Source of the DNA: Clostridiales bacterium
GTDB taxonomy: Bacteria; Bacillota; Clostridia; Oscillospirales; Oscillospiraceae
Direction of reading: 5' to 3'
Assembly (NCBI GenBank): GCA_021203325.1
Contig: JAJQBL010000081.1
Location: 1-52,929, forward strand
Length of the DNA stretch: 52,929 bases
Shown: in pieces, positions 1-52,929 of the stretch
How the letters are laid out: each line of letters starts with the position of its first letter
Numbering within the stretch: position 1 is the stretch's first letter
Program-made: the position numbers and the translations under genes
The notes under the pieces: generated by a model
Databases searched by the model: none
What the model was told of the DNA's origin: nothing
What the model saw: the letters and a program-made list of their open reading frames with translations, nothing else

Positions 1-88
1 CCCGCAGGGTGATCAGGCCGAAGTCGTCCAGGGCGGAGCGGGTGGTTGTGTCAATCGCTTGTATGGTTCGTTCCCCCTTCTTTCTCAT
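1..88 (-). CDS. N-terminal fragment of an unidentified protein (runs off left edge)
   Basis: Only about 29 codons are inside the window, read leftward from an ATG at 88 (start MRKKGERTIQAIDTTT) and open to the edge. I do not recognise the family. A perfect SigA consensus promoter at 201-229 points at it, which supports a real gene here. The start is uncertain: the ATG at 88 has no Shine-Dalgarno, whereas an AGAAGGGGG motif lies about 8 bases before an in-frame ATA codon downstream, so the true start may be unusual or lie further left. Confidence 0.4.
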   Translation of the reverse strand, partial: MRKKGERTIQAIDTTTRSALDDFGLITLR

Positions 89-200
89 TTAAAACAAAAT
101 GCGTACTGCGGGACGGCACCGGTTCTGCAGCGGGCCGCGATGCCGTCACAGGCCGCAGGGCGCGGGCAACTATGACCGCAGCATGCGTTCCGTTTTCTGT

Positions 201-229
201 ATTATACCACAAAAATCACCGTTTGTCAA
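201..229 (-). promoter_or_regulatory. Perfect-consensus SigA promoter, leftward
   Basis: On the minus strand TTGACA (224-229) and TATAAT (201-206) are separated by exactly 17 bp. Transcription would begin near 194 and leave a leader of about 100 nt before the gene at the left edge. Apart from this and the rightward promoter at 364-391, the 89-454 stretch shows nothing I can identify as coding. Confidence 0.8.
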
Positions 230-363
230 TATAATATCACCAAACGGAGAAAAGCGGACGAAACACGCTGCGTCCCTGCCGCTATCCCCTGCCGAGGGGG
301 TGGAGAACGCCGGGTCGCCTGGTTGGTTTCACCGGAAAAATGGAAAAAACGAGGAGTGCTATA

Positions 364-391
364 TTGTCTTTTCCGGCCTCTGTGTTATAAT
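364..391 (+). promoter_or_regulatory. SigA-type promoter for the cytidylyltransferase gene
   Basis: TTGTCT (364-369) and a perfect TATAAT (386-391) are separated by 16 bp, about 60 bp upstream of the ATG at 455. It is divergent from the promoter at 201-229. Confidence 0.65.
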
Positions 392-454
392 ATTAGGGAT
401 TGCGTCAGGATGACAGGCCGCCTGAGGGGCCGTTTCGTTATAAGGAGACAGAGT

Positions 455-1252
455 ATGAATATTGCGATGATTTTTGCCGGAGGCAGCGGTGTGCGTATGG
501 GCGCAGGGGTGCCCAAGCAGTTTTTGGAGATCAACGGGAAGCCTGTGGTGATCCACACCCTGGAGCTGTTCCAGTACCACGCCTTGATCGACAAGATTTA
601 TGTGTCTGTGCTGGAGGAATATATCGACTATATGCAGGCGCTGGTGGAGGAGTACCACATTACAAAGGTGGCCGCTATCGTTCCCGGCGGGGAAACCGCC
701 CAGGATTCCATCTACAATGCGCTGAAAAAGGCATCGTCGGAGAATCCGCCGGACTCCATCGTGCTGCTCCATGACGGCGTGCGCCCCTACGTCTACACCG
801 ATGTGATTTCCGACAACATCGAAGCGGTGAAAAAATACGGCAGCGCCATCACCGGCACACCCAGCTATGAGACCGTGGTCATCAGCCGGAACGGGTCAAC
901 GGTGGACGATGTGCCCCTGCGCAAGGAGGTCTTTACGGCCCAGGCCCCCCAGTCCTTCTATCTGAAGGACATTCTGGAGGCCCATGACCAGATCCGGCTC
1001 ACGCCGGGCCGGTATCAGGATATGGTGGACTCCTGCACCATCATGACCACCCTGGGCAAACCCATTCACCTGGTCTATGGGAACCGGGGGAATATTAAGG
1101 TGACCACACCGGAGGACGTGTATATCTTCCGGGGGCTGCTGCAATATAAGGAGAACGAGCAGGCATTCGGCTTCGGACTGACCAACCGAATCCAGGCGAA
1201 GATGAACCATTACCGCCGGAAGCGGAGCCGGGAGCAGGAGACGATGGACTGA
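455..1252 (+). CDS. IspD/TarI-family cytidylyltransferase
   Basis: A 265-residue nucleotidyltransferase that transfers CMP from CTP to a sugar or polyol phosphate. The N-terminal nucleotide-binding signature FAGGSGVRMG (residues 7-16) followed by PKQF (20-23) is typical of IspD/TarI, and LHDGVRP and NIKVTTPEDV further on match the family. IspD makes CDP-methylerythritol for isoprenoids; TarI makes CDP-ribitol for teichoic acid. Because a TagF-like transferase and an epimerase follow on the same strand, a CDP-polyol role in surface polymer synthesis is the more likely reading, but sequence alone cannot exclude IspD. The ATG at 455 is preceded by TAAGGAGA; upstream in-frame codons have no ribosome-binding site. 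Confidence 0.8.
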   Translation: MNIAMIFAGGSGVRMGAGVPKQFLEINGKPVVIHTLELFQYHALIDKIYVSVLEEYIDYMQALVEEYHITKVAAIVPGGETAQDSIYNALKKASSENPPDSIVLLHDGVRPYVYTDVISDNIEAVKKYGSAITGTPSYETVVISRNGSTVDDVPLRKEVFTAQAPQSFYLKDILEAHDQIRLTPGRYQDMVDSCTIMTTLGKPIHLVYGNRGNIKVTTPEDVYIFRGLLQYKENEQAFGFGLTNRIQAKMNHYRRKRSREQETMD

Positions 1253-1275
1253 GGAGGCCGGACATTCACTCACGA

Positions 1276-1304
1276 TTGACTTTTTTATCGGTCCATGCTA
1301 TGAT
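1276..1304 (+). promoter_or_regulatory. SigA-type promoter upstream of the acyltransferase gene
   Basis: TTGACT (1276-1281) and TATGAT (1299-1304) are spaced 17 bp, giving a predicted start near 1311. This suggests the acyltransferase gene can be transcribed separately from the cytidylyltransferase gene. Confidence 0.7.
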
Positions 1305-1395
1305 AAACTAAATATTTGGGCGCATGATCATCTGGGCGCATTGCCCGAAAATGGAACCAAGGGGATGGGACGCCTTGCAGGAAGAAAAGGAACGG

Positions 1396-2445
1396 ATGCT
1401 CTCTGCCGGAAAAACGAGAATCGAGAAGTGGGACCTGCTGCGGGCGCTGCTGATTTTTCTGGTGGTGCTGGGGCACCTGGTGGACTACTATGTGGGGGGG
1501 GGCTCCGCCCAGATGCGGGGGCTGTTCCTGTTCATTTACAGCTTTCATATGCCCTGCTTCCTGTTTGTGGACGGCCTGTTCAGCAAGCACAACGTGGACG
1601 AAAAACGGTACAACCATATCTTTTCCTATCTGGTGCTGTACCTGGCGCTGAAAATTCTGATTTGCCTGGTGGACGGGCTGATCAAGCATCAGTTTTCCTT
1701 TTCCCTGCTGGGGGCGGATGGCGCCCCCTGGTACGGGCTGGCCCTGTTCTGGTGCAGCCTGATGACCATTTTTCTGAAGCGGTTTTCCCATAAATGGGTG
1801 CTGATCGGGGCGGTGCTGCTGGCCTGCTTCGCGGGTTATGACGGCGATGTGGACGCTACGATGGTGCTGTCCAGAACCATCGTGTTCTTCCCCTTCTTCT
1901 TTGCGGGCTACTGCCTTGACCCGGCAAAGGTGGCGGAAAAGCTCTCCGGGAAGTGGGTCAGGGCGCTGGGCCTGGCGGTGCTGGTGCTGCTGGGGGTGGT
2001 CTGCTTCTGCTGTACCGACGACATCTACTTTGTCCGGGCGCTGCTGACCGGCAAGAATCCCTACCGAACCCTTGAGACGGGGTACGGCAGGGAGGAGCTG
2101 GTGTTCTACGGCTGGCTGCTCCGGCTGGGCTATTATGCCGTGGTTGCCGTCCTCTGTATGGCGGTGATGGCGGTGATTCCGAATCACCTCCGCCACGGGA
2201 AGGCGCTGACGGCCGTGGGCAGGCGCACTTTACAGATTTATATGCTCAATCGCCCGGCGATTTATATCCTGTTCGATGGGCTGGGGCTGCATACTGCCCT
2301 GACGGCCATGGGGGCCGACGATCTGGTTGTCCTTCCCCTTGCGGTGCTGCTGACCGCCGTTCTGGCCCTGCCCTTCTGGGAGAGGCCCATCCGGGCGGTC
2401 ATCTATCCCAAACTCCAGGAACCGGGGCCCGACACAAAGGGCTGA
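1396..2445 (+). CDS. Acyltransferase-3-type integral membrane protein
   Basis: A 349-residue polytopic protein. The N-terminus (KWDLLRALLIFLVVLGHLVD) carries the R-x10-H pattern of the first helix of acyltransferase-3/OafA-like proteins, and about ten hydrophobic segments follow. Such enzymes O-acylate cell-surface or exported sugars. Position between a CDP-polyol enzyme and a TagF-like polymerase suggests modification of a wall polymer; the substrate cannot be read from sequence. I use the ATG at 1396, preceded by AAAAGGAA; an earlier in-frame ATG at 1324 has no ribosome-binding site and lies close to the predicted transcription start. Confidence 0.7.
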   Translation: MLSAGKTRIEKWDLLRALLIFLVVLGHLVDYYVGGGSAQMRGLFLFIYSFHMPCFLFVDGLFSKHNVDEKRYNHIFSYLVLYLALKILICLVDGLIKHQFSFSLLGADGAPWYGLALFWCSLMTIFLKRFSHKWVLIGAVLLACFAGYDGDVDATMVLSRTIVFFPFFFAGYCLDPAKVAEKLSGKWVRALGLAVLVLLGVVCFCCTDDIYFVRALLTGKNPYRTLETGYGREELVFYGWLLRLGYYAVVAVLCMAVMAVIPNHLRHGKALTAVGRRTLQIYMLNRPAIYILFDGLGLHTALTAMGADDLVVLPLAVLLTAVLALPFWERPIRAVIYPKLQEPGPDTKG

Positions 2446-2469
2446 ACAGTCCCCTGCCGGAGAGATATG

Positions 2470-2632
2470 TAAGGAACCTCTGAACAAATGAACTTCGGCG
2501 CCTTGCGGTAAATTTGCGCCATAAATGCGTTGCAAAATCTTGAAATCCGTCAGGATTCCTGCGCTTTTGCGCCTTTTTCTGACGCAAATTTCCTCGCAAT
2601 CCGCTCTCGTCCATTTATTCAGAGGTTCCTTA
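2470..2632. repeat. Inverted-repeat (MITE-like) element, copy 1, 163 bp
   Basis: Bounded by TAAGGAACCTCTGAA at the left and its inverse at the right, with terminal repeats of about 20 bp. The interior is about 90% identical to the left part of the element at 15683-15917 but lacks a central block of about 70 bp. It contains no transposase. A minus-strand reading frame (around NPDGFQDFATH) is kept in both copies but is best seen as a by-product of the repeat. It sits between the acyltransferase and TagF-like genes of an otherwise continuous cluster. Confidence 0.85.
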
Positions 2633-2652
2633 GAAATAAGGAGTGAAAAGCA

Positions 2653-5433
2653 ATGGGACGGTTTACCTTTTCCACCATCCTATATGTAGACAATGACGTG
2701 CTGTTTGACACCGCGCTGGCAAATCTGAAAGAAAACGGGCTGACACCTGACACGGTGCAGCTGATCGTGGCGGACCCCCATGCCTCGGAGGAGATCCGGG
2801 CGGCCTGCGCGGGCCAGGACGGGGTGCAGTATCTTCCCGTGGAGGACGCGGAGGTGGCGGAGGCCTATCAGGCAGGGCTGCGCCAGGCGGAAGGGGACTA
2901 TGTGAACTTTTCCCTGACCTCCTCCGGCTACGCCCGCCACACCTATGGGGATGTCGAAAAGGCGTTCCTCCAGTATCAAACGGACGTGGTGGCGCTGCGG
3001 GCCTATTTCGTCAGTGAGACGGGGGAGCAAAAGGCCTATGGCGGCTCCTGCAAGCCCCGCGTCAAGATGGAAAAAATTGACCTGACGATGAACCCCCGCC
3101 GGATTCAGATTCTGCTCCAGGCCTGCTTCTTCCGGCGGGAGCGGATTCCGGCACAGGGATTCCGGGTGGAGCTTCACGACGACGCCCTTTACCGGTTTGT
3201 GCTGGAGGCGCTGCTGGAGCAGCCGGTTTACACCTACCTGCGTTGCGCGGAGTACCGTTATACGGTGGCGCTGGAGGACAACACCTCTCTGAACCCCCTC
3301 CAGTACCATAAATGGTGGTATCATCAGTCTGTGAACGACTTTATGATTCCCCTGCTGCAGGAGGCCAAAGCGCGGTTTGAACGGGTGCCGGGGTTCCTCC
3401 AGGTGGCCTGCTACTATCTGCTTTATGCAAAATTTAACTGCAATTACAACGACCGCACCAAGGGCATCCTGAAGGGAAAGCAGGAATCCTGGGAGTTTCT
3501 GAACGAAGCGTTCCGCCTGGCGACCTATATTGACAACACGATTCTGATGGAGCGCAACATCACCAGCTTCACCCAGGCCAACCGGGCCATTCGGATGCTG
3601 CTGATTCGGGGCAAGGCGGAGGCCCTGGGCAAGGAGCTGAAGGTGATCGACACCAACTACTCCTATGTGGCGCTGATGGAGCCCAGGGACGGCCAGCAGG
3701 ACGAGGATTATGAAAATCATGCGGTGGTGCTCTCCCGGAACGACCGGGAGCTGCTGCGGATTCGGGTCATGAACTACGAGGGCGAGACGCTGCACATTGA
3801 CGCCAACGTGGGCATGGCGGATTTCCTGCTGCCGGAGGAGTACGAGGCCTATGCTGTCTGCACCCGCAAGGGCGGGCAGGAGACCTTCCAGGCGGAGCAG
3901 GTTCAGGTGTTCCCGCTGGTGAAATGCTTTGGCGTCACCTTCCAGCGAAAGCACACCGTCCAGTTCCACATTCCGGTGAACCATGACCCGGTGCAGAAGA
4001 TTCAGTTCTTCTACCGGTTCCGGGGCCGGATCTATCAGTTCCGGATCACGTTCGACATCTACAACTCCAGGATGTCCCCCACCAGCAAATACTCCTACTG
4101 GATGTTCCGGAAGGACTGGATGGCCACCTGGAGCAAGCACAACACCCTGACGCTGCGGAAGGTCACCCGTTTCTTCCATTTGAAGCGGGAGCTGCTCTAC
4201 GCCGCATCGCTGTATCGCGGGGCCCAGGACAAGGGGGTGGCCCGGAGGGGGCTGTGGCTGCGGCTGCTCTACTGGCTCACGAAGCCCTATTATGAGAAGA
4301 AGCACATCTGGGTGACCTTCGACAAGCAGTATAAGGCCGGGGACAACGGCGAATATATGTACCAGTACTGCCGGAAAAACCACAGCGACCAGGTGGAGAT
4401 CTACTACACCCTGCGCAAAGAGGCCCCGGATTATCAGCGCATGGTGCGGGAGGACAAGAAGCACATCCTGGTCTACGGGACGATTCGCTGCCAGCTCATC
4501 AGCCTGATGGCAGAGGTGTTGCTGGCCACCCACGCCAACATTGCCGCCCAGTACAACCCCGCCCCGACGTACAACGTGTTCACCAAGGACCTGCAGCGGG
4601 GGGACGTGGTCTGCATCCAGCACGGCCTGACCATCCAGAAGATTGCCCAGTACCAGAACCGGGTGTTCGACAACACGAAGCTGTACTGCTGCGCCTCGCC
4701 CTATGAGATCCAGAACCTGAGCCACCCCTTCTACAGCTACAAGCCGGAGACGCTGAAGCTGGTGGGCATCGCCCGTTATGACGGACTGAAGAACCGGGAC
4801 CAGAAGATCATCCTGATCACCCCCTCCTGGCGGCGGAACGTGGTCAACTCCAGCGTGGCCAACATCCGCAAGACCCACAACAACAACTTCAAGGGCAGCG
4901 CCTATTTCCGCATTTACAACAGCCTGATCAACGACGAGACGCTGATTGCCCGCGCCAAAGCCTGCGGCTACCGCATCATCTACCTGCTGCACCCGGCCAT
5001 GAGCGCCCAGATTGACGACTTTGACCGCAACGACTATGTGGAGCTGGTGCCCGCCACCGGCGACGTCAGCTATGAGAAGATCCTGTGCGAGTCCAGCCTG
5101 ATGGTGACCGACTATTCCGGCGTCCAGTTTGACTTTGCCTATATGCGCAAGCCGCTGATTTACTACCACCCCAAGGAGCTGCCGCCCCACTATGACGAGG
5201 GCGGGCTGATTTACAGCACCATGGGCTTCGGCCCCATCTGCACCAACCATCAGGAGATCGTAAAGGCCCTCTGCGACGCTATGGAGCGGGGCTGCAAAAT
5301 GGAGGAGGAGTATGTGCGCCGGGCGGACGACTTCTTCGCCTATGATGACCACAATAACTGTGAGCGCATTTACAGCGCCATTCAGGACTACTGCCAGGGC
5401 AGGCAGAAGGCGCAGAAGGCGGACAACGCCTGA
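2653..5433 (+). CDS. CDP-glycerol/ribitol glycerophosphotransferase family protein (TagF/TarL-like)
   Basis: A 926-residue two-part protein. The N-terminal third resembles a GT-A glycosyltransferase fold (FSTILYVDNDV start). The C-terminal part (about residues 550-920) is a Glyphos_transf domain, with QHGLT, ITPSWRR, LLHPAM and TDYSGVQFDFAYMRKP motifs; these hold the conserved His and Asp/Ser residues of teichoic acid polymerases. It should polymerise polyol phosphate from a CDP-activated donor onto a lipid-linked acceptor on the inner membrane face. Start ATG has a good SD (AAGGAG). The upstream cytidylyltransferase may supply its donor and the epimerase 48 bp downstream is probably co-transcribed. 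The exact polyol is unknown. Confidence 0.85.
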   Translation: MGRFTFSTILYVDNDVLFDTALANLKENGLTPDTVQLIVADPHASEEIRAACAGQDGVQYLPVEDAEVAEAYQAGLRQAEGDYVNFSLTSSGYARHTYGDVEKAFLQYQTDVVALRAYFVSETGEQKAYGGSCKPRVKMEKIDLTMNPRRIQILLQACFFRRERIPAQGFRVELHDDALYRFVLEALLEQPVYTYLRCAEYRYTVALEDNTSLNPLQYHKWWYHQSVNDFMIPLLQEAKARFERVPGFLQVACYYLLYAKFNCNYNDRTKGILKGKQESWEFLNEAFRLATYIDNTILMERNITSFTQANRAIRMLLIRGKAEALGKELKVIDTNYSYVALMEPRDGQQDEDYENHAVVLSRNDRELLRIRVMNYEGETLHIDANVGMADFLLPEEYEAYAVCTRKGGQETFQAEQVQVFPLVKCFGVTFQRKHTVQFHIPVNHDPVQKIQFFYRFRGRIYQFRITFDIYNSRMSPTSKYSYWMFRKDWMATWSKHNTLTLRKVTRFFHLKRELLYAASLYRGAQDKGVARRGLWLRLLYWLTKPYYEKKHIWVTFDKQYKAGDNGEYMYQYCRKNHSDQVEIYYTLRKEAPDYQRMVREDKKHILVYGTIRCQLISLMAEVLLATHANIAAQYNPAPTYNVFTKDLQRGDVVCIQHGLTIQKIAQYQNRVFDNTKLYCCASPYEIQNLSHPFYSYKPETLKLVGIARYDGLKNRDQKIILITPSWRRNVVNSSVANIRKTHNNNFKGSAYFRIYNSLINDETLIARAKACGYRIIYLLHPAMSAQIDDFDRNDYVELVPATGDVSYEKILCESSLMVTDYSGVQFDFAYMRKPLIYYHPKELPPHYDEGGLIYSTMGFGPICTNHQEIVKALCDAMERGCKMEEEYVRRADDFFAYDDHNNCERIYSAIQDYCQGRQKAQKADNA

Positions 5434-5481
5434 CGCCGCCATGCCCGACCGACAGACGGAACAGGGAGGAACAACAAAGCT

Positions 5482-6537
5482 ATGTGGCTGGAGAATCCGG
5501 TATTTCGGGAAGATTTGGAGCGCTTTGCCGCCCAGGAGCAGATTCCCTGGGAGATGCTGCGGGGGAAGACGGTGTATCTCACCGGCGGCACCGGGCTCAT
5601 CGGCTCCACGCTGGCCAGCGGCCTGCTGTACGCCAATCAGGTGCATGGGCTTGACCTGACGCTGGTGCTGCTGGTGCGGGATGAGGAGCGGGCGCGGGAG
5701 CAGTTCGCCGCCCAGCTCCGGGACAGCGATGCCCTCCGGTTTGTGCAGGGCACGGTGGGGCAGCTGCCCGCCCTCACCATTCCCATCGACTATGTCATCC
5801 ACGGGGCCAGCCCCACCGCCAGCGCCTATTTTGTGGAGCATCCGGTGGAGACCATCTCCACCGCCGTCAACGGCACCGGCAACCTGCTGGCGATGGCGAG
5901 GGACAAGGGGGCGAAGGGCTTCGTCTACCTGTCCAGCATGGAGGCCTACGGGACGGTCCGAACGGAGCAGCCCCTGTCCGAGGAGGATGTGGGCTACCTG
6001 AACCCCCTGGTGGTCCGCAACTGCTATCCGGAGAGCAAGCGGATGTGCGAGGCCATGTGCGCGGCCTACGCCAGCGAGTACGGCCTGAACGCCAAAAGCG
6101 TCCGCCTGGCCCAGACCTTTGGCCCCGGCGTGGCGGCGAATGACCGGCGGGTCTTTGCGGAGTTCGGCCGGTGCGCGGTCAACCGGCAGGACATCGTCCT
6201 CCAGACCGAGGGGAAGAGCAAGCATTGCTATGTCTACACCATGGACGCCGCCAGCGGCATCCTGACCGCCCTGCTCCTGGGCGAGCCCGGCCGAACCTAC
6301 AACGTGGCCAACCCCGCCACCTATTCCTCCATCCGGGAGATGGCGGACATGGTGGCCCGGGAGCTGGCAAACGGTGAGATCGGGGTGAAAATCGCCGCCA
6401 CGGAGGAAAGCAGACGGAAATATCCCGCAGATCATTTCCTCAACCTGCAAAGCGACGCGTTGAACGCCCTGGGCTGGACGCCCACCGTGGGGCTGGCGGA
6501 TATGTTCCGCAGGATGCTGGCCTCCGCCGAACTGTGA
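5482..6537 (+). CDS. NAD-dependent epimerase/dehydratase (extended SDR)
   Basis: A 351-residue extended short-chain dehydrogenase. The Rossmann motif TGGTGLIG (about residues 36-43) binds NAD(P), HGASPT follows the fourth strand, and the catalytic YxxxK is YPESK (about 180), with the partner Ser in LSSMEAYG. Proteins of this type epimerise or dehydrate nucleotide sugars. It follows the TagF-like gene by 48 bp with SD GGGAGG and is followed by a strong terminator, so it is likely the last gene of the surface-polymer cluster. The substrate is not determinable. Confidence 0.85.
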   Translation: MWLENPVFREDLERFAAQEQIPWEMLRGKTVYLTGGTGLIGSTLASGLLYANQVHGLDLTLVLLVRDEERAREQFAAQLRDSDALRFVQGTVGQLPALTIPIDYVIHGASPTASAYFVEHPVETISTAVNGTGNLLAMARDKGAKGFVYLSSMEAYGTVRTEQPLSEEDVGYLNPLVVRNCYPESKRMCEAMCAAYASEYGLNAKSVRLAQTFGPGVAANDRRVFAEFGRCAVNRQDIVLQTEGKSKHCYVYTMDAASGILTALLLGEPGRTYNVANPATYSSIREMADMVARELANGEIGVKIAATEESRRKYPADHFLNLQSDALNALGWTPTVGLADMFRRMLASAEL

Positions 6538-6574
6538 GAGGCGGACAGCGCCCGCCGCCGGAAAAACTGCACAG

Positions 6575-6615
6575 AAAAAACGAGGTCAGGGACATTTCCC
6601 TGACCTCGTTTTTTA
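6575..6615. terminator. Bidirectional intrinsic terminator
   Basis: An AACGAGGTCAGGGA stem, CATT loop and exact complement, flanked by A-run and T-run, lies between the convergent epimerase and GH25 genes, so it can stop transcription from both sides. Confidence 0.9.
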
Positions 6616-6641
6616 TATGTCGGCTTTCGTTTGCCGCCCCG

Positions 6642-9284
6642 TTACTGGGCGCAAATGCTCAGCCCTTCGTTGTCATAGCCGCTGGTGAACACGGTTCCGT
6701 CCGCGCTGACGCACCGCACCGTGTAGGCGTAGGTGACGCCGACCTCGGCGGTGGTGTCGGTGTAGCTGGTGGCGCTGGTGGTGCCCACCCGTTTCCAGGA
6801 GCCGCCGGATACCTTCCGGTATACCCAATAGCGCTCCGCCCCGTCCACGGCGTTCCATTCCACGGTCACGCCCCTGGCGGTGTTGGACACGCCGGTCAGC
6901 ACGGGGACAGCCACATAGGAGATGGTCAGCCCAACGGTGTCATAGCCGCCGGTGAAGGCTGCGCTGTCGGCGGTGACGCACCGGACAGTGTAGGTATAGG
7001 TGACGCCTGCCTTGGCGGTGGTGTCCGTGAAGCTGGTGGAGGCGGTATCCCCCAGGGTTTTCCAGGAGGAGCTGCCGTCTGCCTTCCGGAACACCCGGTA
7101 CTGCGCCGCACCGTCCACAGCCTCCCAGCTCACCTTGACGCCGGAGGCGGTGCCCTGCACAGAGGACAGGGCGGGGGCGTCCGTATAAGTCATGGTCAGC
7201 CCGGCGGCGTCATAGCCGCTGACGAACATGGTCCCGTCGGCGGTGACGCACCGGACGGTGTAGGTATAGGTGACGCCGGCCTCGGCGGTGGTGTCCGTGC
7301 AGGAGGTGGAGGCGGTGGTCTTTACCCGGCTCCAGGAGCCGCCCTCCACTTTCCGGTACACCCAATAGCGCTCCGCCCCGTCTACGGCCTCCCAGCTCAC
7401 CCTGACGCCGGAGGCGGAGCCCTGCAGGTCGCACAGGATGGGGGTGGCCACATAGGAGATGGTCAGCCCGACGGTGTCATAGCCGCTGGTGAACATGGTC
7501 CCGTCGGCGGTGACGCACCGGACGGTGTAGGTATAGGTGACGCCGGCCTCGGCGGTGGTGTCTGTAAAGCTGGTGGAGGCGGTGTTGCCCAGTTCCTCCC
7601 AGGCGCTGCCCTCCGTCTCTCGGTACACCCAGTAGCGCTCTGCCCCGTCCACAGCGGCCCAGCTCACCTTGACGCCGGAGGCGGTGCCCTGCACGCCGGA
7701 GAGGACAGGGGCGTTCACATAGGTGATAGTGGTGCCGGTGGAGTCAAAATTGCTGATCAGGTTCCCTTCCTCGTCCACGCAGCAGACGGAGTAGACATAG
7801 GTGGTGCCGGTCTCGGCGGTGGCGTCGGTGTAGCTGGTGGAGGTGGTGTCAGTCAGCGTCTCCCAGGAGCCGCCGGACGCCCTCCGCATCACCCGGTAAA
7901 TGGTCGCGCCTTCCACCGCGTCCCAGGTCAGATTCACCCCGCAGTCGGTTCCCTCCACGCAGGACAGGGCGGGGGCGGACAGGGTAGAGGATGAGGAGGC
8001 CAGGGAAGCAACCGTAAAGCTGGATTCCGCCACGGTGACGGTTCCGCTGTCGGTGGTGGCCTCCACCTGACAGGTGTAGGTTTCGCCAGTCGTCAGCAGG
8101 TCGGTGTCTGGGATGAAGCCCAGGGATGCCAGCTCATAGCTGGTGCCGTTGGGGGCGGCCGACGCGGTCTGCATAACGGCGCCGTCCGCGTCCAGGATGC
8201 TGGCGGTGACCTCGGTGATGACTTCACTGCTGGAAATGATGCCGGAAATGGGGTCGGTGCCTACGCTGTCGTCAGAGGGCAGGCAGGCGTTGGCGATCTC
8301 CGCCGTGGCGGAGTCGGAGAAGGGCAGCCCCATGGCATAGTCGCAGTCCACATTGCCGGAAATGCCACTGATGGAGCCTGCACTGCTGTACTGCCAATAG
8401 GAGTAGTTGCCGGTGTATGTACAGGAGGTGCTCCACTGGGCCACCCAGCGGTCCCACTGGTCATAGGTGTCGCTGGTCAGGTAGGTGGTCCACCAGTTCT
8501 GATTGGCGTAAATGCCCGCCTCATAGCCTGCGTCCTCGATGGTGGTGCAGAACACCTCTGCGTTGGCCAGGATCTCCTCCTCGCTGCAGGCGGAGGAGAT
8601 GGAGGAGTCCTCCAGGTCCAGATAGACCGGCAGGCTGGGCGTGTGGCCCTCCAGCAGACGGAGGACGTGCTGCGCCTCGCTCTCGGCCCCGGTGGTGGTT
8701 GTGGCGTAGGAATAGAGGTAGACGCCGTAGGGGATGCCCAGCCGCTCGCAGGCCTCCACATTGGTCTCAAAGTAGGCGTCGTCCTGATCGGTCAGGTTGC
8801 TGCCGTAGCCGCAGCGGATGATGACGAAGGAAACGCTGCCGCGGACGCTGTCCCAGTCGATGTCTCCCTGATATTTGGACACGTCGACGCCAAAGGCCAC
8901 CCCGGCGGATTCGACGTCGGCGTCAGCGTCGGAATCAGTGTCGTCGTTGGCGTCAGTGTCAGCATCGGCGTCAGTGTCGTCGTCGGAGATGAGCATAATG
9001 CCGTCCTCCGCGTCTCCGCCTTCGGGCTCCACCGGCTGGCCGTCCTGATAGCGCCAGCTGTTCATATCCTCCTCCCCGTTGGCGGTGACCAGCAGGCCGT
9101 CCAGGTCGTAGACCAGAGCGGATTCCGAATCGGTGTCCGCTGAACCTTCTGCTGCGGCCTCGGATGCCGCCTCCGAGCCGCCTGTACCGGTTCCCCCCGC
9201 CGCAAACGCGGAGCCAACCATGGAAATCACCATGACAAGGGCCAGTGCGAGGGAAATCAACTGCTTGGGAATTTTGAGACCCAT
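6642..9284 (-). CDS. Secreted GH25 lysozyme with five FN3-like repeats
   Basis: An 880-residue exported muramidase. Residues 1-28 are a signal peptide (cleavage near AFA-AG); 30-128 is a low-complexity, Asp-rich linker. Residues 130-320 are the GH25 catalytic domain: FGVDVSKYQ (Asp134), YLDLED (Asp223, Glu225) and WQYSS near the end, matching the family acidic residues that cleave the MurNAc-GlcNAc bond. Residues 437-880 are five fibronectin-type-III-like repeats of about 90 residues, each beginning near APxLxxVxGT and ending GYDxxGLTIxY. Start chosen at MGLKIPKQ with SD AAGGAGG; an upstream in-frame ATG lies at the predicted transcription start. The role is peptidoglycan turnover or extracellular lysis. 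Confidence 0.9.
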   Translation of the reverse strand: MGLKIPKQLISLALALVMVISMVGSAFAAGGTGTGGSEAASEAAAEGSADTDSESALVYDLDGLLVTANGEEDMNSWRYQDGQPVEPEGGDAEDGIMLISDDDTDADADTDANDDTDSDADADVESAGVAFGVDVSKYQGDIDWDSVRGSVSFVIIRCGYGSNLTDQDDAYFETNVEACERLGIPYGVYLYSYATTTTGAESEAQHVLRLLEGHTPSLPVYLDLEDSSISSACSEEEILANAEVFCTTIEDAGYEAGIYANQNWWTTYLTSDTYDQWDRWVAQWSTSCTYTGNYSYWQYSSAGSISGISGNVDCDYAMGLPFSDSATAEIANACLPSDDSVGTDPISGIISSSEVITEVTASILDADGAVMQTASAAPNGTSYELASLGFIPDTDLLTTGETYTCQVEATTDSGTVTVAESSFTVASLASSSSTLSAPALSCVEGTDCGVNLTWDAVEGATIYRVMRRASGGSWETLTDTTSTSYTDATAETGTTYVYSVCCVDEEGNLISNFDSTGTTITYVNAPVLSGVQGTASGVKVSWAAVDGAERYWVYRETEGSAWEELGNTASTSFTDTTAEAGVTYTYTVRCVTADGTMFTSGYDTVGLTISYVATPILCDLQGSASGVRVSWEAVDGAERYWVYRKVEGGSWSRVKTTASTSCTDTTAEAGVTYTYTVRCVTADGTMFVSGYDAAGLTMTYTDAPALSSVQGTASGVKVSWEAVDGAAQYRVFRKADGSSSWKTLGDTASTSFTDTTAKAGVTYTYTVRCVTADSAAFTGGYDTVGLTISYVAVPVLTGVSNTARGVTVEWNAVDGAERYWVYRKVSGGSWKRVGTTSATSYTDTTAEVGVTYAYTVRCVSADGTVFTSGYDNEGLSICAQ
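6645..7976 (-). repeat. Five tandem about 273-bp coding repeats (FN3 modules)
   Basis: The 3' half of the GH25 gene consists of five head-to-tail units with a period near 273 bp. The second to fourth units are nearly identical over long stretches (for example around 7213 and 7486), so recent duplication or gene conversion and copy-number change by recombination are plausible. Confidence 0.85.
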
Positions 9285-9334
9285 AGGAACCTCCTTGATG
9301 TGCGATGATGGGTAAAAGGGCTGAATCAAAACAC

Positions 9335-9363
9335 AGTATAACACGTTGCCGCCGTTTGTGCAA
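9335..9363 (-). promoter_or_regulatory. SigA-type promoter of the GH25 gene
   Basis: On the minus strand TTGCAC (9358-9363) and TATACT (9335-9340) are 17 bp apart, giving a start near 9328 and a leader of about 45 nt. Confidence 0.75.
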
Positions 9364-9458
9364 TCATTTTTGAGAAAAACAGCATGATTTGGATAAAATT
9401 GGAAAGCAGGACAGACGTTCTCCGCCGCCGGTTTTCACCCCTCCACTTCATTTGACGG

Positions 9459-9487
9459 TTGATTGCAGGCGAAAGAAGTGCTAAAAT
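9459..9487 (+). promoter_or_regulatory. SigA-type promoter of the ABC exporter operon
   Basis: TTGATT (9459-9464) and TAAAAT (9482-9487), 17 bp apart, about 70 bp before the first ABC gene. It is divergent from the GH25 promoter. Confidence 0.65.
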
Positions 9488-9555
9488 AAGCGGGTATATG
9501 GCGCGAACCCGGGGGAGAGACCGCCGCGCCGACAGGAAAGAGGGAGGTATCCGCG

Positions 9556-11337
9556 ATGATATTTGGAAAGCACGTCAACCGCTACTATGTCCGCAACGCA
9601 GGCTTTTTGCTGCTGGGTGTGCTGGCGCTGGTGATGGTGGACTACTTCCAGCTCAAGATTCCGGAGCTGTACCGGATGACAATTAATGGCATGAACACCG
9701 GCTATGCGGACGCAGGCGGGGGACAGGTGGCCTTTGACCTGGACTTTTTGCTGGACGAGATCTGCCTGCCCATGATTTTGATCATTCTGGTCATGGTGGT
9801 GGGCCGCTTCCTGTGGCGGATCTGCTTCTTTGGCTCGGCGGTGCGGGTGGAGACCGATCTGCGCAACCGGATGTTTGACCACTGTAAGGATTTGTCTCAG
9901 GAGTACTATCAGGTGAACAAGGTGGGCAACCTGATGAGCCTGTTCACCAACGACCTGGAGACCATTCAGGAGTGCTTCGGCGACGGCATCCTGATGTTCT
10001 GCGACGCCCTGCTGCTGGGCGTTCTGGCCGTTTATAAAATGTGGCGGATGAACGCGGTGCTGACCTGCCTCTCCATGATTCCCATGGGGCTGCTGCTGGT
10101 CATCGGCACCATTGTAGGCAAGGCCATGGAAGGGCGCTGGGAGGTGCGGCAGCAGGCGTTCTCCGACCTGTCCGACTTCTCTCAGGAGACCTTTTCCGGC
10201 ATCGCCGTGGTCAAGGCCTTCGTGAAGGAGCTGAAGGAGCTGCTGGCCTTCCGGAAGCTGAACCAGCAGAACGAGGACACCAATGTGGACTATACCAAAG
10301 TGTCCACCCTGCTGCAAATCCTGGTGACGCTGCTGACGGAGTCCGTGGTCTGCGTGATTCTGGGCTACGGCGGCTACCTGGCCTACTGCGGCCAGTTTGA
10401 CGCCGGGCAGCTGGTGGAGTTCATCGGTTACTTCACCTCGGTGGTGTGGCCCATCATGGCGGTGTCCATGCTGATTGAAAAGTCCTCCCGGGGACAGGCG
10501 TCTCTGAAGCGCATCTCCCAGCTGCTGGACACCCGGCAGGACGTGGTGGACCGGCCGGACGTGACCCCTGCCGGTGAGCTGCGGGGCGGCATCACCTTCC
10601 AACACCTGACCTTTACCTATCCCGGCGGGGAGTATCCGGCCCTCCACGATGTCTCCTTCACCATTCAGCCCGGGGAGAGCGTGGGCATCGTGGGCAAGAC
10701 CGGGGCGGGAAAGACTACTCTGGTGGACCTGATTCTCCGCAGCTACAACGTGCCGGACGGCACTGTGTTTATCGACGGGAAGGACGTGAACACTGTCCCC
10801 ATCCGGGACGTACGGGGGGCCTGCGCCTATGTGCCCCAGGACAACTTCCTGTTCTCCGACACCATCGCCCGGAACATCGCCTTCTCTCAGAATGAGACGG
10901 ACCCGGAGCCGGTGGCCCGGGCGGCCAGGCTGGCGGGGGTCCATGAGGACATCGCCGCCTTTCCGGAGGGCTATCAGACCGTGCTGGGGGAGCGGGGCGT
11001 CACCGTGTCCGGCGGACAGAAGCAGCGCATCTCCATCGCACGGGCGCTGCTAAAAGAGGCCCCCATCCTGATTCTGGACGACTCCGTTTCCGCTGTGGAC
11101 ACCCAGACGGAGCAGGAGATTCTGGAGCATTTGCATACCAGCCGGGCGGGACGCACCACCATCCTGATTGCCCACCGCATCTCCACCGTGGAGAAGCTGG
11201 ACAAAATCATCCTGCTGGAGGACGGCGAGGTGCTGGCGGTGGGAGCCCACGAGGAGCTGTACGCCGGGTGCGCCGCCTACCGGAAGATGGTGGATTTGCA
11301 GCGGCTGGAGGAGGAAGGAGGGGCGAACCATGCGTGA
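9556..11337 (+). CDS. ABC exporter half-transporter (membrane + ATPase), subunit 1
   Basis: A 593-residue type IV ABC half-transporter. Six membrane segments occupy roughly residues 10-320 and the ATPase domain the rest: Walker A GKTGAGKTT, signature VSGGQKQR, Walker B ILILDD followed by SVSAVDT (the usual Asp-Glu is Asp-Asp here, so this half may hydrolyse ATP poorly), H-loop AHR. It overlaps the second subunit by 8 bp, indicating translational coupling and a heterodimer. Substrate unknown: lipid, peptide or drug export are all possible. SD is AAAGAGGGAGG. Confidence 0.85.
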   Translation: MIFGKHVNRYYVRNAGFLLLGVLALVMVDYFQLKIPELYRMTINGMNTGYADAGGGQVAFDLDFLLDEICLPMILIILVMVVGRFLWRICFFGSAVRVETDLRNRMFDHCKDLSQEYYQVNKVGNLMSLFTNDLETIQECFGDGILMFCDALLLGVLAVYKMWRMNAVLTCLSMIPMGLLLVIGTIVGKAMEGRWEVRQQAFSDLSDFSQETFSGIAVVKAFVKELKELLAFRKLNQQNEDTNVDYTKVSTLLQILVTLLTESVVCVILGYGGYLAYCGQFDAGQLVEFIGYFTSVVWPIMAVSMLIEKSSRGQASLKRISQLLDTRQDVVDRPDVTPAGELRGGITFQHLTFTYPGGEYPALHDVSFTIQPGESVGIVGKTGAGKTTLVDLILRSYNVPDGTVFIDGKDVNTVPIRDVRGACAYVPQDNFLFSDTIARNIAFSQNETDPEPVARAARLAGVHEDIAAFPEGYQTVLGERGVTVSGGQKQRISIARALLKEAPILILDDSVSAVDTQTEQEILEHLHTSRAGRTTILIAHRISTVEKLDKIILLEDGEVLAVGAHEELYAGCAAYRKMVDLQRLEEEGGANHA

Positions 11338-13231
11338 ATACTACCCCCTGCTGGTGGTGGGGGCCATTGTGGGCCTGTTTTCCATCGTCCTCTCAGTGGC
11401 CTACGCCCTGATGAAGGACAAGCAGTCCGCCGTGGGCTTTGACCGCAATATGGAGGACAGCGAAATCCTCCGCCGCCTGCTGGCCTATGCGAAGCCCTAT
11501 TGGAAGCAGTTCCTGCTGGTGGGCTTTGTGATGCTGTTCTCCGTCGCCTATGACATCGTCTCCCCCCTGATCATCGGCTGGATTGAGGAGCTGATTGTGG
11601 GGGACTTTGCCCTGAAACAGCTGTTTTCCGCCGTGGCCCTCTATGCCGGTATTCTGGTGGTTTCCATGGTGTGCAGCTATATCCAGGCCATCGTGCTGCA
11701 AAAAACCGGACAGCGCATCATCTCCCACGTCCGGGAGGACCTCTTTGTCCACATTGAGTCCCTGTCCCACGAGCAGCTGAACGAAATCCCCGTGGGTAAG
11801 CTGGTGACCAGGGTCACCAACGACACCAACGCCATCTCCCTGATGTTCACGAACCTCCTGGCCAACCTGGTGAAGAACCTGTTCGTCATCGTGGGGGTGC
11901 TGGCGGCCATGCTGTGGGTGAACTATGAGCTGACGCTGATGGTGCTGTGCTTTGTGCCCTTCATCCTGCTGTTCACCGTGGTGTTCCGGAAGTTCTCCCG
12001 CCAGGCCTACCGCAGGGTGAAGGACCGCACCACTGACATTAACACCTACCTCTCCGAGAACCTGTCCGGCATCAAAATCACCCAGGCCTTCAACCGGGAG
12101 GCGGAAAAGATGACGGAGTTCCGGGAGAAGAGCAACCTGCTGGGCAAGGCGAAGCAGCAGGAGATCTTCGTGTTCGGCATTTTCCGTCCTTTGGTGTATA
12201 TGCTCTACATCAGCTCCATCCTGTGCCTGCTGTACCTGGGGGGCAAGGGGTATCTGGACGGGGCCTCCTTCCTGGGGCAGACCATCACCAGCAGCACCTG
12301 CGTCACCTTCTATATGTACATCTCCAAGTTCTACAACCCCATCCAGAACCTGGCGGAGCAGTTCAACTGGCTTCAGTCCGCCTTCGCCTCGGCGGAGAAG
12401 GTCTTTTCCGTCATGGACATTCAGCCCGCCATTGTGGACGCGCCGGACGCCGTTGAGCTGACGGAGGCGCGGGGAGAAATCGAGTTCCGGGACGTGTGGT
12501 TCGCCTATGTCCCCGGCGAGTGGGTGCTGAAAGGGGTCTCCTTCCATGTGAACGCCAGGGACACGGTGGCCTTTGTGGGCTCCACCGGCTCCGGCAAGAC
12601 CACCATCCTGTCCCTCCTCTGCCGGAACTACGAAGTGCAGAAGGGTCAGATCCTCCTGGACGGGGTGGACATCCGCACCATCAAAATTACCTCCCTCCGC
12701 CGCCACTTCGGGCAGATGCTCCAGGATGTGTTCCTGTTCTCCGGCACCATCCGCAGCAATATCCTCCTCCGGGAGGAGGGCATCTCCGATGAGGAGGTCA
12801 TGGAGGTCTGCCGCTATGTGAACGCCGACCACTTCATTGACCGGCTGGAGGGCGGCCTGGACGAGCCTGTGCGGGAGCGGGGCAACAACTTCTCCGCCGG
12901 TCAGCGGCAGCTTTTGAGCTTCGCCCGCACCATCATCCACAGGCCGGACATCATGATTCTGGACGAGGCCACCGCCAACATCGACACGGAGACCGAGCTG
13001 CTGATTCAGGACTCTCTGGAGAAGATGCGCAGCGTGGGCACCATGCTCATCGTGGCCCACCGGCTGTCCACCATTCAGCACGCGGACAATATCATCGTCC
13101 TGTCCCACGGCGAGATTCTGGAGCAGGGCACCCATCAGGAGCTGCTGGCCCGCCATGGCCGGTACTACCAGCTCTACACCTTACAGTATCATCAGGAGCA
13201 GCTGCGCCGGGGAGAGTCCCAGGTGGGGTGA
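11330..13231 (+). CDS. ABC exporter half-transporter, subunit 2
   Basis: A 633-residue partner of the preceding gene. An extra N-terminal hydrophobic segment (YYPLLVVGAIVGLFSIVLSV) precedes the usual six-helix domain. The ATPase domain has Walker A GSTGSGKTT, signature FSAGQRQ, and a canonical Walker B IMILDEATANIDT with catalytic Glu. In heterodimeric exporters one site is commonly degenerate; here the first subunit has Asp in place of the catalytic Glu, so this subunit probably supplies the competent Walker B. Start ATG overlaps the upstream stop; longer in-frame extensions read inside the upstream gene. Confidence 0.85.
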   Translation: MREYYPLLVVGAIVGLFSIVLSVAYALMKDKQSAVGFDRNMEDSEILRRLLAYAKPYWKQFLLVGFVMLFSVAYDIVSPLIIGWIEELIVGDFALKQLFSAVALYAGILVVSMVCSYIQAIVLQKTGQRIISHVREDLFVHIESLSHEQLNEIPVGKLVTRVTNDTNAISLMFTNLLANLVKNLFVIVGVLAAMLWVNYELTLMVLCFVPFILLFTVVFRKFSRQAYRRVKDRTTDINTYLSENLSGIKITQAFNREAEKMTEFREKSNLLGKAKQQEIFVFGIFRPLVYMLYISSILCLLYLGGKGYLDGASFLGQTITSSTCVTFYMYISKFYNPIQNLAEQFNWLQSAFASAEKVFSVMDIQPAIVDAPDAVELTEARGEIEFRDVWFAYVPGEWVLKGVSFHVNARDTVAFVGSTGSGKTTILSLLCRNYEVQKGQILLDGVDIRTIKITSLRRHFGQMLQDVFLFSGTIRSNILLREEGISDEEVMEVCRYVNADHFIDRLEGGLDEPVRERGNNFSAGQRQLLSFARTIIHRPDIMILDEATANIDTETELLIQDSLEKMRSVGTMLIVAHRLSTIQHADNIIVLSHGEILEQGTHQELLARHGRYYQLYTLQYHQEQLRRGESQVG

Positions 13232-13277
13232 ACGCCCGGGTCCCGGCCGAACGATTCGAAGAAAAGAGGGATGCACC

Positions 13278-14399
13278 ATGACAAATGAGACAAAACGCAC
13301 CTGGGCGGAGATTCACCTGGACCGCCTGACGGAAAACTATCACGCCCTCCGGGCGCTGGCCCCCCACAGCCGGTTTGCCGGGCTGGTGAAGGCCAACGCC
13401 TACGGCCACGGAGCCGTGGCCGTAGGGCGGAAGCTGGAGGAGTTGGGGGCGGACTACCTGTTGGTGGCCTGCCTGGACGAGGCCGCAGAGCTGCGGGAGG
13501 CGGGGCTGACCCGGCCTATCCTGATTCTGGGCTACACCCCCGCCGCCTACACATCGGAGCTGCTCCGGTACGACCTGACCCAGGCGGTGTACGACGTGGC
13601 CCTGGCAAAGGAACACTCTGCCGCGGCCCTGTCCGCCGGCGGGCGGCTCAGGTGCTTCATCCAGTGCGACACCGGCATGGGCCGTCTGGGCCTCCTGTGC
13701 CAGGAGGACACCGTCGGCCGGGCTGCGGCGGAGGTGGAGGAGATCTGTAACCTCCCCGGTCTGGAGCCGGTGGGGCTGATGCAGCACTTCTCCGACGCGG
13801 ACACCTGCCCGGCGTATTCCCGGATGCAGATCAATCGGTACAACGCCTTGTTGGAGGCGCTGGCCGACCGGGGCCGCACCTTCCCCATCCGCACCTGCTG
13901 CGCCGGGGCCGCCACCCTGAACTATCCTGAGGTACACTACGACATGGTGCGCCCCGGCATCCTCCTCTTTGGTTACTCCCCCGACCACGCCTGTGACGGC
14001 AAGGTGGCGGTGCACCCGGTGATGGAGCTGAAAAGCCGCATCGCCTCGGTGAAGGCCATGCCTGCGGGCAGCTGCATCTCCTACGGCCGCACCTACACCC
14101 TGGAGCGGGACAGTCTGGTGGCGGTGGTGCCGGTGGGCTACGGGGACGGGCTGTTTCGTCTGCTGTCCTCCCGGCAGGAGTTCCTCCTTCACGGCCGGCG
14201 GGTGAAGCAGATCGGACGGGTGTGCATGGATATGTGCATGATCGACGTCACCGACCTGCCGGAGACAAAGGTGGGGGACGAAGTCACCGTCTTCGGGGAG
14301 GAACTGCCCCTGACGGAAAAATCTGACGCCGTGGGCACCATTTCCTATGAAATGCTGTGCGACATTGCCCCCCGCGTCCCCAGAGTTTACATGGAGTGA
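13278..14399 (+). CDS. alr: Alanine racemase
   Basis: A 373-residue PLP enzyme interconverting L- and D-alanine for peptidoglycan. The PLP lysine lies in VKANAYGHG (about residues 37-45), and the second catalytic base Tyr is in the SYGRTY/VGYGDG region of the C-terminal beta domain; GRVCMDMCMIDVTD is also diagnostic. Length matches the family. The ATG at 13278 has an upstream AAAAGAGGG. It lies 46 bp after the ABC genes and is followed by a hairpin terminator, then endoA, the classical Firmicute alr-endoA order. Confidence 0.95.
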   Translation: MTNETKRTWAEIHLDRLTENYHALRALAPHSRFAGLVKANAYGHGAVAVGRKLEELGADYLLVACLDEAAELREAGLTRPILILGYTPAAYTSELLRYDLTQAVYDVALAKEHSAAALSAGGRLRCFIQCDTGMGRLGLLCQEDTVGRAAAEVEEICNLPGLEPVGLMQHFSDADTCPAYSRMQINRYNALLEALADRGRTFPIRTCCAGAATLNYPEVHYDMVRPGILLFGYSPDHACDGKVAVHPVMELKSRIASVKAMPAGSCISYGRTYTLERDSLVAVVPVGYGDGLFRLLSSRQEFLLHGRRVKQIGRVCMDMCMIDVTDLPETKVGDEVTVFGEELPLTEKSDAVGTISYEMLCDIAPRVPRVYME

Positions 14400-14420
14400 A
14401 CAAAGCTGAATCACGCTGCC

Positions 14421-14457
14421 CCGCCGCCGGATGCCTGCGCGTCCGGCGGCGGTTTCT
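14421..14457 (+). terminator. Intrinsic terminator after alr
   Basis: An 11-bp perfect GC-rich stem (CCGCCGCCGGA with its complement at 14442-14452) followed by TTTCTCT. It separates alr from the downstream toxin gene. Confidence 0.65.
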
Positions 14458-14633
14458 CTGTCGAAAGTTGCGGCATAGAATGTGGTGGTTCCCCCGCCTT
14501 GGACGGTATATTTCCGGCCGGGCGGTGGGACAATGTAAGTATCCCTGTTACATAAAGCGCTGTGCCCATGTGACGGGGGAACATGAACGTGCGGGCGGTC
14601 TGCCGCCCGCCTGTACCACGGAGCGTGAAGAAA

Positions 14634-15002
14634 TTGGACAGCAGTGTAAGACGAGGAGACATTTTTTATGCCGATCTCAGCCCCGTTGTGGGCAGCGAAC
14701 AGGGAGGCGTGCGGCCGGTGCTCATCATCCAGAACGACATGGGGAACCGGCACAGCCCCACGGTGATCGCGGCGGCCATCACCAGCCAGATGAACAAGGC
14801 GAAGCTGCCCACCCACATCGAGCTGATCGACCAGGACTGCGGCCTGACCAGAGATTCCGTTGTCCTGCTGGAACAGGTGCGCACCCTGGATAAGCGCCGT
14901 CTGCGGGAGCGGATGGGCCGCCTGGGGGAGGAGCAGATGAAGCTGGTGGACACCGCCATTGAGGTGTCCTTCGGCTTGAAGCCCCGGAAAAAGCTGGTGT
15001 GA
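14634..15002 (+). CDS. MazF/PemK-family mRNA interferase (EndoA-like)
   Basis: A 122-residue toxin-type endoribonuclease. The N-terminal [20 protein letters not shown] and RPVLIIQND motifs are the signature of EndoA/MazF enzymes that cut single-stranded mRNA. The start is uncertain: TTG at 14634 gives the family-typical MDSSVRRGD start with GGAG about 11 bases upstream; GTG at 14625 and ATG at 14583 are alternatives. A perfect 8-bp palindrome stem (14591-14610) lies just upstream. In Bacillus an antitoxin gene (ndoAI) sits between alr and ndoA; here only about 230 bp with a terminator and no convincing reading frame is present. Confidence 0.85.
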
Positions 15003-15032
15003 CCCCACCGTTCATAACAAGGCCCAGCAGAA

Positions 15033-15070
15033 AGGCTGCCCGCCGAAGCCCGGCAGGCAGCCTGTTTGTC
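15033..15070. terminator. Hairpin between convergent endoA and lipoprotein genes
   Basis: AGGCTGCC pairs with GGCAGCCT around a GC-rich inner stem, followed on the plus strand by TGTTTGT. The T-tracts are modest on both sides, so it is probably a shared terminator. Confidence 0.55.
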
Positions 15071-15094
15071 AGCGTGGGGACGAGGCCCAGAGGG

Positions 15095-15592
15095 TCAGCC
15101 TCTGGCGGGGGTGTTGGAGCTGACGGTGCCCCGTGTCCCGCTGCCGGCGGCGCGCTCCACCGCGTCGGCGGCGTCCTGCGCCGCATTGCCGATGGCGTCA
15201 CCGGCGTCCTCTGCGATGTCGCCGGCCCCGCGGGCCACATCGCCCACGGCGTCCCCGGCTTTGTCCAGGGCGTCCCCGGCGTTCCGGGTGGCGTCCTCGG
15301 CGTTGTCATCGGTCCGGTCTGTACCCGACGGGGCGGAATCGTTCACCTGACCGTCGGCGCCTGCGGCATATTCCCCGCTGTTTGCGGTGCCGCTCCGCTG
15401 TCCGCTGCCTGCGGCGTCGGCGCTGTCGGCGCCGTTGCCGTTCAGGGTGTCGTTTTGGGCGGTGTCGTCCCCGCTGTCCGTCACCGCGGCGGATGTGCCG
15501 CCGGCGGCGCTGTTCCGGTCGCTGGCGCTGCCGCCGCAGCCGGCGAGGACCAGCGCCAGCATCAGGGCCAGCGCAAGCATGGTTGCTCTCAT
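15095..15592 (-). CDS. Predicted lipoprotein with helical Ala/Asp/Gly repeats
   Basis: A 165-residue exported lipoprotein. The signal sequence ends in lipobox LAGC, with Cys19 as the lipidated residue. The mature region is low-complexity (Ser, Gly, Asp, Ala), and its C-terminal half has short repeats of the GDALDKAGDAVGDVA kind that should form an amphipathic helix resembling LEA/apolipoprotein-type repeats. No enzymatic motif is visible; a surface anchor or stress-related role is speculation. SD AGGAGG precedes the ATG at 15592; an ATG six codons upstream lacks such spacing. Confidence 0.65.
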   Translation of the reverse strand: MRATMLALALMLALVLAGCGGSASDRNSAAGGTSAAVTDSGDDTAQNDTLNGNGADSADAAGSGQRSGTANSGEYAAGADGQVNDSAPSGTDRTDDNAEDATRNAGDALDKAGDAVGDVARGAGDIAEDAGDAIGNAAQDAADAVERAAGSGTRGTVSSNTPARG

Positions 15593-15682
15593 ACTCTTTC
15601 CTCCTGACATGAAACTGCGTCCTTTTCAGACGGTGTTAGTCTGTGCCCCGGCCGGACGAATAAACCTGACAAAGCTTTCCTT

Positions 15683-15917
15683 GGGAACCTCTGAATAAAT
15701 GAAACTGCGGCGCCTTGCGGTAAATTTCCGCCAGAAATGCGTTGCAAAGTCTTGAAATCCGTCAGGATTCCTGCGCCTTTGCGCCTTTTTCTGAAGCGCA
15801 GGCCGAATGGCCAATTCCTCTTATGCGCGAATGCAGGGAGCAATGGCCGCAGGCCATGCGAGTCGCAGACGAAAATTTCCTCGCAATGCGCTCTTGTTCA
15901 TTTATTCAGAGGTTCCC
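15683..15917. repeat. Inverted-repeat (MITE-like) element, copy 2, 235 bp
   Basis: Bounded by GGGAACCTCTGAATAAATGAA and its near-exact inverse. It shares about 90% identity with copy 1 (2470-2632) on both arms and carries an additional central block of about 70 bp with GCAATGGCC/GGCCATGC pairing. The right end directly abuts the -35 box of the Fur-like gene. No transposase is encoded. Confidence 0.85.
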
Positions 15918-15946
15918 TTGCAATTTATCCAAAAAAGTGTTATCAT
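15918..15946 (+). promoter_or_regulatory. SigA-type promoter of the Fur-family gene
   Basis: TTGCAA (15918-15923) and TATCAT (15941-15946), 17 bp apart. The -35 box starts at the base after the repeat element, so insertion has placed foreign sequence immediately upstream of this promoter. Confidence 0.75.
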
Positions 15947-15985
15947 AAACGACAAGACAGTATGAGTAGGAGTGTAAGGGAACCC

Positions 15986-16456
15986 ATGAACGCCAGGCGC
16001 TATTCCAGACAGCGTGAGCTGATTTACGAATACCTGCTTACCACAACAGAGCATCCCACGGCGGAGATGATTTATGACCGGCTGAAACCCCAGTCCCCCC
16101 GCCTGGGCCTTGGCACGGTCTACCGCAACCTGAGCCTCCTGTGTGAGGACGGGCGGGTGCGGCGGCTGCCCTTCCCGGTGGAGCGGTATGACGGGAACCT
16201 GTCGGAGCACGCCCACTTCTGCTGTCAGCAGTGCGGCAGGGTGTCCGATCTGTTTTTAAACGATTCCGCAGTCAGTGAAACGGAGGAAGCGGTGGCCCAA
16301 CGCTATGGCCACCGGGTACATCACCACGAGCTGATTTATTACGGTGTCTGCGCCCAGTGCCTCAGCGCTCAGGCCGACACTCAGGAAGGGCAGGTGAAAC
16401 AGCATGAAAATCAGTTATCAGCCCAAGGGGGTTTGCTCCCGTCTGATGAACATTGA
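15986..16456 (+). CDS. Fur-family transcriptional regulator (PerR-like)
   Basis: A 156-residue metal-dependent repressor. The winged-helix N-terminus contains the recognition region TVYRNLSLL. The C-terminal half has the histidine-rich metal site (EHAHF) and two structural zinc pairs, CQQC and CAQC, with HHHELIYYG between, closest in pattern to PerR peroxide sensors. ATG at 15986 follows TAAGGGA; an ATG at 15962 is possible. The last 53 bases overlap the next gene in another frame, so the two are translationally linked. A role in peroxide or iron stress is inferred from family only. Confidence 0.85.
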   Translation: MNARRYSRQRELIYEYLLTTTEHPTAEMIYDRLKPQSPRLGLGTVYRNLSLLCEDGRVRRLPFPVERYDGNLSEHAHFCCQQCGRVSDLFLNDSAVSETEEAVAQRYGHRVHHHELIYYGVCAQCLSAQADTQEGQVKQHENQLSAQGGLLPSDEH

Positions 16457-16646
16457 GGTGGAGGATGGCGTCATCCAAAATCTGGAGGTCATCGGCGGCT
16501 GCAACGGCAACCTGAAGGGCATTTCCGCCCTGGTGAAGGGGATGAAGGTGGAGGACGCCATCTCCCGGATGGAGGGCATCCGCTGTGGATATAAGTCCAC
16601 TTCCTGTCCCGACCAGATCGCCCAGGCGCTGAAGCAGGCGCTGTAA
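16404..16646 (+). CDS. TSCPD-domain protein (TIGR03905 type)
   Basis: An 80-residue small protein that consists of a TSCPD domain: it ends with the name-giving STSCPDQIAQAL motif and contains GVCSRLM and GGCNGNLKG with conserved cysteines. Related domains occur at the end of vitamin B12-dependent ribonucleotide reductase; the function of stand-alone copies is unknown, though the cysteines suggest a redox or metal role. The gene starts inside the 3' end of the Fur-like gene, with AGGTGAAA as SD, and is followed by a strong terminator. Confidence 0.85.
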   Translation: MKISYQPKGVCSRLMNIEVEDGVIQNLEVIGGCNGNLKGISALVKGMKVEDAISRMEGIRCGYKSTSCPDQIAQALKQAL

Positions 16647-16657
16647 CAGGCAAACAG

Positions 16658-16700
16658 AAGCTCCCCCTGCGGGCCTATCGCCCACAGGGGGAGCTTTTTT
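16658..16700 (+). terminator. Intrinsic terminator after the Fur/TSCPD pair
   Basis: AAGCTCCCCCTG pairs with CAGGGGGAGCTT around a short loop, followed by TTTTTT. It also separates this pair from the convergent copper operon. Confidence 0.9.
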
Positions 16701-16720
16701 GCGCGATTGCGGCGGCTGCC

Positions 16721-16930
16721 TTACTGCACGCCCTTGACCTCGTAGCCTGCGTTGGTGACGGCGGCGGTCAGCACCTCGTCCGCCACAGGGGCGTCCAGGG
16801 TGACGGTGGCGGTTTTGGCCTCCAGATCGGCCACGGCGGAGGTTACCCCCGCCACGGCGGACAGGGCCTTTTCCACCCGGGCCTTGCAGTGGACGCACAT
16901 CATGCCCTCTACAGTCAGTACCTTTGTCAT
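16721..16930 (-). CDS. Possible internally initiated CopZ-like copper chaperone
   Basis: In frame with the end of copA, an ATG at 16930 is preceded by GAGGTGAAAGAA, a strong SD at good spacing. Translation from it would give a 69-residue HMA protein ([15 protein letters not shown] start), the length of a stand-alone CopZ. This is either the relic of a fused copZ gene or a functional internal start that delivers the free chaperone from the same mRNA; sequence alone cannot decide. Confidence 0.45.
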
Positions 16931-19594
16931 TTCTTTCACCTCATTTTGATTGTTATCTGCTTCACTCCTGGGAGTGGGGACAGTACATTCACCCGGCTCA
17001 TAGCCCGCCTCTGCCACGGCGGCGGCCAGCACACTGTCCGCCACGGTCGTGTCCAGGACGATGGTGGCGGTTTTGGCCTCCAGGTCGGCTTTCGCGGAGC
17101 GCACCTCCGGGATGGCCGTCAGCGCCTCCTCCGCCCGGCGGGTGCAGTGCTGGCACATCATGCCGTTGACGGTGAGGACGCGGGTCTCTCCGTCATTCTG
17201 CGATGCGGGCAGGGGGCAGGCCGGAGTTTCCTGTGGGGCGGGGATGGGACAGGCCGGGGCCTCCGCCGGTTCCGCCGGAGCGGAGGGAGAAGGAGCGGCG
17301 GGGGCGCTGTGCTTCGGCTTGAAGAACCGCAGCCGCAGGGCGTTGGACACCACGGAGACGGAGCTCAAACTCATGGCCGCCGCGCCGAAGATTGGGCTGA
17401 GCTGCCAGCCCAGAATGGGGTAGAACACGCCGGCGGCCAACGGGATGCCCACGCAGTTATAGCAGAAGGCCCAGAACAGGTCCTGCTTGATGTTGCGGAT
17501 GGTGGCCCGGCTCAGCTCCATGGCGGTGACGGCATCGGTGAGGCTGCTCTTCATCAGCACCACGTCGGCGGATTCCAGGGCCACATCGGTGCCTGCGCCG
17601 ATGGCAATGCCCACATCCGCCCGGGTCAGGGCGGGGGCGTCGTTGATGCCGTCCCCCACCATGGCCACCTTGCGGCCCTCCTGCTGGAGGGCGGAGATTT
17701 TCGCCTCCTTCTCGGTGGGCAGCACCCCGGCGATATAGGAGGAGATGCCCAAGGTCTTGGCCACGGCGGCGGCGGTGCGCTGGTTGTCGCCGGTCAGCAT
17801 GACCACCTCCACCCCCAGGTCCCGGAAGGCGTCCACGGCGGCCTTGCTGTCGCTGCGGGGCACATCCGCCACGGCGATGATGCCCAGAAGCCTGCCGTCG
17901 GCGGCGAAGTACAGCGGGGTCTTTCCCGCCTCCGCCAGGGCGTCCCCCGCCCCGTCGGGGACGGCGACGCCCTCCGCCTCCATCAGCGCCTGATTGCCCG
18001 CGAGAAATGCTTTCCCCTCCAGCGAAGCCCGCAGGCCCCGGCCGGGCTGGGCGGAGAAGTCCTCCACCGGCGCGGTGGCGAGGCCCCGCTCCCTGGCGGC
18101 CCGGACGATGGCCTCCGCCAGAGGATGCTCTGAGGGGGCCTCCAGGGAGGCGGCCAGCCGGAGCAGTTCCTCCTGGGAAATACCCTCTGCCGGCACCAGG
18201 TCGGTGACCACCGGCTTGCCCTCGGTCAGGGTGCCGGTTTTGTCCACCACCACGGTGTTCACGTTGTGGAGGGATTCCAGCGCTTCGGCGGACTTGAACA
18301 GGACGCCCAGCTCCGCCCCCTTGCCGGTGCCCACCATGATGGCCACCGGCGTGGCCAGCCCCAGGGCGCAGGGGCAGGAGATCACCAGCACCGCCACAGC
18401 GGAGGTCAACGCGCTGGAGACGCTGCCGGAAACCAGCATCCACACCACGAAGGTGACCAGCGAAATGCACAGCACCACCGGCACGAACACCCCCGCCACC
18501 TTGTCTGCCAGCTTGGCGATGGGGGCCTTGCTGGCGGAGGCGTCCTCCACCAGATGAATGATCTGGGACAGGGTGGTGTCCTCCCCCACCCGGGTGGCCC
18601 GGAAGGTGAAGGAGCCGTTCTTGTTAATGGTGGCGGCGGAGACGCTGTCGCCAGCGCCCTTCTCCACGGGGATGGATTCCCCGGTGAGGGCGCTCTCATC
18701 CACGGCGGAGGCGCCGGTCAGCACCACCCCGTCCACCGGGATGGCCTCGCCGGGGCGCACCAGCAGGGTGTCCCCGGGCTGCACCTCCTCCACCGGGACG
18801 ACAGATTCTGTGCCGTCCTCCAGACGGGTGGCGGTCTTGGGGGCCAGGTCCATCAGCCGCTCCATGGCCTGACTGGTCTTGCCCTTGCTCCGTGTCTCCA
18901 GGAACTTCCCCACCGTCACCAGGGTCAGAATCATGCCCACGCTCTCCAGATAGAGGTGGTTCATATGGTACTCCTCCGCCAGCTCCAGATCGCCGTGGCC
19001 CAATGCCCAGCCGACGACGAACATGGCGTAGAGGGAGTACAGCAGGGAGGCGGCGGCCCCCAGGGCCACCAGCGAGTCCATGTTGGGGGCGCGGCGGAAC
19101 AGGGCGGGGAAACCCACCTTAAAATACTTGTCGTTGACGTACAAAATGGGCAGTACCAGCACAAACTGGAGCAGGGCGTAGGTCATGCTGTTCTCCGCCC
19201 CAGTGAGGAAGGAGGGCAGCGGGGCGCCGAACATATGCCCCATGCAGACGTAAACGAGCGGAATCAGGAAGCAGACGGAGATGATCAGCCGGGTCTTCAT
19301 CCACCGCAGCTCTTTGTTCATCTCCTCCTTCCGGGCCTGAGCCTCCGCCTGGGCGGAGGAGACGGCCCTGCCTTTCTGTTCCTGTCCGGCCACCGTGGCC
19401 CGATAGCCCGCCTTCTCCACGGCGGCGCAGATGTCCTGGGGGGTCAGGGCGTCCGGGTCGTAGGTGACCACCATCGTCCCGGCCAGCAGGTTGACGGCCG
19501 CGTCCTCCACGCCCGCCAGGCCGCCTGCCGCCTTCTCCACATGGGCCTGGCAGGCGGCGCAGCTCATGCCGAATACATTGAACTTTTGCTTCAT
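16721..19594 (-). CDS. copA: Copper-exporting P1B-type ATPase with N- and C-terminal HMA domains
   Basis: A 957-residue heavy-metal ATPase. Residues 1-70 are an HMA domain (CAAC, Cys12/Cys15). The core has TGES, the membrane metal site CPC (407-409), phosphorylation motif DKTGT (Asp451), HP (490-491), TGDN (601-604) and GDGIND (647-652), as in Cu+ exporters. After a Pro/Ala-rich linker come two more HMA domains (803-868 with CQHC; 889-957 with CVHC), which is unusual since these normally precede the membrane core. The last starts at an internal Met with its own SD, so a free CopZ-like chaperone may also be made. Start has SD AAAGGAA; CsoR lies 27 bp upstream. Confidence 0.95.
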
Positions 19595-19621
19595 AACGGT
19601 TCCTTTCTAACGCTCGGTGCC

Positions 19622-19921
19622 CTATTTCAGCAGCTTTTGCAGGGTTTTCACCAGTTCCTCCACCTTTTCGTCGTTTCCCTCCCGGACGTCCTCCGCCACG
19701 CAGGTGCGGATGTGGGTGGACAGCAGCTCTTTCGTGAAGCTGTTCAGGGCGGCGGTGGTGGCGCTGACCTGGGTCAGGATGTCCACGCAGTAGCAGTCCT
19801 CATCCACCATCCGTTTCAGCCCCCGCACCTGGCCCTCGATGCGGCTCAGGCGGTTGATGAGATCCCGATGCTCCTCCGGGGAGCGCTCCTTTTTGCGCTC
19901 ACAGCAGCAATGCTCCTCCAT
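19622..19921 (-). CDS. csoR: Copper-sensing repressor CsoR
   Basis: A 99-residue all-helical regulator of the CsoR/RcnR (DUF156) family. It has the family RLSRIEGQVRGLKRM segment, Cys in DEDCYCVDIL, and His-Cys in STHIRTCV, giving the C-H-C Cu+ ligand set expected for CsoR rather than the N-terminal His-rich set of RcnR. The N-terminus carries extra cysteines (HCCC). SD AAAGGAG precedes the ATG; a GTG three codons earlier is less likely. It is first in the operon with copA and lies under two operator palindromes, so autoregulation relieved by copper is expected. Confidence 0.92.
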   Translation of the reverse strand: MEEHCCCERKKERSPEEHRDLINRLSRIEGQVRGLKRMVDEDCYCVDILTQVSATTAALNSFTKELLSTHIRTCVAEDVREGNDEKVEELVKTLQKLLK

Positions 19922-19943
19922 GCGACCCACTCCTTTCTGTTGG

Positions 19944-20005
19944 ATACCCCTTGGGGGTATTTTCTAGACAACAGTAGTATATACCCTGTGGGGGTATCCT
20001 GTCAA
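19944..20005 (-). promoter_or_regulatory. csoR-copA promoter with two CsoR operators
   Basis: On the minus strand TTGACA (20000-20005) and TATACT (19976-19981) are 18 bp apart. Two 17-bp palindromes of the ATACCC-N5-GGGTAT class, matching known CsoR boxes, lie at 19981-19997 (filling the spacer between -35 and -10) and 19944-19960 (downstream of the start). Binding at the first would block RNA polymerase directly. Confidence 0.85.
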
Positions 20006-20016
20006 AGGGGCGGCGC

Positions 20017-20047
20017 AAAAAAACTGCGCGCCCATCAGGACGCGCAG
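20017..20047 (-). terminator. Intrinsic terminator after the DUF378 gene
   Basis: Minus-strand stem CTGCGCG/CGCGCAG followed by TTTTTTT, placed between the DUF378 gene and the copper operon promoter. Confidence 0.85.
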
Positions 20048-20076
20048 CAGCTGCCGGGAACGCCCGGCGGCGACGA

Positions 20077-20292
20077 TCAAGTGGCGTGTTCCTGCCGGAC
20101 CGTATCGTTGTCCCGGAAGAGCAGCGAGATGCACCAGATCGCGGCCAGCCCCACCAGCCCATACACCAGACGGCTGAGCACGGTTCCGGAGCCGCCGAAC
20201 AGCCAGGCCACCAGGTCGAACTGGAACAGGCCGATGAGCCCCCAGTTTAGCCCGCCGATAATGGCCAGGGTCAAAGCGGTTTTATCCAACAT
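20077..20292 (-). CDS. DUF378 small membrane protein
   Basis: A 71-residue protein with two hydrophobic segments. The GGLNWGLIGLFQFDLVAWLFG stretch is characteristic of DUF378; function is unknown. SD GAGGGAGG precedes the ATG at 20292; upstream in-frame codons have no support. It is a single gene with its own terminator. Confidence 0.85.
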   Translation of the reverse strand: MLDKTALTLAIIGGLNWGLIGLFQFDLVAWLFGGSGTVLSRLVYGLVGLAAIWCISLLFRDNDTVRQEHAT

Positions 20293-20378
20293 GGCAAATC
20301 CTCCCTCGTTTCCGCGCGGTGGCACGGTTTGTACACCGTTACTTTGCCCACTTCTCCGGGAAACATGCTCCGGAAACC

Positions 20379-20588
20379 TCAAAGGGTGAAATCTTCGTCG
20401 GAAAATTTGGAAAAATCAGGAACGGCCGACTGGGGCGGCACCCGCTTCAGGGGGTCATACTGAAAACGGGAGCAGTGATAGCCGGGGGAGACGATCCCCT
20501 TTTTGGGGCAGGCGATCTGATCGTCCTTCAGCAGCTCCCCCCTGGCGCAGTATTGGCAGCGCGGTTCAATATCTTTGCGAAACAGCAT
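20379..20588 (-). CDS. Small Cys-rich (zinc-ribbon-like) hypothetical protein
   Basis: A 69-residue soluble protein with four cysteines (C11, C14, C27, C39) spaced like a rubredoxin/zinc-ribbon knuckle (CQYC...CPKKG...HCSRF). I do not recognise a named family. SD AGAGAGG precedes the ATG. It lies 39 bp downstream of ylbJ on the same strand and is probably co-transcribed with it. Confidence 0.65.
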   Translation of the reverse strand: MLFRKDIEPRCQYCARGELLKDDQIACPKKGIVSPGYHCSRFQYDPLKRVPPQSAVPDFSKFSDEDFTL

Positions 20589-20627
20589 GATAAAGGGCCT
20601 CTCTTTCTCTGAAACTGACTATCCTTA

Positions 20628-21770
20628 TCATACCGCTTTTTTCGGGAAAAAGCTACCTCTTTTCCGAAAAAGCACAAAAATCCCCAAAATACCGCACCAG
20701 GCCCCCAGCCCCAGCAGCGGCGGCAGGACGGCGACGGAAGCGCTCCCCGCCGCCACGGCGGACGCCATGGCGGTGACTGCCTGGGGGAACCGCTGCACCG
20801 CCGCCGCGGCCAACACGAAGGAGATGCAGCCGTGAAGCAGCTGCCCCTTCAGGCACCACACCGGCGACAGCCCGCTGGCGGCCAGCATGGCGGCGGTCTG
20901 GCAGAAAATGGACAGCCCGCCGAAGCCCAGCAGAAAGGCGGCCACCGGTACGGCGCTGTAGACCGAGGCCCCCTCCAGCAGGGCCACCCCGTTGGTCAGC
21001 TCCACCATGCCGCTGAGCAGGGCCTCGGCACAGACGGCGTCCATGCCCAGCGCCTCCAGCAGCTTCACACCCGGCCGGAGCAGCCCGAACAGCCGTACCA
21101 GCCGCAGAATCACCGCGAACAACACCACGCAGGCGCAGACGTTCAGCGAGGACTGCACCGCGCTGCCCATGGCGTTGGTAAACGCCTGGGAGAAGCGGAC
21201 GCTGCGTACCGTTTGGGCGCTGCCGGGGGACGGGGGGACTGGCTCCGTCCCCGGCCTAAGCCAGCGCCCCAGCAGGCCGCAGCACAGGGCGCCGGCGACG
21301 TGGACGCCCAGCAGCAGCCACCCCGCCTGGACGCTGCCCAGCACGCCGGCCCCTGCCACGCTGAGGATGAAGGCGGGGCCGCCGTTGTTGCAGAAGAGCA
21401 GCAGCCGCTCCCCGTCCTGCCGGGAGAGCTGGCCCTGCTCATAGAGCTGCCCCACTGTCCTGGCCCCCAGGGGATACCCTCCAATCAGCCCCAGCAGCAG
21501 CGCTGTGGCCCCGGCGCCGCTGACCCCAAAGAGGGGCCCTATCACCGGACCGCAGCAGCGCCCCAGGACGCTGCCCAGCCCCAGCTCTGCCGCCAGCGCC
21601 GACAGCACGAAGAAGGGGAACAGGGAGGGCAGCACCACCTGGGCGCAGAGATTCAGCCCGGTTTTCGCCCCCGCCGCCGCCTCCGCCGGGCGCAGCACCA
21701 GCGCCAGGGCGAAGCCGAACAGACAGAGTACCACCGGCAAAGCGCGAAGCATCGGACGGCGTGCAGACAT
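20628..21770 (-). CDS. ylbJ: Sporulation integral membrane protein YlbJ-like
   Basis: A 380-residue polytopic protein with nucleoside-recognition (Gate) domain motifs: FPFFVLSAL, GLIGGYPLGARTV and CNNGGPAFIL in the first half, repeated as a looser pattern later. YlbJ is made under SigE in Bacillus and is needed for normal spore envelope formation. The ATG at 21770 has SD GAGGTGA 5 bases upstream, but this SD forms part of a 12-bp perfect hairpin (21776-21810), which should limit translation. Upstream in-frame codons cross the hairpin and are less likely. Confidence 0.85.
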   Translation of the reverse strand: MSARRPMLRALPVVLCLFGFALALVLRPAEAAAGAKTGLNLCAQVVLPSLFPFFVLSALAAELGLGSVLGRCCGPVIGPLFGVSGAGATALLLGLIGGYPLGARTVGQLYEQGQLSRQDGERLLLFCNNGGPAFILSVAGAGVLGSVQAGWLLLGVHVAGALCCGLLGRWLRPGTEPVPPSPGSAQTVRSVRFSQAFTNAMGSAVQSSLNVCACVVLFAVILRLVRLFGLLRPGVKLLEALGMDAVCAEALLSGMVELTNGVALLEGASVYSAVPVAAFLLGFGGLSIFCQTAAMLAASGLSPVWCLKGQLLHGCISFVLAAAAVQRFPQAVTAMASAVAAGSASVAVLPPLLGLGAWCGILGIFVLFRKRGSFFPKKAV

Positions 21771-21775
21771 AACAA

Positions 21776-21810
21776 TCACCTCACGCAAAGCTATGCTCTG
21801 CGTGAGGTGA
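21776..21810 (-). promoter_or_regulatory. Hairpin sequestering the ylbJ Shine-Dalgarno
   Basis: A perfect 12-bp inverted repeat (TCACCTCACGCA at 21776-21787 and its complement at 21799-21810), loop 11 nt. The ylbJ SD GAGGTGA lies wholly in the 3' arm of the transcript's hairpin, 5 nt from the ATG. Confidence 0.7.
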
Positions 21811-21902
21811 AAATACCTGTCTTGTCCCTGAACGCCTGATACTGTCATGCAATGAGCGTGGGATGCGATCCATTCTTTCGGTCAGGGGGAAAGCGTGATG
21901 GG

Positions 21903-22290
21903 ACAGTCAGAGTTCCACAATCAAAGGATAATAAAATTGCCGCCCGTCCCGCCGAAGGCAGGGACGTGGGCGGCAATCATACCCAGCCGCCATCGGCGGC
22001 AGTCTCACCAGTTAGAAGTTACATCGTCTCTGACGGGATAGACTACCTATAGATTGAACAGCGCGAAGCCCGAGGTTATAGGAGAGGGGTTCTTAGGCGG
22101 ATTTTGCGTAAAAAATATGCCGGGGGCATATTTTTAGCAAAATCCTGAGCCAGCTTGCTGGCGAAGCCACTTAATAAGAGTAGGTAGTGCCTTAAAGTTT
22201 TTGATAACGGAGGTGCCCCGAACTCCCCCCTGAGCCGCCTTCTTTTGCTACTTTTCTTGGCGGAGCAAGAAAAGTAGGCCCCGCTTCCCG
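21903..22290. repeat. Dispersed structured repeat, copy 1
   Basis: It shares a modular layout with 38080-38390: ACAGTCAGA, a long hairpin starting ATTGCCGCC (21936-21977), the identical 15-bp palindrome GCCGCCATCGGCGGC (21986-22000), ACATCGTCT, GCGCGAAGCCC, and a hairpin with loop GGCGGAGC (22248-22277). This copy has an additional long hairpin at 22099-22145. It fills the 21771-22369 gap between ylbJ and nrdG; no gene is supported there. Reading frames inside it are fortuitous. Confidence 0.8.
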
Positions 22291-22369
22291 GCAGGGAAGG
22301 CCGGGCAAATCCTCTATAACGAACGTTTCCTAAGGAAAGCAATGTTCTGAAACAAATAACACGATTCCC

Positions 22370-22903
22370 TCAGGGCGTCTCCGTCCCGTCCCACAGGACG
22401 ACGCCCCCCTGCGCCAGACTCTGCGGCACGTCAATGATCCGCTGATTCTCGCTGCCCCGGAACCGGAGGCGGATGTTCTTCTCCTCCAGCCGGAAGTCCC
22501 CGTCCACCAGCACGTCCAGGCAGCTCAGCAGCTCCCGGGTGACGGCGGGGTCCCCCACATGGCCGGGGAGAAGGTCCGTCTCAAAGTTGTAGCCGGTGTA
22601 GCACCAGACGGTCTTTTCCGGCAGCTCCCGGCGCACCCGGCGCAGCAGGGGGAGCAGGGCCGGCTGGTTGGCGGGCTCAAAGGGCTCGCCCCCCAGCAGG
22701 CTCAGGCCGCGGATGTAGTCGGGCCGGAGGCTCTCCATGATTTCCTCCTCCACGGCGGGGGTGAAGGGCTGGCCGTAGTGGAAGTCCCAGGCCTCCTGGT
22801 TGAAGCAGCCCTCACAGTGGCGGGTGCAGCCGGAGACGAACAGGGCGGTGCGGCAGCCCGGGCCGTTGGAGATATTGCACTTTTTGATGGCGGCGTAATA
22901 CAT
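22370..22903 (-). CDS. nrdG: Anaerobic ribonucleotide reductase activating protein
   Basis: A 177-residue radical SAM enzyme that generates the glycyl radical on NrdD. The [4Fe-4S] motif is CTRHCEGC (CxxxCxxC), followed by GGEPFEP, which helps bind SAM. Length is normal. ATG at 22903 has SD GGGAGAG; an ATG at 22921 is also possible. It lies 25 bp downstream of nrdD on the same strand and should be co-transcribed from the NrdR-controlled promoter. Confidence 0.93.
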   Translation of the reverse strand: MYYAAIKKCNISNGPGCRTALFVSGCTRHCEGCFNQEAWDFHYGQPFTPAVEEEIMESLRPDYIRGLSLLGGEPFEPANQPALLPLLRRVRRELPEKTVWCYTGYNFETDLLPGHVGDPAVTRELLSCLDVLVDGDFRLEEKNIRLRFRGSENQRIIDVPQSLAQGGVVLWDGTETP

Positions 22904-22928
22904 AATAACTCTCCCATCCACCGGCGGC

Positions 22929-25076
22929 TCAGGTCAGATGCAGCACCCGGCTGTTGATCTCCTTGGTTTTGCCCACGTTCCAGAAGTTTTCGCCCAGATA
23001 ACCGCAGGTGCGGCGCACCACGTTCATCTTGTTGTGGTCCCGGTTGCCGCAGCAGGGACACTCCCAGACCAGCTCGCCATTGTCGTCCTCCACGATCTGA
23101 ATCTCACCGCTGTAGCCGCAGCACTGGCAGTAATCGCTCTTGGTGTTGAACTCGGCGTACTGGATGTTGTCGTAGATGAATTTCACCAGGTCGGTCAGGG
23201 CGGTCAGGTTGTCCGCCATGTTGGGGATCTCGGCATAGCTGATGCAGCCGCCGCTGGACAGGGCCTGGAACTTGGCCTCCAGACGGAACTTGCTGAAGGC
23301 GTCGATCTCCTCCCGGACGTCCACATGGTAGGAGTTGGTGTAATAGCCCTTATCGGTGACGTTGGGCACATTACCGTACTTCTCCTGGTCGATGCGGGCG
23401 AAGCGATAGCACAGGCTCTCCGCCGGGGTGCCGTACAGGGCGAAGCCGATATTGGTCTCCGCCCGCCAGCGCATGACGGAGTCCTTCAAGTGCTGCATGA
23501 CCTGGAGGGCGAATTCCTGCCCCTCCGGGGTGGTCTGGCTCTGGCCGGTCATGAGATAGGTCAGCTCATACAGGCCGATGTAGCCCAGAGAGATGGAGGA
23601 GTAGCCGCCATAGAGCAGTTTGTCAATGGTTTCCCCCTTCTCCAGACGGGCGATGGCGCCGTACTGCCAGTGGATGGGGCTGGCGTCGGAGGTGACCCCC
23701 TTCAGGGCGTTGTGGCGGCACATCAGCGCCTCTTTGCACAGCTCCAGCCGCCGGTCGAACTCCGGCCAGAACTTGTCCATATTGCCGTGGACGGCAAGGC
23801 CGATCTGGGGCAGGTTGATGGAGACGACCCCCTGATTGAACCGGCCCTCAAACTGGTACTCGCCCTGCTCGTTCTTCCAGGGCGCCAGGAAGGAGCGGCA
23901 GCCCATGGGGGAGAACACGTTGCCCTCGTAGTTTTCCCGCATCTTCTTGGCGGAGATGTAGTCGGGATACATCCGCTTGGCGGAGCAGCGGATGGCCAGC
24001 TCGGTGAGGTAGTCATACTTCCCGCCGTTCAGATTGTTATTTTCGTCCAGCACATACACCAGCTTGGGGAAGGCGGGGGTGACGTAGACGCCGCTCTCGT
24101 TCTTGATGCCCAGCAGCCGCTGGCGGAGAATCTCCTCGATGATGAGGGCGTTCTCCTCAATGTAGGGGTCGCCGTCCCGCAGGTACAGGAACAGGGTGAC
24201 GAAGGGGCTCTGGCCGTTGGTGGTCATCAGGGTGTTGATCTGGTACTGGATGGTCTGGACGCCGTTGGACAGCTCGGTGCGCAGCCGCTCGTCCACCAGG
24301 CGGTTCAGCAGCCCTTCCTCCATCTCGCCCCCGGCCGCGGCCAGAATCTTCTTGCGGAACTTGTCCCGGCTGCGGCGGAGGTACTTGCCCAGGTGGCTGA
24401 TGTCCACGCTCTGGCCGCCGTACTGGTTGGAGGCCACGCAGGCGATGATCTGGGTGGTGACGGTGCAGGCCACCTGGAAGCTCTTGGGGCTCTCGATGAG
24501 CTTGCCGTTCATCATGGTGCCGTTGTCCAACATATCGCCGATGTTGATGAGGCAGCAGTTGAAGATGGGCTGAACGAAGTAGTCCGCGTCGTGGAAGTGG
24601 AGGATGCCCTCGTCATGGGCCTTGGCGATCTTCTCCGGCAGGAGGACCCGGCGGGTCAGGTCGCGGCTGACGATGCCGGCGATGTAGTCCCGCTGGGTGG
24701 AGGCCACGGTGGTGTCCTTGTTGGAGTTTTCCTCCGCCATCTCCTTGTTCTGGTTGTGGATCAGCTCCAGAATGGAGTCGTCGGTGGTGTTCTGCTTCCG
24801 GGCCAGGGAACGCTTGTAACGGTAGATCATGTAGGCCTTGGCCAGGTGGTAGTTGGCCTTCTTGGTCAGCTCCTCCTCCACCATGTCCTGAATGTCCTCC
24901 ACCAGGATGCGCTCCCGCCGGAAGCACTCCTCACAGACGGCGTCGGTGATATAATCCACCATCTCCTTGGGGATGCGGTAGGCGGGGGCCACGTCCATAT
25001 TGGCATTCTGGATGGCCAGCGCGATTTTGGTGCGGTCAAACGGCACGAAGGTGCCGTCTCTCTTGATCACTTGCAT
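22929..25076 (-). CDS. nrdD: Anaerobic ribonucleoside-triphosphate reductase
   Basis: A 715-residue glycyl-radical enzyme that reduces NTPs to dNTPs without oxygen. Residues 1-95 are an ATP-cone (VIKRDGTFVPFDRTKI) for allosteric control. The C-terminus has the zinc site (CQCCG, CPCCG) and the glycyl radical motif RRTCGYLG (Gly about residue 692). ATG at 25076 gives the standard ATP-cone start; AAGAAGG lies upstream. The promoter carries a NrdR-box pair, so repression when dATP is plentiful is likely. Confidence 0.95.
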   Translation of the reverse strand: MQVIKRDGTFVPFDRTKIALAIQNANMDVAPAYRIPKEMVDYITDAVCEECFRRERILVEDIQDMVEEELTKKANYHLAKAYMIYRYKRSLARKQNTTDDSILELIHNQNKEMAEENSNKDTTVASTQRDYIAGIVSRDLTRRVLLPEKIAKAHDEGILHFHDADYFVQPIFNCCLINIGDMLDNGTMMNGKLIESPKSFQVACTVTTQIIACVASNQYGGQSVDISHLGKYLRRSRDKFRKKILAAAGGEMEEGLLNRLVDERLRTELSNGVQTIQYQINTLMTTNGQSPFVTLFLYLRDGDPYIEENALIIEEILRQRLLGIKNESGVYVTPAFPKLVYVLDENNNLNGGKYDYLTELAIRCSAKRMYPDYISAKKMRENYEGNVFSPMGCRSFLAPWKNEQGEYQFEGRFNQGVVSINLPQIGLAVHGNMDKFWPEFDRRLELCKEALMCRHNALKGVTSDASPIHWQYGAIARLEKGETIDKLLYGGYSSISLGYIGLYELTYLMTGQSQTTPEGQEFALQVMQHLKDSVMRWRAETNIGFALYGTPAESLCYRFARIDQEKYGNVPNVTDKGYYTNSYHVDVREEIDAFSKFRLEAKFQALSSGGCISYAEIPNMADNLTALTDLVKFIYDNIQYAEFNTKSDYCQCCGYSGEIQIVEDDNGELVWECPCCGNRDHNKMNVVRRTCGYLGENFWNVGKTKEINSRVLHLT

Positions 25077-25263
25077 GAAAAAACGCCTTCTTTTCCTTTT
25101 TTCTGATTTGTTTGTGGTATCCGGTCTGCTGCCGTGGTGAGGGGAACGCCCGCGGAGAGGCGATTTCCCGAAAAGGTCAGTCTTTGCGGGGGATACATCC
25201 CGCACGAGAAACAGTTTGACGCCAGGCCGCCCCGGAGGGACCTCGCCTGGAAAGAACAGGACT

Positions 25264-25334
25264 ATCATAGCAGATTTCCCAGAAAAAATCAATATCTTGT
25301 GGGTGACAAAAATGTAAAACACAAGAACTTGTGT
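25264..25334 (-). promoter_or_regulatory. nrdDG promoter with paired NrdR boxes
   Basis: On the minus strand TTGATT (25287-25292) and TATGAT (25264-25269) are 17 bp apart. Two NrdR-like 16-mers, 25287-25302 (core CAATATCTTG) and 25319-25334 (ACACAAGAACTTGTGT), have centres exactly 32 bp apart, the spacing known for NrdR pairs. The first overlaps the -35 box. The remaining 25077-25452 region shows no gene. Confidence 0.8.
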
Positions 25335-25452
25335 TCCACAATCCGGCAAATTGCACAAAGAGGGGAAAAAGGTATCACGATAAACCGCTTTTGCCGGAGA
25401 GTGACAACATTTCCGCCGACGGCGCATAGGATGGCAGAAAGGGGGCGGTCTG

Positions 25453-25731
25453 ATGGCACGCGGGGAGCGGTGGAAAATTTTAGAGCAGACTGCGGACGCG
25501 CTTTCCCTGCCGCCGGAGCTGGCGCCGGGGACGCCGGTGCTGGAGCTGTACGGCAGCGGCCGGCTGAGGATGGAGAACCATCGGGGCATCATCGCCTATG
25601 GCAGTCGGGAGATCAGCGTCAGCGGCGGGAAGCTCCTGGTGCGGGTGCAGGGGGAGGGGCTGGAGCTGCGCTCCATGAGCGCGGACGCCCTGTTTATCAC
25701 CGGAACCATCAAAAGCATCCAACTGGAATAA
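25453..25731 (+). CDS. yqfC: Sporulation protein YqfC
   Basis: A 92-residue YabP/YqfC-family protein. The VLELYGSGRLRMENHRGI and LRSMSADALFITGTI segments are diagnostic. In Bacillus yqfC is in the SigE mother-cell regulon and sits directly before yqfD, as here. SD AAAGGGGGC precedes the ATG. It opens the long rightward operon that continues to mutS2. Confidence 0.9.
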   Translation: MARGERWKILEQTADALSLPPELAPGTPVLELYGSGRLRMENHRGIIAYGSREISVSGGKLLVRVQGEGLELRSMSADALFITGTIKSIQLE

Positions 25732-25762
25732 TCAAACTGCGAAAAAAGACGGTGGGTGGAGT

Positions 25763-26990
25763 ATGCAAAAATGGGTCAATTTCCTGCGGGGCAGCGCACG
25801 GCTGGAGATTTCCGGTCCGTTTCCGGAGCGTTTTCTGAACGTATGCAGCGTGGAGGGGTTGGGATTCTGGAAGGCGGAGGTCCGCTCGCCCACGGTGCTC
25901 AGGGTGACGGTGGCCCTGTGGGACCTGGGCCGGGCCAGACGTCTGGCCCAAAAGGCAGGGTGTACCGCCCGGCGGGTGGGGGGCGGCGGGCTGCCGGTGT
26001 TCCTCTTTTCCTTCCGCCGGAGGTACGCCCTTTTGGCGGGGCTGGCCCTCAGCGCACTGACGGCGGCCTTTCTGTCCCGCTTCATTTTGGTGGTAAAAGT
26101 GACAGGAAACGTCAACCTGCCCGATTCCGTCATTTTGACCGAACTGGAGGAGCTGGGCTTTCATTTTGGCACCTATAGGCCGTCTGTGGATCAGCGGAAT
26201 CTGGCCAACCGGGCGCTGGAGGCCCTGCCGGAGCTGAGTTTCCTGGCCGTCAACATCTCCGGGGTGTATGCGGAGGTGGTGGTGCGGGAGGCGGTGGCCT
26301 CGCCGGAGGTGCGGGATGAGGACACTCCCACCGACGTGGTGGCCGCCCGGGACGGGGTGGTGGTGGACGTGAACGCCTTCTCCGGCAGCGTGTCGGTGGA
26401 AGAGGGGGACGCGGTGCTGGCGGGGGAGACGCTGGTTTCCCACCTCTCGGTGTACGAGCCGGCGGAGTGGAGCGACGGGCAGACCTTCACCGGCATTACC
26501 CACGCCAGAGGGGAGGTCTGGGCCCTGACGGAGCGCACCCTGACGGCCCAAACACCCCCTCCAGGCGGCCACCGTTGACGCCTCTTCGGGCAGCAAAACC
26601 CGTTACAGCCTGCGCCTCGGGAAAAATGTCATTAAATTTTGTCAAAACAGTAGCAATTCTATGGGGAACTGTGATAAAATAAAAAAAGCGTGGTCCCTGA
26701 CCCTCCCCGGCGGCATCGTCCTCCCCCTGACCTGGGAGGCGGAGACCATCACGCCCTACAGTGAGGCGGAGACTGCCGTCTCTGCTGCCTCCGCCGAGAC
26801 CTATCTGAAGGCCCGGCTGGAGGAGCGCCTGGAGGCCATCCTGGGGGAGGGCCAGGTGCTGCGCAGCAGCTGGACGGTGACGGAGGAGGAGGGCGCCCTG
26901 ACGGTGACGCTGGAGGCGTCCTGCCTGGAGGACATTGCAAAGGAAGCGCCTGTGGCGGAAGAGACAGAGCCGCAGGAGGAAACGGAGTGA
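25763..26990 (+). pseudogene. yqfD: Sporulation protein YqfD, frameshifted in a C-run
   Basis: Frame one runs from ATG 25763 and reads 265 codons of normal YqfD (ending ARGEVWALTERTLTAQTP) before meeting a run of five C (26555-26559). The other frame continues seamlessly through RYSLRLGKNVIKF and NCDKIKKAWSLTLPGGI to the stop at 26990. Removing one C restores a protein of about 408 residues, the family length. YqfD is a membrane protein required for sporulation, with a POTRA-like region (VKVTGNVNLPDSVI). This may be a sequencing or assembly error, a true mutation, or a slippery phase-variable tract. Confidence 0.85.
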
Positions 26991-26996
26991 ACCCAT

Positions 26997-27983
26997 TTGA
27001 TAGAACAGCGGGTCAGCCTGGAGCGGATGGAATATGCCGCCGGTTTGTTTGGCAGCTTTGACGAGAATATCCGGCTGGTGGAGCGGGAGCTTTCCGTCCA
27101 GATCACCATCCGGGAGGAAGAACTAAAGGTCAGCGGCGAAGGGGAGCAGGTGCTGCTGGCGGTCAAGACCCTGGAGGGCCTTTTGAACCTGCTCCAGCGG
27201 GGGGAGCCGCTGAACGAGCAGACCATCCGCTACGTGATCTCCCTGGCCCGGTCGGGTCAGGAGGACAAGGTGAACGAGCTGGCCAAGGATGTGATCTGTG
27301 TCACCGCCTCCGGCAAGCCCATCAAGGCCAAGACCGCCGGGCAGAGCGCCTATGTGAAGGCGGTGCAGAAGCACACCATCACCCTGGGGGTGGGCCCCGC
27401 CGGCACCGGCAAGACCTACCTGGCGGTGGCGGCGGCGGTGGCCGCCTTTAAGAGCAGGCAGGTGAACCGCATCATCCTGACCCGTCCGGCGGTGGAGGCC
27501 GGGGAGCGGCTGGGCTTCCTCCCCGGCGATCTGCAGAGCAAGGTGGACCCCTACCTCCGGCCCCTGGACGACGCCCTGTTTGAAATGCTGGGCAGCGAGA
27601 CCTTTGAAAAGTATCAGGAGCGGGGGAACATCGAGGTGGCCCCCCTGGCCTATATGCGGGGCCGGACCCTGGACGACAGCTTCATCATCCTGGATGAGGC
27701 TCAGAACACCTCCAAGGAGCAGATGAAGATGTTCCTGACCCGGCTGGGCTTCGGCTCCAAAATCGTCATCACCGGCGACATCACCCAGATCGACCTGCCC
27801 AAGGAGACGGCCTCCGGTCTGAAGGAGGCCATGCGGGTGCTGCGGGGAGTGGAGGACATCGCCATCTGCCGCCTCACCGGGGAGGACGTGGTGCGCCACG
27901 CCCTGGTGCAGCGGATCATCAAAGCCTACGAGCTGGACGAAAAGCGTGCCGCCACGGAACGAAAAAAACATCAGGAACGGTGA
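26997..27983 (+). CDS. phoH: PhoH-family ATPase
   Basis: A 328-residue PhoH/YbeZ protein. An N-terminal KH-like region (residues 1-100) precedes the P-loop domain: Walker A GPAGTGKTYLA, ILTRPAVEAGE, and Walker B FIILDEAQN. YbeZ proteins partner with the RNase YbeY in rRNA processing, and ybeY follows directly (6 bp). The start is TTG at 26997 with GGAG 8 bases upstream, just after the end of yqfD. Confidence 0.93.
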   Translation: MIEQRVSLERMEYAAGLFGSFDENIRLVERELSVQITIREEELKVSGEGEQVLLAVKTLEGLLNLLQRGEPLNEQTIRYVISLARSGQEDKVNELAKDVICVTASGKPIKAKTAGQSAYVKAVQKHTITLGVGPAGTGKTYLAVAAAVAAFKSRQVNRIILTRPAVEAGERLGFLPGDLQSKVDPYLRPLDDALFEMLGSETFEKYQERGNIEVAPLAYMRGRTLDDSFIILDEAQNTSKEQMKMFLTRLGFGSKIVITGDITQIDLPKETASGLKEAMRVLRGVEDIAICRLTGEDVVRHALVQRIIKAYELDEKRAATERKKHQER

Positions 27984-27989
27984 AAAATC

Positions 27990-28484
27990 ATGGAACATGA
28001 CATTTTGTTATCCTCCGATGTGGAGGGCTTCCCCTATGAGGAATTGCTGAAGCGGTGCATTACGGCGGCGCTGGAGGCGGAGGGTGTGGGCGTCCCCTGC
28101 GAGGTGGACGTGCTCATCACCGACGACGCGGGTATCCACCAGATCAACCTGGAGCAGCGGGGGGTGGACGAGCCCACCGACGTGCTGTCCTTCCCCATGT
28201 TCTACTTCACGCCCGGCACCCCGCCCACCGAGGAGGACGCGGAGCTGGACCCGGAGACGGAGCTGCTGCCCCTGGGGGACATGGTGATCTCCTATGAGCG
28301 GGCGGCGGCCCAGGCGGAGGAATACGGCCACAGCGTTCAGCGGGAGCTGGGCTATCTCAGCGTCCACTCCGTGCTGCACCTGCTGGGCTACGACCATATG
28401 GACGGGGAGGACGGCCCCATGAAGCGCCAGATGCGGGCGCGGGAAGAGGCAATCATGACAGGTATCGGTATTCCCAGGGAATAA
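27990..28484 (+). CDS. ybeY: Endoribonuclease YbeY
   Basis: A 164-residue zinc metallo-RNase for 16S rRNA 3' maturation and ribosome quality control. The zinc motif HSVLHLLGYDH (H-x3-H-x5-H) is intact, and PTDVLSFPM is the other family block. An insertion of about 15 acidic residues follows FPMFYF, within normal clostridial variation. The order phoH-ybeY-era is conserved. Confidence 0.95.
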   Translation: MEHDILLSSDVEGFPYEELLKRCITAALEAEGVGVPCEVDVLITDDAGIHQINLEQRGVDEPTDVLSFPMFYFTPGTPPTEEDAELDPETELLPLGDMVISYERAAAQAEEYGHSVQRELGYLSVHSVLHLLGYDHMDGEDGPMKRQMRAREEAIMTGIGIPRE

Positions 28485-28528
28485 AACCGGGAGGCCGTGG
28501 GCAATCTCAATACGAAAGGACAGAAATC

Positions 28529-29233
28529 ATGGACAAGGAAACCAAGCTGAACAACGAGACCGAACTGGACGAGACCGCTCTGGAGGAGGAAACGGAACCC
28601 CTGACGGAGGAGGACGCCCCGGAGGAGGCCACCCAGGCCCTGACGGAAACCGGGGACGAGGAGGAACCGGAGGACGAGGAGGAAGACGAGGACGACGACG
28701 CGGAGGACGACGAGGAATATGAGGAAGAGGACGAAGACGCTCCCCTGGCAGTCTCCACAAAGACGGTGATCGACAGCGAGCTGCTGGACTTCATCCTCAA
28801 GGTGCAGCTGCGCCAGGCGAAGAAGAGCACCCGGCGGAACCTGCTGATCGGCATCATCGCCGCGGCGGTGGCAGGCATCGGCTGCCTGATGTACGGCCAG
28901 GATCTGGCCGGGTGGATCCTCTGGATCGCGGCCCTGCTGATGTTCCAGTCCTATTGGAACAGCAGTGAGCGCAGCGCCCGGAAGCGTCTGCAAAAGTCCG
29001 AAGGCCAGGTTTGGGACTACACCTTTGGCGAGGACGGCATCCATGTGGGCGCCAGCCTCTCCGCCCCCTGCATCACCTGGGGCACCGTGGCCAAAGCGTG
29101 GCTGGAGGACGGCTACTATGTCCTTGAGGTGAAGAACAGCAACGTGGTGGTGAAGGCGGCCAACCTGACGGAGCAGGAGCGCAACACCGTGGAGCTGCTG
29201 ATGCTGGAGCACGTCACCGACTGTCAGCTGTAA
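28529..29233 (+). CDS. Membrane protein with acidic N-terminus, YcxB-like domain (copy 1)
   Basis: A 234-residue protein. Residues 1-75 are extremely acidic (Glu/Asp tracts), then comes a two-helix membrane hairpin (about 103-145) and a C-terminal domain with YTFGEDGIHV and SLSAPCITWGTVAKAW, resembling YcxB-like domains. It is a paralogue of the next gene, with matching TVIDSELL/TVIDEAVV starts and W..Y.FxEDGIH blocks. Function unknown. SD GAAAGGA. Confidence 0.65.
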   Translation: MDKETKLNNETELDETALEEETEPLTEEDAPEEATQALTETGDEEEPEDEEEDEDDDAEDDEEYEEEDEDAPLAVSTKTVIDSELLDFILKVQLRQAKKSTRRNLLIGIIAAAVAGIGCLMYGQDLAGWILWIAALLMFQSYWNSSERSARKRLQKSEGQVWDYTFGEDGIHVGASLSAPCITWGTVAKAWLEDGYYVLEVKNSNVVVKAANLTEQERNTVELLMLEHVTDCQL

Positions 29234-29247
29234 AAAGGAGTGGAGCA

Positions 29248-29838
29248 ATGACCATACATTCGGAAACCGTCATTGACGAGGCGGTGGTGCAGAAGCTGGC
29301 GCAGATCTCCGTGGAGCGGGAGAACAGCAAGTATCCCCACAGGCGGCTGCTGTTAAATCTGCTGTCCGTGGTGCTGCTGGGGCTGGCGGCCTGGTACATC
29401 TGGTCCTGGTTTGACAGCGGAATGTCAGACGATTTGAACGGCAACCCCCTGGTGGCCATCATGCTGGTGGTGATGAGCGGCACTGTGCTGTTCTATGCCA
29501 ACAGCGATCCCATGAAGAACGCCGTCGTCAAGCTGCGCAAGAGCCTGGGCACCCACTGGTATTACGACTTCGCAGAGGACGGCATCCACGCCTCCTATGA
29601 CGGGGAGGACGGGGTCTTCGAGTGGGACACCGTCACCAACTGGTGGGAGGAGAACGACTTCTTCTGCCTGGACGTCACCGGCAACCCCATCGTGGTGCCG
29701 AAAAAGCAATTCAACATGAAGCAGCGCAAGGCGCTGCGGGAGCTGCTGGACGCCAACGTGCGCATCCGCACCGAGGAAGAGGTGAAGGCGGAGCGCAGGG
29801 CGGCCAAGCGCAGCAAAGGAAAGAACAGGGAATCATAA
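29248..29838 (+). CDS. YcxB-like membrane protein (copy 2)
   Basis: A 196-residue paralogue of the preceding gene without the acidic extension. It has two membrane helices (about 33-80), then HWYYDFAEDGIHASYDG and VFEWDTVTNWWE, and ends in a basic tail (RRAAKRSKGKNRES). SD AAAAGGAG. The pair lies between ybeY and era, a spot often occupied in Firmicutes by dgkA and cdd, so these are lineage-specific insertions in an essential operon. Function unknown. Confidence 0.65.
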   Translation: MTIHSETVIDEAVVQKLAQISVERENSKYPHRRLLLNLLSVVLLGLAAWYIWSWFDSGMSDDLNGNPLVAIMLVVMSGTVLFYANSDPMKNAVVKLRKSLGTHWYYDFAEDGIHASYDGEDGVFEWDTVTNWWEENDFFCLDVTGNPIVVPKKQFNMKQRKALRELLDANVRIRTEEEVKAERRAAKRSKGKNRES

Positions 29839-29842
29839 CGGT

Positions 29843-30739
29843 ATGGAAATTAAAAAGTCAGGTATTATCACCATTGTCGGCCGGCCCAACGTGGGCAAGT
29901 CCACCCTGCTGAACGCCCTGGTGGGGGAGAAGATCGCCATCGTCAGCCACAAGCCCCAGACCACCCGGAACCGCATCTGCGGCATCGTCACCAGAGGGGA
30001 CAAACAGTTCGTCTTTACCGACACGCCGGGCTTAAACAAGGCCCGGAACCGCCTGGGCGAGTATATGGAGGGGGTCGTCCGGGCCTCCATCAACGATGTG
30101 GACGCGGCGGTGCTGGTGGTGGAGCCGGTGCCCGCCCCGGGGGAGCAGGAGAAGGAGCTGATCCGCCGCATCAAGGCCATCGGCGTCCCCGCCGTGCTGG
30201 TCATCAACAAGGTGGACACGCTGGAGCAGAAGGAGAAGGTGCTGGAGGTCATGGCCGCCTATCAGGCCCTTCATGACTTTGCGGACATCGTCCCCCTCTC
30301 CGCCCTGAAGCGGGACGGGGTGGACGAGCTGCTCCAGGTGCTGGAGCGGTTCCTGCCGGAGGGGCCGGAGCTGTTCCCCCAGGACATGACCACCGACCAG
30401 CCGGAAAAGCAGGTCATGGCGGAAATCCTGCGGGAGAAAATGCTGATGAATCTGAACCAGGAGATCCCCCACGGCACCGCGGTGGAGATCACGAAATTCT
30501 CCCAGCGGGACAGCGGCATCATCGACTGCGAGGCCACCATCTACTGCGAAAAGGCCAACCACAAGGGCATCATCATCGGCAAGCACGGGGATATGCTCAA
30601 GCGCATCTCCACCGCTGCCCGCAGGGATATGGAGCGGTTTATGGGGGAGAAGGTGTTCCTGACCACCTGGGTAAAGGTGAAGGAGAACTGGCGGGACGAC
30701 CTGATGGCCGTTCAGAACTTCGGCTACCGGGACGAGTGA
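29843..30739 (+). CDS. era: GTPase Era
   Basis: A 298-residue ribosome-assembly GTPase. G1 GRPNVGKST, G3 DTPGLNKARNRLGEYM and G4 NKVD are intact, and the C-terminal KH domain (GIIIGKHGDMLKRIS) binds the 3' end of 16S rRNA. It follows the YcxB-like gene by 4 bp. Confidence 0.95.
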   Translation: MEIKKSGIITIVGRPNVGKSTLLNALVGEKIAIVSHKPQTTRNRICGIVTRGDKQFVFTDTPGLNKARNRLGEYMEGVVRASINDVDAAVLVVEPVPAPGEQEKELIRRIKAIGVPAVLVINKVDTLEQKEKVLEVMAAYQALHDFADIVPLSALKRDGVDELLQVLERFLPEGPELFPQDMTTDQPEKQVMAEILREKMLMNLNQEIPHGTAVEITKFSQRDSGIIDCEATIYCEKANHKGIIIGKHGDMLKRISTAARRDMERFMGEKVFLTTWVKVKENWRDDLMAVQNFGYRDE

Positions 30740-30818
30740 ATCACAGGGCGGACACAAAAGTTTCCAGCCATAGGCCGTCCCCCTTTTGCACACCCTAAGG
30801 GCAGCGGGAGGGGTGACT

Positions 30819-30995
30819 ATGCTGGACACGCAGCAGAGCTGGAAGCTGTTCCTGGCCACCGGCCTGCCGGAGGCCTATCTGTATGCCAAGCAGACGGAAA
30901 GGGTGGAAGGGTATGCGGCAGGTGGTACACGGAATCGTCCTGAGAGAGGTTGCATACAAGGAGTCGGACAAGATACTAACCGTTTTGACCGATAA
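30819..30995 (+). CDS. YqzL-like small protein
   Basis: A 58-residue reading frame with a good start (GGGAGGGGTG then ATG). Its N-terminal half (SWKLFLATGLPEAYLYAKQ) matches the YqzL pattern (W..F..TG..E.YL..K), and its position between era and recO is the YqzL position in Firmicutes. It overlaps recO by 83 bases in another frame. The C-terminal 25 residues may be non-conserved readthrough. Function of the family is unknown. Confidence 0.65.
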   Translation: MLDTQQSWKLFLATGLPEAYLYAKQTERVEGYAAGGTRNRPERGCIQGVGQDTNRFDR

Positions 30996-31680
30996 AAACG
31001 GCCAAATGACGGTTTCCGCCAGGGGCAGCCGGAAGAAGGGCGGCGGCATTTCCGCCGCCGCCCAGCTGCTGGTCTGGTCGGAGATGACCCTCAGCGAGTA
31101 TCGGGGCCGCTGGACGCTGTCCGAGGCCGCCACGGAGCGGGAGTTCCGCCGGGTGCGGAGCGACCTGGAGCGGCTGGCCCTGGGCAGCTACTTTGCGGAG
31201 CTCACCGAGCTTCTGACGGAGGAGGGCCTCCCCAATGAGGAGATGCTGGCCCTCCTGCTGAACAGCCTCTACGTCATGGAGACCACCGACCGGCCTCTGC
31301 CCCTGGTAAAGGCCACCTTTGAGCTGCGGGCTATGTGCCTGTCCGGCTACCGGCCCATGCTGGAGCGGTGCGCCGTCTGCGGACGGGAGCAGCCGGAGGA
31401 ACCGGCCCTCCAGCTCCGCTCCGGCCTGCTCCACTGCGCCCGCTGCCCCCTCCCCACGGAGGACGGCGTGTCCGCGGCACTGGACGGGGCGTCCCTGGCC
31501 GCCATGCGCCATGTGGCGGGCTGTGAGAAGAAAAGGCTGTTCTCCTATCGGCTCAGCCCGGAGGCACAGACCCGTATGAACCAGGCCTGCGAGTCCTTCC
31601 TGCTGACTCAGATGGAGCGCGGCTTTCGTACATTAGAATTTTATCGGCAGGTCGCCCCGCAGAATGAAACAATATCGTAG
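30913..31680 (+). CDS. recO: DNA repair protein RecO
   Basis: A 255-residue mediator that loads RecA on SSB-coated DNA. It has an N-terminal OB-fold (GIVLREVAYKESDKILTVLT), a helical core, and a zinc ribbon (CAVCG and CARC). The ATG at 30913 follows GGAAGGGT and gives the standard family N-terminus; an upstream in-frame start adds ten unsupported residues. Confidence 0.93.
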   Translation: MRQVVHGIVLREVAYKESDKILTVLTDKNGQMTVSARGSRKKGGGISAAAQLLVWSEMTLSEYRGRWTLSEAATEREFRRVRSDLERLALGSYFAELTELLTEEGLPNEEMLALLLNSLYVMETTDRPLPLVKATFELRAMCLSGYRPMLERCAVCGREQPEEPALQLRSGLLHCARCPLPTEDGVSAALDGASLAAMRHVAGCEKKRLFSYRLSPEAQTRMNQACESFLLTQMERGFRTLEFYRQVAPQNETIS

Positions 31681-31732
31681 ATAAAACAGACGGTATCGTG
31701 CGCTTGCGGGGCGCAAACGAGGAAAAAGAGGT

Positions 31733-34105
31733 ATGACAGACTTATTTGAAAAATCCATCCGCACCCTGGAGCTGCCCCGTGTGCTGGAGCTGCTGGCGAA
31801 CCAGGCGGTCAGCGCCGACGGCAAGGAGCGGTGCCGCGCCCTGCGCCCCTCCGTGGAGGAGGCGGAGGTGCTGCGCCTCCAGGCGGAGACCACAGCGGCC
31901 AGGGACATGATGGACTTAAACGGCCCCCCGGCCCTGGCCAACGTGAAGCCGGTGGCGGCCTCCCTGCAGCGGGCCGATCTGGGGGGCAGCCTGAACCCCA
32001 GGGAGCTGTTGGACATTGCGGCGGTGCTCCGCACCGCCCGGGACGTGGCGGGCTATGACGGCGTGGGAGAGAAGCCCACTGTGCTGGACGGCCTGTTCCG
32101 CTCCCTCCGGGTGAACCGGTACCTGGAGGACAAAATCTTCGGCGCCATCCTCTCCGAGGAGGAGATTGCCGACAACGCCAGCCCGGAACTGGCGGACATC
32201 CGCCGCCACATCCGTCTCACCACCGGCAAGGCCCGGGAGGTGCTGCAGCGGCTCATCTCCTCCAGCGCGGTGAAGTATTTGCAGGAGCCCATCATCACCA
32301 TCCGGCAGGACCGGTTCGTGGTGCCGGTGAAGGCGGAGTTTAAGAGCAGCGTGCCGGGACTGGTGCATGACGTATCCGCCACCGGCTCCACCTATTTCAT
32401 CGAGCCCATGGCGGCGGTCCAGGCCAACAACGAGCTGCGGGAGCTGCTGACCAGGGAAGAGGTGGAGATTGCCCGCATCCTGGCGGCCCTCTCCGCCGAG
32501 GCGGCCTCCTTCCAGGGGGACATTCTGTTGGATTATCAGCTTCTGGTGGATTTGGATGTGATCTTCGCCCGGGCCAAGCTCAGCACCCGGATGTGGGCCA
32601 TGGAGCCGAAGCTCAGCGGGGACGGCAGCTTCTCCTTTCAAAAGGCCCGGCACCCCCTGCTGGACCCCAAGACGGCGGTGCCCATCGACCTGCGGCTGGG
32701 CAGCGACTTTGACGCCTTAGTCATCACCGGCCCCAACACCGGCGGCAAGACGGTGACGCTGAAAACGGCGGGGCTGCTGACCCTGATGGCACAGTGCGGC
32801 CTCCACCTGCCGGTGTCCGACGGCAGCACTTTTGCCGTGTTCCGGGAGGTGCTGGCGGACATCGGGGATGAGCAGTCCATTGAGCAGTCCCTCTCCACCT
32901 TCTCCTCCCACATCACCAACGTGGTGAAGATTCTGGAGGAGGCGGACGACCGGACGCTGCTGCTCTACGATGAGCTGGGGGCGGGCACCGACCCCGTAGA
33001 GGGCGCGGCCCTGGCCGTGGCCATCATCGAGGAATCCCGGTCCCTGGGGGCGAAGCTCATCGCCACCACCCATTATGCGGAGCTGAAACAGTACGCCATG
33101 ACAACGGACGGTGTGCAAAACGCCTCCTGTGAGTTCGATGTGGAGACCCTCCAGCCCACCTACCGCCTGCTCATCGGCCTGCCGGGGAAGTCCAACGCCT
33201 TCGCCATCTCCCGGCGGCTGGGCCTGCCGGAGCACGTCATCGACCACGCCATGGCCCGGATGGACAGCCAGAACATCCAGTTTGAGGACATTCTCTCCCA
33301 ACTGGAGGGGCAGCGCCAGAAGATGGAGGCCGAGCGCCGGGAGAGCGAGCGGCTGCGCCGCCAGATGGAGGAGGACGCCGCCGCCTCCGCCCGGTACCGG
33401 GAGAAAATCGAGGAGGAGCGGGCCAAGGTGGTGGACAAGGCCAACGCCGAGGCCCGGCAGATTCTGGCCGACGCCAGAGCCACCTCCAACGTGGTGTTTC
33501 ACGAGCTGGACAACCTGAAAAAGCGCCAGCGTCAGGGCCAGCAGGACTGGCAGAACGACAACGAGGAACGGGCCGCCCTCCGCCGGAAGCTGAACGAGGC
33601 GGAGTCCGCCCTGGGCCAGGGGGCGGCTCTGCCGGAGCTGCCCGCCAGCCGCCCGGCGGTACAGGGGGACACGGTGGAGCTGGTCAAGACCCACACCAGG
33701 GCCGAGGTGCTGGCCGTAAACAAGGACGGTACCCTCCAGCTCCAGGCCGGCATCCTGAATATTACCGCGAAACAGGGGGACGTCCGTGTGGTGGAACAGC
33801 AGAAGCAGGGGAAGCCCAAGCGCCCCGCCGGTCAGGTTCACGCCACCGTCCACGCCGCCCCCAGCCGTCAGGAGCTGGATATCCGGGGCATGACGGCGGA
33901 CGAGGCCCTGGCCGTGGTGGAGCAGTACCTGGACAATGCGGTGATGGCCCACCTGACCACGGTGACGATTATCCACGGCAAGGGCACCGGGGCGCTGCGC
34001 TCCGCCGTCCAGCAGTACCTGAAAACCTGCAAGTATGTGAAACGCTACCGCCTGGGCCGCTACGGCGAGGGAGAGACCGGCGTGACGGTGGTGGAGCTGA
34101 AATAA
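31733..34105 (+). CDS. mutS2: Endonuclease MutS2
   Basis: A 790-residue MutS-like protein without the mismatch-recognition domain. The ATPase has Walker A GPNTGGKT and Walker B LLLYDELGAGTDP; a long coiled coil (about 515-620) follows, then the C-terminal Smr nuclease domain (LDIRGMTADEAL, IIHGKGTGALR). MutS2 acts on branched DNA and rescues collided ribosomes in Bacillus. It ends the operon and is followed by a strong terminator. Confidence 0.95.
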   Translation: MTDLFEKSIRTLELPRVLELLANQAVSADGKERCRALRPSVEEAEVLRLQAETTAARDMMDLNGPPALANVKPVAASLQRADLGGSLNPRELLDIAAVLRTARDVAGYDGVGEKPTVLDGLFRSLRVNRYLEDKIFGAILSEEEIADNASPELADIRRHIRLTTGKAREVLQRLISSSAVKYLQEPIITIRQDRFVVPVKAEFKSSVPGLVHDVSATGSTYFIEPMAAVQANNELRELLTREEVEIARILAALSAEAASFQGDILLDYQLLVDLDVIFARAKLSTRMWAMEPKLSGDGSFSFQKARHPLLDPKTAVPIDLRLGSDFDALVITGPNTGGKTVTLKTAGLLTLMAQCGLHLPVSDGSTFAVFREVLADIGDEQSIEQSLSTFSSHITNVVKILEEADDRTLLLYDELGAGTDPVEGAALAVAIIEESRSLGAKLIATTHYAELKQYAMTTDGVQNASCEFDVETLQPTYRLLIGLPGKSNAFAISRRLGLPEHVIDHAMARMDSQNIQFEDILSQLEGQRQKMEAERRESERLRRQMEEDAAASARYREKIEEERAKVVDKANAEARQILADARATSNVVFHELDNLKKRQRQGQQDWQNDNEERAALRRKLNEAESALGQGAALPELPASRPAVQGDTVELVKTHTRAEVLAVNKDGTLQLQAGILNITAKQGDVRVVEQQKQGKPKRPAGQVHATVHAAPSRQELDIRGMTADEALAVVEQYLDNAVMAHLTTVTIIHGKGTGALRSAVQQYLKTCKYVKRYRLGRYGEGETGVTVVELK

Positions 34106-34119
34106 GTTTTTTTCATGGA

Positions 34120-34164
34120 AACCGGGCTGTGCAATGGAAGTTTGCACAGCCCGGTTGATTTTTT
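34120..34164 (+). terminator. Intrinsic terminator after mutS2
   Basis: A 15-bp stem (AACCGGGCTGTGCAA with its complement at 34142-34156) followed by GATTTTTT. Confidence 0.92.
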
Positions 34165-34224
34165 ACGCCCTCCGGCGGATGGAATGGCAGCAGCTTCGGG
34201 AGATTGACAGGGAGACAGCGCCCC

Positions 34225-34672
34225 CTACCCCCGCATCCTGCCCACGGTGCCGATCACCCGTCTGGCGATGTTGGAGAAGGCCGCGCCGATCATCAGCCCC
34301 AGGGCGATCCCCCCGGCCACCAGGAGGGTCTCCACCCCCTTGGCGGCGGCCAGGAATAAATCCCCCTGAATCATGTAGTAGGCGGCGTAGTAGATCCCCG
34401 CACCGGGCACCAGCGGGAAAATCCCCGGCAGCAGGAACATGGTGGAGGGGGCCTTCAGCTGAATGGAGAGCACCGCCGACACAATGGCCAGCACCGTGGC
34501 CGCCGCCACGGACGCCACCGCCGGGCCTGCCTGGTATTCCGTGGTGGCGATCAGGTACACCACCCAGGCCACCCCGCCGCAGAGGGCGCAGGCCCCATAG
34601 AACCGCCTGGGGGGCGCGGAACAGCACCGCAAAGGCCCACACCCCCACCATGGCCACCAGAAACTGCGTCAT
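34225..34672 (-). pseudogene. Threonine/serine exporter small subunit (ThrE_2/DUF3815 type), frameshifted in a G/C-run
   Basis: From ATG 34672 the frame reads MTQFLVAMVGVWAFAVLFRAP, then reaches six C on the coding strand (34609-34614 as G) and loses the family sequence; the neighbouring frame continues RRFYGACALCGGVAWVVYL to a TAG at 34225. With one base removed the protein is 148 residues with four membrane helices, including FLLPGIFPLVPGAGIYY, the DUF3815 signature. The start overlaps the stop of the large subunit gene, a normal coupled arrangement. Confidence 0.8.
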
Positions 34673-35436
34673 CACAGGAGCCACCCCCCGACCCAGTCCA
34701 CCAGCATCAGCCCTGCCGCCACGCCGCAGGCGATGCATACGCCGCCCATCAGGGCGTCCAGCATATGGGTGACGCCGGCCAGATAGTCCCCGTTGAAGAA
34801 CTCCCGTATGGCGTTGGTGAAGGATACCCCCTGCACCAGGGGCATCAGGCAGCCGATGACGATGTAATCCCGACCCAGGGTGGGCACAAGCCAGGCCAGC
34901 CCCGCCGCGCACACCGTAATCAGCAGCCCGCCGCCCATGCCGGACAGCCCCCGCCGCAGGTGAGACCCCACGAACAGCAGGAAGTATTGCAGCGCCACGC
35001 CGATGGGGACGGCGGCCAGGGCGTCCTGCCAGGACCCGCCGAACAGGAAGGCGAAGGCCCCGCTGCCCACGGCGCAGGCGAACACCTGGAGCAGCGTCCG
35101 CTCCGGCGGAATGTCCAGGGACTCCACCAGCCGCAGCGCCTCCTCCGGCGTCATGGTTCCGGCCTCGATGGCCCGGGAGATGCGGTTTACCTCGTGAATA
35201 TAGCCCAGATGTACGCTGCCCAGGGGGACGTGGCGGACAAAGCTCCTCTCGTCCTCCTGCCCCTCGTGGACGGTGGCAAAGATGCCGTTGGCCACCACGT
35301 AGACGTTGCCGTCCTCCACGCCGCAGGCCCGCATGATGCGGAGCATGGTCTCCTGCACCCGGTAAATCTCCGCGCCGCTTTGCAGCAAAATTTTGCCGGA
35401 CAGCCCGGCAAGGTCTAACACCGCTCTGCTATCCAT
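34672..35436 (-). CDS. Threonine/serine exporter large subunit (ThrE_1/DUF1212 type)
   Basis: A 254-residue ThrE_1-domain protein. The soluble N-terminus (KILLQSGAEIYRVQETM) and the VNRISRAIEAG segment are typical, followed by five membrane helices. In Corynebacterium ThrE is a single chain with both halves; Firmicutes split it into this gene and the small subunit that overlaps its stop. Start is MDSRAVLDL at 35436, with GGGAGAG; the upstream in-frame ATG has no SD. Confidence 0.85.
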   Translation of the reverse strand: MDSRAVLDLAGLSGKILLQSGAEIYRVQETMLRIMRACGVEDGNVYVVANGIFATVHEGQEDERSFVRHVPLGSVHLGYIHEVNRISRAIEAGTMTPEEALRLVESLDIPPERTLLQVFACAVGSGAFAFLFGGSWQDALAAVPIGVALQYFLLFVGSHLRRGLSGMGGGLLITVCAAGLAWLVPTLGRDYIVIGCLMPLVQGVSFTNAIREFFNGDYLAGVTHMLDALMGGVCIACGVAAGLMLVDWVGGWLL

Positions 35437-35553
35437 CTCTCTCCCGCTTTCGTCTGTTTGGTTGCCCTCCGCCCCGGCGGGCATATCCGCGCCGGGGCAG
35501 GCATAGGATGTCCCAGCGGGGATTCCCGCAGTTCGGGGAAAGAGGGCGGCTCA

Positions 35554-36183
35554 GTGGCTGGAAAACAACAGGGCAGGCGGGCGCTGCGGGTCTGGCGTCT
35601 GCCGCGGCAGGGGGTGACAGAGCCGATTCTGGTGCTGGGGTGCGCCTTCCTGCTGGGGGCACTGTCCGGCTGCTTCGCCGCCTACCACATGGACGGGGAC
35701 GGGCAGGCCGCCCTGGAAACCTACCTCGCCGGCTACACCGGGGTGTTGCAGGCCCGGGGCGGTTCCGGCTGGGGGACCCTGCTGTGGCGGGCCGTCCGGC
35801 TGCCTGCCGCCGCTGTACTGCTGGGGCTGTGCCCCCTGGGATTCCCCGCCCTGCCCCTGCTGGTGGGGATCAGAGGGTTCCTGTTCTCCTTCGTGGTGTC
35901 TGCCTGCGGCTGCTGCGCCGGGCCGGAGGGGGTGCTGGCGGCGCTGCTGCTCTTTGGGCTGGCCCAGGCCGCCTCCACCGCCGCGCTGCTGTTTATCGCC
36001 ATCCCCGGCTGGGGAAACGCCCGGAATCTGGCCCTGACCCACAGGGGCAGGGAGGCCGGCTTCCCCGTCAGGGGGTACCTGGTCTGGTGCGGCCTGTGCC
36101 TGGCGGGGGCGCTGGCGCTGACCGCCCTGTGCCACCTGCTGAGTCTGGCCACGGTGGAATTCACCGCCGGTCTGCTGGGATAA
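35554..36183 (+). CDS. Integral membrane protein, possibly SpoIIM-like
   Basis: A 209-residue protein with five or six hydrophobic segments. LPLLVGIRGFLFSFVVSACG resembles the central helix of stage II sporulation protein M, and size and topology agree, but the match is weak. GTG start at 35554 with AGAGGGCGG upstream. It is divergent from the ThrE pair and its last 23 bases overlap the convergent trmO gene. Confidence 0.55.
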   Translation: MAGKQQGRRALRVWRLPRQGVTEPILVLGCAFLLGALSGCFAAYHMDGDGQAALETYLAGYTGVLQARGGSGWGTLLWRAVRLPAAAVLLGLCPLGFPALPLLVGIRGFLFSFVVSACGCCAGPEGVLAALLLFGLAQAASTAALLFIAIPGWGNARNLALTHRGREAGFPVRGYLVWCGLCLAGALALTALCHLLSLATVEFTAGLLG

Positions 36184-36865
36184 TCTCTTTCACCGTCAGA
36201 ACCCCGCCCGACACGGTGAAGCGCACCTCCAGCCCGGCGAAGGTGAAGCCGTACACCCGGGCGGCGTCCTTCTGATAGGAGGGCCGGGGGTCCTGGGCCA
36301 GCACCCCCAGCAGCCCCTCCCGCTTCTCCGGGGGGACCTGTTCCAGCAGCGCCGGGGGACAGTCCACCGTCAGCTCCCGTTCCCAGGACCGGGCCGCGAA
36401 GCCCTCTGTTGCGTCGGGCTGACAGTCGGCATAGGGCAGGTAGGGCTTGATGTCAAAGATGGGGGTGCCGTCCATCAGGTCCGCCCCGGAGACGTGGAGC
36501 ACCGGCCCCTCCGGGGTGTCCGGCTCCACCCCCTCCAGCCGGACGCAGGACAGGCCGATGGCGTTGGGCCGGAAGGGGGAGCGGGTGGCGAAGACGCCCA
36601 TCCGGGTGTTGCCCCCCAGCCGGGGCGGCCGCACCGTGGGGGACCAGTCCTCCCGCACCGCCTGGGAGAACTGCCAGATCAGCCAGATGTGGGAAAACCC
36701 CTCCAGCCCCCGAAGGGCCTCCGGCGCCCGGCACTCCGGGGTAAAGACGATGCGGCCCTGCAATGCGGGCACCAGTCCGCTCTGCCGGGGGATGCCGAAC
36801 TTGGTGGCAAAGTCGGTGTGAATGTGGGCGATGATATGCATGGTGACGGCGGCCGGTTCTGACAT
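36161..36865 (-). CDS. trmO: tRNA (t6A37) N6-methyltransferase TrmO-like (TsaA/YaeB)
   Basis: A 234-residue protein of the TsaA/UPF0066 family, which methylates t6A37 of tRNA-Thr using SAM. SFRPNAIGLSCV appears as SPFRPNAIGLSCVRLEGVE, and GFSHIWLIWQF and IFDIKPYLPYAD are family hallmarks. ATG at 36865 follows AAAGGAGG at good spacing; an upstream start adds eight residues without SD. It overlaps the SpoIIM-like gene end to end. Confidence 0.9.
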   Translation of the reverse strand: MSEPAAVTMHIIAHIHTDFATKFGIPRQSGLVPALQGRIVFTPECRAPEALRGLEGFSHIWLIWQFSQAVREDWSPTVRPPRLGGNTRMGVFATRSPFRPNAIGLSCVRLEGVEPDTPEGPVLHVSGADLMDGTPIFDIKPYLPYADCQPDATEGFAARSWERELTVDCPPALLEQVPPEKREGLLGVLAQDPRPSYQKDAARVYGFTFAGLEVRFTVSGGVLTVKEIIPADRR

Positions 36866-37012
36866 GGGGGAAATCCTCCTTTGGCTCATTTGTTGCCTGT
36901 TGCTCCATCATACCACCGGCAGCGATGTTTTTCAATCACTGTTTTCCTCCATCAAAAGACGGGGTGGCACAGCTGTGCCGCCCCGCCGGTTCCGGTTTTT
37001 CGTTTGTGCGGA

Positions 37013-37879
37013 CTATGCCAGCCCTGCTCTCGCCATATAGTCCTCAGTGGACAGGTTGGCTGGGCGGTTGAACCGCCCCAGGGAAAAGAGTTGGGCGGGG
37101 TCATTTGTCAGGTAGTTGACGTGTTCCTCACAGGTCAGGGCGGCGGTGAAGCCCAGCGCCTGCAATACCGGCAGGGCCTCCGGACAGGTTGCCCCGTAGG
37201 GATAGGCGAAGGTGGTGGGGGTGACGCCGCTGCGCTCGGTTAAAAGGGTTTGCAGCCGCTCCAAGTCCGCCCCCAGAGCGGCCTGATACTCCGCCTCCGT
37301 CTCGCCGGGGGCCCGCCCGGCCCCCTTCCGGCCGCCGTCCAGATTGTGCAGGTTGTAGGTGTGGCTGCCAATCTCCACCCGGCCGGAGGCGGACAGGGTG
37401 CGGATGTCCTCCCAGGTCAGATAGGCGTAGTTGGGGTTGGGGTCGGCCTCCGCGACGGCCCGCTCCGTGTAGCTGCCCACTACGGAGACCACCGCCTTCA
37501 TGTCATAGTCCTCCAGCAGAGGCAGCACCGTGGTCAGGCTGTTCAGAAACCCGTCGTCCAGCGTCATCACCACCGGCTTCTCCGGCAGGGGGATGCCCCG
37601 GGTGACATAGGCCACCAGGTCGGACACGAACACCGTTTTATACCCGTGTTCCTTCAGCCAGGCCAGGTCGCATTCAAACTGCTCAGCGGTCAGGCAATAG
37701 TCGTTGTCCCGGTAGTACCCCAAAATGCTGTGATACATTAAAACAGGCACCGCCACGCCGGGGGCCTCCGTCGCCTCCCCGCCGTCGGCCAGGGCCTGCC
37801 CGGCCAGCGTCCACGCCGTCAGGCAGGCACACAGGGCCAGGCACAGCCGCCGGCTCCACCGGTTTCGTTTTCCGCTCAC
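37013..37879 (-). CDS. Secreted polysaccharide deacetylase (NodB domain)
   Basis: A 288-residue exported enzyme with a signal or anchor segment (residues 12-26). VPVLMYHSI opens the NodB domain; motif 1 is TLDDGF (catalytic Asp and metal Asp), motif 2 SHTYNLH (metal His), motif 3 FAYPYGA. These remove acetyl groups from peptidoglycan or other glycans. GTG start at 37879 has GGGGGAG 8 bases upstream; the first GTG, three codons earlier, has its SD too close. Confidence 0.85.
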   Translation of the reverse strand: MSGKRNRWSRRLCLALCACLTAWTLAGQALADGGEATEAPGVAVPVLMYHSILGYYRDNDYCLTAEQFECDLAWLKEHGYKTVFVSDLVAYVTRGIPLPEKPVVMTLDDGFLNSLTTVLPLLEDYDMKAVVSVVGSYTERAVAEADPNPNYAYLTWEDIRTLSASGRVEIGSHTYNLHNLDGGRKGAGRAPGETEAEYQAALGADLERLQTLLTERSGVTPTTFAYPYGATCPEALPVLQALGFTAALTCEEHVNYLTNDPAQLFSLGRFNRPANLSTEDYMARAGLA

Positions 37880-37982
37880 AGGTTTCACTCCCCCTGACGC
37901 CGCAGCCGCGGCGTCTCCTTCTGTTTGGTCAGCGGGAGTAGTATGCCCCGTTTCTCCGGGGGCATTTCCGGAAATATTTGCA

Positions 37983-38015
37983 AAAAATGCTTCGATGACA
38001 AAACGTCATCGAAGC
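37983..38015 (-). terminator. Minus-strand intrinsic terminator
   Basis: A perfect 11-bp stem (GCTTCGATGAC with its complement, 37989-38015) followed on the minus strand by ATTTTTT. It probably ends transcription from the rlmB/GT8 operon after it passes the dispersed repeat. Confidence 0.75.
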
Positions 38016-38079
38016 AAACAGGGTTTGTAAAATTTTTAAGATACAATCCACCTTGAGTTGAGGAGAATAACGTAGCCTT

Positions 38080-38390
38080 ACAGTCAGATTTCAGCGACCA
38101 AAGGGCAACAAAATTGCCGCCATGTTCCGCCGTAAGGCATAGGGAGCGCAGCGGAAATGCCGCTTGACGGCGGGAACATAGGTGGCAATCCCCGCCAGCC
38201 GCCATCGGCGGCAGCTTTGATGCGTAATAAGTCACATCGTCTGTTGTCTGATAGACCACTTGCAGGTCGGGCGGCGCGAAGCCCAGCGGGATACAGGGGA
38301 GGTCCTTAGGAGGGGACGCACAGCGGCCACTCCTAAGCCGCCCTCTTTCCCCCATTTCTCGGCGGAGCGAGAAATGGGGCCCCCGGAGGG
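38080..38390. repeat. Dispersed structured repeat, copy 2
   Basis: Same module order and orientation as 21903-22290: ACAGTCAGA, hairpin beginning ATTGCCGCC (38113-38189) with an extended loop, identical palindrome GCCGCCATCGGCGGC (38198-38212), ACATCGTCT, GCGCGAAGCCC, and a hairpin with the same GGCGGAGC loop but different stem sequence (38351-38378). Together with the terminator it occupies the 37880-38449 gap; no gene is supported there. Confidence 0.8.
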
Positions 38391-38449
38391 AAAAGCCTTT
38401 TCCTTCAAAAAGCTTTATCTGAGGAAAAGATGCAATTTTGAAACAGCTT

Positions 38450-39286
38450 TCATTCCCCCAGCAGCCGCCGGCTCAGCACCGTATAGTGCTGGTACAGCAC
38501 CCCGAACCGATGCCGGTACCGGGGTTTCCACGGCTTGGCCTTGCCGCAGAAGTGGAGGATGGCGGTGTATTGCATCACCCACTCCACGGTGGACTCCCCG
38601 CCGCTGCGGAGGTAATAATCCCGAAACTTCCGGGCGTCGTAGTTCCAGAGGTAGTCGTCCACCTCCAGCGTCTCCCGCCCGTAGAGGCAGTTCAAAATGT
38701 CCTGATCGGGCAGCACCAGGTCGTCGGCGTGTTCCCGGGCGTACCGGAATACCTCCTCCGGCTGAACCTTCCTCCGGCACTCGTCCAAATCAATGACCAG
38801 CACGCCGGAGTTATAGTATTTATGCTCCGTGCCCAGGCGGAGGTTGTTCACCGTGTTGCTCAGCTCCGTCTTGTGGGTGTGGGCCGCCGCCGCAAACATC
38901 CTGCCCTGCAAATCCAGCGTCCACAGGGGACGGACAGGGTTGATGACCAGCAGATCCGGGTCCAGGTACAGCACCCGCTTCAGCGTCCGGGGCAGCAGCT
39001 GCCCCGCCAGCAGGCGGTAATACATCTCCTGCGGGTAGCGTTTGGACACCGGGGCCTCCGCAAACAGCGCCTCATCCACCACCACCGGGTGCAGGCGATA
39101 GCGCAGCGGGCGAAGCTGCTCCGCCAGCCGTTCCAGCGCCTCCTCCGGGATGGCCCGGTGGAGCAGGTACAGCTCAACGGGCTGGTTCGGGTCGGTCAGG
39201 TACAGGGAGGTCAGCAGCACCCGCAGTCTGGGCAGATAGGCTTCATCCAGGGTGACCAGGATATTCATTGGTGACTGTTGTTCCAT
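38450..39286 (-). CDS. Glycosyltransferase family 8 protein
   Basis: A 278-residue GT-A enzyme. MNILVTLDEAYLPRLRVLLTSL is a GT8 N-terminus; YLDPDLLV holds the metal-binding DxD; LPDQDILN and HFCGKAKPW near the end are family features. It transfers a hexose from a nucleotide sugar to an unknown acceptor. ATG at 39286 has GGAGGGG; it lies 13 bp after the pseudo-ATPase gene and is likely co-transcribed. Confidence 0.9.
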   Translation of the reverse strand: MEQQSPMNILVTLDEAYLPRLRVLLTSLYLTDPNQPVELYLLHRAIPEEALERLAEQLRPLRYRLHPVVVDEALFAEAPVSKRYPQEMYYRLLAGQLLPRTLKRVLYLDPDLLVINPVRPLWTLDLQGRMFAAAAHTHKTELSNTVNNLRLGTEHKYYNSGVLVIDLDECRRKVQPEEVFRYAREHADDLVLPDQDILNCLYGRETLEVDDYLWNYDARKFRDYYLRSGGESTVEWVMQYTAILHFCGKAKPWKPRYRHRFGVLYQHYTVLSRRLLGE

Positions 39287-39299
39287 CGGGCCCCTCCGT

Positions 39300-41579
39300 C
39301 TAAAACTTATCCGCAAATCCGGCGATCAGCAGCTCCGGCACCAGCCACAGCCCCAGGAAGGTCAGCAGATTCACTGCGGACAGGGAGGCAAAGGCCAGCT
39401 GACTGGTCAGATAGGTGGCCATCAGAATCCCCACCACCGAGGCCAGCAGGGCCAGCACCGTGTTGAGCCGCACCAGGCTGCACAGCCGCCGTCCGCCCAC
39501 GATGGCGTCGGAGAAGGCGCCCAGACCCTCCCGCAGCAGCAGCGCACCCAGCACCTCGTTATGGGTCTGGCCGGGCTGAGACAGCTCCCGCCGCCGCTTG
39601 ATGGGGGGATATTCCATCTGGTCAGAGGGGAGGTCATACCGCTGGAGGGTGCCGGGGGTGATGTTAAAGTCCCGGGTGGCCAGCACCGGCGACACGCCGG
39701 AGCGAATCAGCTCCCGCAATGCGGGCTTTACATAGTGGGAGGGGTTGTAATCCAGCTTGAACATTCCTACAATTTGCCGGTTGATGACGCAGTACACGGC
39801 GGAGCGCACCCGGTTCCCCTCCATGGGAATGCGGTTCACCGCCAGGAAGCCGTCGGTGCCCACCAGCACGCTGTCCCCCCGGATGGTGGCGCTGAGGCCG
39901 CCGGCCTCGCTGCACTCCGGGTCGTTCACCGTGCGGTAGAAGCCGCCCTGCATTTTCAGCTGGTCCTCAAAAATCCCTGTCAGGCCGCTGCCCGCGCTGC
40001 GGAGCAGGGAGGCGGTGCAGGCCACCACCCGCTCCTCGGACACGTTGCCATAGTACCGTATATCGGTGATGGTGACGCAGCCCGCCGGGAACAGGTCCTC
40101 GTCCTTGATCAAGATGTTGGCCTGGCCGGACATACTGGCCGCGCCGTCCCAGCCTGCCAGCACCGCGCCGAAGCGGTCCAGGCGGCGGGTCACCCGCAGC
40201 AGGGGCTGGCCGTAAATCAGCAGGGAGGACACCGGCGACGCCGCCACCAGCACGGTGGACAGGCACCACAGCAGCATGCTCCGCTCCCCGCTGTGCACCG
40301 TCGCGCCGACGGCCAGCACCACCGCCCCGATCAGCAGGAACGGAACGACAATGCGGCAGATTCTGGTGGAGCCGTCCATGCTCTGAATCTGGCTGCCGAA
40401 GCCCTGTGTGGTACCGGCCTCCTTGTCGAAGGCGGGGGCACCGTCCCACTTGTCCTCGTCCAGCGTCACCCGATAGGGCTCCGCCGTGCCGGAGACGGTG
40501 CGGCAGGAGATGTAAAGGGCCTTTTTCCGGTCGTAGGCGCCCCACATGGCCCCAAACAGGCTCAGGGCGGCCAAACCGGCCAGGGGCAGGGGCCCTTCCC
40601 GCCCGACTACAGCGTAGAAAACGCCGTCCAGCAGTGTGGCGATCACCGCCGCCGCCGTCAGGGTGTGGAGGCCGGTGCAGCGCCGCACCGGGGCGCTGAG
40701 CCCCAGCCAGATCACATCCAGCCCCAGTACGGCGGCCATGGCCAGCCCCCAGGTCAGGCAGAGAGCCAGCACCTTGGGCTCCTCCGCCAGCACCGCGGGC
40801 AGCGGCCAGCCCAACTCCTGGGCCAGGGCCAGGCCGATCAGCGCGATGGCGATGATCAGCACCATCCACACCCGCCTTCCCAGGGAATCCAGCCCGGTGC
40901 GGTACCGCTGGGCCAGATCCTCCGCGCTCAGGTCGGGGGCTGCCGCCCGCTGCTTCACCCGCCGGGGTTTTTTGGCCTTTGCGGGGGGAGGCGTCTCCTG
41001 GTCGGTGCCGGGGGTATAGCGCTCCTCCAGACGGGCCTGCTCGTCCTGCTTGTCGCTGCGGAACATGTTGTCCGCAAAGTCGTTGGCCCTGTCCTGCACC
41101 GCATTCAGCGTCTGCTTGATGGAGTGCAGCGGGTCGGCGGGCATGGAGAGGACGTTGTCCACGTCCTCCGTCTCCTCCGGCTCCGCGGGCTGCTTTTTCC
41201 GGTGGAAGAGCCGCTGCCAGAAGGTCGGCTGTTCCTCCGGCTCAATGGCCTGGGAGACCTGCTGCTGAATGAACCGCCGGGTCTCGTCCGGGTCCACCGG
41301 TTCCACCGGCTCCGCCGGGGCGGCTGACATGGGCTGCTCCAGGGGGACGTCGTCCTGGAGCCGCTGCTCAATCCGCTCCATCCGGCTTTCGGCGGCCTCC
41401 GGGGTGACGGCATCCGTGTCGGCATACTCCCGGATGATCTCATCCAGCTCATAGGCCGTCTCATTGGGCACCGCGCCGGTGTGCATCATCTCTTCCACAT
41501 CGTTCAGTTCATCCACGGTGTTCCATTTGGTTGTTTCCAGCTCCTCTTCGGGAGTTTCGGTTCCACGCTGTTCGTTCAT
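39300..41579 (-). CDS. Degenerate P-type-ATPase-like membrane protein
   Basis: A 759-residue protein I cannot assign to a named family. Residues 1-225 are acidic, low-complexity and cytoplasmic-looking; about 235-345 hold four to five helices, 405-465 two more, and 700-755 two last. The region 436-545 is collinear with the P1B core: SP at 448-449 stands where CPC would be, and KDEDLFP (492-498) where DKTGTLT would be. GDSVLVG (568-574), VGMFKLD (604-610) and SGVSPVLATRDF (627-638) mirror the N-domain and the [11 protein letters not shown] stretch. The catalytic Asp, TGES and GDGxND are absent, so it should not pump ions. It lies between rlmB and a GT8 gene in one operon. Confidence 0.65.
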   Translation of the reverse strand: MNEQRGTETPEEELETTKWNTVDELNDVEEMMHTGAVPNETAYELDEIIREYADTDAVTPEAAESRMERIEQRLQDDVPLEQPMSAAPAEPVEPVDPDETRRFIQQQVSQAIEPEEQPTFWQRLFHRKKQPAEPEETEDVDNVLSMPADPLHSIKQTLNAVQDRANDFADNMFRSDKQDEQARLEERYTPGTDQETPPPAKAKKPRRVKQRAAAPDLSAEDLAQRYRTGLDSLGRRVWMVLIIAIALIGLALAQELGWPLPAVLAEEPKVLALCLTWGLAMAAVLGLDVIWLGLSAPVRRCTGLHTLTAAAVIATLLDGVFYAVVGREGPLPLAGLAALSLFGAMWGAYDRKKALYISCRTVSGTAEPYRVTLDEDKWDGAPAFDKEAGTTQGFGSQIQSMDGSTRICRIVVPFLLIGAVVLAVGATVHSGERSMLLWCLSTVLVAASPVSSLLIYGQPLLRVTRRLDRFGAVLAGWDGAASMSGQANILIKDEDLFPAGCVTITDIRYYGNVSEERVVACTASLLRSAGSGLTGIFEDQLKMQGGFYRTVNDPECSEAGGLSATIRGDSVLVGTDGFLAVNRIPMEGNRVRSAVYCVINRQIVGMFKLDYNPSHYVKPALRELIRSGVSPVLATRDFNITPGTLQRYDLPSDQMEYPPIKRRRELSQPGQTHNEVLGALLLREGLGAFSDAIVGGRRLCSLVRLNTVLALLASVVGILMATYLTSQLAFASLSAVNLLTFLGLWLVPELLIAGFADKF

Positions 41580-41644
41580 TCCATCAGCCCACCTTATATC
41601 AATCTCGTTCCGGAGGAACGCAGTTGTCTGGCCGCTTCACGCCG

Positions 41645-42523
41645 TCAACCCAGGCGCTGACGCACCGCCTCATACAGCAGGATGGCCGCCGACGCCGACG
41701 CATTCAGAGAATTGACCTGCCCCTTCATGGGAATACTGACCGTAAAATCGCAGCACTCCCGCACAAGGCGGTTCATCCCGAAGCCCTTGCTGCCGATGAC
41801 GATGGCAGCGGCCCCCTTGAAGTCCGCCTGATAGAGGGGCGTCTCCCCATCGGCCTCCGCGCCAAAAATCCACACGCCCCGTTTCTTCAGGTCGTTCAGC
41901 GTGGCCGTCAGGTTGGGCACCCTTGCCACCGGCACATAGCTCACCGCCCCTGCGCTGGTCTTGGCCACCACCGCCGTCAGCCCCGCGCTCCGGCGTTTGG
42001 GGATGATGACGCCGTGGGCGCCGGCACACTCCGCCGTCCGGATCACCGCCCCCAGGTTGTGGGGGTCGGACAGCTCGTCGCACACCACGATCAGCGGCGG
42101 CTCCCCCTTCTCCTCCGCGGCCCGGAGAATATCGTCCACATCGGCGTATTCCCGCACGGCGGTCAGGGCGATGACACCCTGATGGGAGTGGGTGCGGGAC
42201 ATGGCGTCCAGCTTCCGCCGGTCGGCGTCCACCACCACCGCGCCGCTCTCCCTGGCCTTGGCGGAGATATAGCTCAGGGTGGAGTCCGTCTCCCCTTTGG
42301 CGATATAAACCTTATCCAGCGCCGCCCCGGCCCGGAGGGCCTCCATGACGGCGTTGCGCCCCTCGATGACGCCGTCGGCCTCCGCCTCGGAGGGCTGACG
42401 GCGGGAGGGATTGTCCCGCCGCTCCGGCTTCCGGTCGCCCCGGTCCTCCCGCTGCCTGCGGGGCGGGCGGCGGTCCGTGCCCTTCTTCTCCTGCGCCCCG
42501 GACGGGCGCTTTTCCTCGTTCAT
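41645..42523 (-). CDS. rlmB: 23S rRNA (guanosine-2'-O)-methyltransferase RlmB-like
   Basis: A 292-residue SPOUT (TrmH-family) enzyme. A basic Arg/Lys-rich tail (residues 1-45) precedes the L30e-like substrate domain (IEGRNAVMEAL). The knotted SAM site has DPHNLGAVIRTAE, IVIGSKGFGM and SLNASASAAILLYE. The usual GSEGxG has Lys instead of Glu, a change worth noting. ATG at 42523 has GAAAGGA. It is first of an operon with the pseudo-ATPase and GT8 genes. Confidence 0.9.
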   Translation of the reverse strand: MNEEKRPSGAQEKKGTDRRPPRRQREDRGDRKPERRDNPSRRQPSEAEADGVIEGRNAVMEALRAGAALDKVYIAKGETDSTLSYISAKARESGAVVVDADRRKLDAMSRTHSHQGVIALTAVREYADVDDILRAAEEKGEPPLIVVCDELSDPHNLGAVIRTAECAGAHGVIIPKRRSAGLTAVVAKTSAGAVSYVPVARVPNLTATLNDLKKRGVWIFGAEADGETPLYQADFKGAAAIVIGSKGFGMNRLVRECCDFTVSIPMKGQVNSLNASASAAILLYEAVRQRLG

Positions 42524-42588
42524 CCGGTTTCTTCCTTTCCAAAAAGCGGCCCGCCGGTCAGACTCCCGCATCAGGCCCTACGGAATCC

Positions 42589-42594
42589 ATTATA
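42589..42594 (-). promoter_or_regulatory. Extended -10 promoter of the rlmB operon
   Basis: Minus-strand TGCTATAAT gives a perfect -10 with the extended TG motif; the -35 is weak. It is divergent from the ftsH promoter about 80 bp away. Confidence 0.6.
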
Positions 42595-42669
42595 GCACAG
42601 TTTGCCCCATGAAGAAAGCATAATCTGAAAAACAGCCCGCAATTTTACAGATTATTCACGGTCCATTCC

Positions 42670-42698
42670 TTGCATTTCTCTTATTTTTGTGGTATATT
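42670..42698 (+). promoter_or_regulatory. SigA-type promoter of ftsH
   Basis: TTGCAT (42670-42675) and TATATT (42693-42698) are 17 bp apart, about 90 bp upstream of the TTG start. Confidence 0.75.
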
Positions 42699-42789
42699 CA
42701 GAAACAAGCAGAATTTCAGCGGTTTTATCCCGGTTTCCCCGCCGCCGCAGCAGCCTTATGATGCGAGTTTCCCGGAAGGAGGTCTCACC

Positions 42790-44871
42790 TTGAAGAACAA
42801 TAAGAACAATAAGAACGACAAAAACAATCAAAGACGTACCGTCATCGGCATTGCCACCATCCTTGTCTGGGCGCTGGTGCTGCTGGGGGCGATCTATGCC
42901 GTCTCCGGCTCCATGTCCGACACCGGCAGCGTGGAGATTCAGTTCAGCGAGCTGATCTCCCTGGTGAAATCCGACCAGGTGGAGTCCGTCACCATGGAGT
43001 CCGGCAAGTGCACCATCACCCTCACCGAGGAGGGTGAGCAGGCCTGGCTGGAGAGCTATTATGCCACCGAGGACGGCACCGTGGACGTGTCCGGCATCAG
43101 CATGCCCGTCCTCTATACCGCGCCGGTGAGCTATACGGACTTCACCATCCTGCTGGAGGAACATGGCGTGGTCTTTGGCACGCCCTATCAGACCACCAAC
43201 AGCGTAGTCTACTTCCTGGCCAACTATATCCTCCCCGTGGCCCTGATGGTGGGGGCCATGCTGCTGCTGTTCCATATGATGAGCAGCCGCATGGGCAGTG
43301 GCATCGGCAACGTGGGCCGCTCCAACGCAAAAATGTATGTGGAAAAGGAGACCGGCGTCACCTTTAAGGATGTGGCCGGTCAGGACGAGGCCAAGGAGAG
43401 CCTGGAGGAGATCATTGACTTCCTTCATAACCCCGGCAAGTACACCGCCATCGGCGCAAAGCTGCCCAAGGGCGCGCTGCTGGTGGGCTCCCCCGGTACC
43501 GGCAAGACCCTGCTGGCCAAGGCGGTGGCCGGCGAGGCCAAGGTGCCCTTCTTCTCCATCTCCGGCTCGGACTTTGTGGAGATGTATGTGGGCGTGGGCG
43601 CCAGCCGTGTCCGTGACCTGTTCAAAGAGGCGGCCAAAATGGCTCCCTGCATCATCTTCATCGACGAGATCGACACCATCGGCAAGAACCGTGACAACCG
43701 CATGGGCGGCAATGACGAGCGGGAGCAGACCCTGAACCAGCTGCTGGCCGAACTGGACGGCTTCGACCCCACCAAGGGCGTCATCGTCCTGGGGGCCACC
43801 AACCGCCCGGAGGTGCTGGACAAGGCCCTTCTCCGTCCCGGCCGGTTTGACCGCCGCATCACCGTGGACCGGCCCAACCTGGCGGGCCGTCTGGCCACCC
43901 TCCAGGTCCACACCCGGAAGATCAAGCTGGCGGAGGACGTGGACCTGAACAAGATCGCCCAGGCCACCGCAGGCTCCGTGGGCGCGGACCTGGCCAACCT
44001 GGTGAACGAGGCCGCCCTGCGGGCCGTCCGTATGGGCCGCCAGGCTGTGAACCAGAACGACCTGCTGGTCTCCTTTGAACTGGTCATCGCCGGTGCGGAA
44101 AAGAAGGGCACCGTGCTGACGGAGAAGGAAAAGAAGCTCATCGCCTACCACGAGGTGGGCCACGCCCTGGTGGCCGCCAAGCAGAAAAATACCACCCCCG
44201 TCTCCAAAATCACCATCGTCCCCCACACCCAGGGGGCTCTGGGCTACACCATGCAGACCCCGGAGGAGGAGAAGTTCCTGGAGGACAAGGAGGAGCTGCT
44301 GGCCGACCTGCGCACCTTCCTGGGCGGCCGGGCCGCCGAGTGGCTGGTGTTCGGCACCATGACCACCGGCGCCGCCAACGACATCGAGCGGGCCACCGAC
44401 ATGGCCCGGAAGATGGTCACCATGTACGGCATGAGCGACAAGTTTGGCGTCATGGGTCTGGCCACCATCCGCAGCCAGTACCTGGACGGCAGCTATGGTA
44501 TGGACTGCGCCCAGGACACCGCCGCCGTGGCGGATGAGGAGATCTGCACCCTGATGAACAACGCCTATCAGGAGGCCATCGAAATCCTGAAGGAAAACCG
44601 GGATATGCTGGACAAGATCGCCGCCTATCTGCTGAAGAAGGAGACCATCACCGGCGCGGAGATGACCGCCATCCTGGAAGGGCGCGACCCGGAGCAGGCG
44701 GAGCCTTCCTCTGCCGAGCGGCGGGCCCAGGCCCGCATCACCTCCACCGGCGTGGAACCGGCGGCCCGGGTGGTGCATATGCTGGATGAAAAGCCCCAGC
44801 AGCAGCTGCCGGAGGGGGAGGACGGTGCTTCCCCGGAGGCAGACGTTCCGGAGGGCGGCAAAGAGGAATAA
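42790..44871 (+). CDS. ftsH: ATP-dependent zinc metalloprotease FtsH
   Basis: A 693-residue membrane-anchored AAA+ protease. Two membrane helices (about 17-38 and 143-162) flank an extracytoplasmic domain; the AAA module has Walker A GSPGTGKT (233-240), Walker B IIFIDEID and the arginine fingers RPGRFDR; the protease has HEVGH (454-458; usually HEAGH) as zinc motif. It degrades membrane and short-lived regulatory proteins. Start is TTG at 42790 behind a near-perfect GAAGGAGGT. The C-terminal tail is Pro/Glu-rich and variable. Confidence 0.95.
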   Translation: MKNNKNNKNDKNNQRRTVIGIATILVWALVLLGAIYAVSGSMSDTGSVEIQFSELISLVKSDQVESVTMESGKCTITLTEEGEQAWLESYYATEDGTVDVSGISMPVLYTAPVSYTDFTILLEEHGVVFGTPYQTTNSVVYFLANYILPVALMVGAMLLLFHMMSSRMGSGIGNVGRSNAKMYVEKETGVTFKDVAGQDEAKESLEEIIDFLHNPGKYTAIGAKLPKGALLVGSPGTGKTLLAKAVAGEAKVPFFSISGSDFVEMYVGVGASRVRDLFKEAAKMAPCIIFIDEIDTIGKNRDNRMGGNDEREQTLNQLLAELDGFDPTKGVIVLGATNRPEVLDKALLRPGRFDRRITVDRPNLAGRLATLQVHTRKIKLAEDVDLNKIAQATAGSVGADLANLVNEAALRAVRMGRQAVNQNDLLVSFELVIAGAEKKGTVLTEKEKKLIAYHEVGHALVAAKQKNTTPVSKITIVPHTQGALGYTMQTPEEEKFLEDKEELLADLRTFLGGRAAEWLVFGTMTTGAANDIERATDMARKMVTMYGMSDKFGVMGLATIRSQYLDGSYGMDCAQDTAAVADEEICTLMNNAYQEAIEILKENRDMLDKIAAYLLKKETITGAEMTAILEGRDPEQAEPSSAERRAQARITSTGVEPAARVVHMLDEKPQQQLPEGEDGASPEADVPEGGKEE

Positions 44872-44898
44872 GGCAACCATTCAAATAACAAAACAGAA

Positions 44899-44930
44899 CC
44901 GAGCAAGCGGGTTCGCTTGCTCGGTTTTTG
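44899..44930 (+). terminator. Intrinsic terminator after ftsH
   Basis: An 11-bp stem CCGAGCAAGCG with exact complement and GTT loop, then TTTTTGT. Confidence 0.92.
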
Positions 44931-44988
44931 TATTTGTGTGTTTATTTCACATTAGAGTTTGTGGCCGCATTCCTTACACTGGAGGGGG

Positions 44989-45270
44989 TTAGTATCGTTC
45001 AACTGAGTCAATGTAGACTTCTGGCTGGGTGTCAATTCTGTAGCTGTGGACGAAGGCAAGGTCATTCTTCCATTTACTGCGTGCTAATTCGTTACCTTCT
45101 TTAGCCCCATTCATGTTGATAAAATGCTCTAAATAACGAATCGTCTCTGTCTTTGACACAATACCGTTGTGAATCATTTTGGCTAAAATGTAATGACGTT
45201 CAGATTCTGTCAGTCCTTCGGCCTGTGAGACGTTATAACCACAAAGTTTTAATGGGCTTTCTTCCGCCAT
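44989..45270 (-). CDS. C-terminal module of a split zinc-ribbon protein
   Basis: A 93-residue frame whose sequence (LKLCGYNVSQAEGLTESER, GIVSKTETIRYLEHFINMNG, KWKNDLAFV) looks like the conserved C-terminal domain found at the end of longer clostridial zinc-ribbon proteins. It overlaps the end of the upstream gene by 22 bases in another frame; the frame stays open upstream as DWKHPDDRFRRFDGELS, so this is probably the displaced C-terminus of that gene rather than an independent protein. AT-rich codon use, unlike its neighbours. Confidence 0.55.
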   Translation of the reverse strand: MAEESPLKLCGYNVSQAEGLTESERHYILAKMIHNGIVSKTETIRYLEHFINMNGAKEGNELARSKWKNDLAFVHSYRIDTQPEVYIDSVERY

Positions 45271-46211
45271 AGATAGTTCCCCGTCAAAACGCCGGAACCT
45301 ATCATCTGGATGTTTCCAATCAAAACGCCATAAAGATTTTTGTAATATTGGTATGAAGTGTATTCTATTAAATAGCGGTCACATTGTGTACAATATTGGA
45401 TGTCAAGTTTAATTTCTTCGCCGCGTTTTGTACAAAAAATGCCGGTTGCGGCAATGACATTATGTTTTTGCTGGCGGCAAATAATTTGCCCTTTGTAAAC
45501 ATATAGAGTTTTTCCTCTGGCAATATTCGCCAGCGGTTTTGTTGTAGACGGCTGATTTTCAATCGGAGCATTTTCTTCTATCGCCTTCATAATAAGCTGG
45601 TAGCAGTCTGGACAGTAGTATTGTTGTTTATGATAAGATTCTCCTGGGAATAGGGCTTTAGCGTGTTCATCATCTAGCGTTTTCCCGCAAATGCCGCACG
45701 TTTTAACACAATATTTACATAGCTGTTTATGCTTTGGTGCATAATCTTTGTCAACAAGCCGGTCTAGTAAGAATCTACAATTGCATTTTTTGCAAACAAA
45801 AGTTTTCATTAAGGTGCAATCTGGACACAACGCTTTGTGGGTTAAATCTAATCTTCTTGAATTATTTTCTAAATTGAGCAAATATCGTTCCCCACAAAAG
45901 TCGCAGATGCCGGTATATATATCTTTACATTTGTTGCAAAAACACTTTCCCCCAATCGGTTTTGGTTTTGTGACCCATTTGCCACAAACAGAGCAAGTTG
46001 ATTTAGCTATGGCTTCTTCCAAGGCAATCCGAGTCTCTTTGTCCCACACTTTTAAGAATCCAGAGTCGAAGGCACCCGGAATCACAAAAGTAGAATTCTT
46101 TGCTCCACCCGGCGCATCTGGAAAATTTACGGAAATCATGTTGTCTGTTCTATTGAAGATGGTACCCAGTCCTAATGTCTTATGGATGACATGCTTCCCA
46201 TTCAGTCCCAT
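45249..46211 (-). CDS. Cys-rich multi-zinc-ribbon protein (probably C-terminally frameshifted)
   Basis: A 320-residue protein. The N-terminus (GKHVIHKTLGLGTIFNRTDNMISVNFP) is a CarD/Tudor-like beta fold seen in related clostridial proteins; residues 90-210 contain about eight CxxC knuckles (CSVC, CNKC, CDFC, CPDC, CKKC, CKYC, CGIC, CPDC), and CTQC occurs later. The last about 20 residues (GSGVLTGNYLWRKKAH) look out of frame, and the adjacent frame carries the expected end. AT-rich compared with the flanks, so probably acquired. Function unknown. Confidence 0.7.
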   Translation of the reverse strand: MGLNGKHVIHKTLGLGTIFNRTDNMISVNFPDAPGGAKNSTFVIPGAFDSGFLKVWDKETRIALEEAIAKSTCSVCGKWVTKPKPIGGKCFCNKCKDIYTGICDFCGERYLLNLENNSRRLDLTHKALCPDCTLMKTFVCKKCNCRFLLDRLVDKDYAPKHKQLCKYCVKTCGICGKTLDDEHAKALFPGESYHKQQYYCPDCYQLIMKAIEENAPIENQPSTTKPLANIARGKTLYVYKGQIICRQQKHNVIAATGIFCTKRGEEIKLDIQYCTQCDRYLIEYTSYQYYKNLYGVLIGNIQMIGSGVLTGNYLWRKKAH

Positions 46212-46268
46212 TTTAAATCACACTCCGGCTTGAAAAAAGAGAACTGCTTCTGCTTGCTATTTTTGTTG

Positions 46269-46790
46269 TTACTTCGGGTACCACTTGTACCCGCATTTTG
46301 CACACCTGTTGGTGGTTTTGCTCGAACCGATAGGGCCAGTGAGAATTGAGAATCCACGTTGACCGGTGGTGATAGAGGTGGAACCGCAGCGGGGGCAGCA
46401 TACTCCTCTATCAACAACTGGGCGTGGGTTATTTATTGTGTTATTAAAAGTATCCGATTCTACTATTTTAACTCCGCACCCAATTGCCTCAAATTTGTTT
46501 TTCATTTCTTGCACTTTTTTAATAGTTTCATTAGAGAGAAGAACTTCCTCTTTTTTGGACTCACAAATTTCTTTTGCTCTTATTGCACCTACTTTTAAGC
46601 ATTCATCAATAAGTTTACAGCATTTTATTTTCATTCCGTTCGGGCCTGCGTCAAAAAGTACTAAATCATATGTTCCGGTGTGTATTTTATTCTCTTGGAA
46701 ATATTCCTGTACGGGATACCCGCAATGGGGGCAAGCGATTGCTTTGTCACTTACTTGAGCATTACATTCTGGACAAGTAATAAGCGCCAT
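46269..46790 (-). CDS. Zinc-ribbon protein with an L7/L12-C-terminal-like domain
   Basis: A 173-residue protein of three parts: N-terminal zinc ribbon (CPECN...CPHCG, residues 6-25), a central region (about 55-110) whose pattern (KLIDECLKVGAIRAKEICES, then VQEMKNKFEAIGCGVKIVES) resembles the ribosomal protein L7/L12 C-terminal fold, and a second ribbon (CPRCG...CAKCG) ending in YKWYPK. The combination occurs in gut Firmicutes; function is unknown. SD GGGAGG. It shares an AT-rich island with the zinc-ribbon gene downstream. Confidence 0.75.
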   Translation of the reverse strand: MALITCPECNAQVSDKAIACPHCGYPVQEYFQENKIHTGTYDLVLFDAGPNGMKIKCCKLIDECLKVGAIRAKEICESKKEEVLLSNETIKKVQEMKNKFEAIGCGVKIVESDTFNNTINNPRPVVDRGVCCPRCGSTSITTGQRGFSILTGPIGSSKTTNRCAKCGYKWYPK

Positions 46791-46871
46791 ATAATTTCCT
46801 CCCTATGTCAGATAATGTAAAGAATTCAACCTAAGCTGAACTTCTTCGCTTTTTTCATTTCCTTTTCTGTA

Positions 46872-46900
46872 ATTTTACCACTGCTTTACATAAAAGTCAA
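46872..46900 (-). promoter_or_regulatory. SigA-type promoter of the zinc-ribbon island
   Basis: Minus-strand TTGACT (46895-46900) and TAAAAT (46872-46877), 17 bp apart, with a leader of about 75 nt before the first zinc-ribbon gene. Confidence 0.75.
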
Positions 46901-46929
46901 TCTTCTTCCCGTTCACTTTCAAGAACCGA

Positions 46930-46967
46930 AAACACGCACAGACGGAGCCTTCCGTCTGTGCGTGTTT
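46930..46967 (-). terminator. Terminator-like hairpin downstream of rpoD
   Basis: A 17-bp stem (AAACACGCACAGACGGA and complement) with a four-base loop. The T-tract on the minus strand is short, but the position 65 bp after rpoD fits termination of the dnaG-rpoD operon. Confidence 0.7.
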
Positions 46968-47031
46968 CTGTGTGTATCACTGTCAGCAGCTCCGCTGCGC
47001 TGCCAGTCCTCCCGGAGGGTATGTCAACGGG

Positions 47032-48281
<1,250 letters not shown>

Positions 48282-48285
<4 letters not shown>

Positions 48286-50033
48286 GGTGCATCCTCCGTT
48301 CGTTTCCGGCTGCTGACCGCCAAAAGGTCGCGGTCGTCAGCAATTCCGTCCTTCATATGTTCAGTCTGGATGATTCTGATATAGTCCTCCAGCGCCGCCG
48401 CGCCGTTTTGCAGCGACTCCGGCTTCTGGGTGATGGTGGCGATATGGCTCATTTCCCGGTTGTCCAGCAGGGAACTCAGCACCTCGATGGGGGTGGTCTT
48501 TCCCTCCTCCCAGCGGCTTTGCAGGATGCCGAACACCTTGCCCAGCACCTCGGAGGAGAACTCCTCTTGCCCCAGCGCCTCCGCCTGGGCCAGCAGGTCC
48601 GGCTCCAGCAGGAGCAGGCGGATGACCCCTTCCTCCGCCATGGCCGAGCGCACATTCCGGTAGCGGAACTGCCGCTCCGTGGGCTGGTTCTCCGCCGCCG
48701 GGGTCAGCGCCTTCCGGTCGGCCTGCTTCTTCTGCTTCCAGCCCAGGCGGCTGCGCTGCCGCTCCACCTCGGCATGCATGGCCGCCTTGTCGATGCCTGC
48801 CGCCTCCGCTGCCTGGCCGCCGTAGATTTCCCGCTCCACCGGGCTGCTGAGCCGGGCCAGCAGGTCCGCCGCCTCCTGGAGGTACTGCACCTTCTGGTTG
48901 TCGTCGGTCAGGTCATACTTCTGCTGAATCTGGCCGATGCGGTAGGAGACCTGACCCGCCGCCCCGTCGATGAGCCGCTGGAAGGCGTTATGTCCGTACT
49001 TCTTGATAAACTCGTCCGGGTCCTTGGCCCCGGTGACCCGGAGGACCCGGACGTTGACCCCCGTTTTGTTCAGCAGGCCAATGGCCCGCTGGGCGGCGTT
49101 GATGCCCGCCTGGTCGCCGTCGTAGGAGATGACCACCTCTTTCGTGTACTTGGCCAGCAGCCGGGCGTGGCTCTCCGTCAGAGAGGTGCCCAGGGAGGCC
49201 ACCGCGCAGTCAAAGCCCCCCTGATGCAGGGCGATGGTGTCCATATAGCCCTCGGTGAGGATGAGATATCCCGCCTTGGACTTCTTTGCCAGGTTCAGGG
49301 CGAACAGGTTCTTGCTCTTGTTATAGATCACGGTGTCCGGCGAGTTCAGGTACTTGGGGGTGGAGTCGTCCAGCACCCGCCCGCCGAAGCCGATGACGTT
49401 GCCCCGCAGGTCAATGATGGGGAACATGACCCGGCCCCGGAACCGGTCATACACGCCGCCCTTTTTGGACTGCACCGCAAGCCCGGCCTCCAGCAGCTCC
49501 AGCTTTGTGTAGCCCTGCTCCGTCATGGCCTGAATCAGTCTGTCCCAGCCGTCCTCCTGCGGGAGGGAGTAGCCCAGGCCGAAGTTGGTGATGGTCCGTT
49601 TGGAGAGACCCCGCCGGGCGAAGTAGTCCTGCCCCCGCTGGCCCTGGGGGCCGGTCAGATTGGCGTGGAAGTACCGGGCCGCCGCTTTGTTCAGGCTCAG
49701 CAGCCGTTCCCGCTTCTTCGCCTCCTCCGGGTGCCCTTCGTCCTCCGGCATGGGCATCCCCGCCCGCTGGGCCAGGATACCCACCGCATCCACAAAGCCG
49801 ACGCCCTCCGCCTCCATGACGAAGTTCACCAGGTGCCCCCCCTTGTGGCAGCCGAAGCAGTAATACACCTGTTTTTCCGGCGTGACGGTAAAGGAGGGAG
49901 TCTTTTCGCTGTGGAAGGGACAGCAGCCCCAGTAGCGGTTGCCCTGTTTTTGCAGCGTGGTATAGTCGGAGGCCACGTCCATCAGATCGACCCGCTCGTT
50001 CAGCTCTTCCAAAAAAGCTTCCGGGATTGCCAT
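48282..50033 (-). CDS. dnaG: DNA primase
   Basis: A 583-residue primase. The CHC2 zinc finger ([11 protein letters not shown], with YCFGCHKGG, residues 38-62) is followed by the catalytic core and a Toprim domain ([19 protein letters not shown]), and a C-terminal DnaB-binding helical domain. ATG at 50033 has GGAGG; a start seven codons upstream is less well placed. It is translationally coupled to rpoD. Confidence 0.96.
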
Positions 50034-50270
50034 GTTCCCCCTCCGTTCTGCCATTTTATCTATTTTGGGCGATTCTTTGTGCGATATACCAGCCGGAAAT
50101 GCATTTTTTCCGCTCTTTGACCGCTTCTATCCATAGAATACGCAGTCCGCGCCGGTTTTCCTCCTGTTTTTGGGGGAAATTTTCAAAATTTTTTGCCGGG
50201 GACAAAAAGCGGAACAGATGCCGGGGACGCGGCATCCATTCCGATTCTTCTTTTCCGTTCTCCGGCTTCG

Positions 50271-51644
50271 CTATAGCACATCCAGCAGCGTCTTTGCCAG
50301 CTCGAAGTAAATCAGCAGCGAAACTGCGTCCACAATGGTGGTGATAAAGGGGGAGGCCATCACCGCCGGGTCAAAGCCCAGCTTGTTGGTCAGCATGGGC
50401 AGGGTACAGCCGATCAGCTTGGCACAGATGATGGTCAGCATCAGGGTCAGGCACACCACTGCGTCCACCGCCAGGGTGATCTCTGTCCGGCCAAACAGCG
50501 TCCGATCCACCACCCAGATTTTGACGAAGTTCACCGCGGCCAGCGTCACGCCGCAGCACAGGGCCACCCGCACTTCCTTCCAGATGACCTGGAGGATGTC
50601 CCGAAACTCGATCTCCCTCAGGGACAGACCCCGAATCACGGTGACGGAGGCCTGGGAGCCGGAGTTGCCGCCGGTGTCCATCAGCATGGGGATGAAGCCG
50701 GTCAGGGCCACGCAGGCGGACAGGGCGGCCTCAAAGCTGTCAATGATCAGCCCGGTGAAGGTGGCGGACACCATCAGCAGCATCAGCCAGGGGATACGGG
50801 CCTTCCAGGTGTCGAACACGCCGGTGCGGAGATAGGGCCGTTCGTTGGGGACAATGGCGGCCATCTTCTGGATGTCCTCCGTGGTCTCTTCCTGGAGGAC
50901 GTCCACGGCGTCGTCCACCGTGATGATGCCAACCAGACGGTCCTCCTTATCCACGACGGCAAGGCTCATCAGGTCGTACTTCTTCATCAGGTTGGCGGCC
51001 TCTTCCTGGTCGTCGGTGGTGTAGCAGTTGATGACGTTGGTGTTCATAATGTCCTGAATGTGATCCTCATACTTATGCATGAGCAGATCCTTCACCGAGA
51101 CGACGCCCTCCAGGTGGCGGCTCTTGTCGATGACAAACAGGATATAGATGGTTTCCTTATTCTGCCCGTGGGCGCGGATATAGTCAAAGGACTGGCTGAC
51201 CGTCATGTCCTTGTGGAGGGCGATATATTCGGCGGTCATAATGCTGCCGGCCGAATTGTCCGGGTAGTTCAGGAACTGATTGATGGTCTTGCGGGTGTCG
51301 GGCTTGGCGTTTTCCAGCACCCGGCGCACCACGGAGGCGGGCAGCTCCTCCAGCATATCCACCGCATCGTCCACAAACAGGTCCTCCACAATGTTTTGGA
51401 CCTCGTTATCGGTCATGCCGTTAATCAGCTCCCGCTGCACCTCCACCGGGAGATAGGCGAATACATCGCTGGCCAGGTCCTTGGACAGCATCCGAAAGAC
51501 GAGTGTGGCCTGCTCGCTGCTCAGATCCTCCAAAAAGTCGGCAATATCCGCCTCATTTAACTTTTCCAACACGAATTTCAGCTTCCGGAACTGCTTTGTC
51601 TCCACCAGCTCCTTCAGCTCTTCCATATGGATTTCAATATTCAA
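50271..51644 (-). CDS. mgtE: Magnesium transporter MgtE
   Basis: A 457-residue Mg2+ channel. It has the N-terminal superhelical domain (residues 1-130), a CBS pair (about 135-255; IMTAEYIALHKDMTV, LAVVDKEDRLVGIITVDDAVDVL) that senses Mg2+, and five membrane helices with the pore signature TGGNSGSQAS. SD AAGGAGGT precedes the ATG. A leader of about 270 nt with strong predicted structure suggests riboswitch-type control, although the M-box consensus is not recognisable. Confidence 0.95.
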   Translation of the reverse strand: MNIEIHMEELKELVETKQFRKLKFVLEKLNEADIADFLEDLSSEQATLVFRMLSKDLASDVFAYLPVEVQRELINGMTDNEVQNIVEDLFVDDAVDMLEELPASVVRRVLENAKPDTRKTINQFLNYPDNSAGSIMTAEYIALHKDMTVSQSFDYIRAHGQNKETIYILFVIDKSRHLEGVVSVKDLLMHKYEDHIQDIMNTNVINCYTTDDQEEAANLMKKYDLMSLAVVDKEDRLVGIITVDDAVDVLQEETTEDIQKMAAIVPNERPYLRTGVFDTWKARIPWLMLLMVSATFTGLIIDSFEAALSACVALTGFIPMLMDTGGNSGSQASVTVIRGLSLREIEFRDILQVIWKEVRVALCCGVTLAAVNFVKIWVVDRTLFGRTEITLAVDAVVCLTLMLTIICAKLIGCTLPMLTNKLGFDPAVMASPFITTIVDAVSLLIYFELAKTLLDVL

Positions 51645-51917
51645 TTTCAGCTACCTCCTTAACATCAAAACATCAAAGATACGTTGTGTCGGGAGGCAGG
51701 CGGCGAACGATTACTCCTTACGCCTTTGCTCTAAAAAAATGCGCTGCAGGGACTTAGAGCCGGGTCAGCACAGCGACTCAGCCCACAGGTGACTGAGACC
51801 TTTGACTGTGACCCACAAGGGAACCGGAGCATCCGTTCCGTCAGACCTGCAACTTCGACCGCTTGCGTCCATCAAATTCTCATCACCTTTCAATTCAAAA
51901 GTACAGAAACTGCCACT
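51645..51917 (-). ncRNA. Candidate structured mgtE leader RNA
   Basis: Between the promoter and mgtE the transcript can form: a closing stem GTTGCAGG (51853-51846) with CCTGCAGC (51750-51743); a hairpin at 51819-51839; a long interrupted hairpin at 51762-51814 (GGGTCA/TGACCC outer, CTCAG/CTGAG inner); and a 7-bp stem GCTCTAA/TTAGAGC (51760-51728) that encloses the 3' strand of the closing stem and a U-run. The last two can only coexist as a pseudoknot or as alternatives, as expected of a switch. I cannot match it to M-box, yybP-ykoY or other classes. Confidence 0.5.
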
Positions 51918-51923
51918 ATATCT

Positions 51924-51952
51924 ATTATGCCAGAAAACCCGCCGTCCGTCAA
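51924..51952 (-). promoter_or_regulatory. SigA-type promoter of mgtE
   Basis: Minus-strand TTGACG (51947-51952) and CATAAT (51924-51929), 17 bp apart, giving a start near 51917 and a leader of about 270 nt. Confidence 0.75.
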
Positions 51953-52117
51953 ATAAAAAAAGCCGTTTTTTCCTGTTTTCCTCCGGAAAATCTTCGTCAT
52001 TTTGCCGGAAGACCCCGGCGGGGGCGGTTTGAAGTGCCGGCTGCCGGTTTTAACAGCTTCCCCGGAAACGGCGCTTTCATGCGCATCAAAGAGTTTACAG
52101 TCCCCCACCGCGGCAAA

Positions 52118-52153
52118 AGCCTCCGATTGAAGGCTTGCCCTCAATCGGAGGCT
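52118..52153 (-). terminator. Intrinsic terminator after carB
   Basis: A perfect 13-bp stem AGCCTCCGATTGA with its complement, followed on the minus strand by TTTTGCC. The stretch 51953-52117 holds nothing else I can identify. Confidence 0.85.
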
Positions 52154-52183
52154 CAGGATACTGTGCGGTGTATGCACCAGAGG

Positions 52184-52929
52184 TCAGATCTCGGTGATGT
52201 CGATGGGCACCAGCTCCTCGCTGCGGCCCTGCTCCCGGGCGGTGAGGATGGCGTGGGCGGTGTCGATGGCGGTCAGGCACAGGACGGAGTGTTCCACCGC
52301 CATCCGGCGGATCTTCACGCCGTCGCCGTCCTCCCGCTTGGAGCGGCGGGGGGTGTTGACGATGACGTTCACCGTGCCGGACTGGATCACGTCCCCAATG
52401 TTGGGATGGGCGGCCCCCAGCTTGTGGATGAACTTCACATCCACGCCCCGTTCCTTCAGGTAGGCGTAGGTGCCCCGGGTGGCGAACAGCTCGATGCCCA
52501 GCTCCTCCATCTCCTTGGCGATGGAGACGATTTCGTCCTTGTCCTCGTCCTTCACCGTCAGGATGGCCCGGCAGCCCCGCTTGGGCACCTTCATGTTGGC
52601 CCCCTTGAAAGCCTTCATCAGGGCCTGGGGGAAGCTCTCCGCAATGCCCAGGCACTCGCCGGTGGACTTCATCTCAGGGCCAAGGTTGATGTCCACATCG
52701 GTGAGCTTCTCAAAGGAGAACACCGGCATCTTCACGGCGTAATAGCTGGCCTCCGGGTACAGGCCGGTGCCGTAGGGCATATCCTTCAGTTTCTCCCCCA
52801 GCATGACCCGGGTGGCCAGGTCGATGATGGGAACGTTGGTCACCTTGGAGATATAGGGGATGGTGCGGGAGGAACGGGGGTTGGCCTCGATGATATACAC
52901 CGTGTCGTTATAGATGATGAACTGCACGT
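52184..52929 (-). CDS. carB: Carbamoyl-phosphate synthase large subunit, C-terminal part (runs off right edge)
   Basis: The last about 248 residues of CarB. YIIEANPRSSRTIPYISKVT is the end of the second ATP-grasp domain; from about GCRAILTVKDEDKDE onward is the MGS-like allosteric domain that binds UMP/ornithine in studied enzymes. CarB uses glutamine-derived ammonia, bicarbonate and two ATP to make carbamoyl phosphate for pyrimidine and arginine synthesis. The 5' part lies outside the window. Confidence 0.95.
   Translation of the reverse strand, partial: VQFIIYNDTVYIIEANPRSSRTIPYISKVTNVPIIDLATRVMLGEKLKDMPYGTGLYPEASYYAVKMPVFSFEKLTDVDINLGPEMKSTGECLGIAESFPQALMKAFKGANMKVPKRGCRAILTVKDEDKDEIVSIAKEMEELGIELFATRGTYAYLKERGVDVKFIHKLGAAHPNIGDVIQSGTVNVIVNTPRRSKREDGDGVKIRRMAVEHSVLCLTAIDTAHAILTAREQGRSEELVPIDITEI

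Follow-up and report, generated by a model that had tools for sequence, protein, structure and literature searches.

P-type pumping depends on the phosphorylated aspartate of the DKTGT motif, and a P-type protein without this and the other signature motifs cannot run the pump cycle. Pseudoenzymes are well known among other enzyme families. Among P-type proteins, the nearest described case that we encountered, as far as passages of the sources show, is human TMEM94, which we take to be the same protein as ERMA. Passages of one paper give TMEM94 a P-type-like architecture without TGES, with no ATPase activity detected and with some affinity for nucleotide (PMC12134183). Another paper presents ERMA as an ER Mg ATPase (PMC13322241), and between such accounts the P-type status of TMEM94 is contested. 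Going by description only, TMEM94 differs from the family reported here in being eukaryotic, in having ten helices, in keeping an A-like domain and in offering a candidate aspartate, Asp417. In the literature searched, whose scope excluded most subscription papers and bioRxiv, there was no description of a bacterial family of inactive or pseudo P-type ATPases, and a term search of one review (PMC10654040) returned two passages, neither of which concerned such a pseudo-pump family.

P1B ATPases of the CopA type share with the family a membrane core and an N domain of equal length, collinear over 503 alignment columns. In contrast to CopA, the family is without DKTGT, TGES, GDGxND, CPC and the N-domain histidine, its A domain is halved, and an acidic tail stands in place of the N-terminal metal-binding domains of CopA.

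The window, by which we mean the whole stretch of 52,929 nucleotides of Clostridiales DNA that was analysed (contig JAJQBL010000081.1), carries the open reading frame for a 759-aa membrane protein exactly where the original prediction had placed it (39300-41579, minus strand; Table 1). The frame starts with ATG, with AAGGTGGG a little way upstream, and its stop is separated by the predicted 13 bp from the ATG of the next gene at 39286. Searched as a single sequence, the protein had zero Pfam matches, a best PDB E-value of 0.13, with no match convincing, and a weak match to TIGR01525 (E 0.0063). The general P-type model TIGR01494 misses this gene in the host genome and picks up five other frames, namely the CopA encoded in the same window (16721-19594) and four further frames. 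In the host CopA (minus strand, 957 aa), CopZ-like metal-binding models match at the N-terminal as well as at the C-terminal end. We regard the 759-aa frame as a real gene, since relatives were observed in 57 of 59 genomes drawn from the genus, family and order of the window and since the core of the protein is under purifying selection.

Table 1. Features of the pseudo-P1B gene and its neighbours in the window (residue numbers refer to the 759-aa protein).
Feature	Position	Strand	Basis
rlmB, 23S rRNA (G2251) 2'-O-methyltransferase	41645..42571	-	TIGR00186 at 232 bits (cut-off 160); 65 bp before the pseudo-P1B gene
Putative pseudo-P1B ATPase, 759 aa	39300..41579	-	ORF; profile and CopA alignment
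Acidic N-terminal tail, residues 1-233	40881..41579	-	Net charge -27
Linear motif YELDEIIREY, residues 43-52, of the type [FY]SLDDILAE[FY]	41424..41453	-	Relaxed pattern match
Four hydrophobic segments corresponding to MA, MB, M1 and M2 of CopA (fourth weak), residues 238-341	40557..40868	-	Hydropathy; collinear profile matches
A (actuator) domain remnant without TGES, residues 350-411	40347..40532	-	M2-M3 span
M3 and M4, residues 412-454	40218..40346	-	Family-averaged hydropathy
S-P-V in place of CPC in M4, residues 448-450	40230..40238	-	CopA alignment
KDEDLFP in place of DKTGTLT, residues 492-498	40086..40106	-	Alignment; family motif xDx[DE][LVI]FP
N domain, full length, residues 499-634	39678..40085	-	Span comparison with CopA
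TRDFNITP in place of TGDNxxTA, residues 635-642; GDGxND segment after it deleted	39654..39677	-	Alignment
Last two hydrophobic segments, corresponding to M5 and M6, residues 710-748	39336..39452	-	Family-averaged hydropathy
Glycosyltransferase-like gene (GT8 in the original prediction)	38450..39286	-	Best NCBIfam match PRK15171, far below cut-off; 13 bp downstream

The original prediction had proposed comparing the protein with P-type ATPase structures by HHpred or Foldseek. An alignment of 37 family members reaching from the genus out to the order (A5), in which no canonical pump was included, was used as an HMM in a HMMER search of 177,635 PDB sequences. P1B ATPases took the first 22 of the 35 rows, among them Legionella CopA (3rfu; E 1.2e-30), Archaeoglobus fulgidus CopA (5.5e-22) and the soluble ATP-binding domain of CopB (5.6e-17); matches to soluble domains indicate that the likeness is more than one of membrane composition. 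A smaller alignment (A2) reached 2e-10. With Legionella CopA and two A. fulgidus CopA entries, HMMER returned three collinear stretches, MA-M2, M3 to the P/N domains, and M5-M6, and the score comes from the middle one; the first scores weakly (independent E 0.051 to 0.0068), and the last by itself falls short of significance. Using hhalign, A5 and two CopA proteins (from the window and from locus L057) were joined in one alignment over the 503 columns at 99.8% and an E-value of 2e-30. Single members gave NCBIfam P1B matches, at E-values of up to 1, in 22 of 37 cases, and a Pfam E1-E2_ATPase match in one (E 1).

By profile search and hhalign, P1B homology is detectable over the membrane core and the P/N domains. 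The gap-free alignment with CopA that had been described, in which S-P-V falls on CPC and K-D-E-D-L-F-P on DKTGTLT, was recovered with ungapped flanks. The likeness had been put at residues 436-545 and a two-helix end; these parts stood, and its actual extent is wider, taking in the whole membrane core with eight hydrophobic segments. Judged from these comparisons, the family is a P-type (P1B) homologue, and the sequence profiles suggest that the P-type fold has been kept in what would be a family of pseudo-pumps.

Family-averaged hydropathy placed the eight hydrophobic segments, which is the P1B number, at residues 238-252, 271-289, 312-319, 337-341, 412-428, 442-454, 710-729 and 738-748, the fourth being weak. 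Between M2 and M3 the family has a median of 69.5 residues (55-84) against 138 in CopA, a halving of the A domain; from TGD to M5 it is 64 residues against 96. The N-domain span has a median of 142 residues, as it does in CopA (142).

Motifs were counted over 86 members, with the split gene of locus L045 left out, by a regular-expression search of the last 640 residues of each protein. The DKTGT motif was present in none of the 86. At its first position 24 members have D, 20 have T, 10 have S and the rest have other residues, and D never stands within the motif; a survey of whether the aspartate is always lost had been proposed. The replacement motif xDx[DE][LVI]FP has D at 493 in 63/86 members and D or E at 495 in 81/86. 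TGES and GDGxND, whose absence had been noted, are indeed missing from the window protein; no member has TGES at the A-domain site or a GDGxND string anywhere in the region searched, and all 86 rows are gapped at GDGIND. CPC was likewise found in none of the 86, and of the P1B metal-site strings CPC, SPC and CPH the one seen is an SPC in L149, unplaced within that protein; the proline of CPC is present in 59/86. TGE[STA] strings in L039 and L180 were rejected as A-domain motifs because both sit outside the A domain, and an apparent DKTG in L193 is actually DKSG, elsewhere in the protein.

The ATP-binding histidine of the N domain (HP) was observed in 0/86 members at the aligned column, with H one column earlier in five. 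In the GxG motif of this domain the second glycine is kept in 84/86 members and the first in 28/86. Residues retained or newly fixed are G574 (86/86) and G561 (84/86) of the N domain, Y611 (83/86), D637 (81/86), N639 (72/86) and W745 (91%); the lysine of LPxxK is not conserved across the family. No charged, Cys or His residue occurs in the membrane segments among columns conserved at 55% or more. As read from its motifs, the family is a pseudo-pump for which the known phosphorylation cycle would be impossible.

An order-wide draw gave a family-level match in 192 of 197 genomes (E 4.2e-55 or better), and motif loss was read in those of the 192 whose loci were examined. The other five (G343, G349, G374, G394 and G427) gave weaker matches only, and those examined contain DKTGT. 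Loss of the gene is likely in G374 and G427, as both belong to one genus, and G343, G349 and G394 may reflect either losses or assembly gaps. By whole-protein score, canonical pumps reach 161.0 bits against 167.2 for the weakest member read, and since the pump scores come this close, the weakest of the 192 (locus L210 of genome G485) was assigned to the family by its missing motifs, being without DKTGT, GDGxND, TGE and CPC.

A class-wide draw covered 196 genomes, and our statements on it concern the matches listed (144 rows without a match are unlisted). Nine listed genomes of the order matched at 9.9e-90 or better, and 23 from outside it matched at 5.3e-36 or worse; the outside matches appear CopA-like and are local, at the same model positions as the host CopA (3.8e-34). 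As far as sampled, the family is confined to one order, probably Oscillospirales; named relatives with the gene belong to the Oscillospiraceae, e.g. Flavonifractor and Pseudoflavonifractor. In the 59-genome draw, second matches in a genome comprised fragments of the tail, a fragment located on a different contig and one canonical CopA; the gene accordingly looks single-copy.

In an unrooted tree of 29 of the 86 members with 14 canonical pumps, one branch with 100/100 support splits the two. This branch and the shared deletions favour one origin, and the family probably arose once. Core dN/dS was 0.064-0.235 in five close pairs and 0.442 in a sixth, more distant pair; tail values were 0.106-0.294, the last with near-saturated synonymous sites. 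The core is under purifying selection, and the reading as a decaying pseudogene was rejected. In G056 an in-frame TGA within the membrane core splits the family gene (L056:2721-4948, plus strand), and in G046 the gene consists of two overlapping frames (L045:2665-5061, plus strand); these split frames may reflect sequencing error, decay or recoding.

Gene neighbourhoods were compared over 87 loci, comprising the window, 26 loci from the 59-genome draw and 60 chosen order-wide, each from another genus; the weakest matches are under-represented in this set. With one locus per genus, 82 of the 87 genera have an upstream rlmB gene that shares the strand of the family gene. It is within 100 bp of the family gene, or overlaps its start, in 77 of the 82, at 109-182 bp in four and at 1,106 bp in one (L045), the last because the family frame is split there. 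RlmB scored above the curated cut-off in the three loci tested, including the window, and was placed by clustering in the remaining ones. The five loci without rlmB upstream are L032, where obgE directly precedes the family gene, L036 and L039, where an EF-G-like gene follows it, L152 and L177. An EF-G-like gene is downstream in 27 of 87 loci, with NF009381 above cut-off in the three tested, and an EF-G-like cluster occurs on the same strand in 30/87; the next recurrent clusters reach 7/87. In parts of the order the family gene has RlmB, the EF-G subfamily NF009381, ObgE (one locus) and an RsuA-like gene beside it. These are enzymes and GTPases of other families, and they bear on the family by gene context only.

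When the window protein served as tblastn query, the family turned up in 70 of 86 order-wide loci, 63 of them with RlmB upstream; RlmB was also upstream in 76 of 80 named loci and in 21 of 31 same-genus loci, only one there having more than 2.5 kb upstream. A GT8 homologue came next in six same-genus loci (26 of the 31 have more than 900 bases downstream) and in five named loci, all close relatives of the window (72 of the 80), and in none of the order-wide loci (67 of the 70). GT8 is a lineage-specific neighbour, found in close relatives only. The original prediction had envisaged a catalytically dead P-type fold reused for another role, possibly as partner of the GT8 enzyme, and had proposed a survey of whether homologues always sit next to rlmB or GT8 genes. 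A P1B core that is devoid of the motifs and under purifying selection agrees with the first idea and adjacency to rlmB holds widely, but the GT8 partnership is rejected, the conserved neighbour being rlmB upstream. In the window, no terminator-like site was found on the coding strand from rlmB to GT8, the next one downstream being at 38016-37988. Downstream in the window there is also an ORF that reads like a polysaccharide deacetylase.

The 220-residue acidic extension noted at the outset is as described, with 52 D/E against 25 K/R in residues 1-220, and it is a trait of the family, not of the window protein alone. In the 81 members measured, tails have a median length of 288 residues (range 20-905), and their net charge is negative in 73, positive in six and zero in two. 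A linear motif of the FSLDDILAEF type was derived from the family's own alignment. Its relaxed pattern occurs in the first 160 residues of 34 of 87 members, against a mean of 0.34 matches (maximum two) over 100 composition shuffles, which are uncorrected for kinship among members. Its strict form was found in 75 of 142 frames matching the family profile and in none of 8,473 other frames; the frames searched, 8,615 in all and each at least 80 aa long, came from 139 sources (the window and L001-L138), which were neighbourhoods and not whole genomes. The motif is likely a candidate docking site. In some genera RlmB itself carries a long N-terminal extension of net basic charge, which measures 68 residues in the window and 178 in L195, and in others it has almost none, with a median of 22 over 81; the records concerned are the window, L034, L055, L185 and L195. 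A charge pairing between this extension and the tail was tested and rejected (rho -0.01), which leaves direct binding of RlmB to the tail without support.

We hypothesise that in an ancestor of the order the gene of a copper-type (P1B) ATPase was stripped of its pumping machinery, probably in a single event, and that the disarmed gene persisted in the core gene set, apparently as a single-copy gene. Its product would retain the membrane core and the N-domain fold and carry a long, usually acidic N-terminal tail. It may serve as a non-pumping membrane platform or sensor, in which the cytoplasmic N/P remnant and the tail would bind a partner, with the tail motif as the likely docking site. Adjacency to rlmB, and in fewer loci to an EF-G-like gene, would link this role with the maturation of ribosomes or with translation at the membrane, and nucleotide or metal binding, if any, would be a signal and not fuel. 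We give a probability of about one half to the reading that a disarmed P1B core lives on as a membrane platform or sensor that does not pump, possibly with a part in ribosome maturation or translation. The sequences show homology, motif loss, constraint, the distribution described, a single clade and the rlmB pairing. Participation in ribosome maturation, or in translation close to the membrane, is the leading guess; it is gene order that speaks for it, since the gene upstream is in most loci that of a 23S rRNA methyltransferase and further neighbours belong to translation or rRNA. We are doubtful about the more specific proposal that the protein is, throughout the order, a membrane-bound ribosome-maturation or translation factor without catalysis, working together with RlmB and docking its partners via the acidic FSLDDILAEF-type tail. 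If true, a bacterial pseudo-pump found across one order would link an integral membrane P-type fold to rRNA biology. The gene is under selection, belongs to the near-universal core of a bacterial order, is invisible to Pfam and has a nearly constant upstream neighbour, and the family makes non-pumping uses of the P-type fold directly testable.

It would be possible, though we think it rather unlikely, that the rlmB link has no functional meaning and that the gene rides in the rlmB transcript while serving the envelope, in the cell wall or under membrane stress. The product is a membrane protein, and downstream in the window lie the glycosyltransferase-like gene and the putative polysaccharide deacetylase ORF; however, the glycosyltransferase is not a conserved neighbour, and the rlmB pair endures as the other neighbours change. 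We consider it unlikely that an active P-type ATPase of the same cell has the protein as a regulatory or heteromeric subunit, whose dead core would dimerise with the pump and control it. By sequence the protein shares the pump fold, and the host has its CopA in the same window as well as the four further TIGR01494 frames, but the conserved neighbour is rlmB and not a pump gene. Genomes G402 and G437 (94 and 97% complete) keep the family and have no TIGR01525 match above cut-off, which makes a regulator of P1B pumps less likely and led us to reject an obligatory partnership with them; other P-type-like frames in these two genomes are possible partners.

It seems quite improbable that the protein works as a passive channel for ions or metals, or as a metal sensor, having kept the membrane core of a pump and lost its energisation. 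Such a role would fit the eight hydrophobic segments and the frequent proline of CPC, but not the complete absence of CPC or the lack of charged, Cys and His residues among the conserved membrane columns. We think it very unlikely that a weak HAD-type phosphatase activity or nucleotide binding was kept, or re-evolved, through D-x-[DE] at 493 and 495 together with D637. All three positions are well occupied, and the spacing of the first two is that of the HAD motif DxD; against this, the GDGxND segment is deleted in every member, the LPxxK lysine is not conserved, and D493, when aligned without gaps, is displaced by one residue from the catalytic position, which itself holds D in the 24 members counted above.

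Two further proteins were noted in the neighbourhoods. A small protein in L036 (1462-1965, minus strand), with a hydrophobic stretch near its start as judged by eye and no NCBIfam match, has relatives in L039 and L050; proteins of this type are encoded 2.2-3.0 kb downstream, after the EF-G-like gene, in six of 87 loci. The other, encoded at L050:7051-9261 (minus strand) in genome G052, is a second degenerate P-type-like protein of 736 aa. It is nearest to P2/P3 pumps, with a TIGR01524 match (E 8.7e-18, 63.6 bits) far below cut-off, and is without DKTGT, TGE, TGD and GDG strings. At E 1e-30, three of 98 genomes of the order have a protein of this second type, and the three belong to one genus. 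In G052 its gene is separated from the family gene by rlmB, and in G371 and G393 it lies about 0.9 kb upstream of the family gene on the same strand.
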